Origin: Bolinopsis microptera
Taxonomy: Eukaryota; Ctenophora; Tentaculata; Lobata; Bolinopsidae
NCBI RefSeq assembly: GCF_026151205.1
Contig: NC_087073.1
Coordinates: 15,023,837-15,087,836, forward strand
Direction of reading: 5' to 3'
DNA: 64,000 bases
The notes beneath the pieces were generated by a model, which was not told where the DNA came from, did no database searches, and worked only from the letters and a program-made list of their open reading frames with translations. This document shows, piece after piece, positions 1 to 64,000 of this stretch (within the stretch, counting starts at the first letter, position 1; the number at the start of each line of letters is the position of its first letter). The translations under genes were made by a program, and so were the position numbers.

Positions 1-76
1 ATATCAAATTCTATGTTTGCCGGTTCAGTGTCAAATTTAAATAGCTGCAAGTTTTCTTTAACTCATTGTTTTTCAG

Positions 77-6340
<6,264 letters not shown>

Positions 6341-7579
6341 CACTTTCATTTTAGTAGTCCTGTCTTGAGAGGTCTTCCTACTTGCACTTGAGATGAATTG
6401 TAGCGTTAGGAAATTGTCAATATGTACCCTTCTTGTTGAATGTTTTGCCAGTGAGCACACTTTATTGGTGACGTAAGTCTACCGTACTAGATGATTTTTA
6501 GCCGGGAACGGGGATTTTGCTAAATTGGTTGTTTTCTTTGACAATTTGTTGTTTTTCTTAGCTTGAAGCGGTAATTATCCAGTAGCGGGAATATAACCGC
6601 CGCTGAGCGAGAAACAAGACTCAGACATCAACTCTTAGCAAGTAACCCGAGTCTGAGTTGCAACATTATGGTAGATTTAAAACAGTAATCGGACGATTAT
6701 TGGCCGGGCACCGAATGATCCTATTCGGCCATACTAGTTGTGGAAGACACGATAAAAATAATAAATAGACATTTATACATCGCTTTATAGCCGAAAAGAA
6801 CTCAAAACCCAAAGATTCAGTTCAAGCCATCTGAAGCGATTCATGAACATGTACATAAGCACTAAGAATTTTATGAACCATGAATTTATACGAGAAAGTT
6901 ATTATACGATGACCCTTTAATGTGCAATATCATTGAATACATTTCCAAAAAGGTCTTAAGTTTCATTTTAAACATTAGAATATCATTAAAAGTTCTCTTC
7001 TTTTTTGTCTTGAAAGAAATACAAATTAAATAATAAATCGTCCAAATTGGATCAAGGTGATAATATAAGACGTGAAACACGTTTATATATCTAATAAATA
7101 GATTAAGATAGTTTGAAAGCACTTGTTAAACACGAGAAACAAGGTGTTGTATATCCATCTGCATCATATATGATATGGTTTGAACTTCGCCGTCGACACA
7201 CAATAAAAAGACGACGAAAGATAAAATAACTTACATTCAGAGTAAGAAAAAAGCACACTTACTCTGTTCGACACAAAATATTTTGGGACCTTGTGAATTT
7301 GTTGATGTGGTTTTGATATTTCTTTGATATGTATTTGATAATTATATCTTTGCTTTGTTGTTTGCGTTTTTCATTTACTCATAATTAATCTAGTATGGCT
7401 TAATTATCGAGTCTTACTCCAGATTGATACAAATATCACAATTAATTGTGCTACCGTGCTTCAACGATGACCTTATAATTAAAACTATGAATCGATTACT
7501 TATGTTTTTATGGAAGTGGTGTATGTATTACTAGCGATATAAAGATCTACCATTTATTTAGGAGGGAAAAGTGGGCACG
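6341..7579. other. Intergenic spacer between DPP8/9 and PRPF6
   Basis: AT-rich spacer between two genes on the same strand. A possible acceptor (TTTATTTAG, ending 7561) precedes the PRPF6 start by 18 nt, so the PRPF6 leader may be cis-spliced from an upstream non-coding exon or trans-spliced. No TATA box or promoter element stands out. Confidence 0.5.
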
Positions 7580-10500
7580 ATGAACGTCCAGAATTTAGTG
7601 AATAAGAAAAAGAAGGCCTTTATCGGGATGACGGCGCCCCCTGGCTATGTGCCAGGATTAGGTCGAGGTGCCACAGGTTTCACTACGCGGTCTGATATCG
7701 GTCCAGCACGTGATGCTAGTGATATTTCTGATGAGAGACACAAGAACTTCAACAAGGGAAAGTCTGGAGAAAGGCAGGAAGAAGAAGAAGAGGATCTTAA
7801 TGAGTCTAATTTTGATGAGTTTACAGGTTTGTAGCTCATACCATTTGTTAGCCGATTTAATTTTTCGGGTGTTTTCTCTTGACGTATACAAACCTTAACA
7901 AAACCAGTTGCAGTTCTGTAAGATTTAAAAGCTCTTACCAAAGTGGAACTTGATAATCTTTGTTCTATCAGTTAATCATAAAGTCAGCTTCAAATTTACA
8001 ACACTCTTTACAGGCTTGCTTCTTTAGTCAGAGGTAATAAAACTATTATCTCCTCAACCAACAATAACAGTTTATTACCTATTAATAAAGGATATTACAG
8101 GATACGGGGGTAGTTTATTTGGAGGTGGAGCGTACGATAAGGAGGACGAGGAGGCGGATATAGTCTACGAGAGTATAGACAAGCGCATGGACGAGCGGCG
8201 CAAGATCAAGCGTGAGGAGCGTCTCTTAGAGGAGATCAAGAGATACCGGATGGAAAAGCCCAAGATTCAGCAGCAGTTTGAGGATATCAAGAGAGAGTTG
8301 GGTACGATGAGCTCAGATGACTGGTCTGCTATTCCTGACGTCAGCAATATGACACGTACTAAGAAAAACAAGGTAGGATTTAGTGAGTTCCTAAATTGTC
8401 AATGTTTTCAAGCAGTACTTATATTTCCCAAAGCATCTGTCTAAGACACCATACTTGTTTAATTATTTCAGTTCGGATACCATGACTCTAATTTTATCTC
8501 AGAACACAAGAGCAGAAAGGTTTACCCCTGTACCAGATAGTATGATAGAGAGAATGGCATCACAGCAAGGCCACAACACATACGCTTCTAGTGGCCTCCA
8601 ATCAGCTTTACCTGGCGCACAAAGTACGCTCGGTATGAAGACTCCCGCTCCAGGCGAACTTGATTTACTACAAATCGGAGTTGCCAAGAACTCTATGTTG
8701 GGAGTGAAACTTGATCAGGTTTGGTTTGGCCCATTTTAACATGTTCCGTAACATCATACTCGCAGTATCATTGTCATTATTGTTACTTGTTAGAGAAAAA
8801 TAGCAACCATCACTTATGAATTTATGAGTTATCATTATTAAATACCTCCAAACACAGGCTTCAGATAGTGTAACGGGGCAGACAGTTGTAGATCCTAGAG
8901 GTTATCTTACAGATCTGAACTCCATCACACCTAGAAATTTGGGGGATGTTGGTGACATCAAGAAAGCAAGGTTAGTACTTAGTATATTGTATTTAGCAAG
9001 TATGACATTTTACATTTAACTCATCAATTTATATCATGACTTTTTGCTCTGATAATACAACCATTTTAAAACTCGCTTCATTAAAATGTGTTTAATTTCA
9101 GATTGTTGTTACAGTCCGTGACAAACACAAACCCTAAACATGCTCCTGGCTGGATTGCAGCTGCCAGATTGGAGGAAGTAACAGGAAAACTTCAGCAAGC
9201 CAGAAATATCATCGTCAAAGCATGCGAAGTTTGTCCAAATAACGAAGATGTATGGATTGAGGCAGCACGACTTCAACCGTCAGAAATGGCTAAATCAATC
9301 ATAGCCAAAGCGGTAAGTATTCTGTCATATAGTACAGACAGATCCGTCTGAAAAAATCGATCTGCCGACACACAAAGCTTACAAAGGATTTTTGACGTTT
9401 TTGAGTCCTAATAGATGTCCTTTATGGCTGACCAACTTTTCCAAACTTTTCCACGTGTCTTAAGGCCACTTTTTGCCACTTTACCACTTTTTACCACCTT
9501 TCTTGTTTGTCGAATATCTTTAGTTGTGAACATCGTAAAAGGTTGCGGATCAATCGAGTGTGTTTATATTACTATAAAGAAAAACTTTTGTTCTAGCAAT
9601 TTTTACGTCAGATTATCAGTTAATTGGATAATTATCAATTAGCTAATTAGCAAAATTCTAAAAAAAATTTATTGGCTCAAAATGATCGGAATAGCTTAAA
9701 ACACGGAGAAAAGTAGTTTTTAGAAAAACTTTGAAAATTTTTCACTTACATTTTTTTTCGAGACTTGGAAAAATTTCGAAAATTTAAAATATTTTTTTCC
9801 GCCAAAAGAGATCAAATCGCATGAAACGCGGAGAAAAATGCTTTTCAAAAAAACTTAGTGAATTTTTCGTTTCAAGAATACTTAAATCACCAATATTTGT
9901 AGTTGGAGTTCAGTAAATCGCGGCAGATTTTAGTAATCAGGAATTACTAAGTGGAAAGGTCTGAAACTGAAAAACGTTAACCATACGATATATAAGAGTT
10001 TCATAACTAATTACAATACAGCCTTATCAATTTTCACAGAAACTGCACCAATGGCTCAGTCAAGATCGAAAGACGAAACGATAGCCTGCTGTACTATCAT
10101 TTTATTGATTTCAATGATGAATCAGTGGGGTTAAGATAATCACATTTGTAATAAATAAAACCTCTCTGTACCGTCAATTGTGCTAATCTAAACCGGCCTA
10201 CCTGGATTACCAGACCTCTTCTTTTCTTCAACAATCAAACCAAGTTGTTCATATAGCATTTGGTGGGCGATGTAAGTACTTATCGAGCTGTATTCAATCA
10301 CAATACGACACAATACGTGTATATTATATGGCTCTTGATGAGGTTTATGAAACGCTTAAACGGTCAATACCGTGAGAAACCCGGTATAGAGACGTTTTAA
10401 CAGTTTATCACGAAAACTTATACTTGGCCTCATGGCTCATTTAACAGTTCGAGAAGGCAAGAACAGACCAGGGAAAACAAAGGAACAGCCGGGGGTCCAG

Positions 10501-11886
10501 AAAGCAAGTGTAAATTCACCTACAACATCAACTGTGACTTGTTTTGTATTGTACTGCATACCGCTTCATTTGCTATGCTGTTATAAAATCACCCCCATAT
10601 GTCAGGGGTCGGCTAAAATTAAAATCAAGCAAGGGTAACATACGGCAAGGGTAAAATACGGCAAGGATAAGATTTAGATCCGAGCGTCGAGAGAAGGGGT
10701 AGTAAAGAACCGGTAATAATTCATTCAGTAAAATGTTCCACGAGAGTCAGGATATTTTGAAATTGCTAATAGTGACAGATCCTGATCAGGAGGATTGTTA
10801 ATGTTATTGAGGATGTTGATTTGAAAATCTGGACGTTGTGAAGTAAAAATACAGATTCTTCCCGCAGGATATTCGGGGGCCCATGATGATCAGCTCGGGA
10901 TTAATGTGGGACAGATCGAAGAGCATTGAAAGAGCGAGTTGACATTTTTTACGCTTTCTGGTCTTTTCTTGCCTTCTCTTGAGCTGTCAAAGAGTCATGA
11001 GGCCAAGTAGACGTTTTCGTAATAAACTGTAAAAACCTCTCCATACCGGGCCTCTCACGGAGAAACGAGAAGTGTACGGTATAGAACGTTTCATATACCT
11101 CATTAAGGGCCATAATAAAATATACACGTATTGCATTGTGTCGTATTGTGATTGAATACAGCTCGATATAATGTACTTACATCGCCCACCAAATGCGATA
11201 TGAACAACTTGGCTTGATTGTTGAGGAAAAGAAGAGGTCTGGTAATCCAGGTAGGCCGGTTTAGATTAGCACAATTGACGTACAGAGAGGTTTTATTTAT
11301 TACAAATGTGATTATCTTAACCCACTGATTCATCATTGAAATCAATAAAATGATAGTACAGCAGGCTATCGTTTCGTCTTTCGATCTTGACTGTGCCATT
11401 GGTGCAGTTTCTGTGAAAATTGATAAGGCTGTATTGTAATTACTTTATGAAACTCTTATATCGTATGGTTTAACGTTTTCAGTTTCAGACCTTTCCACTT
11501 AGTAATTCCTGATTATTAAAATCTGCCGCGATTTACTGACTCCAACTACATTAATATGGTGATTTAAGTATTCTTGATAGGAAAAATTCACTAAGTTTTT
11601 TTTGGAAAAGCATTTTTCTCCGCGTTTCATGCGATTTGATCACTTTTTGGCGGAAAAAAAATTTTTAAAATTTTTTCAAACCAACTCAAAAAAATTTTAA
11701 TAAAATTTTCAAAACCCAAAAAAACACTTTTCCCCGGGTTTAAGCTTTTCCGCCAAGCCCAATTTTTTTTTAAATTTTTGCAAATTTTCAAAACTTTAAA
11801 ATTACCCCTTTAACAAAAACCGAAAAGCCCCCCAAAAAGGGCCCCAAATTAACACACCCCGGCCCCCCAAACCCCCTTTTCCCCTG

Positions 11887-11924
<38 letters not shown>

Positions 11925-14900
11925 TCCTTAGCCGCTTGTCTCATAAACCAAAAGCGGACTTTTGGGGACGGGGCGGCCCCATTGGACGGCAAACCCATAC
12001 GGCAAAGGCGGCAAGCCGGGGGGCCCAAGGCGCAAATCCCCAAAACAAAAAAAAAAATTTTTGTTATAAAAAGTTTTTGTCCGCGGTCCCAAAACAAAAC
12101 CCCTTAAAAAGGGGGGCCCCCCGCCCCCAAAAGCCCAAAACGCAAAAAAAAAATAACAAATGCGTTCCTCTCATCCTACTCTTCCTCCATCCTCCCCTGG
12201 CGGTCTTCCTGATCGTTCCTCAGTCCTCTTCCTCCTCCCTCCTCAGTCCTCCTCCTACTCCTCCTCCTCGTCCTCAGTCTCTCATATTTCCTACAACAGT
12301 CCTACTCCTCCCCAGTCCACCTCCTCCTCTGAGTCCTCCATCTGTCTGGGTCCTCGCTCTTCCTCGTTGCATCCTCCTCCTCTTCGCTCCTCGGTCCTCA
12401 GTCCTCCGCCTCCTGGGTCCTCCTCCTCGATCCTTCTTATCAGGTCCTCCTCCTCCCCAGTCCTCTTCGCCAGTCCCCCTCCTTCTCCTCCTCCTATTGC
12501 AGGCCTCCTCTTCTCCTCCTTCATTCTTCTCCTCAGTCCTCCTTCTCATTTCTCCTAAGTTCTCCTGCTGGCTCTCCTCCTGAGTCCTCCTCCTCCTCCC
12601 TCTCAGTCATCTCCTTCAGTCATTCCTCCTCAGCCCTCCTCCCAGCCATCCTCCTCAGCCATCCTCCTCAGTACTCCTCAGTCCTCCTCCTCTTAGTCAT
12701 CGTCAGTCCTCCTCCTCAGTCCTCCTCAGTCCTCCTCAGTCCTCCTCCTCCTCCTAGGTCCTCCTCCTCCTCGTCCTCCTGGGTCTTCCTGATCCTCCCC
12801 AGTCCTCTTCCTCCTCCCCTCCTCAGTCCTCCTCCTACTCTTCCTCCTCGTCCTCAGTCCTCCTCATCAGTCCTCAACAGTTCTCCTCCTCCCCAGTCCT
12901 CCTCCTGATCCTCCTCCTGGGGCATTTTCCTGGGTCCTCCTCCTGGGTCCTCCTCCTGGGTCCTCCTCCTGAGTCCTCCTCCTCCTGGGTACTCCTTCTC
13001 CTCCTCAGTCTTTCTTCTCCTCCTCAGTCCTCTTCCTCCTCTTCCTCCTCCTCCTCCCTCTCAGTCATCCTCCTCAGCCATCCTCCTCCTCAGTCATCCT
13101 CCTCAGTTCTCCTCCTCCTCCTCCTAGGTCATCCTTCTGGGTCCTCCTCCTCCTCCTCCTCCTGGGTCTTCCTGATTCTTCTCCTCCCGGAGGACGGACA
13201 TAGGCGGACATAGGCGGACATAGACGGACATAGGCGGACATTAATGGACACCTAAATTGCTAAATAAAATGTTCAATTTTTGCTGTTATAGGGGGATCAT
13301 GTTTTTTGTCCGTTCGGTACCCTATATTTTCAAAACGGACAAAAAATAGAGCGGACAAAAACGGACAAAAATGGACAAAAACGGACAAAAATGGAAATAA
13401 CATTTAGATGCTTCCTCCTCCTACTCTTCCTCCTCCTCCCCCTGGGTCTTCCTGATCTTCCTCAGTCCTCTTCCTCCTCCCCTCCTCAGTCCTCCTCCTA
13501 CTCCTCCTCCTCGTCCTCAGTTCTCCTCATCTTTCCTCAACAGTCCTCCTCCTCCCCAGTCCTCCTCCTCCTCCTGAGTCCTCCTCCTGGGTCCTCCTCC
13601 TGAGTCCTCCTCCTCCTCCCTCTCAGTCATCCTCCTCAGTCATCCTCCTCAGCCATCCTCCCCAGCCATCCTCCTCAGCCATCCTCCTCAGTACTCCTCA
13701 GTCCTCCTCCTTCTCAGTCATCGTCAGTCCTCCTCCTTCTCCTCCTCCTATTCAGGCCTCCTCCTCCTCCTCCTCAGTTCTCCTCAGTCCTCCTTCTCAT
13801 TTCTCCTAAGTCCTCCTCCTGAGTCCTCCTCCTGAGTCCTCCTCCTCCTCCCTCTCAGTCATCCTCCTCAGCCATCCTCCTCAGCCATCCTTCTCAGCCA
13901 TCCTCCTCAGTACTCTTCAGTACTCTTCAGTACTCTTCAGTCCTCAAAATGTTTGTCCGCTAATGTCCACCAATGTCCGCTAATGTCCACCAATGTCCAT
14001 CCAAGTCCGCCAATGTCCGTCCAAGTCCGCCAATGTCCGTCCGAGTCCGCCAATGTCCGTCCGAGTCCGCCAATTTCCGTCCGAGTCCGCCAATGTCCGT
14101 CCGTGTCCGCCAATGTCCCAAAAAACACGTCCGTTGTCTCATAGAATCAAAAAAGGACAGGACATAGGCGGACATAGACGGACATGACACCCCCCCTTCA
14201 CAACTAAAGATATTCGACAAACAAGAAAGGTGGTAAAAAGTGGTAAAGTGGCAAAAAGTGGCCTTAAGACACGTGGAAAAGTTTGGAAAAGTTGGTCAGC
14301 CATAAAGGACATCTATTAGGACTCAAAAACGTCAAAAATCCTTTGTAAGCTTTGTGTGTCGGCAGATCGATTTTTTCAGACGGATCTGTCTGTACTAATA
14401 ATAGAAACATGTTTATTGTTATTTGTTTACCTTATTACATTGTTAGAATAGGTTATTATTGTGCAAGAATTTGTTTTGTAAACATGTCTTATTAGAGGAA
14501 TTCTTATCGTGTGTAAAAATGTAAAGGAGTCAATTTACAGGTCAGGAATCTGCCACAAAGTGTGAAGATTTGGGACAAGGCAGTACAGTTGGAAGATGAC
14601 ACCATGGCAAAGAGGCGGGTGCTACGTAAAGCGCTAGAGAACATTCCTAATTCTGTTAAATTGTGGAAAGATGCTGTTGAACTTGAAGAACCAGGTCTAC
14701 CGTCTTTTAGTTCGCATTTTGCCTGGTTTTGAAAATGGTCGAAACATTCTGAACATCTGCTACAACAACAAATACATAACAATAATAGTATCCTGTTATT
14801 TTGATAATATTATTTTATTCAGGTGATGCCCGGATACTGCTAGGAAGAGCGGTGGAATGCTGTCCTACTTCTGTTGAACTGTGGTGTGCTCTTGCTAAAC

Positions 14901-17784
14901 TTGAAACCTATGAAAATGCCAGGAAGGTGCTGAACAAAGCTCGACACAAGATCCCAACAGACAGGAAGATTTGGATTAATGCTGCTCGTCTTGAAGAGGC
15001 TAACAATAACAAAGAAATGGTGCACAAGGTGAACTATATTAACACTTTCGGAAAGACTTACTTGCTTTTTGTTCATAAACAAAAGGAATTATTGTACGTA
15101 TGACAGTTGCCAAGGGCCAGTAAAACCAAAGCTTTCACCAGTATTTTGTTTAGAAGAACTACTGGGATAATTAATATTTAAGTGTATTATTAATTAAAAT
15201 AGTTTAAACTTGTTTTCAGATAATAGAAAGAGCTCTAACATCCTTGAAGGCTAATATGGTGGAGATAAACAGAGAGCTGTGGCTGAAAGAAGCTGAAGAG
15301 TGTGACCAGGCTGAATCACCTATCACATGTCAGGCTATAGTCAGAACTGTCATAGGTATGATTTGAGGATGTTATGATTCAGAATTTTATTCAGAAGAGG
15401 GAGTGATTCGTGGTATTTCGGCTTGTCGCATTGGAATTTGTTATAAATTGTAACGCGCTTGTCTTAATGCATATTTCTATAACATTTGCTGCACGCAAGA
15501 TCTTTTACGCGCATTGTAGATTTCATGTCACTACACTTCATGCAGCAAGATAGCAGAACTGGATTGTTTAGATTGGCGGAGTTTGTTTCGACAAACGGCT
15601 AATTTAGCCCTTAAAATAACGGAACCGATAGATATATTGCTCGAGTGCTAGTAAACAAGGTGCCAATTTTTCAACTTCGATCCATCAGATAACAAATCTC
15701 TCTGTTCAGCTATTGGTGTTGAAACTGAAGACAGAAAGCACACCTGGATGGAGGACGCTGACGCGTTTACAGCTAACAAGGCGTATGTAGCCGCACGTGC
15801 AGTGTTCGCTTACACGCTCACAGTATTCCCTACCAAGAAGAGTATTTGGCAACGAGCTGCGTTCTTTGAGAAGAATCACGGTACTATAGAACAGTACGAG
15901 AGTTTGTTGCAACGTGCTGTCACTTACTGCCCTAAGGTAATTAGAAAGTCTAATTTACTTTAATGGAGTTCATGGGAAAATGGCAGGCTCTGACCTATTG
16001 CTCTCGATGTAATGATATCATATTTGACATACTTATGCATTCACACAAGTTTACTTAGTAATTTTAATATAAAATGGTTCGCTGCTTGACGGTAACTGAC
16101 TGATACTATACACAATAAGTAACTAATAACGCGCAGGCGGAAGTATTGTGGCTGATGCGGGCTAAGAGCAAGTGGCTTGCTGGAAACGTTCCTGAAGCCA
16201 GGTCCATTCTGAACGATGCTTTCGGAGCTAACTCCAACAGTGAGGAGATATGGATAGCTGCTATCACTCTGGAGAGCAAGAATAACGAGCATGAGAGAGC
16301 TAGGAAACTACTCCAGAAAGCAAGAGAAACAGCAGGTTAGTTATTAGACTGTGGATACACTGCTGTCTAAAGAGCAGTTATCAACACTGAAGTAACATAA
16401 TGAGAGCGATATAAACCTGGTGGACATTAAGATATACCGGCTTCTTAAGATATCACTCATAGATATAACTCGTGCAGTAGATGATGAGATACTAACTGTA
16501 AACGTTAACAGGAACAGCCAGAGTGTGGATGAAGAGTGCGAGGTTGGAATGGTGTCTTGGTAACCTTACTGGAGCTCTGCAGACTATTCAGTATGGTCTT
16601 GGCAAGTTTCCAGAGTTCCCTAAATTTTATCTCATGAAAGGACAGATAGAACTTCAGCAGGGACACAAAGAGAAGGCACATAACACATACGATCTGGGTA
16701 TAAAACGTTGTCCTAGCTGTATACCACTGTGGGTGTCACTGGCAACGTTAGAGATTATTGACGATAACATTACCAAAGCTAGGTCTATTCTAGAAAAAGC
16801 TAGGGTTAGGAATCCACTGAATGATGAACTGTGGGTCCACGCCGTCAGACTGGAGGTAAAAGCAGGTAATGACAACCCGGCCCAGGCACTTCTTGCACGT
16901 GCCCTCCAGACGTGCCCAAAGTCTGGGATCTTGTGGTCTGAGTGTATCTTTATGGCACCGCGGCCTGCAAGGAAAACGAAGAGTGTTGATGGTCTCAAAA
17001 ACTGTGACAATGATGCTAATGTAAGTTATTTTGGTATACATTTAATGTTGAGCACTGCAGATCCTATTTGAATGTTAATAATACAGCGTCATGCTTGTTT
17101 GGAATTCATTTTCAATAGTTAGCTGTTAACATTCGAGCCAACAATAATTCTAATCCTGTATTTTCACCTCTCCAGATAGTTCTGGCTGTAGCTCGTCTGT
17201 TCTGGCTGGAACGGAAGATGAAGAAAGCAAAGGAGTGGTTCATCAAAGCAGTTAAATTGGACCCAGATCTAGGAGACACGTGGGCAACATACTACAAGTT
17301 CACAGCTGCGCACGGTACTGAAGACGAGCTCAAAATTCTGGTCAGTTTAAAATATTGAAACTAGGAACTAGAACATTCATTATGTTATACTCTTCAGGAT
17401 ATTTTGGTACCTATTAATGCGGAATTCATAAAGTTCACACCATGACACAAATATAAATTACCCAGGTAAACAAGTGTGTGCAAGCAGATCCTCACCACGG
17501 CGAATACTGGTGTAAAACCTGCAAGTGTATTGACAACTGGAGAATAGACGGGAACACTGAGCTAATGTTGAAGCTGTGTGCCAAGTCTCTCCCTGAACTA
17601 AGGTAAGATAGCTGGCAGCTTTGTAGTACACATTTTGAATGGAGATACAACGGCTTATTTTGAGGACAAACATTTGCTGTCATTGAGTCGTTTTCAAGTT
17701 TTCAACATTAGTATTTAGGCCCAATTTTGACTATGGCCCATTTTTCTTCAGGTTTCAAACTGACAAAATATTATTTTCAGGTGA
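7580..17784 (+). CDS. PRPF6: Pre-mRNA-processing factor 6 (U5 snRNP bridge protein)
   Basis: Nuclear U5 snRNP protein that bridges U5 and U4/U6 in the tri-snRNP. Exons: 7580-7826, 8101-8372, 8503-8718, 8858-8970, 9102-9312, 14541-14694, 14823-15028, 15220-15355, 15710-15936, 16137-16335, 16512-17020, 17176-17340, 17466-17602, 17781-17784; all phases agree and give 931 aa, close to the family length of about 940. The N-terminal PRP1 region is clear ([20 protein letters not shown], then DKRMDERR and [13 protein letters not shown]-like text). HAT/TPR repeats fill the rest, for example [27 protein letters not shown] and EKNHGT. The last exon adds only one base and the TGA, so the protein ends KSLPELR. 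The start is the ATG at 7580 because it precedes the conserved NKKKKAF. The fifth intron is over 5 kb because of an inserted element. Confidence 0.96.
9790..11650. repeat. Large imperfect palindrome inside the 5-kb element
   Basis: Left arm of about 9790-10480 and right arm of about 10930-11650 are diverged reverse complements, including the blocks near 10050-10300 and 11110-11400. The right arm on the minus strand keeps a 98-codon frame (11103-11399, starting [14 protein letters not shown]). In the left arm the same frame is broken by one extra G near 10130. No protein family recognised. Confidence 0.8.
11650..12155. other. Probable corrupted consensus with homopolymer inflation and a 34-nt G run
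   Basis: This should be the continuation of the right palindrome arm, but against the left arm (9640-9790 region) bases drift into runs of A, C, G and T. It ends in a pure G run at 11889-11922 followed by more homopolymer-rich text. The pattern looks like poor base calls or a bad join, not biology. Confidence 0.7.
12160..13945. repeat. CTC/TCC-rich satellite with embedded GGACA-type minisatellites
   Basis: Two blocks (about 12160-13185 and 13408-13945) of polypyrimidine repeats built from TCCTCCTCCTCAG, CCTGGG and CAGCCATCC units. Between them lie 10-12-bp repeats: GACATAGGCG at about 13195-13240 and CGGACAAAAA at about 13335-13392. Ser/Pro/Leu-rich open frames across this DNA are compositional artefacts. 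Confidence 0.9.
13948..14121. repeat. 20-bp minisatellite
   Basis: About eight copies of a unit close to AATGTCCGTCCGAGTCCGCC, each a mosaic of CCGCCAATGT and CCGTCCGAGT. It is open in several frames on both strands only because of its periodicity. Confidence 0.9.
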
Positions 17785-18508
17785 AGACATCAAAGCATTA
17801 TGCAGCAGAAGTTGCATTGATGAACTAATTTGAGAAGACGCTAATCAGAACATGCTTGTACATTGTACAAGTCCTACTACAGTACTACTGGACATAAAAA
17901 ACTGAGTTAATTAGATTATCCTGAATATTCTCATTACATTATCCTGATTTGACTAATTCTTCCTACCTTTGACAGGTCAAATATTAGCTTATTTATGAGC
18001 AAATCGTTTTAATATAATATATGCAACTTATTCCAATGACGTAACGATTTTTGTCTACGGACGGAAGGCGGATGGTATATTTATTAACCTTTGGTATTTA
18101 AACAGACTAATGTTGTGTACAGTGTACACACTACACGGTATAATTTTATTTGCTTTTTTATCGTAACTACGTCGTTTTCTTGATCTAATCGAATGGACCA
18201 AACAATTGCTGAGGTGAGATAAATTGTGCTTTTGCTAAAAATCACAGCATTTATAAAGAAGCAACATAATCTGTTGACATCTAACATAATCCTCTCGCTA
18301 TCGGATAAGTGAACAAGTTCATCAGCTACACTGTGGACAGACAAAAGGGGTTGTTCACATATTACGTAAGCCGTTATCTGGCCATTTTATACCCTCTTTC
18401 CTCCACTTTAGACATGGCTGTTGTGTAGAAACTACAGTTTTCCCAACTCCCCTCCCCCTGGCTTACCTAATGTGTGAATCCCAATAATAACAATGTGTCT
18501 CATGCTAG
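17785..18508. other. Spacer between PRPF6 and NMNAT
   Basis: Contains PRPF6 3' UTR and NMNAT upstream DNA. Its only clear structure is the short MITE at 18347-18482. Confidence 0.6.
18347..18482. mobile_element. Short MITE related to the 42.5-kb and 39-kb copies
   Basis: Starts GGGGTTGTTCACATATTACG and ends with the diverged inverse (CTAATGTGTGAATCCC). The ends match the TIR of the 489-bp element at 42487-42975. About 136 bp long and placed 27 bp before the NMNAT start codon. Confidence 0.65.
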
Positions 18509-21401
18509 ATGTCCAGGAACGGTCCTGTACTGCTGGTCCTGATGGGTAGCTTCAACCCCCCACACATGGCCCACCTCCGGACGTTGGAGATGGCTAAGGA
18601 TTTCCTTGTTCAACAATCACAACGCGTCATTGGGGGTTAGTGGTCTCTGCAATCTCCTTTTAAATCTCTGGTCAATATCCGGTCACTCTATTTTGTTGTT
18701 GATCGTTTGTTCATTGCTATGCAGGCAACCTGCGTTATAAAAATTGTGGTCACATGGACAATGAGGATTTCCTATTTACATGGCGTGCAAATCTCTCTCC
18801 TCCCAGGTGTGATGTCTCCAGTGCACAACGACTACAAGAAGTACAAGAAGACTCTGATAGACTACCAGGACCGGAGAGCCATGGTGGAGTTAGCAACACA
18901 GAACACCTGGATAAAGTGCAGTGTGTGGGAGGGCAAACAGAACTCCTGGACTCCTACCCGACAGGTATGACGTCATATCAATCTGAATCATTGTCTGCGC
19001 TGTTAGACAACGGATTACATTAGGGATCTCGGGGATTTAAATAAGTAAATTTAAATAACTTACTTGGGAAATGTGAGCTCAATTTCACATGGTATATTTC
19101 ATTTCTTCCCTCTTCTTATGGAAGAATCCATCCTTTCAGACGTTGGAAGCGCTACAAGAGCAAGCTAGAGTTGAGCACAACGAGCCTAACCTAGTGGCTA
19201 AGCTAGTTTGTGGAGCTGACTTGCTGGAGAGCTTTAGTGTACCTGGTTAGATCTTTTTAGTAAACTTTCTTTAATTTTCCTACCTTCTCTGTGTCACCCA
19301 TTATTGGATGAAATATATTATTACTGAAAGATTTAATCTGTTTGGATCAAAGATCTACCAATATTGCAATTGTTTGGGGAAATTGGTAGATCACCGACCG
19401 GCTATAAGCCGGTTATAAGCCGGCTATAAACCGGCTTATAGCCGGCTACAATTTTTATAGCCGGCTATAAGCCGGCTTATAGCCGGTTAGTAGCCGCTTA
19501 CATTTGTTGTTGAGCGACGGCTATTAGCCGGTTATAAGCCGGCTATTAGCCGTTTAGGTATCGGCTATAAGAAATTCAGTGAAAACGGCTATTAGCCGTT
19601 TAGGTATCGAAAGTGGTTATAAGCCGGCTTATAGCCGGCTACAATTTTTATAGCCGGCTATAAGCCGGCTTATAGCCGGTTAGTAGCCGCTTACATTTGT
19701 TGTTGAGCGACGGCTATTAGCCGGTTATAAGCCGGCTATTAGCCGTTTAGGTATCGGCTATAAGAAATTCAGTGAAAACGGCTATTAGCCGTTTAGGTAT
19801 CGAAAGTGGTTATAAGCCGGCTATAAGCCGGTTATAAGATATTAACTCAACTTCATCGTACTGAACGATAGTCAGGAGCCGGCTATAAGAAATTCAGCGA
19901 AAACGGCTATTAGCCGGTTATAAGCCGGCTATTAGCCGTTTAGGTATCGAAAGTGGTTATAAGCCGGCTATAAGATATTAACTTAACTTCATCGTACTGA
20001 ACTGAGTTAATATCTTATAACCAGCTTATAGCCGGCTTATAGCCGGCTTATAACCACTTTCGATACCTAAACGGCTAATAGCCGGCTATAACCGGCTAAT
20101 AGCCGTTTTCACTGAATTTCTTATAGCCGGCTCCTGACTATCGTTCAGTACGATGTAGTTGAGTTAATATCTTATAACCGGCTTATAACCACTTTTAATA
20201 CTAAAACGGCTAATAGCAGGCTTATAACCGGCTAATAGCCGTCGCTCAACAAAAAATGTAAGCGGCTACTAACCGGCTATAAGCCGGCTTATAGCCGGCT
20301 ATAAAAATTGTAGCCGGCTATAAGCCGGCTTATAGCCGGTTAGTAGCCGGCTTATAGCCGGTCGGTGATCTACCAACTGGCCATTGTTTGATATTAAGAG
20401 ATAACATCTATCGTGAACCCAAACGTCTGATTTCTAGATTTGTGGAAGTGGGAGGATATTGATAAGATACTGGGTAACCACGGAGTTTTACTATGTCGGA
20501 GGCAGGGCAGCAATCCAGATCAGTTCATCTTCAAGTGAGTTTTAACTTTTTTAAATGCTTTCTTTTATAAAGTTTCGTGGGGCTGGACAGAATGCTTTAA
20601 AACATCACAGTACCATTAATACCATGGGCCTAGCTGTGCTTACTATCAGTGACTGAGTGACCTGTTAGAGGTGTTCAATGTTAGTCTTAGTGAATTAAGT
20701 CATTGCTCCCCCCTCACAAACCCCTCCCCCCTCACAACCCCCTCCCCCCCCCCCCCCCCCTCACACCCCCCTCCCCCCCCCCCCCCCCCCCCCTCACAAC
20801 CCCCTCCCCCCCCCCTCCTCCTCTACAACCCCTCCTCCCAGACACGATCTGTGCTACAAACACCGCAGCAACATCAAGATAATCTACGAGCCTGTTAACA
20901 ATGACGTCAGCTCCACCGTACTGAGGACTTTGGCTGCCCGGAACTGCAGTCTTAGATTCCTGACTACAGGTGCTGAAGCAGAGAAAAACGACTATCAGCA
21001 CTACTGATACTTGTTTCTCTCTTTCTCTGTTATGGCTCATTATTGTGATCTATTCGTGTGATTCATGTGACTTGTAATACTTTGTTCGTATAGTTTAAGT
21101 GTGGAAGTGGATATTTTAATAGTGATATCTTACTACTACACTTAAACTTCTGTTAATGGTCCATTCTATTAATATCACTCTTTACAAATACTGAATTTGG
21201 TTCAAGTTTACTTGATCTGATAACTCATACAGTCAGTGCTTAATTTTTGGTGTTTTTTTGAGCTCAGACATTGTAGCTAAATACTTAAAATGTCGCTCGA
21301 AATCTTGTACACAATATTATTGTGAACTACACATGCTTTATCTTGCAGACTCCGTGTGTGACTACATATCAGAACGAAAGTTATACTGTCCTGACCAATA
21401 A
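18509..21401 (+). CDS. NMNAT: Nicotinamide/nicotinate mononucleotide adenylyltransferase
   Basis: Makes NAD(+) from NMN and ATP. Exons: 18509-18635, 18807-18964, 19140-19245, 20438-20534, 20842-20969, 21349-21401 (TAA); phases agree and give 222 aa. The nucleotide-binding motif is GSFNPPHMAHL (exon 1), followed by GGVMSPVHNDYKKY (exon 2), KLVCGADLLESFSVP (exon 3), DLWKWEDI (exon 4), KHRSNIKIIYE and the SSTVLR motif (exon 5), and DYISERKLY at the end (exon 6). It is shorter than nuclear NMNAT1 and lacks a basic NLS insert before the CGADLLE motif. Reading through the donor at 20970 instead gives an alternative tail (GAEAEKNDYQHY) with a stop at 21005-21007; the spliced form matches the family better. 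A 1-kb fold-back element fills part of intron 3. Confidence 0.95.
19383..20376. mobile_element. 994-bp fold-back element made of AGCCGGC(T)TATA repeats
   Basis: The outer ends TTGGTAGATCACCGACCGGC and its exact inverse (ending 20376) bound an interior made almost only of GGCTATAAGCC-type units. A block of about 180 bp is repeated directly (about 19440-19620 and 19625-19805) and then appears inverted toward the right end. It lies in NMNAT intron 3. No frame is coding. Confidence 0.85.
20742..20818. repeat. C-homopolymer-rich tract before NMNAT exon 5
   Basis: Runs of C separated by CTCACA/CTCCC form the extended pyrimidine tract before the acceptor at 20841. Exact run lengths may be unreliable. 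Confidence 0.8.
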
Positions 21402-22524
21402 TGTGCTCATTGGTTTCGTAACTGTTTTCTCCCGGCACCGATGCAAATGATGAGCAGATACCCTTATATGGGCATACTATGATGTTAGGATGACTGCATC
21501 TTATAGCAGATTGTTGTTTTGAGGTTTACTACAATTATAGTGATTTAATTCCGGAGTATTTACCAAATAGTTACAGACAATTTATATGAGTTAGGACGAT
21601 GGTGTGTTTTGAGTGTGTTCTACTTTTATAAACGTTCGTTATCTAACACAGCGTGATTTTTAAGCATATTTCAAAATTCCAATTTATACCTTAATGTGGA
21701 TATCGATTGATCTTTTTGTTGATTTTTTGTTTTTCATTGAATATTTTATTGCGATTGCACTTTTTACCTGAATTTAAGATAAAAGTTTAAGGAGTAAAAT
21801 GTTATAGTTGTACAGTATCATACCCTGCAATTGTTTAACATTTAAACCAAATATATTAGTGCCTTATTTTTCTGAAAAATCAGTCATTACTGCTGAATTT
21901 ATCCGATAAACAAATAAACAGACAGAATCCTTAAGTATGCTTTTAGTTTTACGCCAGCAAGGACAGAAACGGTGATGTTCAGTTTTCCGTACCATTACAG
22001 CTTACAGTGTGTTGACTCTCCGTATTTATTTGAGCTCCACCCTAGCTACACGAACAGCTTAATCAAGTGTGCTCTCCTCTGAGTCTGACAAGTCTGCTCT
22101 ACTCGGTGAGGAACCTTTCTCCACCGCTCCCACTAAATCGCTCGCCTAAATTTATAACAATTCTTGTGAAAAGGCCCTGAGGGTATTATGAAACTGAAAG
22201 CAATTCAGATCGGTGTATTTTTGGACGTTACCTAGCTTGCTATACTAGTCTATTGCTCGCTCCTCTGATATCTCACGTATCGGTATAGGAACTAGGAAGC
22301 AATTGAAATCGAAAATAGCGCCGCGCACAGGGACTGGCGTGCACGTGCCAGGTAATTTTCGACGCTGACATGACTAGCTAAACCCCCCCCCCCCCCCCCC
22401 CTGACGTAGGCACAGGGGGCCGGGGCAGAAACCAGATTTTCGATCGCAAACGCTGCTATTTGTCGCCAAAAGCAATTAACCTCATGACACATAACACATA
22501 ACAGTTGCTTTCGTCAAGTGTCAA

Positions 22525-22650
22525 CGGGTGATACTCGTAAAATATTTGTTCTGCATATATAATTATATATATATGTACAGTCGCGTCGACGAGTCCAACT
22601 CGGCGCGCGTCCTGGTAGGTTGTCAACCTACAAGTCCTGGTAGGTTATAA
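22525..22650. repeat. Dispersed repeat copy (GACGAGTCCAACTCGGCGCG family)
   Basis: The order GGTGATACTCGTAAAATATT, TATATA tract, GTCGACGAGTCCAACTCGGC, then CCTGGTAGGTT is repeated at about 61484-61565 and 61800-61925. Confidence 0.8.
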
Positions 22651-22867
22651 ACCTACAAGTCTATATGCTATAGCTGATAATCGCTTCTTTTGCAGATCAC
22701 GTGTTCAGGAAGCTTGAAAAGAACGGGGCCGCGCCACGCGCACAGGTTGATACATGTTTCGTATCCAAATATCAAAAATAAAGTCCGATTTCCTTCATGG
22801 TATGCCCCTTTTTCCGCCTTCGGCGGCGCGCACTTCGCGCGCGAAAAGTGGCATGCAACGTATGTCA

Positions 22868-23115
22868 TTACCTGAGGACCCCAGGCTTTAATGTTGGTAA
22901 ATAGAGATTAGGCGGAATGACAGGCTGAGCGCGGCCCAGTAACGTATGTCAACGCACAGGCTAGGGATTGTTGACCAATGACCATTGCTAATGGTCTGGC
23001 CCGGCGCGCGCTACTTCGTAGCACTTACTGCATACTGGGCCGCGCTCAGCCTGTCATATCATTCCGCCTAATCTCTATTTATGAACATGATAGCCTAGCT
23101 GAGGTCCCCAGGTAA
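22868..23115. mobile_element. 248-bp palindromic MITE (TTACCTGAGGACCCCAGGCT family)
   Basis: The left arm (TTACCTGAGGACCCCAGG..., TAGAGATTAGGCGGAATGAC, AGGCTGAGCGCGGCCCAGTA) is repeated inverted at the right end up to GGTCCCCAGGTAA. The flanks join into CAACGTATGTCA + ACGTAGCACTTG, the same text found uninterrupted at 23181-23204. Related copies or fragments lie at about 41196-41262 and 61230-61345. Confidence 0.8.
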
Positions 23116-24019
23116 CGTAGCACTTGATGCATGTTTCGTATCCTTCGGCGGCGTGCGCTTCGCGCGCGAAAAGTGGCATGCAACGTATGTCAACGTAGCA
23201 CTTGCCGTCAAGAAGAAAGCGGCGCGCGCTACTTCGAAGAAATTTAGACGAGTAACATCCGTCAATAGGGATTGCACTTGCAGATTGGCGAGCCGAGCCA
23301 CGTAAAGCTCTTTTAGCTCTCGTCGTTGTTCTCCGGGCAGTTATAAAAAACTGTAAGTGTACTACTCACTACTCCATCTCACAACTGGGGTCAGCTCGTG
23401 GTTATCAATTATAAATTTATTAATTGATAAGTACAACTGTTTCGGATTGCAGGTTGCAAGCCTATATTTTTTTGTTTATAATTATACTATGTCGAGGCGG
23501 AAATTGTACAGGAGACATGGAGACGTACCAGTGACCACCTACTCCACAATTGACAATGGCATCTGATACAATACCAATAGGGCAATGCAATTATATGCGA
23601 GTGAACAGTGGTACTGGTATGATTCAGGATTCTAGGGTTGGAGTCTGAAGACAGTTGGTATTAGCGATTTGCAGAATACTTTTCAAAATTTGGGCTCGGT
23701 CATATCGGCCTTGAAGTTGAATCTCGTCATCCGGCACTGTAGTGCCACTTATTGATTTGAACAATAGCTGAATAGCATAGCATTAGCAAGACCGACCGCC
23801 GGACCGCACTAGTCTACAAGATACTGATAATTGCACAGCTTTACCCTAAACAATAAACATGGACCATTCATTGAGTACAATTAGACTCTGTATTCAACAA
23901 TACAATTATCACCGTCCAGTCCTGCCCCCTGCATACTCTATAATCAATTTGATGTGATAGACTAGCATCACATTTGGTTTGTTTGACTTCATAGTGAATG
24001 GACAGTAATACTACGAAAC

Positions 24020-25611
24020 ATGACAGAAGTTCCTGCTATTGACTCCGTTACTCAAGCTGATATCACTATCAGTCCTCCACACACAAAACTCGAGTTTTAC
24101 TTGCTTCAAGCATACTTAAGTCTGTGTACGGTTTTGGTGATAGCCTTGAACTCACTGCTCTTATTTCTCCTCATCACTAAGGTAACTGTATTGTGGAGCC
24201 TAGAATAGTCACTCTTTCGTTTAAATTCAAGTCTAATCAGAAGAAAACGTACTGATATTTGAGCAAAACATCCCCGGTACGTAAACCCAAGCTCTATAGA
24301 AAAACCTCCAACTTTCTAAACCAAAATCCCTTGTTTACTACAGGTGAAGATCTCCAGATGCCCCTCATGTATCCCCGTGATGTTGATGTCTGTTTTGGGT
24401 CTGATAGAAGGTTTGTGTTCCACCCTACCTATCACCGTATCTCTGTACGGGCTGCTGGATCTTGAAAACCACCCCACCCTCTGTCCGTCAATGGTTGTGT
24501 TGCAAGGTCACGTGATTGTTGTCTACATTGTGAACAGCTGTAACGTGGCTCTGGAGGTAGGTTTGGGACTATGTTATCTTATTAGGTAATCCACTTTCTC
24601 GTATCCAGAAAGTTAAAAACTTTCCTCCGAGCAGTGACACCCCACCCCTGAACAATAAATTTCCTGCACGTCAGACTTGTAGACTCACGTACTTGTTTCC
24701 GGATGTGGGTCCGCTTTAGCAAGCAGCCAGACGAAGTACGAACACTATCGGCTCAAAGTTTTGAAGTTTGCCACCCACCCAAAACTACAAGCAGACTATT
24801 TTTCCAGAAATTCTTCGCGAAATTACCAACATTTTTCTACAATCTTAAACTCCACTTTTCCTCCTCCAGGCAGCGTGGGCCATGTCACATCGGTTCACAT
24901 ATCAACCGGGACACGGACTGGTCTATCTTATCTTATCTGGTGTTATCTCCCTGATCCTTCCTATTCCCTTAACTGCTGTCCACCTCTCCGGTGGTTCACA
25001 AGGCACGAGGGGAGCAGGTCCTAGCTTCTACCTGAACAAGAGAGTTGGACAGTGCGTGAGAGACTGGGGTGTTGGAAGTCGTGCTGGGTTTCTGTTTTAC
25101 GTCTCATTCTCTTTAGTGCTGGATGTGATGGTTATTGTGTGTCTGTTCGGTTGTTCTGTGGTAGTTTACGTAAGTTTTAGCACCCAATTTATAGCAGAAG
25201 TAGAACACAATTGATGCAAAATCTCTTTTTGACAAATCTATATCGTCGGTTTTAATACTTAACCAAATTTATGACCAGGTCTACATTTGTAAGAGCAAGA
25301 AAGAGTTCCACAGGGAAACGTTCCAGGATAGCAAAGCAAGGAAAAGAGCGCAAGATGTGGGTATAGCAAAGTCTGCAATGTTCGAGACGGTGGGAAGTGC
25401 GTTACCATGGTTACCAAGTGTCCTGGGAACAGTAGCACTGGCAACTAACAGATCCGGCATGTCACTCCTTCTGGAGATTGGGACATGGTCTTCTCATTCC
25501 CTATACTGGATATCACCACTGCTCTGTCTCATTCTCAACACTGCTCTTAAGAGAGCTCTTGGTTGCCTCCGGATGGACATTGCCAAGATTCTCAGGCGAA
25601 TGAAGAGCTGA
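24020..25611 (+). CDS. Divergent seven-helix receptor-like membrane protein (candidate rhodopsin-class GPCR)
   Basis: Four phase-0 exons: 24020-24181, 24344-24556, 24870-25169, 25279-25611 (TGA), 335 aa. Hydrophobic segments are visible near residues 27-53 (with ALNSLLLFLL, like the N of helix 1), 62-84, 93-120, 138-162, 195-228, 252-275 and 283-310. A Cys before segment 3 (HPTLCPSM) and one in the following loop (GQCVRDW) sit where class A receptors form a disulfide. Segment 3 ends EAAWAMSHRF instead of DRY, and segment 7 has WISPLLCLILN where NPxxY is usual. There is no retinal-type Lys in segment 7. The basic tail (CLRMDIAKILRRMK) fits a helix 8. The ligand cannot be named. It could also be another seven-helix family. 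Confidence 0.75.
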
Positions 25612-27529
25612 TCTGTGTGCTAGACGTTGAAATACAGCCTTCTTGATGAAGATAACATGCGAGCCAGGAGGACACTCATCATTATTTATTACCATAAACT
25701 GACCAAACTCGACAACATTCTCAATGTTGGTAGGAACATAATTTTCGTAAAAACAATGAAAACTCATCGATATTTATTATGTGTAACGTCAAACAAATGA
25801 TTAAAACATGAAGAAAACAGACAAGCTGGTAACATCTGTAATACTATGACACTGGAAACGGGAGTATTAAAGTCTCTTAAAAATTATCTTATTGCAGTCC
25901 AGAATGAACATAAAAATCAGGAAACGAATTAAAATATTATGTATTTTAAGCAAAAAGTTTGACAATGAATTATTAATTGTTAAGATTAATAGTCTTGTAG
26001 CAAATGGAATTTTCAGTTCATATTATTGTTTCATTAATGTAACCGTAACCGTTATTGGAAGTTTCAGTTAAAATCCGTCGGTTAGAATTGGTAACCACAA
26101 ACAAAATACTGGTACATCAATATTACTTGCATGCATACAAATCGTTTAATATGTATGTTAATGAATTATGTCATGATACGAATACAAAACAAATTCTATT
26201 CAGTTCATCTCAGAACAACCGATTACAAGTTCGATTAAATTATATGCAAATAATTACCAAAACATAGTATCCAAATCATCAAAGAATTCAAAATAAGCCC
26301 CTTTAAAATCATAAAATATTACCAGGAATCGTCATTGTACGTGATTCTGTAGTGTTACCGATGAAATGATTATGGAGTTTCTGAATGATACCTGTGTGAA
26401 TGATGTGATATTACTCTAGCGTTCTTATCATATCAATGAATGAACGGCCCATGCCAATACAGATTAACTTAAGGGTGTATTTCTGATCACCTCTGATCAC
26501 TTTTCTAAATCCCAACCCTGCTCAATATTCCACAATGATAAAAAGTTTTAAAAATTTCATCAACAAAATATTATACTGATATTACAAAGAACGCAACTTG
26601 GAACTGGTAAATCATTCCAGCAATTTTAGAAAAAAATTGCTTACTGCATTATTTAACAACCAATAAAGATTAAAAAATGGGGAAATAATCGGATAATGAA
26701 GCAAATCAACACTTGTGGGCCCAGGAAACCAATATATATAATATATATTAATATGTATTTATTGAGGTACTCATAGTAAATACTGTCTGAAGCGGTTTGA
26801 AAAGTTACTGTGAAATATCTTAGAGCCTTTTTTTAATTTTATCGGTGATTTTAAAACTTCACAGCCCGATGATTGGTGTTGAAGTATAAAAATATCAGCT
26901 GACGTAAAAAAAACTCCACTGTACTACAAAAATGAAAAATGCGGATAGCCTCTAATCCTAAAACCGATTTCGAAAGATTTGCAAACAGGAATACTGCAAG
27001 TTATTTGAGTGTATTTAAAGAAATGAAACTGTAAAAATTATCCCCTACAAAAACTCAAAACTGTCACTCAGCGGTAGAACCAAGCAATTCCACCAACAAA
27101 TAGTTAGTAAAATATGCTGCGTGCTATACCACGAGGACAGCCCTCTAGGGCCATTTTCACACCTGAGATTATCTACTGGCCTGATATAATGATATAACTA
27201 CCCGAATATAACTAAGTTCCTGAGTACAATGATTATATTTAAATTAAATTATATACAACAAAAAACGAGTGAGAAATAATCAGTAAAAACATTAAGTTAG
27301 AGCCCGGATAACAATTACCAAACAGAGGCACCCGTATTTCATATGGTGACATTTTAATTATCTAAAATGAATCATCACAAAATTTTCCAATCGTAGAAAA
27401 GTAGAAAACAATGGATTCATTCTTGTTGTACTGACGAAGCGAGATGAGGGTGCCCCCAAGAGCTATTTCACAAACCGAAGCTAGATAGCAACATGATACA
27501 AAAGATCAGCGAACATCAAGGTAAATATG
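25612..27529. other. Convergent intergenic spacer
   Basis: AT-rich DNA between the 3' ends of the receptor-like gene (+) and Slingshot (-). It will contain both 3' UTRs. I see no gene, RNA or element. Confidence 0.6.
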
Positions 27530-27870
27530 TCACGACTCGATTGCAGCGTCAATCATAGCGTCAATCATGACGTCATACGTGACCAGATCTGCGCCACTCT
27601 GGCAGCGTCTCTTGGGGAGCAGGGGTAGCCCGTTACTGTCAGTCAAACTCAGATAGTCCGGCATACTCATCCTGTTTTTCTTATCGTACGCCTTCCCCTC
27701 CCTCTCCGCTTGTCTGGCGATCTCCTCGCTGGCACTCTGCTTGCTGTATTGCTTGTCCGGACGAGGAGAGAGAAGACGTTCTATTATCTTCTTGATGCTT
27801 GCACAGATCTTCTGACCTCCTTGTCTCAACTTTGTGTGATCTTTTTTCTGTTTCCGGCCCTGCTTCGTGT
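27530..27870 (-). CDS. SSH: SSH alternative distal last exon (basic C-terminal tail)
   Basis: Open from the acceptor (CCCTCAG, just above 27870) to a TGA at 27530-27532. It encodes a 113-residue tail beginning (D)TKQGRKQKKDHTK, with KKIIERLL, EEIARQAEREGKAYDKK and a final DAMIDAAIES. It needs one base from the previous exon, exactly what the exon ending 29532 leaves. The exon at 29398-29352 has the same incoming phase and carries its own stop, so the two exons look mutually exclusive. The tail is Lys/Arg-rich and unlike the short acidic alternative. Confidence 0.7.
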
Positions 27871-30800
27871 CTGAGGGTAATCAGATTTAGGTGTTCTGTG
27901 TTTATGCTTTTTATAGTAGCCTAGATTTAAAACGTACGGTTCTCTCATTGTTAAAGCGTGACCATGATAAAGAGGTAAAGGTTCGTGCCAGAATTTAGAG
28001 ATTCATCAAGCAGTATCATAGTTGAACTGAGAATACTGTTTAAGATAAGAGTTGAAATTAGTAAATATCACGTGACACTACTAATCCTAATATCACGTGA
28101 CACTACGAGCCTAATGCTAATATGATGTAAAGCTTACGAGCGTGGCGATAAACCTTCTTCAGAATCAAACAACTGATATATGTTAAATTTGAGCCTATCG
28201 AAAGATAGATGCTTCAAAAGCAAAATAATCGATGCTTTGCTTAAAATAAATAAGCCCAAGAACTGACGACACCGAATCGTTTCTGTCGTCAATACATCCG
28301 ATATAATGATTCTGTCGTTAATACACCCAGATATAATGATTCTGTCTTCAATACATCCAGATATAATGATTCTGTCGTCAATACATCCAGATATAATGAT
28401 ATCTGTCGTCAATACATCCAGATATAATGATATCTGTCGTCAATACATCCAGATATAATGATTTTGTCGTCAATACATCCAGATATAATGATTCTGTCGT
28501 CAATACATACAGATATAATGATTCTGTCGTCAATACATCCAGATATAATGATTCTGAATCAAATACGAAGCAAAACTGCTTTCTCAGAACCTCAGAATAC
28601 TAGCTTTAAAATAATTGTTGCTAATGAAGAAGATGTTTAGAATGTTCCGAGAGATTTTTTGTTTTTAAATTTAGAAGTAATCATAATCTACTTTTTATCT
28701 ACGATGAGATGACATAATTGTCATATGACTATGCTTTATTGCTTTAATGGGTTACGAAAGATATCGCATCTTGTCTTTGGGAATTTAATCTATGGCAGTC
28801 TTGCTATAGTTACCCAGATTTTGTCTGTATTCGGCTGTATCATTGTCTCTGAAGTTTCATCCAAATTGAAAAACAGTTGGATAAATAATATGACTTTATA
28901 TACGTGGCTGAATGACCACTTAAGTATCAGTTATATTATTTAATCAATTTATTGGCATTATCCCACATTATGATTAATGAAACTATTTAAAGAAAAGCCG
29001 TGCAGTTCAGTATTTTCAAATGAGCCGTAAAATAAAGATCTACGGCCATTGAGAAACTAAGTCACACAATGAAATCAGATTAAAACTGTCCTCTCTTAAC
29101 TTAACTTAAAATAGGCTAGAAAGCTGGTGTCAAGGCATACCAGTATCTGGAATATGGTATGTGGAAAATTCTAATCGCTAACAATAATATTAATATAGAT
29201 CTGATAATCACAATCAGAAGTGTTAACTCGTTGAGTCCGAATGGGTAGAATCATTCACGGCACACAATTATTTGTTGAAATGTGCTGAAGACGTGGGAGT
29301 GAGTTGAATCACAGAACAAAATAAGACAGCAAATGCTACAGATTTTTACCACTATCGGAATACATCGTCAACCAATGATGAGTCCTCCTCCTCATCCGCT
29401 AAAATGAAAACAGTTCCAGATCTAAATTAACAGTTTCCGTTCTTCTCGAACAATTCTATTTGTGGAACCCAAATATTTAGTTAATCAAGAGAATCAGAGG
29501 AGTGTACTAAACTCGCAGCTTGTGAACTCACCTATGCTATTTGGCGTTGTGTATTCGGCCCAGGACTGGGTTTGCTTTACTTTCTTGTTACGTTTGGTAA
29601 CAGTGGTATTACTTCCAGCACTACGAACCCTGTCACGAGTTTGTTCGACCGTGAAGAAGTTTTCTGCCTCATTTCTCACCTGAGGTTAAAGAATTTGTGT
29701 TAATAACATGAAGCTGCACCGTCAAATGGGAACAACGACAAATGGTACAAACGACAGTTGTTGTGATGCTGCAACGTTGATGATTTTTCTAAAAAGGAAA
29801 AATCCGCGTAGATTTCGTTAGCAGGTGGCAATTTTGACAGGTTATGTTCATGCATTTGCAGAAAAACGGGACACTTCTAGATATTTCACAGAGCTGCAGC
29901 TCTCATGGTCACACACTATATTCACACGCACACACGGAGAAGGAATGATTCCTGTTGCAGTCTTCACACCCATATCACACATCATGCAACTTAGCTGGGC
30001 TATTACCGGACTCTGAAATTGAGCCTGTGATGAAATATATAATTGTATGTGAATTTAAAGTTTCATACCTTCCACCAATCACCATAAAGATAATCCTACG
30101 GCTACACGGGTTAAAAATGTGTTTGAATCAGGAGATACTGTAAGGTAAACAATAGTCTCACCTCAATCTGGATAACACAACTCCTTACATGGACACCCCC
30201 ATTAACAGCACTGCGTCTGAAGCTCTGGCTGGTCTTCATCCGGTGAACTACCCGTTCAGCGATCTGACTCTGTATCTCACAGTCACCCACCACCCCACCT
30301 GTAACTGCTTCTACCTCGTGCTCTAGATCAGCAGGACTGTACGGACCGTCAGCACTCAGCTGGTCGTACGGTTCAACAGTGGGTTCCCCTTCAGCACGTG
30401 GGGCATGAGCCGCGCACATATCATGTGTGACGTCATCAGCACGTGTGCTGTCAGCCGCGCAATCATGGTCATCTGGCTGAGTAGTTGGGGACAATGAGTT
30501 AGCGGTTGTTATGGTTTCTGGTGTTGTAGAATAGTCAGTTACTTCACCGGGAGTGATTATCATCCCCCTTCTCATCAACGAGTCGCTGAGTTGAACATCA
30601 AAACCAGTCGACAGCTGAGGAGATTGGGAGTCTGGACGAGATAGGATTAAAGGGTCGCTGTTGTTATCTTCTCCTTTCTTTAGCTGAAACAATATAGTGG
30701 AATTAGTTTAGATGGAACGCCAGCTGTAGTCAGTAATAGCTGATAATCTATTAAGTAATTTAACTGAACTTTAAAGTCCAAAAAGATGATCAACTGGTTT

Positions 30801-33800
30801 AATATGTTTGGGCAAAACAAGATCGAAGCATGGCCAATATTAATTAAACTCCGTAGGAGCTCCTCTATTATTATTGATACGATTAAACTTATTGGTCCTT
30901 TGAGGAATCGTCAATAATGGGAAATAATGGAGTAGAGATACACTTTAGTTTGTGAATTAAATTTGGACCAGAACTTTGGAACTAACACATTTAGCAGCAT
31001 ATTTAAGCAATAACCTCTCTAAAACCTCAACAGATTTCAGTCTCTACAAAATGTTTCGTGTATTAACAGTATTAATAGTAAGCGCTCTGGTGTTGTCAGT
31101 GCTCTCTTTGGAGCAACACGTGCCAGGAGGTGATCAGGGATGGTGCTGGGACCCTTGGGACAAAGTGTGGCACAAACAGGGTGAGAGTTTATTGTTTTGA
31201 AACTTGATGTGTAACGAAATATGTGCCGTTTGAAATGGCGCTGTTTCTTAAATCGGAATATTTAGATCATGTTTGGTTTTTTTCTATCAATAGAAAAAAA
31301 AATAGCTGTCGTGGTATAGATAATAAATATAACAGGTGAACAATGGTACGGAAAATGTAGGGTGTGCACATGTGATGGGGAGGGTGGTACTATGTGTAGT
31401 GATATTCCCTGTAGAACACCACAGATACCTGCTTCCTGCCCGGATACAGCCATACTGGTGAGTTGACCGCTGATCAGGACTTTAAGCAAAAATTAGGTAA
31501 ATACTAAACAATTTGATCACCATCCCAAATACTGGCATCTTTATAAGTTTATAATATCTGTTCTCAAATCTATTAAATGCTCTTTTTAGGTTAACGATGA
31601 CTGCAATTGTCCAAAGTATGTGTGTCCTTGAGAAGGAGGAACAAGACCGGATGACTTGAAGGGCAGTTTCTATAACCTCTCCATTTGCTTGGTTCAAATA
31701 TAGCCCTTCATTTCATTTTTATTCAACTAAAGAAGAGTTTTATTTGTAAATTCACAGTGAAACCCATACAAATCACCGTCTCTCCTCTTCTTTAATACAT
31801 TGTAGGCGGACGTCGTGAAGGTCGTGAAACCACGTGACACTGCCCACTGGTATCCTAGCAGGTAGCTGAGGAAGAGCCTCCTCCGGTTAGCCGGTATTAC
31901 GGTTAACAGGAAATATTGTCGAGCATGTGTTTTAATTCGTAGTCAATAATTCTCAAATTCATATTTCTGTACACCACGCCTACAGGCTGCATGTTGCGAT
32001 GTGAAAATAACATCAGATGTAAGAGCCCGGAAATTCATTAGAACTTAACTCATCTCCTGTAATAATATAATAATGAACCGTGTAGGAGCCCCTGCATGTT
32101 GTACACACACACACGGGCAGGTAGTCTCAGTAGAGTGTGGGAAATTTAGAACCACTTTAGAATACTCTGTCTGGCCAGAATTTGGAGTGAGCCCTTTTAC
32201 ATAAAGCCGCTGACAGTAATGCACTTTATCAATTAAAGTAGAAAGCCATTGGAATTTTCAATGAATATAAAGCTTTGTGTTTTGTGGTTATAAAAATTAT
32301 AAAAACCCTGCATACGAGTTCGGTATTCCCAACCCCGCGAGAAATCCAGACCCAGACCTAAACACTATACTCAGCCTCAAACAGGTTGTATCGAGATTCG
32401 ATAAGGACCTCGCACCCCCACCAAAAGCCATACCACCTGTTGAGGAGACTATCAAACAACTTAAGTGCTCCATGGAAGGCCTAAAACACGATCTGAGGAA
32501 GATACACATCCCCAGGAACTACCTTAAAGAAGATCTCGAGAGCCTAACAGAGGCGAAAACGCGGGAAAATGTACGGATTATCCTGACCGACAAAACCAAC
32601 AATATTGCTATCATGGAAAGAGAACTAGTGGAGCAAAAGCTAGCTGACCACCTGCGAGAACCTGCTTACAAACTATTAGAAGAAGATCCCACTAATAAGT
32701 ACGAAACAGCAGCAAACAACCTGTTTACCGACATATGCATAGATCTTGGAATAGATGTCACGAAACCCCCCATCAAACACGTTCTAAGCAACTACTCGTC
32801 GGCCCCAGAACTCTACCCAATGGCTAAGGATCACAAGCCCAGCTTTCCCAACACCAAAGTTCGAGTAGTACAACCTATCAACAACAGTGCTATAGAAAAA
32901 CTCGACATGGTAGTGAGCAAAGTACTGATACAAATTAATCAGCTCCTCCCAAACCGAGTCAAAAGTACAAAAGATTTTCTCACTAAGCTCCGCAACACTT
33001 ATCCTGACAACATACCGTAACCAGTAGTGTCAGTTTCCAAGCATCCCTTGATGTGGAGAACATGTACCCTACTCTACCCACTGACGAGAGAGCTTTACAA
33101 GTCATACTATCGTACATTGAAGATTACAAAGAAAATATTAACCTGTACGGATTTTCGCCCTCACATATTGTCTCCATGCTCGAATTTGTCCTACACCACA
33201 CTTACATCAAAGCAGGCGACAAATACTACCTACAAAAACAGGGTATCGGCACTGGGTCCCATAGTTCAGGCGCATACGCAGAAATCATCGTCGACTACAC
33301 CTACAATATAGCAGCAGAAAAGAGTACCCACAAGCCGGAGTGCCTTTCCACGTACGTTGACGACGCCTGGTTACTCTGGAAGTCAAGCGCCGAAGACTTC
33401 GAGGAATTCAAAGCCAATCTGAACTCTGTTTGGGCCTATGTAAACTTCACCAGCGAACTTCAAGAAGATAGAAAGCTCATTTTCCTTGATCTCACCATTG
33501 AGCTAAAAGAGAACAATGAAATATCCTTCACTCACTACCAAAAACCTACGGCTTCTGGAAGATATTTGCATTACGACTCACACTGTAGTCTAGTCACCAA
33601 AACAAACATCATCAGGTCGGAGACTAGGCGGATAGTTCTCAACTGCAAATACAAGGATGACAGCTGGGCATACCTCGAAAAACTGAAAACTCACCTGATC
33701 GTAAACTCCGGATATCCCAAAGAAGTCGTGACAAAACACATGTTACAAGCTCTAGAGAGACTAGAAGTACTAACAAGCTCGACCCCACGAGAACCCCGGC

Positions 33801-36800
33801 CAGAACCCGACCTTATCCTGAAGATACCGTACATTAACGAGAGCTTTACCAGGAGAGTCAACTCATCGATCAAGCAACTGGGAATAAACGCCAGAGTAGT
33901 GACACAGGCGGGGAAAGCTGTCAGGAGCATCATCAGCACACCATCTAAAGACGAGATATGCGAGTGCGAACTCTGCAAGGCAGATCTCAACTGTACCACC
34001 CGACACTACGTGTACAAAGCAAAATGTAAGAAATGCGGAGATCTGTACATAGGAGCTTCAAGACGACCTATTAGAGGTCGAATCTACGAACACGAGTCTA
34101 GCTTCCGACTCAACAACAGCAGGACCACACTAGGATACCACGCTGCTGAACACCGCAGAGCAGACGACCCACACTACACTCCCATATCGGGAAAAAGAGA
34201 CTTAGCAAAATTCTTCGAAAACTACGAATTTAGCATATCAGAACAATGTAAGGATACCTTAGATACCTTTATAAGAGAAGGCTTAGCAATAGAACACACT
34301 AAACCGAAAATCAATAACATGTGTGGAAACGGTTTTACAGACTAATTTCTAGTACACTTTTACTACGCTGATCTGAGGGTTGTAAACTTTCTCTGTTGTG
34401 ATTTTTTCTTATTGGTAACCCGATTTTTCTCGCATGGATGTGTACACCCCTTTTCTATAAATTTTGCTGAAATTTTCTTCCTAATGGTAACCCTGATCTT
34501 TGTCGCATGTATGTTTACTTTCCTAACCCAATTACCACACTCTCTGATTCAGAGATCAAACCTCCCCTTTTCAGTGTAACCTTGATAAAGTCCAATGCGT
34601 GACGAAAATTTGGTTTTACAGTTTACTTAGTTCCTTGTTTCACTTTGTTCGCAGTTTCATTTCGGGTGACGTGAAGTCTAAAATGAAAGCTAAATTCGTC
34701 TCAAACTCACGCTCAGCCTTAAGATCTATTTGATAAAAATTGTTCGCAGAATGTTAGCCAAAATCTTGCGTCATACCTAACATGCCCATCCAAATTTTAA
34801 AATGTAGTAAAATGGAGCGACTAAATGTGTATGGTATTAAACCAATATCAAATATCAACGTTATCGCTTCCTTCCACAAATACGCTAGTAATCTTGTTGA
34901 GGGTTAATATTATGTTCCTATCTGTAAGAAATAATTGAAATTTATGATTTAATACTTTAGAACTTAGCAACAGTAATATTTATCGTTGAGTCTGCCCACA
35001 ATTCAATGTTTTCGCTTCCTTCCACCACTGCACTAGTCATCTTCAGGACAGTATATTCTTATCTGTAATTACTCAGATGCAAAATAAATGAAATTTAGAC
35101 TTAAGAGCCCTCTAGAACTAAGCAACGTGGACAGATTCCTCTAAAACCTACCATTTCTAACGTACCCCTTACAATTCGTTCGCCAATATTAAATCATGAT
35201 CTTGTTCTTTAACATTTTAAGTCTGCTGATCGTGCAATCTTTTGAACCACAGGGCCTTTCCTAAAGATGACAGCTATAATGTTTGACACGATAAATAACG
35301 ATTATATCGAATATTATCCAGACTGGAGTGGTCTGACAACTGCCGTGTCTGCTTGTGGGTGGATAAAAGACTTAGGGTCATTCCAGTTCCCTACTATATT
35401 CAATTACCATAGTAGTGAGCTGGTAATGATGGCAGATGGACAATACACTCGCATCTTCAGTGTAACTCGACACTTGAACAGCGGGTTCCCTGTGCCGAAA
35501 GGCACTTGGTTTCTAGCTTGTATGACGTGGAGTATGTCATCAACAGATCAGCGATACTACGTAAATGGGAAAGTTATCGGATCGCAGCAAACAGCATCGG
35601 GCAGATCACTAAAGACCGGAGGGAAACTAAGACTGGGAAATTGGGGTGGAGGTAACAACAATTTTGGGGGACAAATGATGTACCTTAACTTTTACTCCAA
35701 AGAATTTTCCTCCAGTGAATTAGCTAGAATGGTGCAGAAAGGAATGTGTGCTCATATCGTGGAGGCTGACGAGCATGAGGCATCTAGAGTGATAAAATGG
35801 GAGGACCTGGTGCAGCTTGAAAGGAGTGGAGCAGCCACGAACATGTATGTAGGAGAATGTGTTGATCTTCTTAACGAGCAGTCCGAGCGGAGGCAGAATG
35901 AAACTGCTGAAGAATTGAAGGACTCCCGACAGCAACTCGAGAGCGTTCAGTCAGAAAAAGAAGAGATAGAGGAGGAACTCTCGACTAAAGTCAACGAGCA
36001 CGCTTGTAAAGGTCAACACTAGGCTTAATTCTACTGTCCGTGAGCTAGAGGAGATGTCGACCAGCCAGAACCGAACGTGGGACTGGAATATCTTCCTCGC
36101 GGGAGAATTCCTGAACCGCACCTTCACGACTGAAGACGCCCAACTTCTTCGCTCCAGCTGGGAAGATGCAGCAGGTACAAGGATAAATTCCTAGTAAAAA
36201 TGGCGTAAACAGCAGCTAATCAAATTTTTATCAATACGGTATAAGTCATCGAATTATGGTTATGACATCAGCATTTTGTTTAACTAATAAATCAGTATTT
36301 TAGCAACCTTTTTTCGCTCTTATGAGTGGGTCGATCATATAACTCTCTCTCTTCGTTCCCAACTATCAAATTATAAATCAGTATTTTATTCACATTAACA
36401 CACCAACTATTTCAGAGAAACTCGTCGGATTAACTATCACAGATAAACTGATCAAAGCATTGGACTACTTCGACTCTGATGAAGACAGGCCCTGGCTAAT
36501 GTTGTACTCCGAGAACTACTTCAACAAAGTTTTCACACGGAAAATGGCAAAGGGATTAGCAAACGTCTGGGATGGCATCAGTGGTTATTACTTTATTAGA
36601 AATCTTATTCAAATTCTTTCTACTTCACACTCACACAGCTGGAATAAAGCTTTAAAACATTTCTCAGTAGAAAGCATCTAGACATTTGACTAGGTATTCT
36701 AACACAAATCAGGTTACGATAGTTTTTATATTTTCTAGTTTGTACATTTCGTTATTTCAGGGAAGTTGGTGGGTGTACCGATGACAGAGGAGGTGATTGA

Positions 36801-39800
36801 ACTCCTAAATCACGTCACGGACAAAACAAATTGTGGTTTCTCCTGATGCCACATCTCTCCTCGGATACTAACAAGGAACTGCATCACATTTTTCCCCCGA
36901 AAATTTCACCAATTTTAAAGAAACCTACGCTTTTATTTTTTATTCTTTTGGCAAGCATGATTGTTGTCTAAACAAAATGGATACGGGTATATGCCTCACA
37001 GAATGGCTAGCCTCACAGAATGGCCAAATTTGTAAATGTTTTTGTAACTAATTTTTTATATAAGACTGGTAAGTTTTGTGGATACCATATGAAACAAAAG
37101 TCTTCTGGCAACACTTCCTGTGGTGAAATCATTAACTAGGACCACATTTTCTGGCATAAATATGACTGTTTATGTAAAAATTTTGAGCACTGAAAATTTG
37201 TTTTCAAATTTTTGAACTAAGTTTGCATTTTGGTGAGAACTTCTGGCACCAGTATGACAGAAGATGTTTAAAGAATAGTATTCATCTAACAAAACGAACA
37301 TTGTTCAATATACGAAGAAAAAAATGCTAAAATGGCTACACGCCTCACAAAATGGCCAAAATATGCCTCACAAAATGGCCAAAAACTCCTTTTATTGATG
37401 TAGACATGTTAGTTTTGATGGTCTAAAGTATTCACAAGCTATTTATCATACAATAACACCCCAGATGGAGTGTTTTTACAGCCGAATGAAGGTTATAAAT
37501 CATGAAATCAGGGAATATATGATATTCCCTGAATAATATGAACAACGCCTCACAATATGAACAACGCCTCACAAAATGGCCATTTTTGGTGTAGGAAATT
37601 ATGCCCTTTTTATTCAGTTCTAAGAAATTTCACCTATATGGGGGTGTTAACAAGGCATATTTATACCAGCAGCATGCCTGAAACAAGAGCCAAAGGTTTT
37701 AGAAAAATAAAATTTTCTCGTTTTCTTTTTTTTTTGGCCATTTTGTGAGGCATTTTTTTTGTGAAATAATTTTTCACAGCTCAGTTTTTTCGTGAGTTTT
37801 TGGTTATTACCCCATTCCTTAATAGGTTTTCTAACAACGTGTGGTGATAGAAATTTAAAAAGTATCTCCATCAAAAAATTATAGAAATTCAGATTTGGCC
37901 ATTCTTTGAGGCATGTTTTTTTGGAGGAAGATTTTCCGGCCAATTTTTCTCAAAGAAAAAATGGTTATGAGATTAAATCAACCCCCGGGAAGAAAAATAT
38001 GAGTGTCAACTTAGCTTCTTATGAGATAAAAACTGGAATAAAGTGTGTTTTGTGATTTTGAGAGACCTTCCTTTTGTTTGGCCATTCTGTGAGGCATATA
38101 CCCGTAATACTTTGATATAAATATTTAAAATTCCCATTGAATCTGATTAAGATGGTCAAGAGATCTGACCAAGCTCGCAAGGTTCTTCCTTGTAATTTAG
38201 CCAGGATCTATATATTACTCAGTGCTATCGAATTGATTTAATACATTTAATTAAACGACACAGCTATTTGTTTTCGCTTTGTTTGTGTCCATGAAATTGA
38301 AAATAAAATATTGCATCAAACTTCTGACTGCTGACGCAACCAAAATTCGCGCCAAACGAAGTTACTCTAAATATTTCTAGCATGTGTTGCCAAATTTCAG
38401 AATCATGCCAATTAAAATGTTAGAGAAGTAGAGATACATTTTGAAACTAGAAAAATGGCTACATTGGAGAAATCTCGACTGAATATTGTGCCTGAAATTC
38501 AATTTAACATACATACAGTATAAGCGATATCCTTCAAATAGCCGCAACTTTGCTCGATCAATAAATTTGGACTTGGAGGTAAAAAGCATCTAGTACATCT
38601 CGATTCTCGCTCTCCTTATTTCAGATCCACGATTCACCACATCACATTAAGATATAATGTAAGATAAAATAGCATTTAGTTTAACCTGGACAAGTAGGTC
38701 GGGTTGTATGACCCTGTGGTCGAGTTCAGGAAGAGGAGATACCGGATCACAGCACCCTCCTCCACTAACTTTGTTCCTTTCCATCCACTCTGACACTTTC
38801 TCGTTGCCATCTATCTCTCGTACCATCGCACTGTACTCCTCGCTATGTGCCTGAAATGTGGTGGTATTTAGACATAAACGTGTCTGTAAAATAAAATGCG
38901 TTGGAGGTTGGAAACACCTGGGCTTTAGGGTGGATAACATGTTATCGGTTTTATTTGGTACATATTAATCAGCCGAGAGGGGGAGGGGTTCCCAAATGAT
39001 TATGGTTGATTACGGTGGGGGAGGGGGGATTTGGTTGTTGATTACGTAATACAAATGTTCTTTTTTACCCTCTAGGATAATAACAATTTGACAATATTTT
39101 AATTCAAATTCCACTCAATTTCACTCTGATAGTGATACAATTTAGGAATGGATCGGGTATCCGGCTGCTAAAGTAATAAGTTGGGAAGGTGCTTGGCCGG
39201 ATATCACAACAATGATTTCGGCTCATAATGATCAGGGTAGCATGAAACGTAGAGAAGTGTTTTCCAGGGAAAAAATCGAAAGGGGGAGGGGGGTCAGGCC
39301 ATGATTACGTAAGTTTGCTCTCAGGAGGGGGGGGGTTGATTACGGAGGGGGGAGGGGGTCAAAATTGCTAAAATATTGATTACGTAATATGTGAACGACC
39401 CCTTATGACGTCACATGATGTGATGACGTCACGTGATGTTATGTATGGACTGACGTATATACTTGGGGACTATGAAGCATGATAACATTTGGTATTACAC
39501 GCAATTGTCTTAAAATACCTTGTTGGTGGATTGAACATTTCATTTTCTTATAATTAGTGATTTGTCAGATGAATTTGCTTTAGTTTTTAAATTTATCTTT
39601 ATTTTTAATTGATTTCATTGTTCGGGGTTTGTGCCTTTTAAAGGAATACATTTATATAATGTTGACACTTAACATCAATAATTGCTGATTAATTAAATTC
39701 TGTGTAACGTAGATTTCATTTTCCAGCTTAATTTCCAGCTTTAATTTTTCGACTTAAAGTTAAGGCCAGAGGGGGGGGGGGGGGGGGGTGGGTGGGGTAA

Positions 39801-42800
39801 ATGCTCAAAAAAATTTACAAAAATATTATTCATTTTTTGGTGACAAAAATTTTGCTGCCATTCACATATTTGTAAGTTGTAACTGCTTATTAACTATTTT
39901 TGATAAATGAGGTTAACCGATTCTTACTAAATTACCTAAACAACATTGAGGTTACTAAAATTGAGGTTAAGATGTTAAATTTTCACTTCAAGATTTTTGA
40001 AGTGAAAGTGCTGATTTACTTCATTTTATCTCGAGAAAGTGTTGAAAATGAGGATAACCATCACATTTGGTACTGTAAGAAGTATTTACATACGATTCTT
40101 ACTTTTGTTATGTACCACATTCACAATATCGCAGTGAGGTATCTATTTGTATTCCAATGCCTCAAATATGATCATGTGACAAAGGTGATTTGGACTGACC
40201 ATATTTAAGTAGAAGAGTTCACCCGTTAATGGCTAAAAATGAGGTATTACAATGTATTGATAAACCAATCCCAGTGTAATATGGTCTATAGCGAGGTTAA
40301 CATTTAACAATCATATTTTTACTACTACTACAAGATATCATGATAGTTAACCTCATTTTTTAGACACATTTTGGTTTATGATATTGATTTTCCCGACATA
40401 AAGTATCTCAATAAACATCTTCTCACCTTAAAGCAAAAATTGTATGGAGACGCTACTAAATACGGAAAATAATGCACAATTTGAGATTTTGGCAGTGAAA
40501 TAAAAACACTAAAACTCGTTTTACTTGAAATGGCTATTTCCGTAGTTTATCTCTATCTGGAAAAAACATATTTAGAGTTAAAGTTAAAGTTTTACATGTA
40601 ATTACAGGTAAACCTCAAATTTTGGCGCGCAATCTCTCAGCAACGCAAGGTCAGGTTTTTATGCGGTTTTTTCTACTTGTTCATCTCCAGCAGCTCGATC
40701 ACATATGTGAAAACTGGAAAAATTGTCATTTATCCCCCCCCCCCTCTGGCCTTAAAGCTGTGACCAACTGATTGTGTTTGACCATTTTGTTTTCTGACAA
40801 CTTAAAAGCTCAAAATCTATCATGCCCCACACAAACCGTTTTTAACGTCCTACGTACACTAAAAACCCGATTCACTGTACAGTGTACAGTTTGCGGGAAA
40901 ACAAAATAGTAAATTGGGGTTTTACTGTACGTGGTTTCGAGAAAAAAGAAATCGTCAGGAACCTGTTCAGAGTGTGACGTCATGGTCGATATTGTGAAAT
41001 CCTTATTAGAGGCCATTCTATTTCTACTGAGCTGCATGGGGTTGACTATTAAGTTTCTATAAAGGAGGTGGTTGGCAGAACCACCTGTATTTAATTGCTA
41101 TTGTTAGAATAGTATTCTACCTATTCACAAACTTTATAATGTCATTCTATTTAAATATCACTATGATTTTAGCTAATGATAATCTACAAGCACTTACCTG
41201 GGGACCCCAGGCTATAATGTTCATAAAAATATAATAAAGATTCCGCCGAATAAAGCACCTGCTTAAATTGCCTTTGAAATTCGATCATTAAATCGATTCA
41301 ATGATTTCTCTCATAACAGCAGAATAGGCATTAGTGCCATAATATATTTGATTTTGTTGCCATCACAAATATACATAATATACTAAATACTAATACAGTA
41401 ACAAGTAGTATTTCGTGAACTCTCGCTTAATTAAAGGTTCATGTAGCAAATTATTCGCAGCTAACAAACCTGATAATGAACACACCTGGCTCAGATTTGA
41501 AATCTTTGACAATAAAAAGCGCGAGCGTAATTTTTCTTTGCCAATTATACATGACTACTATACATGTGGTAAGCCAGTTTCTGTGCAATTCGAAATTGCA
41601 TCGATTAATATCAGGAATCGACCGGGATTGGCAATTTTGAGCTATCCCGGTCCCGGTCCCGGTCCAAGTCAAATGCTGATTTATGATCCCGGTCCCGGTC
41701 CCGGTTAATTCGGGATTCTTGGTCCCGGTCCCGGTCCCGGTCCCGGTCAATCACTCAAATTTGCCGGGATTTTGACCGGGATCTTTTACATAATTTCATT
41801 CACTGTGATTTTAAGTTTTTCCTTTCATTCATTGTGAATTTCATCTTTAAACATCCTCTGAGCCAAATAAAACAATGTTTAAAATTGCTAAACAAGTTTG
41901 AGTAACAAATTATGATCACTTCGAGATGGCCAGGCCTACTCTCATGCTGTCTATATGTGATGATTAATTCTGAAAAACTAGGGACAACTGGGGAATGATC
42001 CCAGAACCTCGAGATTTCGCGTCTCTTGCTCTACCAAGTGTAGTTGGTGTTGTACACACTGCGCTGATAATGATATCACGTTGAACGTGTAATGTAAATA
42101 TAGTGTGGATACATGCGAATATATATCCTAAATAACTAACAAATTATGATCATGAATTAACCAGTAATCGACCGGAATTCCCGGTACCGGGAATCCCGGT
42201 ACCGGGATTGGCAATTTTGAGCTATCCCGGTCCCGGTCCCGGTCCCGGTCAAGTCACATTTTTCATCCCGGTCACGGTCACGGTCACGGTCCCGGTCACG
42301 GTCCCGGTCACGGTCCCGGTCACGGTCCCGGTCAAATGCTAATTTATGATCCCGGTCCCGGTCCTGGTCCCGGTTGATTCAGGATTCTTGGTCCCAGTCC
42401 CGGTCCCGGTCCCGGTCCCGGTCAGGCCTGAAATCATGTCCCGGTCGATTCCTGATTAATATTTTATTTTTGTTATTTTTTATTTAGGGGTCGTTCACAT
42501 ATTACGTAATCAGCGGATGGGGGAGGGGGTTTAGTTCCCAAGTATAGTTCCAAAATGATTGTACGGTGGGGGGTTGGGGGGATTTGGTTGTTGATTACGA
42601 AATCTTTTTTACCCTCTAGAATAATAACAATTTGACAATATTTTAATTCAAATTCCACTCAATTTCACTCTGATAATTATGATAAAATTTAGGAATGGAT
42701 CGGGTATCCGGCTGCTAAAGTAAGTAGTTGGGAAGGTGCTTGGCCGGATATCATAACAATGCTTTCGGCTCATAATGATCAGGGTAGCATAAAACGTAGA

Positions 42801-45800
42801 GAAAAGTTTTTTCCAGGGAAAAAAGTCAAAAAGAGGGGAGGGGGGGTCAGGCCATGATTACGTAATTTTGCTGTCAGGAGGAGGGGCCGGGGTGGGTCTT
42901 GATTACGGTAAATTACGGAGGGGGGAGGGGGTAAATATTTCTGAAATATTTATCACGTAATATGTAAACGACCCCTATGATAGAGGAAGCGATTTATAAT
43001 AATACATTTTCGACAATTTGTACCGGTACCCACAAGACACCTGGCCACCAGAATATAGCATGATCTGTGGTGGTAAAATATATATTTGCAACAGTAACAT
43101 ATATACAGATATTGATAAATAAATGTAATCTACAGGACTGAAAATATAGAAGTGGCAGTGGCAGTAAAATCATCTCTCATTTGGAGACCCACACCACTAT
43201 GCGACGTTGCTCATTTATCTTGTTCGCCTCACTCTTTCTGCCATATTGCGCCACCAGGTAAATAGATTTTAGATAGGAGTAAATAATTTGACACAATTTG
43301 AGAGGGATCTAAATTTTAATGGAAAAAGGATTTTGATTTAGATAGTTTATAGTAGATGCAACAAAGGACTCTTAAATAATGATTAAAGTGAGTATAAGGG
43401 CATTTTACGAAGCAAACTTTACAGGTACGGGTCTCGTAACGATCAAATAATGGACTTAGACATGACGGTGAGATTAGTGAAAGCCTTCCTTTGTACTGGT
43501 GACAAAAACTGGCTTGACAGTCCGGTGGACTCAAAGGAAACATATACCCACTCACATGCTGGCTTCTTCAGAAGGGTAATTGATTTACCGTTACACTGTT
43601 ACAGTTATGAATATTTTTACAAAACTGATTATTTAATTAAATCGTGCACTGTTATTGAGTCTGTGTATTCGAGTCCCCTTAATTTTACTAGAATTTAACA
43701 TAACTCCTTAATTTAGCCTAACTTAATTCGTGCATTACGAACTAACAAGTATTACGTTCAGGTGTATAGGTTTATTGCTGCTGGGATGTGTGGCTATTCT
43801 AAAGAAACCTACTCTAGACTGGCAAACATAAACATCACGGAAACCAGAGAGTGGTTCCACTATAAATCACCAACAAAAAGAAGAGAAATGTCCTTGTGTT
43901 TGGGAGAAAAGCTGAAACATGACATGAAACTGTTGGTATGCTGTGGTGAATACTCAAGATATCTCACAGGTATATTTATGGACAATGTGGCTGAACTATC
44001 CTGCGCGCTGGGTGTTCGTGAAGAAACTACCTCCTGCCGCTTCATGAAGCTTCTGATCGAACCGGAGCAGCAAGATCTGATCTACAAAATTATCAGAGTG
44101 TCTGGAATATGTGCGGATAATTGCCCTCTAGACTAGACGAAGTTTAGAAAATCCAACGAGAAACTTAAACGGCACAAGAGGCAATTTGACACTGCATCAA
44201 CGATTGACCTTTTCCAAGATAAAATCTGTAAAATTTCATATGAAGACATTTTGCAGCCACTTATTCATGGACCCAAACAGAGGGAAAAGGTTGAAGAATT
44301 CTTCACGTGGCTTGTTATTGCACGAGGTCCCCTCTGCTGTCTACTATGACGAATACTATTTGGGGGGGGGGGGGGGGCAACCATATTAAAGCATATTATT
44401 AAAATGTAGGATTTTTCCCGATTTTGACCCGGGGATATACTTTAATATACTTTAATATACCTACAATATACTTTAATATATCCCTATCTCCTTGGAAGCC
44501 TACATCAAAAATTGTTGCCCAAAATAAGCTTGAAATGCAATTCTTAATCGATTCCAAAAAGTTCTTGAAAAAATATTGAAAAGTGATAGAGTTATTTCAA
44601 TTTTAATGAAGTCATTTTGGCTAGTATTCCGAACCGAGATATTATGTGCAATTTTCCCAATTTTGTTCATGGAGGTCTTTTTACTTAGTATCCACTATAT
44701 TCAACAAACACTGAGTTATATCTTTCACATAGAGTTAGTCTCATTAAAAAATATTGAAATTTTATCGAATTTGGGCAAAAGCGAATTTGGGCATATTTTT
44801 TTAAGCTCATAGCTCAGCCAATTTTTGACCAATCTGGATGGAAATTCATGTACTAGTCCTAAAACAGGCTTATCTTGCGAATCTGAGTGAAAAATATAGT
44901 TCATCATGTAAATCTTAATGAAGAATATAAATCTTCTAATTGTAGGTTACATATTAAAGTATATTAAAATGTAGGATTTTTTCCGATTTTGACCCGGGGA
45001 TATACTTTAATATACTTTAATATGGTTGCCCCCCCCCCCCCCCCCCCTATTTAGAATTAAAATACGTTATCATAAGGAAATTACCCCCATTTTCTCAGAC
45101 ATTAACAATAAATACAAAAAGGGAACTCACGGGTCCAGTTGACACTTTCTCATCATCCTGCTGTCCGTACTCTTTCAACCAGCGCTCCGTTATGAGCTTC
45201 TGCTCGGGTATTTGGGGACAGCGGGTCATCCTCCTGGCGTGAATACCGTATGTGTTGTTGTACCTGGGAGTGGTGAGTCACATGGTGAGTCACGTGGTGA
45301 GTCACGTGGTGAGTCACGTGGTGAGTCACGTGGCAGCTAGTTGTAGGGCACCAGAGCAGGCAAGGGACGTGACATAGATTTTTGGATGTGCAAAGTTTAA
45401 TTTAATTTCAAAAAGGGTAAATTCGCTCTAGTATTCATTATTTCAATTGTATAATACGGTGTTATGAATGTATCACAAATTTTGTTGCGGGTAATAATTT
45501 AGCTGTTTCTCTTCTCACACATTGAAATGTCATGCATGAGGTGAATATTATGTGGTTTATCAGCGTAACGTTCTCGAATACACTTTGAAGATGTGTTTAA
45601 GTACACTTTGAAGATGTGTTTAAGTACCTAGCCTCAAGAATCCCGTTATATTCTTCGAGCTGGTTCGCGAATCCGGGATTTGGATTGATACAAGAGCGTA
45701 TCTTTTTAACATACTCTTGGGCGACTGATATGTTCATTGAATACTCCTTCATAATGTATGCGATAACCTGAAATACGTTTTCGTCAGTGTTGATGTACCC

Positions 45801-48800
45801 AAGTAACAAAGGATGTCACTTAATATATTAAGGAAATTAAATATTATAGAGTAAATCTAAAACTGGGAAAACAGACAAGATAATGTGGTAGGCGTTAATA
45901 AAGATAAAATTAAATTAGTACAATGTTAAAGTTATAATACAATATGTTACCGGTCGCGGTGTAAAGTGGAATAATGTTATGTAGTCGGTGTTTCAAATTG
46001 AAACTTCTCCAAGTAACAATTAAAGTAACAGCGTATTTAATAATTAATTAACAATTAAGGGGGCCGGGGGGGGGGGTCTTCATCAAAATTCTCTCGAAAT
46101 TGATTTTATAGTTGTTTCTGATAGAGGGGAGTGATATCTATCAGCTGCTTTTGGTCCCATGGAAAAATATTGTTCCTAGCCAAAATTATCGCCAGTCAAA
46201 GGTCAGCGCTTATGTGTAATTGTATTGCGCGAGCGATTTTCAATCGCGCGCCCTGAAAATCGAGTCTAAAAATCTATCTTCTCCTACATTTTTTGAGCAA
46301 TCACCCTAAAACTTTCAGGATATGTTCTATGGATCATTTAGAAGATATCTGTCGAGCCGAATTTTGAGATAGGCCTTAGAAGATTTTTTATTCAATTTTG
46401 AAAATCTTGGACCTCATTTTTTTACGATTTTTCCAGGTCCAAGATTTTCAAAATTGAATAAAAAATCTTCTAAGGCCTATCTCAAAATTCGGCTCGACAG
46501 ATATCTTCTAAATGATCCCTAGAACATATCCTGAAAGGGGGGGAATGCAACGTCAATTAATATCAATTAATGTCAATTAATGTCAATTAATGTCAATTAA
46601 TGTCAATGTCAGTTTTGCAAAATTTTGGAATACTGACATTAATTGACACGATATTTTTCGACCAGAGATTATGTAGTTCTACCATATTTTTAGCACTTTA
46701 GAACGTTTATATCATCAATTTATTCACTACTATCACATATGGAAATGTGAAATGTGAAAAAATTCAGATCATTAAACAATAAAACTAAAATAATACGGTT
46801 TCCCGAAATTTAATTTTCTTAAGGGGGCCGGGGGGGGGTCTTCATCAAAATTCTCTCGAAATCGACTTTATAGTTGTTTCTGATAGAGGGGAGTGATATC
46901 TTTCAGCTGCTTTTGGTCCCATGGAAAAATATTGTTCCTAGCCGAAATTATCGCTGGTCAAAGGTCAGCGCTTATGTGTAATTGTATTGCGCGAGCGATT
47001 TTCAATTGCGCGTTCTGAAAATCGAGTCTAAAAATCTATCTTCTCCTACATTTTTTGAGCAATCACCCTCAAACTTTCAGGATATGTTCTTAGGATCAGT
47101 AAGAAGAGAACTCTAGAGCCAGAATTTTGAGATAGGCCTTTAAAGATTTTTAATTCGATTTTGAAATTCTTGGACCTTAATTTTTAGAGGTCCAAGAATT
47201 TCAAAATCGGATTAAAAATCTTTAAAGGCCTATCTCAAAATTCTGGCTCTAGAGTTCTCTTCTTACTGATCCAAAGAACATATCCTGAAAGTTTGAGGGT
47301 GATTGCTCAAAAAATGTAGGAGAAGATAGATTTTTAGACTCGATTTTCAGAACGCGCGATTGAAAATCGCTCGCGCAGTACAATTACATATAAGCGCTGA
47401 CCTTTGACCAGCGATAATTTCGGCTAGGAACAATATTTTTCCATGGGACCAAAAGCAGCTGATAGATATCACTCCCTTCTATCAGAAACAACTATAAAGT
47501 CGATTTCGAGAGAATTTTGATGAAGACCCCCCCCCGGCCCCCTTAAATGGGCGTGGCCATCCAAGGGCGTGGTTCTCAACATCATCAGAACTTAAAACCC
47601 ACATTAAACGAAATGCCTTCATGACATTTATATTTGAATAACGAATCTTAAACAGCTAACATTACTCCTTCATACTAAAAAAGCCGATTCTAGATATTTT
47701 ACCTGTATAAGAAACCAATAAAATATGGGCGTGGCCGGTGGGGATCGAAGATGGAAGAGTTCGAAGCTGAAATCTTTTTTGGTGGTCTTTGAACCTAAGG
47801 ATCAACAGATAAGAACATACTCATAATTATTCAAGGACATTTTGTTTTTTTGAACCGGTCTAACTTACATAGACGTGAATATCTTGAATATTTATCGAAT
47901 AATGATAATCTCAAATTTCATGACATATTTATGTCAATTAATGTCAATTAATGTCAATTAATGTCAATTAATGTCAATTAATGTCAATTAATGTCAATTA
48001 ATGTCAATTAATGTCAATTAATGTCAATCAATGTCAATGTCAGTTTGGGGTTTTTATGGAATACGGACATTAATTGACGTTGCATTCCCCCCCCTGAAAG
48101 TTTCAGGGTGATTGCTCAAAAAATGTAGGAGAAGATAGATTTTTAGACTCGATTTTCAGGGCGCGCGATTGAAAATCGCTCGCGCAATACAATTACACAT
48201 GAGCGCTGACCTTTGACTGGCGATAATTTTGGCTAGGAACAATATTTTTCCATGGGACCAAAAGCAGCTGATAGATATCACTCCCCTCTATCAGAAACAA
48301 CTATAAAATCAATTTCGAGAGAATTTTGATGAAGACCCCCCCCCCCCCCCGGCCCCCTTAAAGTAACAGGTTTATTTAATAATTAAAACTCACACAGGAG
48401 GCTGATCTGCTGACCCCCATCCGGCAGTGCACGAATACTTTCTTGTTCTGCCTCTTAGCGTCTTTGATGAAGTTGTAGGTGTCGTCCCAATACTGCTGTA
48501 AGTAACTAGCTTCCTCGTCCTTTATCCTGGGAGTTATAAGTTTGATGAAAAGGAAAATACTAAAGATATTATAATAAGTAAAAGACAATTTAACCTGCAA
48601 GAAGATGCCGGCAAGTGGATATGGTCAAGAGTCTGATTCTAGGAATCACACAAGAAATTATGAGTGGCACACACCTGATAGTTTTATAAACAAATTCATG
48701 ACTGAAGAAGTTAGCAATCTCCATGGTAACGTTCAGAACATGGGTGACTCCGTACTGCTTGAGCTGTGTCAAGTGACTGGCATTCCATTCGTTACCCAGG

Positions 48801-51800
48801 TACAGGTAGTCAAATATCTTGCTCGGACTCTCCGTCGATTGGCCGAACACTTTCACAATCTGAGGGCACCCGATACTGAATATCTTTTTAGTGAACGGTG
48901 TAAAGTGGATTAAGTTATCTTGACAGGATCTGTGTTCTATGTAACTGAATTAGGTTGTGTCCTAATAAGGTAACATTAGGTTGTGTCCTAATAAGGTATC
49001 ATTATTCGATATAACATAAGAAATTTATGAATAATATTATGTGGGACTAATATTGTTCTCTTTGATTCTTGAATAATATCAAAGGATCCTCTGAAACCAA
49101 TATTTTTACACATTGCAATATTTTTAATATTATGGAATTAAAAATCAACTTAAATATAACGCCAAAAAACTTAGGCCTGTAAAGATGAAATACCAATGTA
49201 TTATATATTATTACTATTTGGGATTCCATTATTGGATTTATCTTAAAGGTTTTCCATTGCATTGGGGCACAAAAGTTATGTTTTTAAAAATATTCATAGG
49301 TATCGTTTTTAGTTGTGTCATTTCATTTCCAATGTTACACTTTGTAGGAACTGATATTAACCGAGTTTCTGATTCAGGATGTTACTGAAGATAGTAATGA
49401 AACTGTTTTAACACCTCAGTACTGTGTTTTACTACAGCTCAACCTGCTCAGTCTGACTATTTGGGAATTTAAACTCTTGATATTATTACTATAATATACT
49501 ATTATATTATATAATGATTAAAATAAACCTGCTCATCTATAAAGCGTTTGTAGGGAGTGAGATTAACATTAAAGTCGGACTCCAGCTGTTTACGGATTTC
49601 CAGGCAGCTCGCATTATCAAGATCTATCGTCATTATTATCTCTCTCATTCGGAACAGGATCTTCTCCATAATCCTCTTTATCTTATCACTGAAACAGCCA
49701 GGTAATTTACAATATAGGAGTTTTTCTTAACGGTTCAGAGAAATTATTCCGCTGACTGCTGAAACATAATCCCCAAATTCCCCACAATGTATACCCTGGC
49801 CTTGTATAATATTACAATGAGAATTCTCGTGACTACTTAGTTAAAATAAAATAAATATGTTATAAATTCAGTCATATGTAAATTTTACTTCCGTGTGTAC
49901 AGTACAGTATACTGTGTAGTGTGTACAAATATACATACACATTACACTGTGTGCAGACAGTATCTTAGCTTACACGTGGGGATGTATACTGTACATTGTA
50001 CATTGTACATTACATACACTGTATAGTGTAGAGTCACGTAGGTCTTCCTATGATGCACATTAGCACCATGTTCACTAATCACTATCTCCACTTCCACTAC
50101 CACCATTAGCAAACCACGCATGTACACTACACACACCACGCACACCGGCATACAGTGTATAAGGCATGAACAATGAACATTGCGGGAAACACACACTTGG
50201 CAAGGCGAGTGTAAACAGTGGTTTCTGCTTGCAAATACCTTTTCAACGTGGTCGTGTAAACAGTGAACATTGAAATAGTGTAATTTATACCGTTCCAAGA
50301 TATGTATTCCCACTAAACTTATTTATATATTAAATGTCCCTGAGGGTTTGGTATGGGCTCCAAAGGCTACAAAAGGACCCTTCAATTTGGTCATGTGGTC
50401 AGTACCTCTAAAACGTGAGATTAGTGATTATTTCAACATACACCGTCCTCATGATATCCCTTATTTTACCCCTCATACATGTTACACAACAACAAGGGTA
50501 TAACTTTAACAAAATACAAAGGACCCTAATTTTAAAGATACCTCTAATTTAAATGTACGTTTAACCATTTAAACACGCGTGTTTAATAGACACACATATT
50601 TATGACACGTTAAATCTTACATAAGACACCTGCCTCCTCTCTCCCTCTTCTCACCGCCCATATTATTTGTTACCCACTTTTTTGTTTTGTTTTGTTTTGA
50701 AACCCCACGGTGGAGGTTGGCGTGTGCCGCAATTTATTAATCAATGGTTATTACATAAATGAAATTATAGAAGTCACACTAAAATATAATAATGTAAAAT
50801 AAAATATATTAAAATAAATGCCCTACTAAAAGTACTATATAACTAACGGTCTGCAAAACTGGTTGAAGTCGCAATTTGTGAACATGCTAATTACTATTTA
50901 ATAATAATAGATAAAAAGTTTTGCGCGGCAGATGTAAATTCGGCATTGCATAATGAGATAATGGCAGTGAAATTAAAATGATATGTTGTTGATAAAAGAT
51001 CATAGTCATTTGTCGCGAGTGATCTTTCTTTACGCGTTGTCGCTTACTAACTCGGTGCTGTAGTCTATTTGCGAGCGCCCTTCTCTTTGAGACTTTCTTA
51101 GCCCAGGTATACTATAAAGTAAGAAATTTGGCCAATTTTCATCGTCTCCTGAGCTTTGCAGCTTGAGGAGTTCGCGCTTAGCTGAATTTTTAAAGATTTC
51201 AATCGAAAAGGTAGAACTTGGAATAGTTATATCCTTACTTTGTTTTGTAATAGAGAGCATGGGTCCTTTGAAGAAAAGAATATTTCTAAATGTTGGGCCG
51301 TTGTAAGTTGTGAACCAAGAAAGGTTATGTTCGTATGTGGAATTATAGGTGGGAATATCGTGAGGGAAAAGTTCTTTGATGGATTTAGGGAGAAGGCTTG
51401 GCATGTTCCTTACTTTGTGTAGTAGAATAAGAGCGTTTTTTACAATGACGCTATGGACTGTTAGGATATTATGCAATCTAAACGCACTTTTTGTGTGCTC
51501 CGGGGGATTGCCGTCTTTATATCTATAATTTACATATCCTGACATAACAGCTCTAATTCCCTGCTTTTGCTTGGTGAACAGAGATTCAATGTGACATTTT
51601 GAGGCAAATCCCCACACTAAAGAGCAGAAATTTAGATGGGATTGGATAAGGCTTTGGAAAATGTTTAGGCGGGCTTTGATAGGTAGAAGGTGCTTTAGCT
51701 TATACATAACTCCGAGGTAGCGACCCATCTTTATTCTAACTGCCGTAATGTGTTTTTGCCAAGTGAGCTTTTCGTCTAGGATCACTCCTAAAAATCTTGC

Positions 51801-54800
51801 TTCAGTCTTACGTTCGATTACAGTGTTGTCAATGGACAAATTAAAGCCGCTGAAGTCGATTCTTTTTCTAGTGAAAATCATGTAACACGTCTTTTTTACA
51901 TTTAAAGATAGCCCATTAGCACCTACCCAATCTACAAGACGTGAAATTAGCTGATTAGCTTTTAATTGTATTTCTTCTAGGGTGGTTCCACTAATTAATA
52001 TGTTTGCGTCGTCGGCATAAAGGATGAACTTTGCAAAATCACTAATTCCAGGTAGGTCGTTTATATAAATTACAAATAAGAGAGGTCCTAGAATGCTCCC
52101 CTGAGGTACGCCGTAAACTATGGGCATGCTAGAAGAGCAAGTTCCGTTTAAAGTTACGTATTGAGATCGATTACAAAGGTAAGATCTAAACCATTCGTGC
52201 GCGACTCCCCTGATCCCATAATGGTCAAGCTTCTTAAGCAAGGTCTCATGATCAAGCACTCAGAGTAGGAAGTAGTAGGAATAAGTAAAGTAGATATGGG
52301 GAAAAGATATTCGATTGAGATGATGAAATAAAGGAAGCTGTTTCATACGGCTTCAATACTGACTCTTTAAATCATGTTTAGCGACTTGGTACTCAATACT
52401 GGCTCTTTAAAATCATGTTTAGTGACTTGGCTCTCAATACTTACTCTTTAAAATCATGTTTAGCGACTTGGCTCTCGATGAGTGAGTTGTCCTCCCAGTC
52501 GTCCTCAGTTTCCAGATAATCAGGTACTTTAGCGGTGTAACATCCTGCCCAGGTGTGGTGGTTCCTGCTGCCCGGGAAGAAGTTGTGTCTCCGGGCGTTC
52601 TCTATGTCAGGGTTCAGGTAGGAGTAGGCTACCCTGCGAACATTACACACGTGTCATCATGGTATTATAGAATATAGTAGTAAGAGTATTAATATAGTAG
52701 GACTATAATAAACAGATAGTTAATAGTCCTACAGCAGTACAGTACTACAGTATATTATAGTAGTAGGTATAGTTTAGTGGTTCAGAGCACTGAATTGGGT
52801 GCTCTGAGTGGGGGGACTTTTTGAATAGTGGTTCTTTCAATTGAAGTTCAATCGCAATTTGATAGTGTTGCCGATTAAAAAGGAAAGGAGACAATTTTAA
52901 GAAGCTTTATTTGTCCAAATACTTACCATAAAGCTTGCAAGTTGACAGGCTTGAAAATATACTGGCCATGATTCTGAGCGGATCTGATCTTGATGCCACC
53001 ATCACCATCCATCTCTATAGACATTCCTTTAGTAACTGGCAGTGCCATGGCGACTGTTATATCTCCTTGACATCCAGAAGGTGACTGAAAGTATGCAATA
53101 ATATCAATATTATTGAATAACATAGGACGCATCTAGATTCTAGATACAAGTACATTCAATGTACAATTTGTTTGCTTTCACTAAAAAAATAATGTTTGAT
53201 AGAATATAAATTATAAAATGCTAGTCACGGAACACACCTCTCGATGGTTGGGACAAGCAGTAACGTTCTCCGGCAGATTATTGCCGATGTTGATCCCTAA
53301 GATGGCGTGCTCACGTACGTCCTCCCCGTAACCCGGGTCAAGATGAGCACCTACCATGATCACCATGTACCTCTTCTTGCTCTCGGACGACTTCACTGCT
53401 CCAGGTACCACCTGAAGAGGTGGTGGTTAAAGGTGTGTACCAGTTGAATCTTGTCTGTGTACATTGTACAAGTTGAGCAAAATCTAACCAGTTAAATATT
53501 CATTTTATTCTGATATATCTTCTACTGATCATATATTGACTTTCAGGCCTACTGGTTCACATGCCAGTTACCATTATTAATTAACAGTTTCAAACCAGAT
53601 AGCTGATATATGAGCTACATAACTGTTTTTGTTTACAGATCTAAACTTTGTGTAAACAAACTAAATAATCCTAACATTCTTGGCATGACCGTTCTGAACA
53701 CTCCTGACAATTATGTCATTTCACCAGCCATGCTGAACTGACTCTAATCAGCGATAGCCGTTACGGAGTGCATTAAATGTACCGATCATCAGAGTATATT
53801 TAGCCCAAATAAGTATTGATAGCTAGCGATTAGTATGAAGTCTATAAATAATCTCTGCTTAGTTGGTGCGAAATGCAAATATCCTTGTATAGTATTTACC
53901 GCTATACACCGTCGTGAACTATTTTAATTGCGCTGATCGCATCTCGGAAGACAATTGAACAGAAATTATGTAGGTAGAGCGAAAACAGAATGTTATTGAA
54001 CATGACTAAAATGACTATAAATGGAAATAAAAGTTGTCTCAAAAAATGATTAAAGCTATAGAAGCTGTATGATGAAAACAGAAAAGTGGGATCAGACTAA
54101 GATCCAACAGAAGTGAAAAACATCAGAAAAAAGCAGAAAACTTACCAATTGAATGGAATGTTCAAGGTAAGCTGGTCTCTGAGCGGAGGGATGTGGCATG
54201 ACTTCATCCAGAATACGTTGAGTAATACACTTGATCAGACCTGCAGTTGAAAATAGTTTAGTTGCAGATTCATCGAGAAGCTTTTACAAACTTTCTGCGG
54301 CCCCTCAGCAACACACGTCTGGCTACTATACGAAGCACAGCTTTGATCACAGTGAATTGAATCTGATAGAGCTACAGTGCATAAGACTTTGAACTTCGCT
54401 TCTTACATGCGTGGCTCCTGCAGCAATTTAAAGAGATTCTCTACACATTTTAATTGTGATTATTTGTATAATATTTCCTTTAAAGCAGCTGCCTTTTTAA
54501 ACTAAGTTTGATAGATAAGGAATCATGCCTACTCAATGTGAAACTGTTACTTGGGATCAAATGTGATTTTACAAGAGAAATAAGGGGTTAAGACAGAATC
54601 TCATGCCAGAAGCATCTTTCATACAGAAATGGCACGATGTTATCAGTATGTCGGTACTGTCATTGATCTTGACATAAAAATCACTTACGAACAAAAAGCA
54701 CGCTCATTTACTTACTGACATATGGAGGTAAAACTAGAGAAATAGCAATGGTTAGTGAAAAATTAGACTTTTAAAAAGTTTATTATGAAGCAGTCGGAAT

Positions 54801-57800
54801 ATTTTGTATTTTTAAAATAAGTTCAACAAGTTTTAACTTACTCTTTTCCTGGTCCGATAAACTTTGAACTAGTCCAGGGATGTTCCTAGCAAAACTTTTG
54901 GCGGTGAGTATGCTCTCGACACTATGGCTGAAACAGTTTTTGATCAGGTTAGGATACATTTCAAACTCAGAATCAGTACCGATTAGAGTAATCACTAACC
55001 AAATTAAAATTAGGGTATCGCTATAGCTTTGGCCTATGTATTATGTTGCATCATATCGAACTGTTTCAAAAAAGCGCTCCTTTGTGCGCGCGCGTCCAGA
55101 ACTGTTGCAGTGGCTGCTGAAAAATTGAAGTTTGCACTGCGCTATTGTAAGAAAACCAGCAAGCATGTCCGAATTTCAATCCCCGCTTTCGATGATTTCA
55201 CAAACAATAACAATGAGCAATTCCTCCAATCCCTGAAACCAATAAAATGTGGGTAAACCGTAAAATAATGGTCGGAATATTCGCGATAAAAGTTAACGAA
55301 CATTAACAATGCCGAGTTAAAGTTTGATATTCGACGGTCGGAATATTGGATACTTATTGGGTACGCTGCAATGACAGTTTCTTTATTGCAAGACAATTAG
55401 CAACGACTACCAACACTTACTGCAGACATTTATTGTGGCATAAAGGAAATTTTGTTAAATATCAGCTGTGAAGTTTTGTTTGTGCTCTGAAGTAGACACG
55501 TGACACAGCATCATCTGCTGAACTTGAACTTTAAGTAAGAAAATCAAGATTCACTCGTGTTAACAGCACTAAACTGTTAAACTAACATTTATCAGTCGAT
55601 ATTAATCCGATTAAACATTTTACAGACTTCCCTCAGGCTCCTGTCTGCTCCGTGAACACCTTCTTTTAGAAGGGTTTATATTCTCTTCAACATATGCCAG
55701 ACTTTTTAGAGAGGTTTCGATGATAAGAATACTTCTAAATGTTGAACAAATCATAATCCAAAAGTGATGTGTGAGCACTTAGCAGCCTAACTTAATAAAT
55801 TGTTAACCTCATCTCCCAAAGATGTTGCCCTGCCCCCAATGTAGTGGTACGCTCGTTAAGCCATTGTGTGTATAGTGTATGTAACTAGAGCTGTCTTACC
55901 AAGTCCACCAGAGAAGTTTACAGTTACAATAAGAACAACCTCCCCGCCTGTCATTCAACTGTTATTGGATATAAGTCGGAAGAATAATCGCACTTCACTT
56001 CTCGTACCACAACACTGCCATCTAACGATCTATCCTACACCTTGAAAGCATGATAATATGTTCATCAGAGATATGTAAAATATAGTCAAAGTTTTAAGTT
56101 GCGCCCTATTCTCAAACATGAAGAATGCGAATACGTCTTCGATAGGAATCTGGTTACCTAACTCGAAATATTTTAAACAGTTTAATTTTTCTTCAAAGAG
56201 TTGTAAAGCCATACAACTTGAATTAATATGCGATAAATCGTATGCGATACTAGAGTGGTTAAGTGTTAACTTACTCTGTGAAGGCGATTAGAAAAAGGGC
56301 TCCAGAAATTGTTCCGAAATGCGTAGGAGGGTTTAATTTACTGCAAATACTCGGATTAATATTAAACATCTTGACTTAAATGAAGCTCACTGTACTTGTG
56401 AAGTGTGTCCCACAATAGTATAAGTTCACAGTGCCCTAAAAGCTAAACCGAGCCTCTGGTCACGTACAGGCTACATCTTGTAATCTGATCCCATAAAATG
56501 TGAGTAACATATGGTGCAAATCCCTTCATCAGCTCAAAACGGATATTGTACCTACAGATTTTTGGGGTACACACGACACCGTACGGCACCTCTCACACGA
56601 CAGCATACGGCACCTCTCACACGGCACGTGGGTCTCACACGGGCGACACGCCACCACGAAAACGATAAACGACACCTCATCAACACGTCTAAAATTAAAC
56701 CCCAGCTACAAGCGTGATTAATAAGGAAGTGAGCAGAACTCATTAATAATTTGGGAATATCATATGCAGGGACAAAAGGATTTCGCGGCATGTACGAAAT
56801 CGCGAAATTTCCCATTCTCCGCGACAAATTTTATGTATAGTTTAATGTATAGCCTGTTAAATTTCGCGGTACCGCGAAATTTGGCCAAAATAATCGCGAA
56901 ATCCTTTTGTCCCTGATCATATGGGCTCATTAAATATGAGAGTTTACTAGTTTTAACTTTATGCTTAAAACCTCACAAACATTAGATAAAAAGAGAGCGT
57001 GAAATTTGAGAACTTCCTACATTGAGGTCATATTATATGCCTATTTCAATAATTTGAGCCGTTATCGGATAAGACCCGAGACCCTGTGCGTATGTAAACA
57101 TTTCAACCAGTGAGGTTTAGAAAACATTTATAATTCACGAGTAACACTCTATATTATCCAGTATTACAATAAATATAATAATCAGTACCACTTTTGCCAT
57201 TTATATTTGTAGTTAATAGGTTAGAGGATAATACCTAGTCGTAATTTATCATTTGAGTTGTCAATGCCAATAATTGTCACTCACAAAGCTACTCCAGTGC
57301 AAGTATCGATAAATCATGAAGGTGTTACATTGTAATTTTGTAATTTCCCCAATAGAACGAAGTTACCTAGGACCTTCAGAGTTACTACATCCAGAACTTA
57401 CGTCCGAATGAAAATGACCTAACAAAATTTAGAAGACCAAAGACATAGAGTTTCAAGTATTAACCAGGCGACGGGTGGTAGCCGATCAAACCATAAGAGT
57501 GAGTCAGCCTAAGTTGTAACTAGTGCTGATTCTTTAATTACAATGGTTATATACACAAGTACACATGATTCCCCTGTACATTAAACCAGTGCGAAGTTTA
57601 CGTGCCGGCACAGTGCTCCAGTTTAATAGTTTCACGCTGTACCAGATTTAGGGAGTTATAGAACTTCTATAGTAGTAGCCAGTAGCCAGTAGGGGGTGGT
57701 GTAGTGATGTACGCGTTCGGAGTAGCACTCTGGCTGCAGCAGGTGTGCGAAAATAGATGGACATTAGGTTTGCTCGGTACAGATAAGATTTAGGCTGACA

Positions 57801-58749
57801 TGAGAACGAATAAATCACGTACGATACCCTAGTCTTGTGACAGCCCCTACCAACATTAAGGTAACATTTAGGTATACTTCTAGGTCTGACTTCTCTGAAT
57901 GGAAGTTTGGTGTTCAATACGAAGAGTCCAGATTTTATAGTTTAGTGTAGAGAGAATTGAGACAAGTGGTTGCTTATTTATATTTAGAGCAATCCAGTTT
58001 TCAGATTTCAGCCAAACTTTCGACCAGTGGTTTTGTACCGATGAACCCATATCCGGGTGTACATCAGTACTGAGTACATGTCTCCATTAGGGGGAATAAA
58101 ATAAGCGAACATAAGAGCAGTGCGTAATTGACTTCCCCAGGCTAATCTACCGTTACCCACGTTAACGCACTCAGATAGTGCCGGGAGAGGCCTGGTGATA
58201 ATTTCCTTAAAGTGACAGTTTCTGTCACTGTAGAGTGAACTTTGAGCAAATCGGCATTGGGCCTTATCGTTCGGACCTAGTACTATTTGTTGAAATGTAA
58301 GAGAAATATGGTGAACATTTCCACCAATTGGAAAACAAGTTAACATTTTAATACTGTCGCCATCAACCATATTACACCACCATGAGCTGAGCGAATTCGT
58401 AGAAATTTAACAATATAATGAATATTAACTTCTTCATAATCCATATTACTTGACTGCCTCTTGTTTTGACCTCAAAAGGAGTAAAGGAGTGTAACTCTGA
58501 AACTACTTCTAAAGACTCAGCTTTCAAATAAATATTAGAAACAAACCTGCGTGCTCGGCTGGAAGCAGACATGACATCCTCCATATCATTAGAGGTATCA
58601 CTTAACTCTGTGTCAAGAGTGTGACTCTCTACTCCATCCACAATTAAACTACTGACATCTTCTCCTTCTCCTCTGTCTTCAGTACCAATCACCTCGGATT
58701 GTACAATATCATCTGCTGTCTTCACTTGAGGTTCTACATTTTCAGTCAT
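27530..58749 (-). CDS. SSH: Slingshot protein phosphatase (cofilin phosphatase), about 31-kb gene
   Basis: Dephosphorylates ADF/cofilin and so promotes actin turnover. Exons in transcript order: 58749-58547, 54927-54842, 54240-54146, 53411-53238, 53084-52927, 52633-52445, 49688-49529, 48859-48675, 48526-48394, 45767-45628, 45263-45131, 38850-38686, 30683-30162, 29679-29532, then one of two last exons (29398-29352 or 27870-27530). All phases agree; products are 845 or 943 aa. The SSH N-domain shows EMDGDGGIKI, FKPVNLQALW and RRHNFFPG. A DEK-C segment (REIIMTIDLDNASCLEIRKQ) follows. The phosphatase domain has FDYLYLGNEWNASHL, LNVTMEIANFF, the acid loop RIKDEEAS, the signature HCRMGVSRSAS with the nucleophilic Cys, and NPNPGFANQLEEYNGIL. 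The Ser/Thr/Asp-rich tail is poorly conserved. Introns hold three antisense genes and many elements. The upstream end may have a further leader exon (acceptor near 58811). Confidence 0.93.
28281..28555. repeat. 30-bp minisatellite, about 9 copies, between the two SSH last exons
   Basis: Unit close to TCGTCAATACATCCAGATAT plus AATGATTCTG. It lies between the two alternative terminal exons of SSH. The rest of 27871-29351 shows nothing else. Confidence 0.9.
29352..29398 (-). CDS. SSH: SSH alternative proximal last exon (short acidic tail)
   Basis: Acceptor TTCATTTTAG lies just above 29398. The exon encodes (A)DEEEDSSLVDDVFR and a TAG at 29352-29354. It is phase-compatible with the exon 29679-29532. 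It is short, so its use rests on splice-site and phase fit plus a sensible acidic tail. Confidence 0.55.
29680..30161. other. SSH intron, no feature seen
   Basis: Short intron without recognisable coding, RNA or repeat content. Confidence 0.6.
31051..31631 (+). CDS. Nested gene: secreted VWC-like Cys-rich protein
   Basis: Three exons on the strand opposite to SSH, inside the 30684-38685 intron: 31051-31180, 31336-31457, 31590-31631 (TGA); phases 1 and 0 fit, 97 aa. The N-terminus MFRVLTVLIVSALVLSVLS is a signal peptide. The mature chain has GWCWDPWDKVW, then GKCRVCTCDGEGGTMC, DIPC and ending CNCPKYVCP. The C..C.C...C....C spacing resembles a von Willebrand factor C or pacifastin-like module, but the chain is short and the assignment is tentative. 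A TATTTAA-like motif about 50 nt upstream of the ATG could be a core promoter. Role unknown; a secreted binding or defence-type peptide is possible. Confidence 0.7.
32277..34345 (+). mobile_element. Penelope-like retroelement with GIY-YIG endonuclease, frameshifted
   Basis: Sense-strand insertion in an SSH intron (antisense to the host). The first frame (32277-33020) carries the RT N-terminal part (PMAKDHKP, VRVVQPINNS). It ends in a TAA, and the reading continues in another frame from about 33023 to 34345. That frame starts with RT motif A (SLDVENMYPTLP), has QGIGTGSHSSG, then YVDDAWLLW as catalytic motif C. A Cys cluster (CECELCKADL) precedes the GIY-YIG domain (YVYKAKCKKCGDLYIGASRR, with an R-x3-RGRIYEH continuation). 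The order RT, linker, GIY-YIG defines canonical Penelope-like elements. The frameshift and the lack of an upstream start indicate a dead, possibly 5'-truncated copy. Confidence 0.93.
34346..35252. repeat. Spacer with a diverged tandem duplication of about 170 bp
   Basis: A block near 34855-34995 (ATCGCTTCCTTCCAC..., CTGTAAGAAATAATTGAAAT, TTAGAACTTAGCAACAG) recurs near 35008-35130 (TTCGCTTCCTTCCACCACTG, GAACTAAGCAACGTGG). A shorter duplication (ATTGGTAACCCGATTTTTCT versus TAATGGTAACCCTGATCTTT) lies at about 34410-34510. These may be 3' parts of the Penelope-like element. Confidence 0.6.
35253..36846 (+). CDS. Nested gene: LamG/pentraxin-like domain protein with coiled coil; frame-disrupting 22-nt insert
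   Basis: Antisense to SSH in the same intron as the VWC-like gene. Exons: 35253-36174 (with a 22-nt GT...AG insert at 35990-36011), 36416-36583, 36761-36846 (TGA). The first part is a concanavalin-like sandwich: YYPDWSGLTTAVSACGWIKD, KGTWFLACMTWSMS, YYVNGKVIG, GKLRLGNWGGGNNNFGG, FYSKEFSSSELARMV. It resembles pentraxin/LamG modules. A coiled coil follows (EELKDSRQQLESVQSEKEEI). The tail has two similar segments, EKLVGLTITDKLIKAL and GKLVGVPMTEEVIELL. Without removal of the 22 nt the frame stops at 36022; removing it restores the heptads (ELSTKVNTRLNSTVRELEEM). The first exon (with signal peptide) was not found; the hydrophobic ATG frame at 35196 is out of frame and may be intron. Confidence 0.65.
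36984..38104. mobile_element. 1.1-kb TIR element with TA target sites
   Basis: Ends CGGGTATATGCCTCACAGAA and its inverse ending 38104, each next to TA (36982-36983, 38105-38106). The internal motif GCCTCAC(A)GAATGGCC recurs near 37010, 37340, 37370 and 37565 and inverted near 37735, 37900 and 38080. No transposase frame. It sits in an SSH intron. Confidence 0.8.
38972..39402. mobile_element. MITE copy, left end degraded
   Basis: Nearly the same sequence as 42487-42975 (for example GGAATGGATCGGGTATCCGG and GGAAGGTGCTTGGCCGGATA). The right TIR is present (ATTACGTAATATGTGAACGACCCC). The left TIR is diverged or missing. Confidence 0.85.
39764..40751. mobile_element. TTAA-flanked element with GGCCAGAGGGGG inverted ends
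   Basis: Left end GGCCAGA + G run, right end its inverse (C run + TCTGGCC). TTAA directly flanks both ends (39760-39763 and 40752-40755), the signature of piggyBac-type insertion. About 990 bp. The open frame at 39900-40208 is AT-rich and looks non-coding. Confidence 0.75.
40756..41605. other. SSH intron segment
   Basis: Non-coding intronic DNA. It includes a 65-bp fragment (about 41196-41262, ACCTGGGGACCCCAGGCTAT then ATTCCGCCGAATAA) of the palindromic MITE family seen at 22868 and 61230. Confidence 0.55.
41606..42462. mobile_element. Fold-back element filled with CCCGGT repeats
   Basis: Outer inverted ends close to TAATATCAGGAATCGACCGG (left) and its inverse near 42439-42461. Inside are two (CCCGGT)n blocks (about 41640-41760 and 42180-42425) sharing ATTGGCAATTTTGAGCTATC. 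The Gly-Pro / Gly-Thr frames here are repeat artefacts. Confidence 0.7.
41993..42070 (-). repeat. tRNA-like relic (SINE head or pseudo-tRNA)
   Basis: Read on the minus strand, a possible A box (TTGGTAGAGC) is followed by GAGACGCGAAATCTC and a B-box-like GGTTCTGGGATCATTCC. The anticodon-loop position 33 is not T and the acceptor stem is not convincing, so this is a relic or SINE piece, not a functional tRNA. Confidence 0.35.
42487..42975. mobile_element. 489-bp MITE with 24-bp inverted ends and TA target sites
   Basis: Left end GGGGTCGTTCACATATTACG and right end its near-exact inverse, each next to TA (42485-42486, 42976-42977). It is the best-preserved of three relatives in the window (also 38972-39402 and 18347-18482). 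Confidence 0.88.
43199..44136 (+). CDS. Nested gene: secreted Cys-rich protein of unknown function
   Basis: Three exons antisense to SSH in its 38851-45130 intron: 43199-43257, 43425-43575, 43762-44136 (TAG); phases 2 and 0 fit, 194 aa. MRRCSFILFASLFLPYCAT is a signal peptide. The mature chain is mixed-charge with scattered Cys (AFLCTGDKNW, AAGMCGYSK, MSLCLGEK, LLVCCGEYSR, LSCALGVREE, TSCRFMK, SGICADNCPLD). It contains one sequon in NINITETR. I do not recognise a domain. The even Cys spacing, signal peptide and regular splice sites make it a credible gene. Its 3' end is about 225 bp from a G-run element. Confidence 0.65.
44362..45047. mobile_element. 686-bp element with poly-G/poly-C inverted ends
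   Basis: Starts with a G run then GCAACCATATTAAA and ends with TTTAATATGGTTGC then a C run. TATTT (44357-44361 and 45048-45052) is a likely 5-bp target duplication. The subterminal text GTAGGATTTTTCCCGATTTT occurs at both ends, direct in orientation. No coding frame is convincing. Confidence 0.75.
45273..45332. repeat. Five 12-bp units GTGAGTCACGTG beside an SSH exon
   Basis: Perfect tandem 12-mers (first copy ...CATG). Each holds TGAGTCA, the AP-1 consensus, overlapping CACGTG, the E-box consensus. The array starts 10 bp from the acceptor of SSH exon 45131-45263. Confidence 0.92.
45577..45626. repeat. 24-bp tandem duplication at an SSH donor
   Basis: ACACTTTGAAGATGTGTTTA + AGT occurs twice in tandem, ending at the donor of SSH exon 45628-45767. 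Confidence 0.85.
46538..48092. mobile_element. Middle element B with 8-bp target duplication and TGTCAATTAA arrays
   Basis: Ends GGGGGGAATGCAACGTCAAT and its inverse. CCTGAAAG is present on both sides (46530-46537, 48093-48100), an 8-bp duplication of element A, as in hAT-type insertion. The subterminal arrays of the 10-bp unit TGTCAATTAA lie at about 46555-46610 (5 copies) and 47934-48035 (10 copies). It contains element C. Confidence 0.9.
46823..47542. mobile_element. Inner fold-back element C, sister of A
   Basis: 720-bp near-perfect hairpin from GGGGGCCGGGGGGGG to its inverse, with TTAA at 46819-46822 and 47543-47546. The arms share GTCTTCATCAAAATTCTCTC, ATTTTTCCATGGGACC and TCCTACATTTTTTGAGCAAT with A. 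Confidence 0.9.
48860..49528. other. SSH intron, no feature seen
   Basis: AT-rich intron between the DEK-C exon and the first phosphatase exon. A short tandem (TTAGGTTGTGTCCTAATAAG, two copies near 48950-48995) is the only pattern. Confidence 0.6.
49689..50676. other. SSH intron segment with TGTACA/TACATTG simple repeats
   Basis: Degenerate GTACAGTA / CATTGTACATTG repeats at about 49895-50030 and GTGTGT-related text to about 50190. A 123-codon minus frame here is Cys/Val/His-rich because of this composition and is not called. Confidence 0.6.
50677..52262 (-). mobile_element. 5'-truncated non-LTR retrotransposon (CR1/L2-like RT)
   Basis: Same strand as SSH, in an SSH intron. The open frame 52259-51030 (409 aa) begins inside the reverse transcriptase (LDHETLLKKLDHYGIRG). 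It contains GVPQGSILGPLLFVIYINDL and the catalytic FILYADDANI, then the thumb (FLGVILDEKLTWQKHI). The endonuclease part is missing, so the copy is 5'-truncated, as usual for LINE insertions. The 3' end reads (ACAAA)n on the element's strand at about 50677-50700, a tail type seen in CR1/L2-group elements. The frame is intact, so the insertion may be fairly recent. Confidence 0.88.
52354..52482. repeat. Triplicated exon end: three copies of an SSH exon-donor junction
   Basis: The 43-44-bp text covering the last coding bases and donor of SSH exon 52633-52445 (CTCTTTAAAATCATGTTTAG + CGACTTGGCTCTC on the + strand) occurs three times. Only the exon-proximal copy keeps a GTAAGT donor; the middle copy reads GCCAGT and the distal GTCAGT in the same place. 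Confidence 0.88.
52769..52857 (+). repeat. tRNA-like A/B box pair (possible SINE relic)
   Basis: TAGTTTAGTGGTTCAGAGC resembles an A box and GTTCAATCGC, about 75 nt later, a B box. No full cloverleaf can be drawn. Weak call. Confidence 0.25.
53412..54145. other. SSH intron, no feature seen
   Basis: AT-rich, no coding exon, RNA or repeat noticed. The intron 54241-54841 is likewise featureless. Confidence 0.6.
54928..58007. other. SSH first intron, main part
   Basis: Long first intron. It holds the hAT-like MITE at 56767-56915 and a small cluster of ACGGCACCTCTCACACG repeats (about 56567-56660). Short open frames (for example 55029-55256) have no recognisable domain, signal peptide or splice context and are not called. 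Confidence 0.6.
56767..56915. mobile_element. 149-bp hAT-type MITE with exact 8-bp target duplication
   Basis: Ends CAGGGACAAAAGGATTTCGC and its inverse. ATCATATG on both sides (56759-56766, 56916-56923) is an exact 8-bp duplication. The CAGGG start and 8-bp duplication are classic hAT features. Confidence 0.92.
58008..58386 (-). CDS. Candidate exon, alternative 3' end for SSH exon 1 or part of a nested gene
   Basis: Open frame after a good acceptor (TTCGCTCAG, just above 58386) to a TGA at 58008-58010, 125 complete codons. It reads SWWCNMVDGDSIKMLTC, GGNVHHISLTFQQIV, SECVNVGNGRLAW and ends KTTGRKFG. It needs two bases from an upstream exon, exactly what SSH exon 1 (ending 58547) leaves, so a short SSH-exon-1 isoform of 193 aa is possible. 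An ATG frame just upstream (MKKLIFIILLNF...) looks like a signal peptide but is one base out of frame and may be just an intron pyrimidine tract. No domain recognised. Confidence 0.35.
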
Positions 58750-58775
58750 TTCACGAGCACCTCAAGAACTTTCAT
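58746..58775 (-). promoter_or_regulatory. uORF whose stop overlaps the SSH start codon
   Basis: Minus strand: ATG at 58775-58773, nine codons (MKVLEVLVK), TGA at 58748-58746 overlapping the SSH ATG (58749-58747) as ATGA. A start-stop pair (ATGTAA, 58803-58798) lies just upstream. This arrangement allows termination-reinitiation control, if this leader is transcribed. Confidence 0.55.
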
Positions 58776-58811
58776 TTCTTGAGCTCCCACACAAAGGTTA
58801 CATTTATTTGC

Positions 58812-60600
58812 TGTAAAGAAAGAGACTTTGGTTAGATTCAAGTCTCACGGTGAGATCGTCATTACATTTTTAAATGGATAACCATTACGGTAAATGAGAA
58901 GACGTCATTTCTTTGTACAATTATATAGCCAAGCATCGAATTTGATGATGCAAAATGAGACAATGTAAAGAAACATTGTTCAATGAGGTAGCCCATCGGT
59001 TGCAAAATTACGTAATCTCGGCAAATATTTCATCACGCTCAATTAATGCGGGATGGAGCAGTCCTGGTTACCAAGATTACAAACATTAAGTAAGAAAAGA
59101 TTATATAGAAAAATCTGAGTAGATCCTAGACATAAAACAACGAGAGAATTATAACATCACGTAATTTTCAAATTGATGCAGACTCAAGCAGGTATGTAAT
59201 TGATACAAGTATGTGAACTGCTTAGGTGATATAATGGAATGAGCATTCCAATATACCAACACAAACACTGAGATAAATTAAAGCTATAATGTGAAGGTTC
59301 AGCTATTTAAAAAACAGAGCGTTGTTTTCTATCCGTATTGTCTGGAATCTGGATGGAATGACATAATTACGATATCATGGCTCTAATTTTGTGGCTATGT
59401 ATATTCAGTACCAAATTTCACGATTCATGGTTTCTGAATGAGCTGCTATAAAAACACCCTGTTCACATTGAGTAATAATTTTAGTTCTTACACTGAGTAT
59501 TGTTTCAGAGGTCAAATTATATTGTGAGCTGTGACTCAAAGGACAATTTGATATTGTACACTAACCTAACACATAACAGCTACAGACAGTGGAATGTACA
59601 GCTTAGTTTGATTTGTGTTTGGTAGTGAAACTTTCAGATATGCGGTATGCCTTATCTTCTCTAAGTCTTCAGAATTGAATAATGACAATAAAATATGATC
59701 ATAAATGAAGCACAACTAATGAATGTCGAATGTCGTGCTATGTATTACGAGACATGGATTTTTTAAACTTAAAAAACCCTAATACTAAATATTAGTTTAA
59801 AGTCGAAAAGAGATCTTGTTAAATGTAGCAAGCTAAGCAATCAATTATATCTGGGAAAATTAGAGGGAAAAATACATCAGATTTTCCAGTGAGTTCAGTG
59901 GGAGCAGTCCAGAAAAGATTCCTTAACAAACTTGTAAATATTTTGACAACCAGACAGATTCCAGAGTTTTGAAAAAGATAAGAAATGGAAGGGAAGATGA
60001 TGCCCTCATTGGAATTCTTTTTTTAAGTGTCAAGATGACAGCAAAAGTATGGCACAACAAGCAGCTCATGCCAAATAATACATATTAGTATAAGGAATTA
60101 ATGGCACTTCAAAGAATATAGAGCTATTGAAATATAACGAAAGACGTGTCATTAAGCAGTAAGCAACAGTCTGATGAGGATTGTGGCTCGGCCTCAACAA
60201 TCCTCGTCAGACGAACCAGCAGATCTAAAGGTCCATGTTCTGAATTTGAAACACGATACAATTCCTGAGCATGCCACAGTAAGGACCATATGCTTTGAGA
60301 TGTTTTGTCGGGAGTGTGTCCATTCTCTAGGGGGCATTAGAAGCTTCAAATTCTCTAGTTAAATCACAGAGAGATCCCGATAAAAACAGGCGAGAAGGCA
60401 GCAAAATGTACATATTATGAAAGTTACACTGATGACTGATCACCCCCTTTTTGTTCACAGCCCATTTAAAGTTATCAAAACTGAATAGCACACACAAAGC
60501 ATTAAACTCCTAGCAAACAAAAACGCGCCAAAATATATGTGAAACTGCTTAACACCATGATCGCAAGCTCAACAACAATAAACAGTAGTGCATCATGAAT
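58812..60600. other. Spacer upstream of SSH
   Basis: AT-rich DNA that should hold the SSH promoter. No TATA box, gene or element is convincing. Confidence 0.5.
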
Positions 60601-60639
60601 GAATTAACTGAGATGAGCGCTCGACTTTAGATTTATAAT

Positions 60640-62110
60640 AATTGTGCAGCATTTGCGCGGCGTTTTTACACACGTTGTACACCTCTTTTCGCGCGCGAAG
60701 CTCGCAGCGGCCCCTGTACTGGCCGGCCGCAAGATATTTCTAAGATGGGATTCTAAGATAAAAGATATCTTATATAATATAAGTACAACGTGTAGCAAGC
60801 GGTGTACCTTAATTTTTTAATGCGTGTGCACCTTAATTCTTCAAATTGCACAAATTTCAGTACATTTTATAAAAACTTTTTACCATATAATAGACTTTTC
60901 ATACGTTGTATGACCCGCTGCGCGTACGAGTGCGTGGCTCCCCCTGTATCGTAGAAACTCTACTATACAGACAGCTAGTGGGGGTCACCACGTGATACAA
61001 TAATAAACGGGTTGCTCTATCCAGAGCCCTTGCGCTTGCAGCAGTGGCGCGAAAGCACATGGTTAGGTAAAATAGACGGGTAATTCATAATATAATAGTC
61101 GTGAAATATTTAACCAAGAAAATTGTGACAAAGTGAATTATGGCTTTTGTCAAAGTTTGACGGATTATAACGTGCTATATATTACTGGGCATATGGGCCG
61201 CGCTCAGCCTGTCATTCCGCGCTCAGCCTAGAGCTTACCTGGGGACCCCAGGCTATTATGTTCATTAACATAATAGAGATTAGGCGGAATGACAGGCTGA
61301 GCGCGGCCCAGTAAAGCTTAGCCTGTCATTCAGCCTGAGGTCCCCAGCTAACATATCACCAATCACGTGATCGATACAGTTTTTTGCCGATATCTCGCTA
61401 TCCCTACTATATAAGGGGAGCATTTTAACTTTACGTCATGTGGAGTGTTATGTGGTGATTCGGAATCGATCAGCGTTGAAATTAACGGGTGATATTCGTA
61501 AAATATTTGTTCCATATATACCGTCGACGAGTCCAACTCGGCGTGCGGGTAGTTTGTAAACCTACAACGTTGAAAATACATCGAATGAGGGATATTTATA
61601 TTTCAACTGTCCATGTCAAGGGCCCTTTTAGAAAAATCTCGAAGATCGACTGTAGACTAGTGATTTAGCACGCTCGCCAGTTACTTTGACGGATGTTACT
61701 CGTCTAAATTTCTTCGAAGTAGCGCGCGCCGCTTTCTTCTCGAAATGTTGGCAAGTGCTACGAAGTAGCGCGCGCCGGGCCAAATCATTAACAATGGTTT
61801 AACGGGTGATATAGATACTCGTAAAATATCTGTTCCATATATACCGTCGTTTCATATATTGTATATACCGTCGTTCCATATATACCGTCGACGAGTCCAA
61901 CCCGGCGCGCGTCCTGGTAGGTTTAGCTGCTAATCTGTACGTTTTGAATTTACATGAGCTTTGATGAGGGGAGAGACAAAATCCTAATCTTAAAGTTAAT
62001 ATCTCTCAACAATCCAGGGTATGGTTTAAATATCAGTCTTAACTTGACACACGCTGCAACCCCTTTTGATCGCGTGCACGAGAGGTATACAACGTGTAGC
62101 AAGTCTTAAC
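60640..62110. repeat. Repeat cluster with CGCGCG-rich modules
   Basis: Contains TACAACGTGTAGCAAG near 60783 and 62088 and a partly inverse copy near 60660. It also has palindromic MITE pieces at about 61191-61345 (GGCCGCGCTCAGCCTGTCAT, ACCTGGGGACCCCAGGCTAT) and two copies of the GACGAGTCCAAC repeat (61484-61565, 61800-61925). Same family as 22.5-23.3 kb. Confidence 0.65.
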
Positions 62111-62434
62111 TGGGTAGTTTGCAGGTGCATTGTTTTTGGTGAACAGATTTTGACAAAGATAATTTCAGTATTTTAACAGCGGAGTAACAAAGCTGACAAC
62201 TTTGAAAAGACAGCTTTCTCAAAAGCTGCAAACCACCATGCGGTGAACTATTGAAACTAGGGACACTGATAGTGATATAATATGTTTGAGCAGTTATAGA
62301 CCGGACAATTGGTATATTTTGTTGACCATTGTTAATGATCTGGCCCGGCGCGCGCTACTTCGTATCACTTGCCATTTCGAGAAGAAAGCGGCGCGCGCTA
62401 CTTCGAAGAAATTTAGACGAGTAACATCCGTCAA
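61686..62434. mobile_element. Fold-back element with 110-bp inverted arms
   Basis: TTGACGGATGTTACTCGTCT starts the left arm (to about 61800), and the inverse ends at 62434. Both arms carry GTAGCGCGCGCCG twice. A one-armed relative lies at about 23200-23265 (ATTTAGACGAGTAACATCCG). Confidence 0.75.
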
Positions 62435-62582
62435 TATATTTTTAAAGCAAAAGCATACTCTGATAATTATACCCGTTGGCGTTAATGGTTAATTTCAAAC
62501 ATAATTTTTTTCGCTCGTATAAATACAAAATGTTTGTTTCTTTTCCTGCAATAAATTGTTTTTCTCTGGGTAAATAATTTTG

Positions 62583-62612
62583 TGTATGCTTAAATGATTA
62601 TTTAAGCATACA
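62583..62612. repeat. 13-bp perfect hairpin, 4-nt loop
   Basis: TGTATGCTTAAAT, GATT, then the exact inverse. It lies in non-coding DNA; 62435-63700 holds nothing else I can name. Confidence 0.75.
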
Positions 62613-63832
62613 CCAAATTGTTTAGTCAATATTTAGTTTTAGTTACAGTTTGCACGTAAATTAAAATTTGCATTATAAATTGTTTCAGTTTATTTCGTGG
62701 TTCGTATAGATTCTCACAGTACATTTTAGTTTGGGTTGTAGGTAAAGTTTATAACGCTAGAAGTTGGAAGTAGTATTAAGCTTTTGATGGACTTTTGATA
62801 TAATATTTTGTTAATTGAAAAAAATGAAATGCGTTATGGCAAAAGATTTCATGCGTAACTGAGATAATGCTATATTGTTAGTTTATTACCTTTTGCCCGC
62901 TCGAGGCTCCCCAAATATCGCATTCGTTACTTTGACCAACCACCAAATAATAACTATAAGCTGTAAGATAGCACTTTTCGGTCAGTGATCCCAATCAACA
63001 ATAAAAGTAGCCCTCATATATATAATAATCGGGCCATAGTTTCAGCCCAATATTGCAGTGTATAAGACATGTACCGTTAGGAAGGTTAAAGCAGTTTGTA
63101 GCTGTCATATCAGTATTTGAAGCGAACAGACTGTATTCTCTGAATATTATAGTGACCTGCTATTTACCGGGATTGCTATGCGCTAGCAGTATAGCACTCT
63201 TGATATGAAGGACAGAATTATCTTTTATGCCAAGGATTTAGTACAGTTTAAAGTGCGTCCAGCACTAGCAGACTGGGTGATCGCTTTTGTACTGGCCAAC
63301 TGTTCCACCACTTCAATTATTTAAGGTACCAAGTTGCTTGGTAAACAGTTAAGCATCTCTAAACCGTCGTGAACAGTGAGTACCATGTTAATGAGCATAC
63401 TAGTTTATAATTATACTGTTTTAATGAGGACATACCATTAGTTTATCATATTAAGATTTGTTCCTCGTCAAAATTCCAATGTCATGACCCAAAACTAGCC
63501 AATGTCTTACTCTTACTACATCATAATTTGTGTTAGTGGTTAGATTTAAGCAGGTCGCCCTGCCCTCTACCCTCTGCCAAAACCGGCCAGTTTGCCTCAA
63601 CTTTTGAGCAAAAATATCTCAACTCGTTGAAGTTTTCATGTTTTCCTTTGCAGAAGGCAAAAATATCGTAGGGAATAAGTATAGTAATTGGGTTTAAATA
63701 TATAAGGTGGGCAAACGGGCTCTTACTATTTCGCTCGCCCAAAAATTTCGGCTCTTACTAATTCGCTCGCCCAAAAATTTCACGTGACTTTGGTTTTTAT
63801 GGTTTTGCAGCCGTACAAAACGGTTTTTACAT

Positions 63833-63916
63833 AAACCCTAATCCCAACCCTAACCCTAACCATAACCCCGAAGCTATACATAACCCTTACTTATACTACA
63901 ACCCTAACCCTAACCA
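63833..63916. repeat. Interstitial telomere-like (CCCTAA)n tracts
   Basis: AACCCTAA-type units at about 63833-63868 and 63899-63916, some diverged. They are flanked by CACGTGAC (63781 and 63961) each followed by AAACGGTTTTT-like text, and preceded by a tandem of CGGCTCTTACTAATTCGCTC-type units (about 63715-63780). Confidence 0.8.
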
Positions 63917-64000
63917 GTAACCCGAGCCCTAAACAATCGAATTCATGTTTTACTAGCCTGTCACGTGACCAAAACGGTTTTTTGCCCATAACTATCCAGG

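What the first reader, a model, noticed from the sequence alone, without database searches (positions are those of the whole stretch)
46055..48361. Three-layer nest of elements with readable insertion order and target duplications
Element C (TTAA-flanked hairpin) sits in element B, which duplicated 8 bp (CCTGAAAG) of element A, itself TTAA-flanked and a sister of C. The order A, then B, then C can be read directly. A and C are fold-backs with G-run ends and TTAA sites; B has (TGTCAATTAA)n arrays at both ends. A short direct repeat of about 32 bp also flanks the whole block.
Basis: seen in the sequence. Interest (0 to 1): 0.72.

Follow-up and report, generated by a model that had tools for sequence, protein, structure and literature searches.

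The report
Three jumping elements nested in order
Three short, gene-less jumping DNA elements inserted one inside another in readable order; the nesting is ordinary for transposons, but the long hairpin-shaped elements involved have halves that changed together as the family evolved.

Summary
A (744 bp, near-perfect fold-back, TTAA on both sides) was hit by B (831 bp, inverted ends GGGGGGAATGCAACG, 8-bp duplication CCTGAAAG), and B was hit at a TTAA by C (728 bp), a fold-back of A's family. Both families occur alone elsewhere in the genome. Of 20 solo B copies fetched, 17 have exact 8-bp duplications; none contains C, and 15 show C's target with a single TTAA. Of 25 sister copies of A, 24 show B's target uninterrupted. 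The '32-bp repeat around the block' is an older 35-bp tandem duplication that A split. So this is an ordinary nest of non-autonomous DNA transposons, probably in the ctenophore Bolinopsis microptera (inferred). A/C look Kolobok-like (TTAA target, GG ends; Kolobok-like transposases present), but in the part read no transposase has GGGGGCC ends. B's superfamily is unresolved. One result goes beyond the finding: differences between A/C subfamilies are mirrored in both hairpin arms (22-27 columns against 0-5 one-arm, the four multi-member clusters), whereas changes private to one copy sit in one arm (79 v 9). The propagating lineage is thus re-symmetrised; resident copies mostly are not.

The parts
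46055..46537 (.). Element A, left piece (TTAA + GGGGGCCGGG... + whole left arm, loop and start of right arm)
   Evidence: 46312-46414/46435-46537 99% complementary
48101..48361 (.). Element A, right piece (rest of right arm, ends CCGGCCCCCTTAA)
   Evidence: 48093-48346 pairs with 46066-46319 at 99%
46055..46058 (.). TTAA target duplication of A, left
   Evidence: empty site kept in unit 1 of the 35-bp tandem duplication
48358..48361 (.). TTAA target duplication of A, right
46530..46537 (.). 8-bp target duplication CCTGAAAG of B, left
   Evidence: single copy at this place in sister A/C elements
48093..48100 (.). 8-bp target duplication CCTGAAAG of B, right
46538..46818 (+). Element B, left piece: inverted end, decamer array, short stem-loop, interior
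47547..48092 (+). Element B, right piece (continues after C's second TTAA)
46552..46607 (+). (TGTCAATTAA)n array, left end of B
   Evidence: 3-14 exact units in 19 of 20 solo copies, 0 in L030, whose left end was not fetched
47927..48038 (+). (TGTCAATTAA)n array, right end of B; same orientation as the left array
   Evidence: 7-13 exact units in 20 solo copies
46819..47546 (.). Element C, fold-back with both TTAA copies (46819-46822, 47543-47546)
   Evidence: empty site in 15 of 20 solo B copies
46017..46051 (+). Unit 1 of the older 35-bp tandem duplication, with the unoccupied TTAA that corresponds to A's site; unit 2 is 46052-46058 + 48362-48389

Best explanation
Three successive cut-and-paste insertions by non-autonomous DNA transposons. 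First, a fold-back MITE (A) entered a TTAA in the second unit of a small tandem duplication. Second, an unrelated MITE (B), with short inverted ends and subterminal decamer arrays, entered one arm of A and duplicated 8 bp. Third, a second fold-back of A's family (C, another subfamily) entered a TTAA in B's interior. No open frame of 170 aa lies there (shown); each was moved by a transposase supplied elsewhere (inferred). For A/C this is most likely a Kolobok-type transposase (inferred, about 0.65). For B it is an enzyme making 8-bp duplications; hAT is a candidate mainly because it is abundant. The arms of the A/C family change together between subfamilies but mostly not within single resident copies, so the propagating lineage is now and then made symmetric again (shown as a pattern). 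The likely means is copying one arm onto the other when the hairpin extrudes during replication or repair of the excision gap (inferred).
For: Exact borders and duplications. Solo copies of both families. 20 of 20 fetched A/C copies with differing flanks and TTAA at both ends (chosen by a pattern that contains TTAA, so the TTAA is independent evidence only in L002, L003, L005 and L006, found by similarity, and in the empty sites). 17 of 20 solo B copies with exact 8-bp duplications, plus 4 of 4 long B copies. Empty site of C in 15 of 20 B copies; empty site of B in 24 of 25 sister copies; empty site of A in the tandem unit. Frames of 742-796 aa with THAP and PF20700 domains, in elements whose inverted ends lie at TTAA and continue AGG, AGT or AGA, in the same genome. 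Mirrored arms.
Against: No autonomous partner for either family was found: none of 11 THAP loci (of 43 matches) plus one PF20700 locus that I read has the A/C end, nor any of the 26 fetched piggyBac loci; not every element end lay inside the fetched pieces. The Kolobok-like ends seen read TTAA-AG, not TTAA-GGGGGCC. No tool named those proteins Kolobok: Pfam calls PF20700 Mutator-like, and the label is mine. Divergence does not date the layers: A has 1 and C has 2 private arm changes, and B's core is 4 of 530 from the 20-sequence majority. The order rests on nesting alone. Arms of one copy are nearest relatives in only 15 of 52 cases and sisters in 6 of 26 elements, and of 75 minority variants shared by two or more elements 25 are mostly one-armed, so correction is neither continuous nor complete.
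Confidence: 0.9

Rival explanations
1. One composite element with fixed borders that moves as a unit and only looks nested.
For: None found; one search lists only one match spanning the whole block (query 1-2307), the window itself.
Against: A/C and B families each occur alone in many places with their own duplications.
Confidence: 0.01
2. A and C are mobilised by a piggyBac transposase rather than a Kolobok one; piggyBac also uses TTAA.
For: 26 piggyBac (PF13843) matches in the genome, several with long open frames.
Against: The one piggyBac end that alignment of four copies defines (L057-L060) reads TTAACCC, the opposite base type to TTAAGGGGGCC; no A/C-type end lies in any of the 26 fetched loci, which reach about 1.5 kb beyond each match. 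Other piggyBac families' ends were not established.
Confidence: 0.2
3. B is a hAT-type MITE.
For: 8-bp duplications; hAT dimerisation-domain matches are very many here (150 of 150 scored, 365 candidates).
Against: B starts GGGGG(T/G)(G/A)ATGCAACG, not the C/T-A-R-N-G start recalled for hAT; the recalled hAT site preference (T at 2, A at 7) is met in only 18 of 44 positions.
Confidence: 0.35
4. The mirrored arms arise because each subfamily was founded by one new fold-back event (snap-back synthesis from a single arm), not by repeated arm-to-arm correction.
For: Subfamily majority sequences are mirrored at most diagnostic columns, as a single founding event per subfamily would give.
Against: The loop differs between C-type and A-type subfamilies but the arms stay alignable, and four both-arm private changes occur in copies inside multi-member clusters (L045, L041, L049, L002).
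Confidence: 0.45
5. Assembly artefact.
For: The region is made of repeats.
Against: Exact duplications at all three borders match the rules seen in many independent copies. Raw reads were not available, so this was not tested directly.
Confidence: 0.02

Closest known systems
T2-MITE / Kolobok superfamily (Xenopus; PMC6004289, passages seen)
   Same: TTAA target, purine-purine (RR) start of the element, high-copy non-autonomous copies; THAP-bearing Kolobok-like transposases exist in this genome
   Different: Here the end is GGGGGCC followed by a run of at least 7 G; the element is a nearly perfect 730-bp palindrome; no partner with the same ends was found
piggyBac superfamily
   Same: TTAA target duplication
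   Different: The piggyBac end defined in this genome starts TTAACCC
MITEs carrying tandem arrays, e.g. Xmix/Xstir in Xenopus and others tabulated in PMC9659126 (passages)
   Same: B carries variable-length tandem decamer arrays inside a non-autonomous element
   Different: B has two subterminal arrays in direct orientation, short inverted ends and an 8-bp duplication
Arm-to-arm maintenance of long inverted repeats, e.g. in Caenorhabditis (PMC1803023, abstract and outline) and Y-chromosome palindromes (search listing only)
   Same: Inverted-repeat structure kept while the sequence changes
   Different: Here it is a mobile family of hundreds of ends, and single-copy changes are mostly not mirrored

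Membership tests
MITE (non-autonomous DNA transposon), A/C and B | Short, non-coding, inverted ends, target duplication, many copies | tested here: met
   (no stop-to-stop frame of 170 aa overlaps 46055-48361)
Kolobok, for A/C | TTAA target duplication | tested here: met
   Empty sites with a single TTAA for C (15 of 20 B copies) and A
Kolobok, for A/C | Element starts with two purines (RR; PMC6004289 passage) | tested here: met
   TTAA-GGGGGCC
Kolobok, for A/C | Autonomous partner with THAP + DDE transposase and the same ends | tested here: inconclusive
   Kolobok-like transposases present but their ends read TTAA-AGG, -AGT or -AGA; only 12 loci of 43 THAP and 25 PF20700 matches were read
piggyBac, for A/C | Ends of the CCC type, as in the one piggyBac family of this genome whose end alignment defines (four copies) | tested here: not met
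hAT, for B | 8-bp target duplication | tested here: met
   17 of 20 solo copies, 4 of 4 long copies
hAT, for B | Terminal consensus (C/T)A(A/G)NG (recalled) | tested here: not met
   Ends are GGGGG(T/G)(G/A)ATGCAACG
P element, for B | P-type transposase in the genome | tested here: inconclusive
   PF21787 found nothing here or in the 14 controls, so the search is uninformative

The most novel reading that the evidence does not exclude
The A/C palindromes are re-symmetrised as part of their own life cycle: during excision-gap repair or replication the 360-nt arms snap back and one arm is rewritten from the other, so only freshly copied (propagating) elements are corrected while resident copies decay one arm at a time. 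This would make the near-perfect hairpin a by-product of transposition rather than of chromosomal gene conversion.
Probability: 0.3. Interest if true: 0.55.

Novelty: new member of a known kind. Interest (0 to 1): 0.35.

Why it matters
The nest itself is a clean textbook case with an empty site for every layer. It defines the borders and target rules of two high-copy element families in what is probably a ctenophore; the searches I made listed no paper titled on ctenophore MITEs or Kolobok elements, though I opened none of those listed. The mirrored-arm pattern gives a family with hundreds of natural replicates on which models of how fold-back MITEs become and stay palindromic can be tested directly.

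Tried and rejected
Single composite element: rejected. piggyBac as source of the A/C ends: 26 fetched loci (some overlapping), none with an A/C-type end; the end defined by aligning L057-L060 is TTAACCC. TTAACCC strings also occur in L061-L063, but some lie inside the matched coding stretch, so I do not count them as ends. Autonomous A/C partner: 11 THAP loci (L086-L096, of 43 matches) and one PF20700 locus (L097, of 25 matches) read; none has the A/C end; the outer ends of several of them (L086-L089, L094, L095, L097) were not all established. L089 has THAP but was not scanned for other domains. Autonomous B partner: of 11 B end pairs 1.1-5 kb apart (the window's own left out) among the 100 places listed, four were read in full (L083, L084, L085, L098), and all four are B copies interrupted by other elements: a TCC-array element, an inverted-repeat element, a Copia-like element and a LINE-like element (the last two names are my reading of the frames). 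A widely spaced pair of A/C arms (L099) is a diverged A/C copy interrupted by a foreign stretch with a 317-aa frame that I take for a LINE ORF1. Idea that B's arrays, with a TTAA every 10 bp (22 TTAA in 831 bp), are landing pads for A/C: not supported, since neither array context occurs before GGGGGCC among the 5 matches; one piggyBac (L060) does sit in such an array. COX1 search to name the host: nothing. P-type search uninformative. Dating the layers by divergence: too few differences.

Full report
WHAT IS THERE. The window is G000:C2:15023837-15087836 of a 264.65-Mb eukaryotic assembly with 13 large contigs (and contig lengths in later calls). C is 46819-47546, 728 bp with both TTAA, two 359-nt arms 98% complementary with 10 nt between them. 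B is 46538-48092; without C it is 831 bp, begins GGGGGGAATGCAACGTCAATTAAT, ends with the reverse complement of that, and is flanked by CCTGAAAG at 46530-46537 and 48093-48100. A is the rest of 46055-48361, 744 bp, with arm pieces 99% complementary. Arms of A and C differ from each other at 25-28 of about 363 aligned positions, while the two arms within A and within C differ at 8 each (end-to-end alignment that includes the loop edge). As single-stranded DNA, C folds to -439.3 kcal/mol against -77.6 +/- 4.6 for 20 shuffles.

THE FLANKING REPEAT. The ~32-bp direct repeat around the block is an older tandem duplication, period 35 (46017-46051, and 46052-46058 continued at 48362-48389). A sits at the TTAA of the second unit; the first unit still has the corresponding TTAA unoccupied, so it is a local empty site for A.

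SOLO COPIES AND EMPTY SITES. The A/C end TTAAGGGGGCCGGGGGGG occurs 519 times (265 + 254; reversed control 1), and an internal arm 28-mer 369 times (control 0). I fetched 20 copies with both exact ends 725-758 bp apart, chosen from the 100 places listed: all 20 have different flanks outside the TTAA. They were chosen by a pattern containing TTAA, so the TTAA there is not independent; it is independent in L002, L003, L005 and L006, found by similarity, and at the empty sites. Seven shorter pairs among the listed places (about 466-662 bp) were not analysed. B ends occur 394 times (control 0). I fetched 20 solo B copies, taken from the 40 best-scoring of 594 candidates. Of these, 17 have exact 8-bp duplications and lengths of 801-920 bp; two (L020, L033) have none recognisable beside long G or C runs, and the left end of one (L030) lay outside the fetched piece. 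Fifteen of 20 show C's target as a single TTAA in the expected context; the other five do not match the context string exactly, but are only 801-871 bp long, so none of the 20 contains C. Of 25 A/C copies other than A, 24 show B's target CCTGAAAG uninterrupted in at least one arm; L053 in neither. All three insertions are thus shown with empty sites, and the order A, B, C follows. Divergence adds nothing to the order: A has 1 private arm change, C has 2, and B's interior is 4 of 530 from the majority of 20 aligned sequences (of 22 tried, L030 and L098 were dropped for incomplete coverage).

B IN MORE DETAIL. The two decamer arrays run in the same direction and each is followed by a short stem-loop module, so beneath the short inverted ends B carries direct subterminal repeats (D1). 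Array length varies from copy to copy: 3-14 exact units left, 7-13 right (left not seen in L030). Of 11 other B end pairs 1.1-5 kb apart among the 100 places listed, I read four in full; all four have exact 8-bp duplications and are B copies interrupted by other transposons. No autonomous B was found. Twenty-two target duplications show no strong shared motif.

WHICH ENZYME. For A/C: piggyBac and Kolobok both use TTAA. piggyBac (PF13843) gives 26 matches; the end defined by aligning four copies reads TTAACCC. A THAP search gives 43 matches. Four distinct frames of 742-796 aa (L088 with its copy L093, L090, L091, L092) carry THAP and a partial PF20700 match, and L090, L091, L092, L093 and L096 have inverted ends at TTAA continuing AGG, AGT or AGA. 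Pfam names PF20700 Mutator-like; I call the proteins Kolobok-like because THAP, a DDE-type domain, TTAA and an RR start together match the description in PMC6004289 (passages). I put Kolobok at about 0.65. For B, hAT transposases are abundant (150 of 150 scored), but B's ends do not fit the recalled hAT start.

MIRRORED ARMS. I took 26 A/C elements (A, C, L037-L056, L002, L003, L005, L006; L004 and L007 are the same loci as L038 and L042 and were left out). Arm-to-arm divergence within an element averages 2.07%, between elements 7.4%. The elements form five clusters (8, 8, 5, 4 and 1 members); A and C fall in different ones with different loops. Between the four clusters with more than one member, differences between majority sequences are the same in both arms at 24, 24, 26, 22, 27 and 22 columns, against 5, 3, 2, 2, 3 and 0 in one arm only, plus 1, 0, 1, 1, 0 and 0 other (cluster pairs 1-2, 1-4, 1-5, 2-4, 2-5, 4-5). 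The four comparisons with the single-member cluster (L048) are weaker: 23, 13, 23 and 24 mirrored against 9, 10, 8 and 7 one-armed, where L048's own private changes inflate the one-armed count. If arms changed independently, about 0.7 coincidences would be expected for 26 changes per arm. Yet changes private to one element lie in one arm 79 times and in both 9 times; 5 of those 9 are in L048, alone in its cluster, and L052, basal in its cluster. Of 75 minority variants shared by two or more elements, 50 are mostly two-armed and 25 mostly one-armed. Arms of one copy are nearest neighbours in only 15 of 52 cases and sisters in 6 of 26 elements. Shown: the lineages that propagate are kept or made symmetric; resident copies are mostly not corrected. 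Inferred: correction is tied to propagation (hairpin-templated repair or replication) or happens at the founding of each subfamily; the present data do not separate these.

HOST. No name is given. Thirteen large contigs, 264.65 Mb, and a share in those contigs of at least about 97% (12 printed lengths sum to 241.7 Mb, and C13 has matches beyond 15.2 Mb) agree with Bolinopsis microptera: 265 Mb (PMC11797021, passages), and 13 chromosome-scale scaffolds with 97.23% of bases (PMC10232365, passages). The scaffold counts differ (232 here, 346 in the table of PMC11797021). This is inference; no marker gene was tested (COX1 search empty).

VERDICT. Real, correctly read, and ordinary as a nest: non-autonomous DNA transposons of known kinds. 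My literature searches listed no paper that I could see describing these families, but Repbase-type libraries were not available, so they may be catalogued there. The mirrored-arm pattern is the part worth following.

Noticed in passing
window 9330-14397: A ~5-kb stretch bounded by 201-nt inverted repeats, 100% complementary, holding TCC-rich arrays and GGACATAGG repeats; parts of it match the inserts in B copies L083 (85-86%) and L084 (78-97%).
   Followed up: partly
L060:300-440: A piggyBac copy (end TTAACCC) inserted in a TTAATTGACA decamer array like that of B.
   Followed up: partly
window 19383-20376: A cluster of mutually inverted and tandem repeats built from CCGGCTATAAG-like units.
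   Followed up: no
window 33008-34345 and 51030-52259: A frame with a weak GIY-YIG match just below the cut-off, and a reverse-transcriptase frame (PF00078): probably other transposon remains.
   Followed up: no
L085: B inserted into a 39-bp tandem repeat (GTTGCTACCATTCTAAAACCCCCCAGAGAGGGGTCCCTA) and itself hit by an element with an 803-aa frame that I take for Copia.
   Followed up: no
L088 and L093: Two Kolobok-like copies 99.6% identical over 4.6 kb with an open 796-aa frame in each: a family that moved recently.
   Followed up: partly
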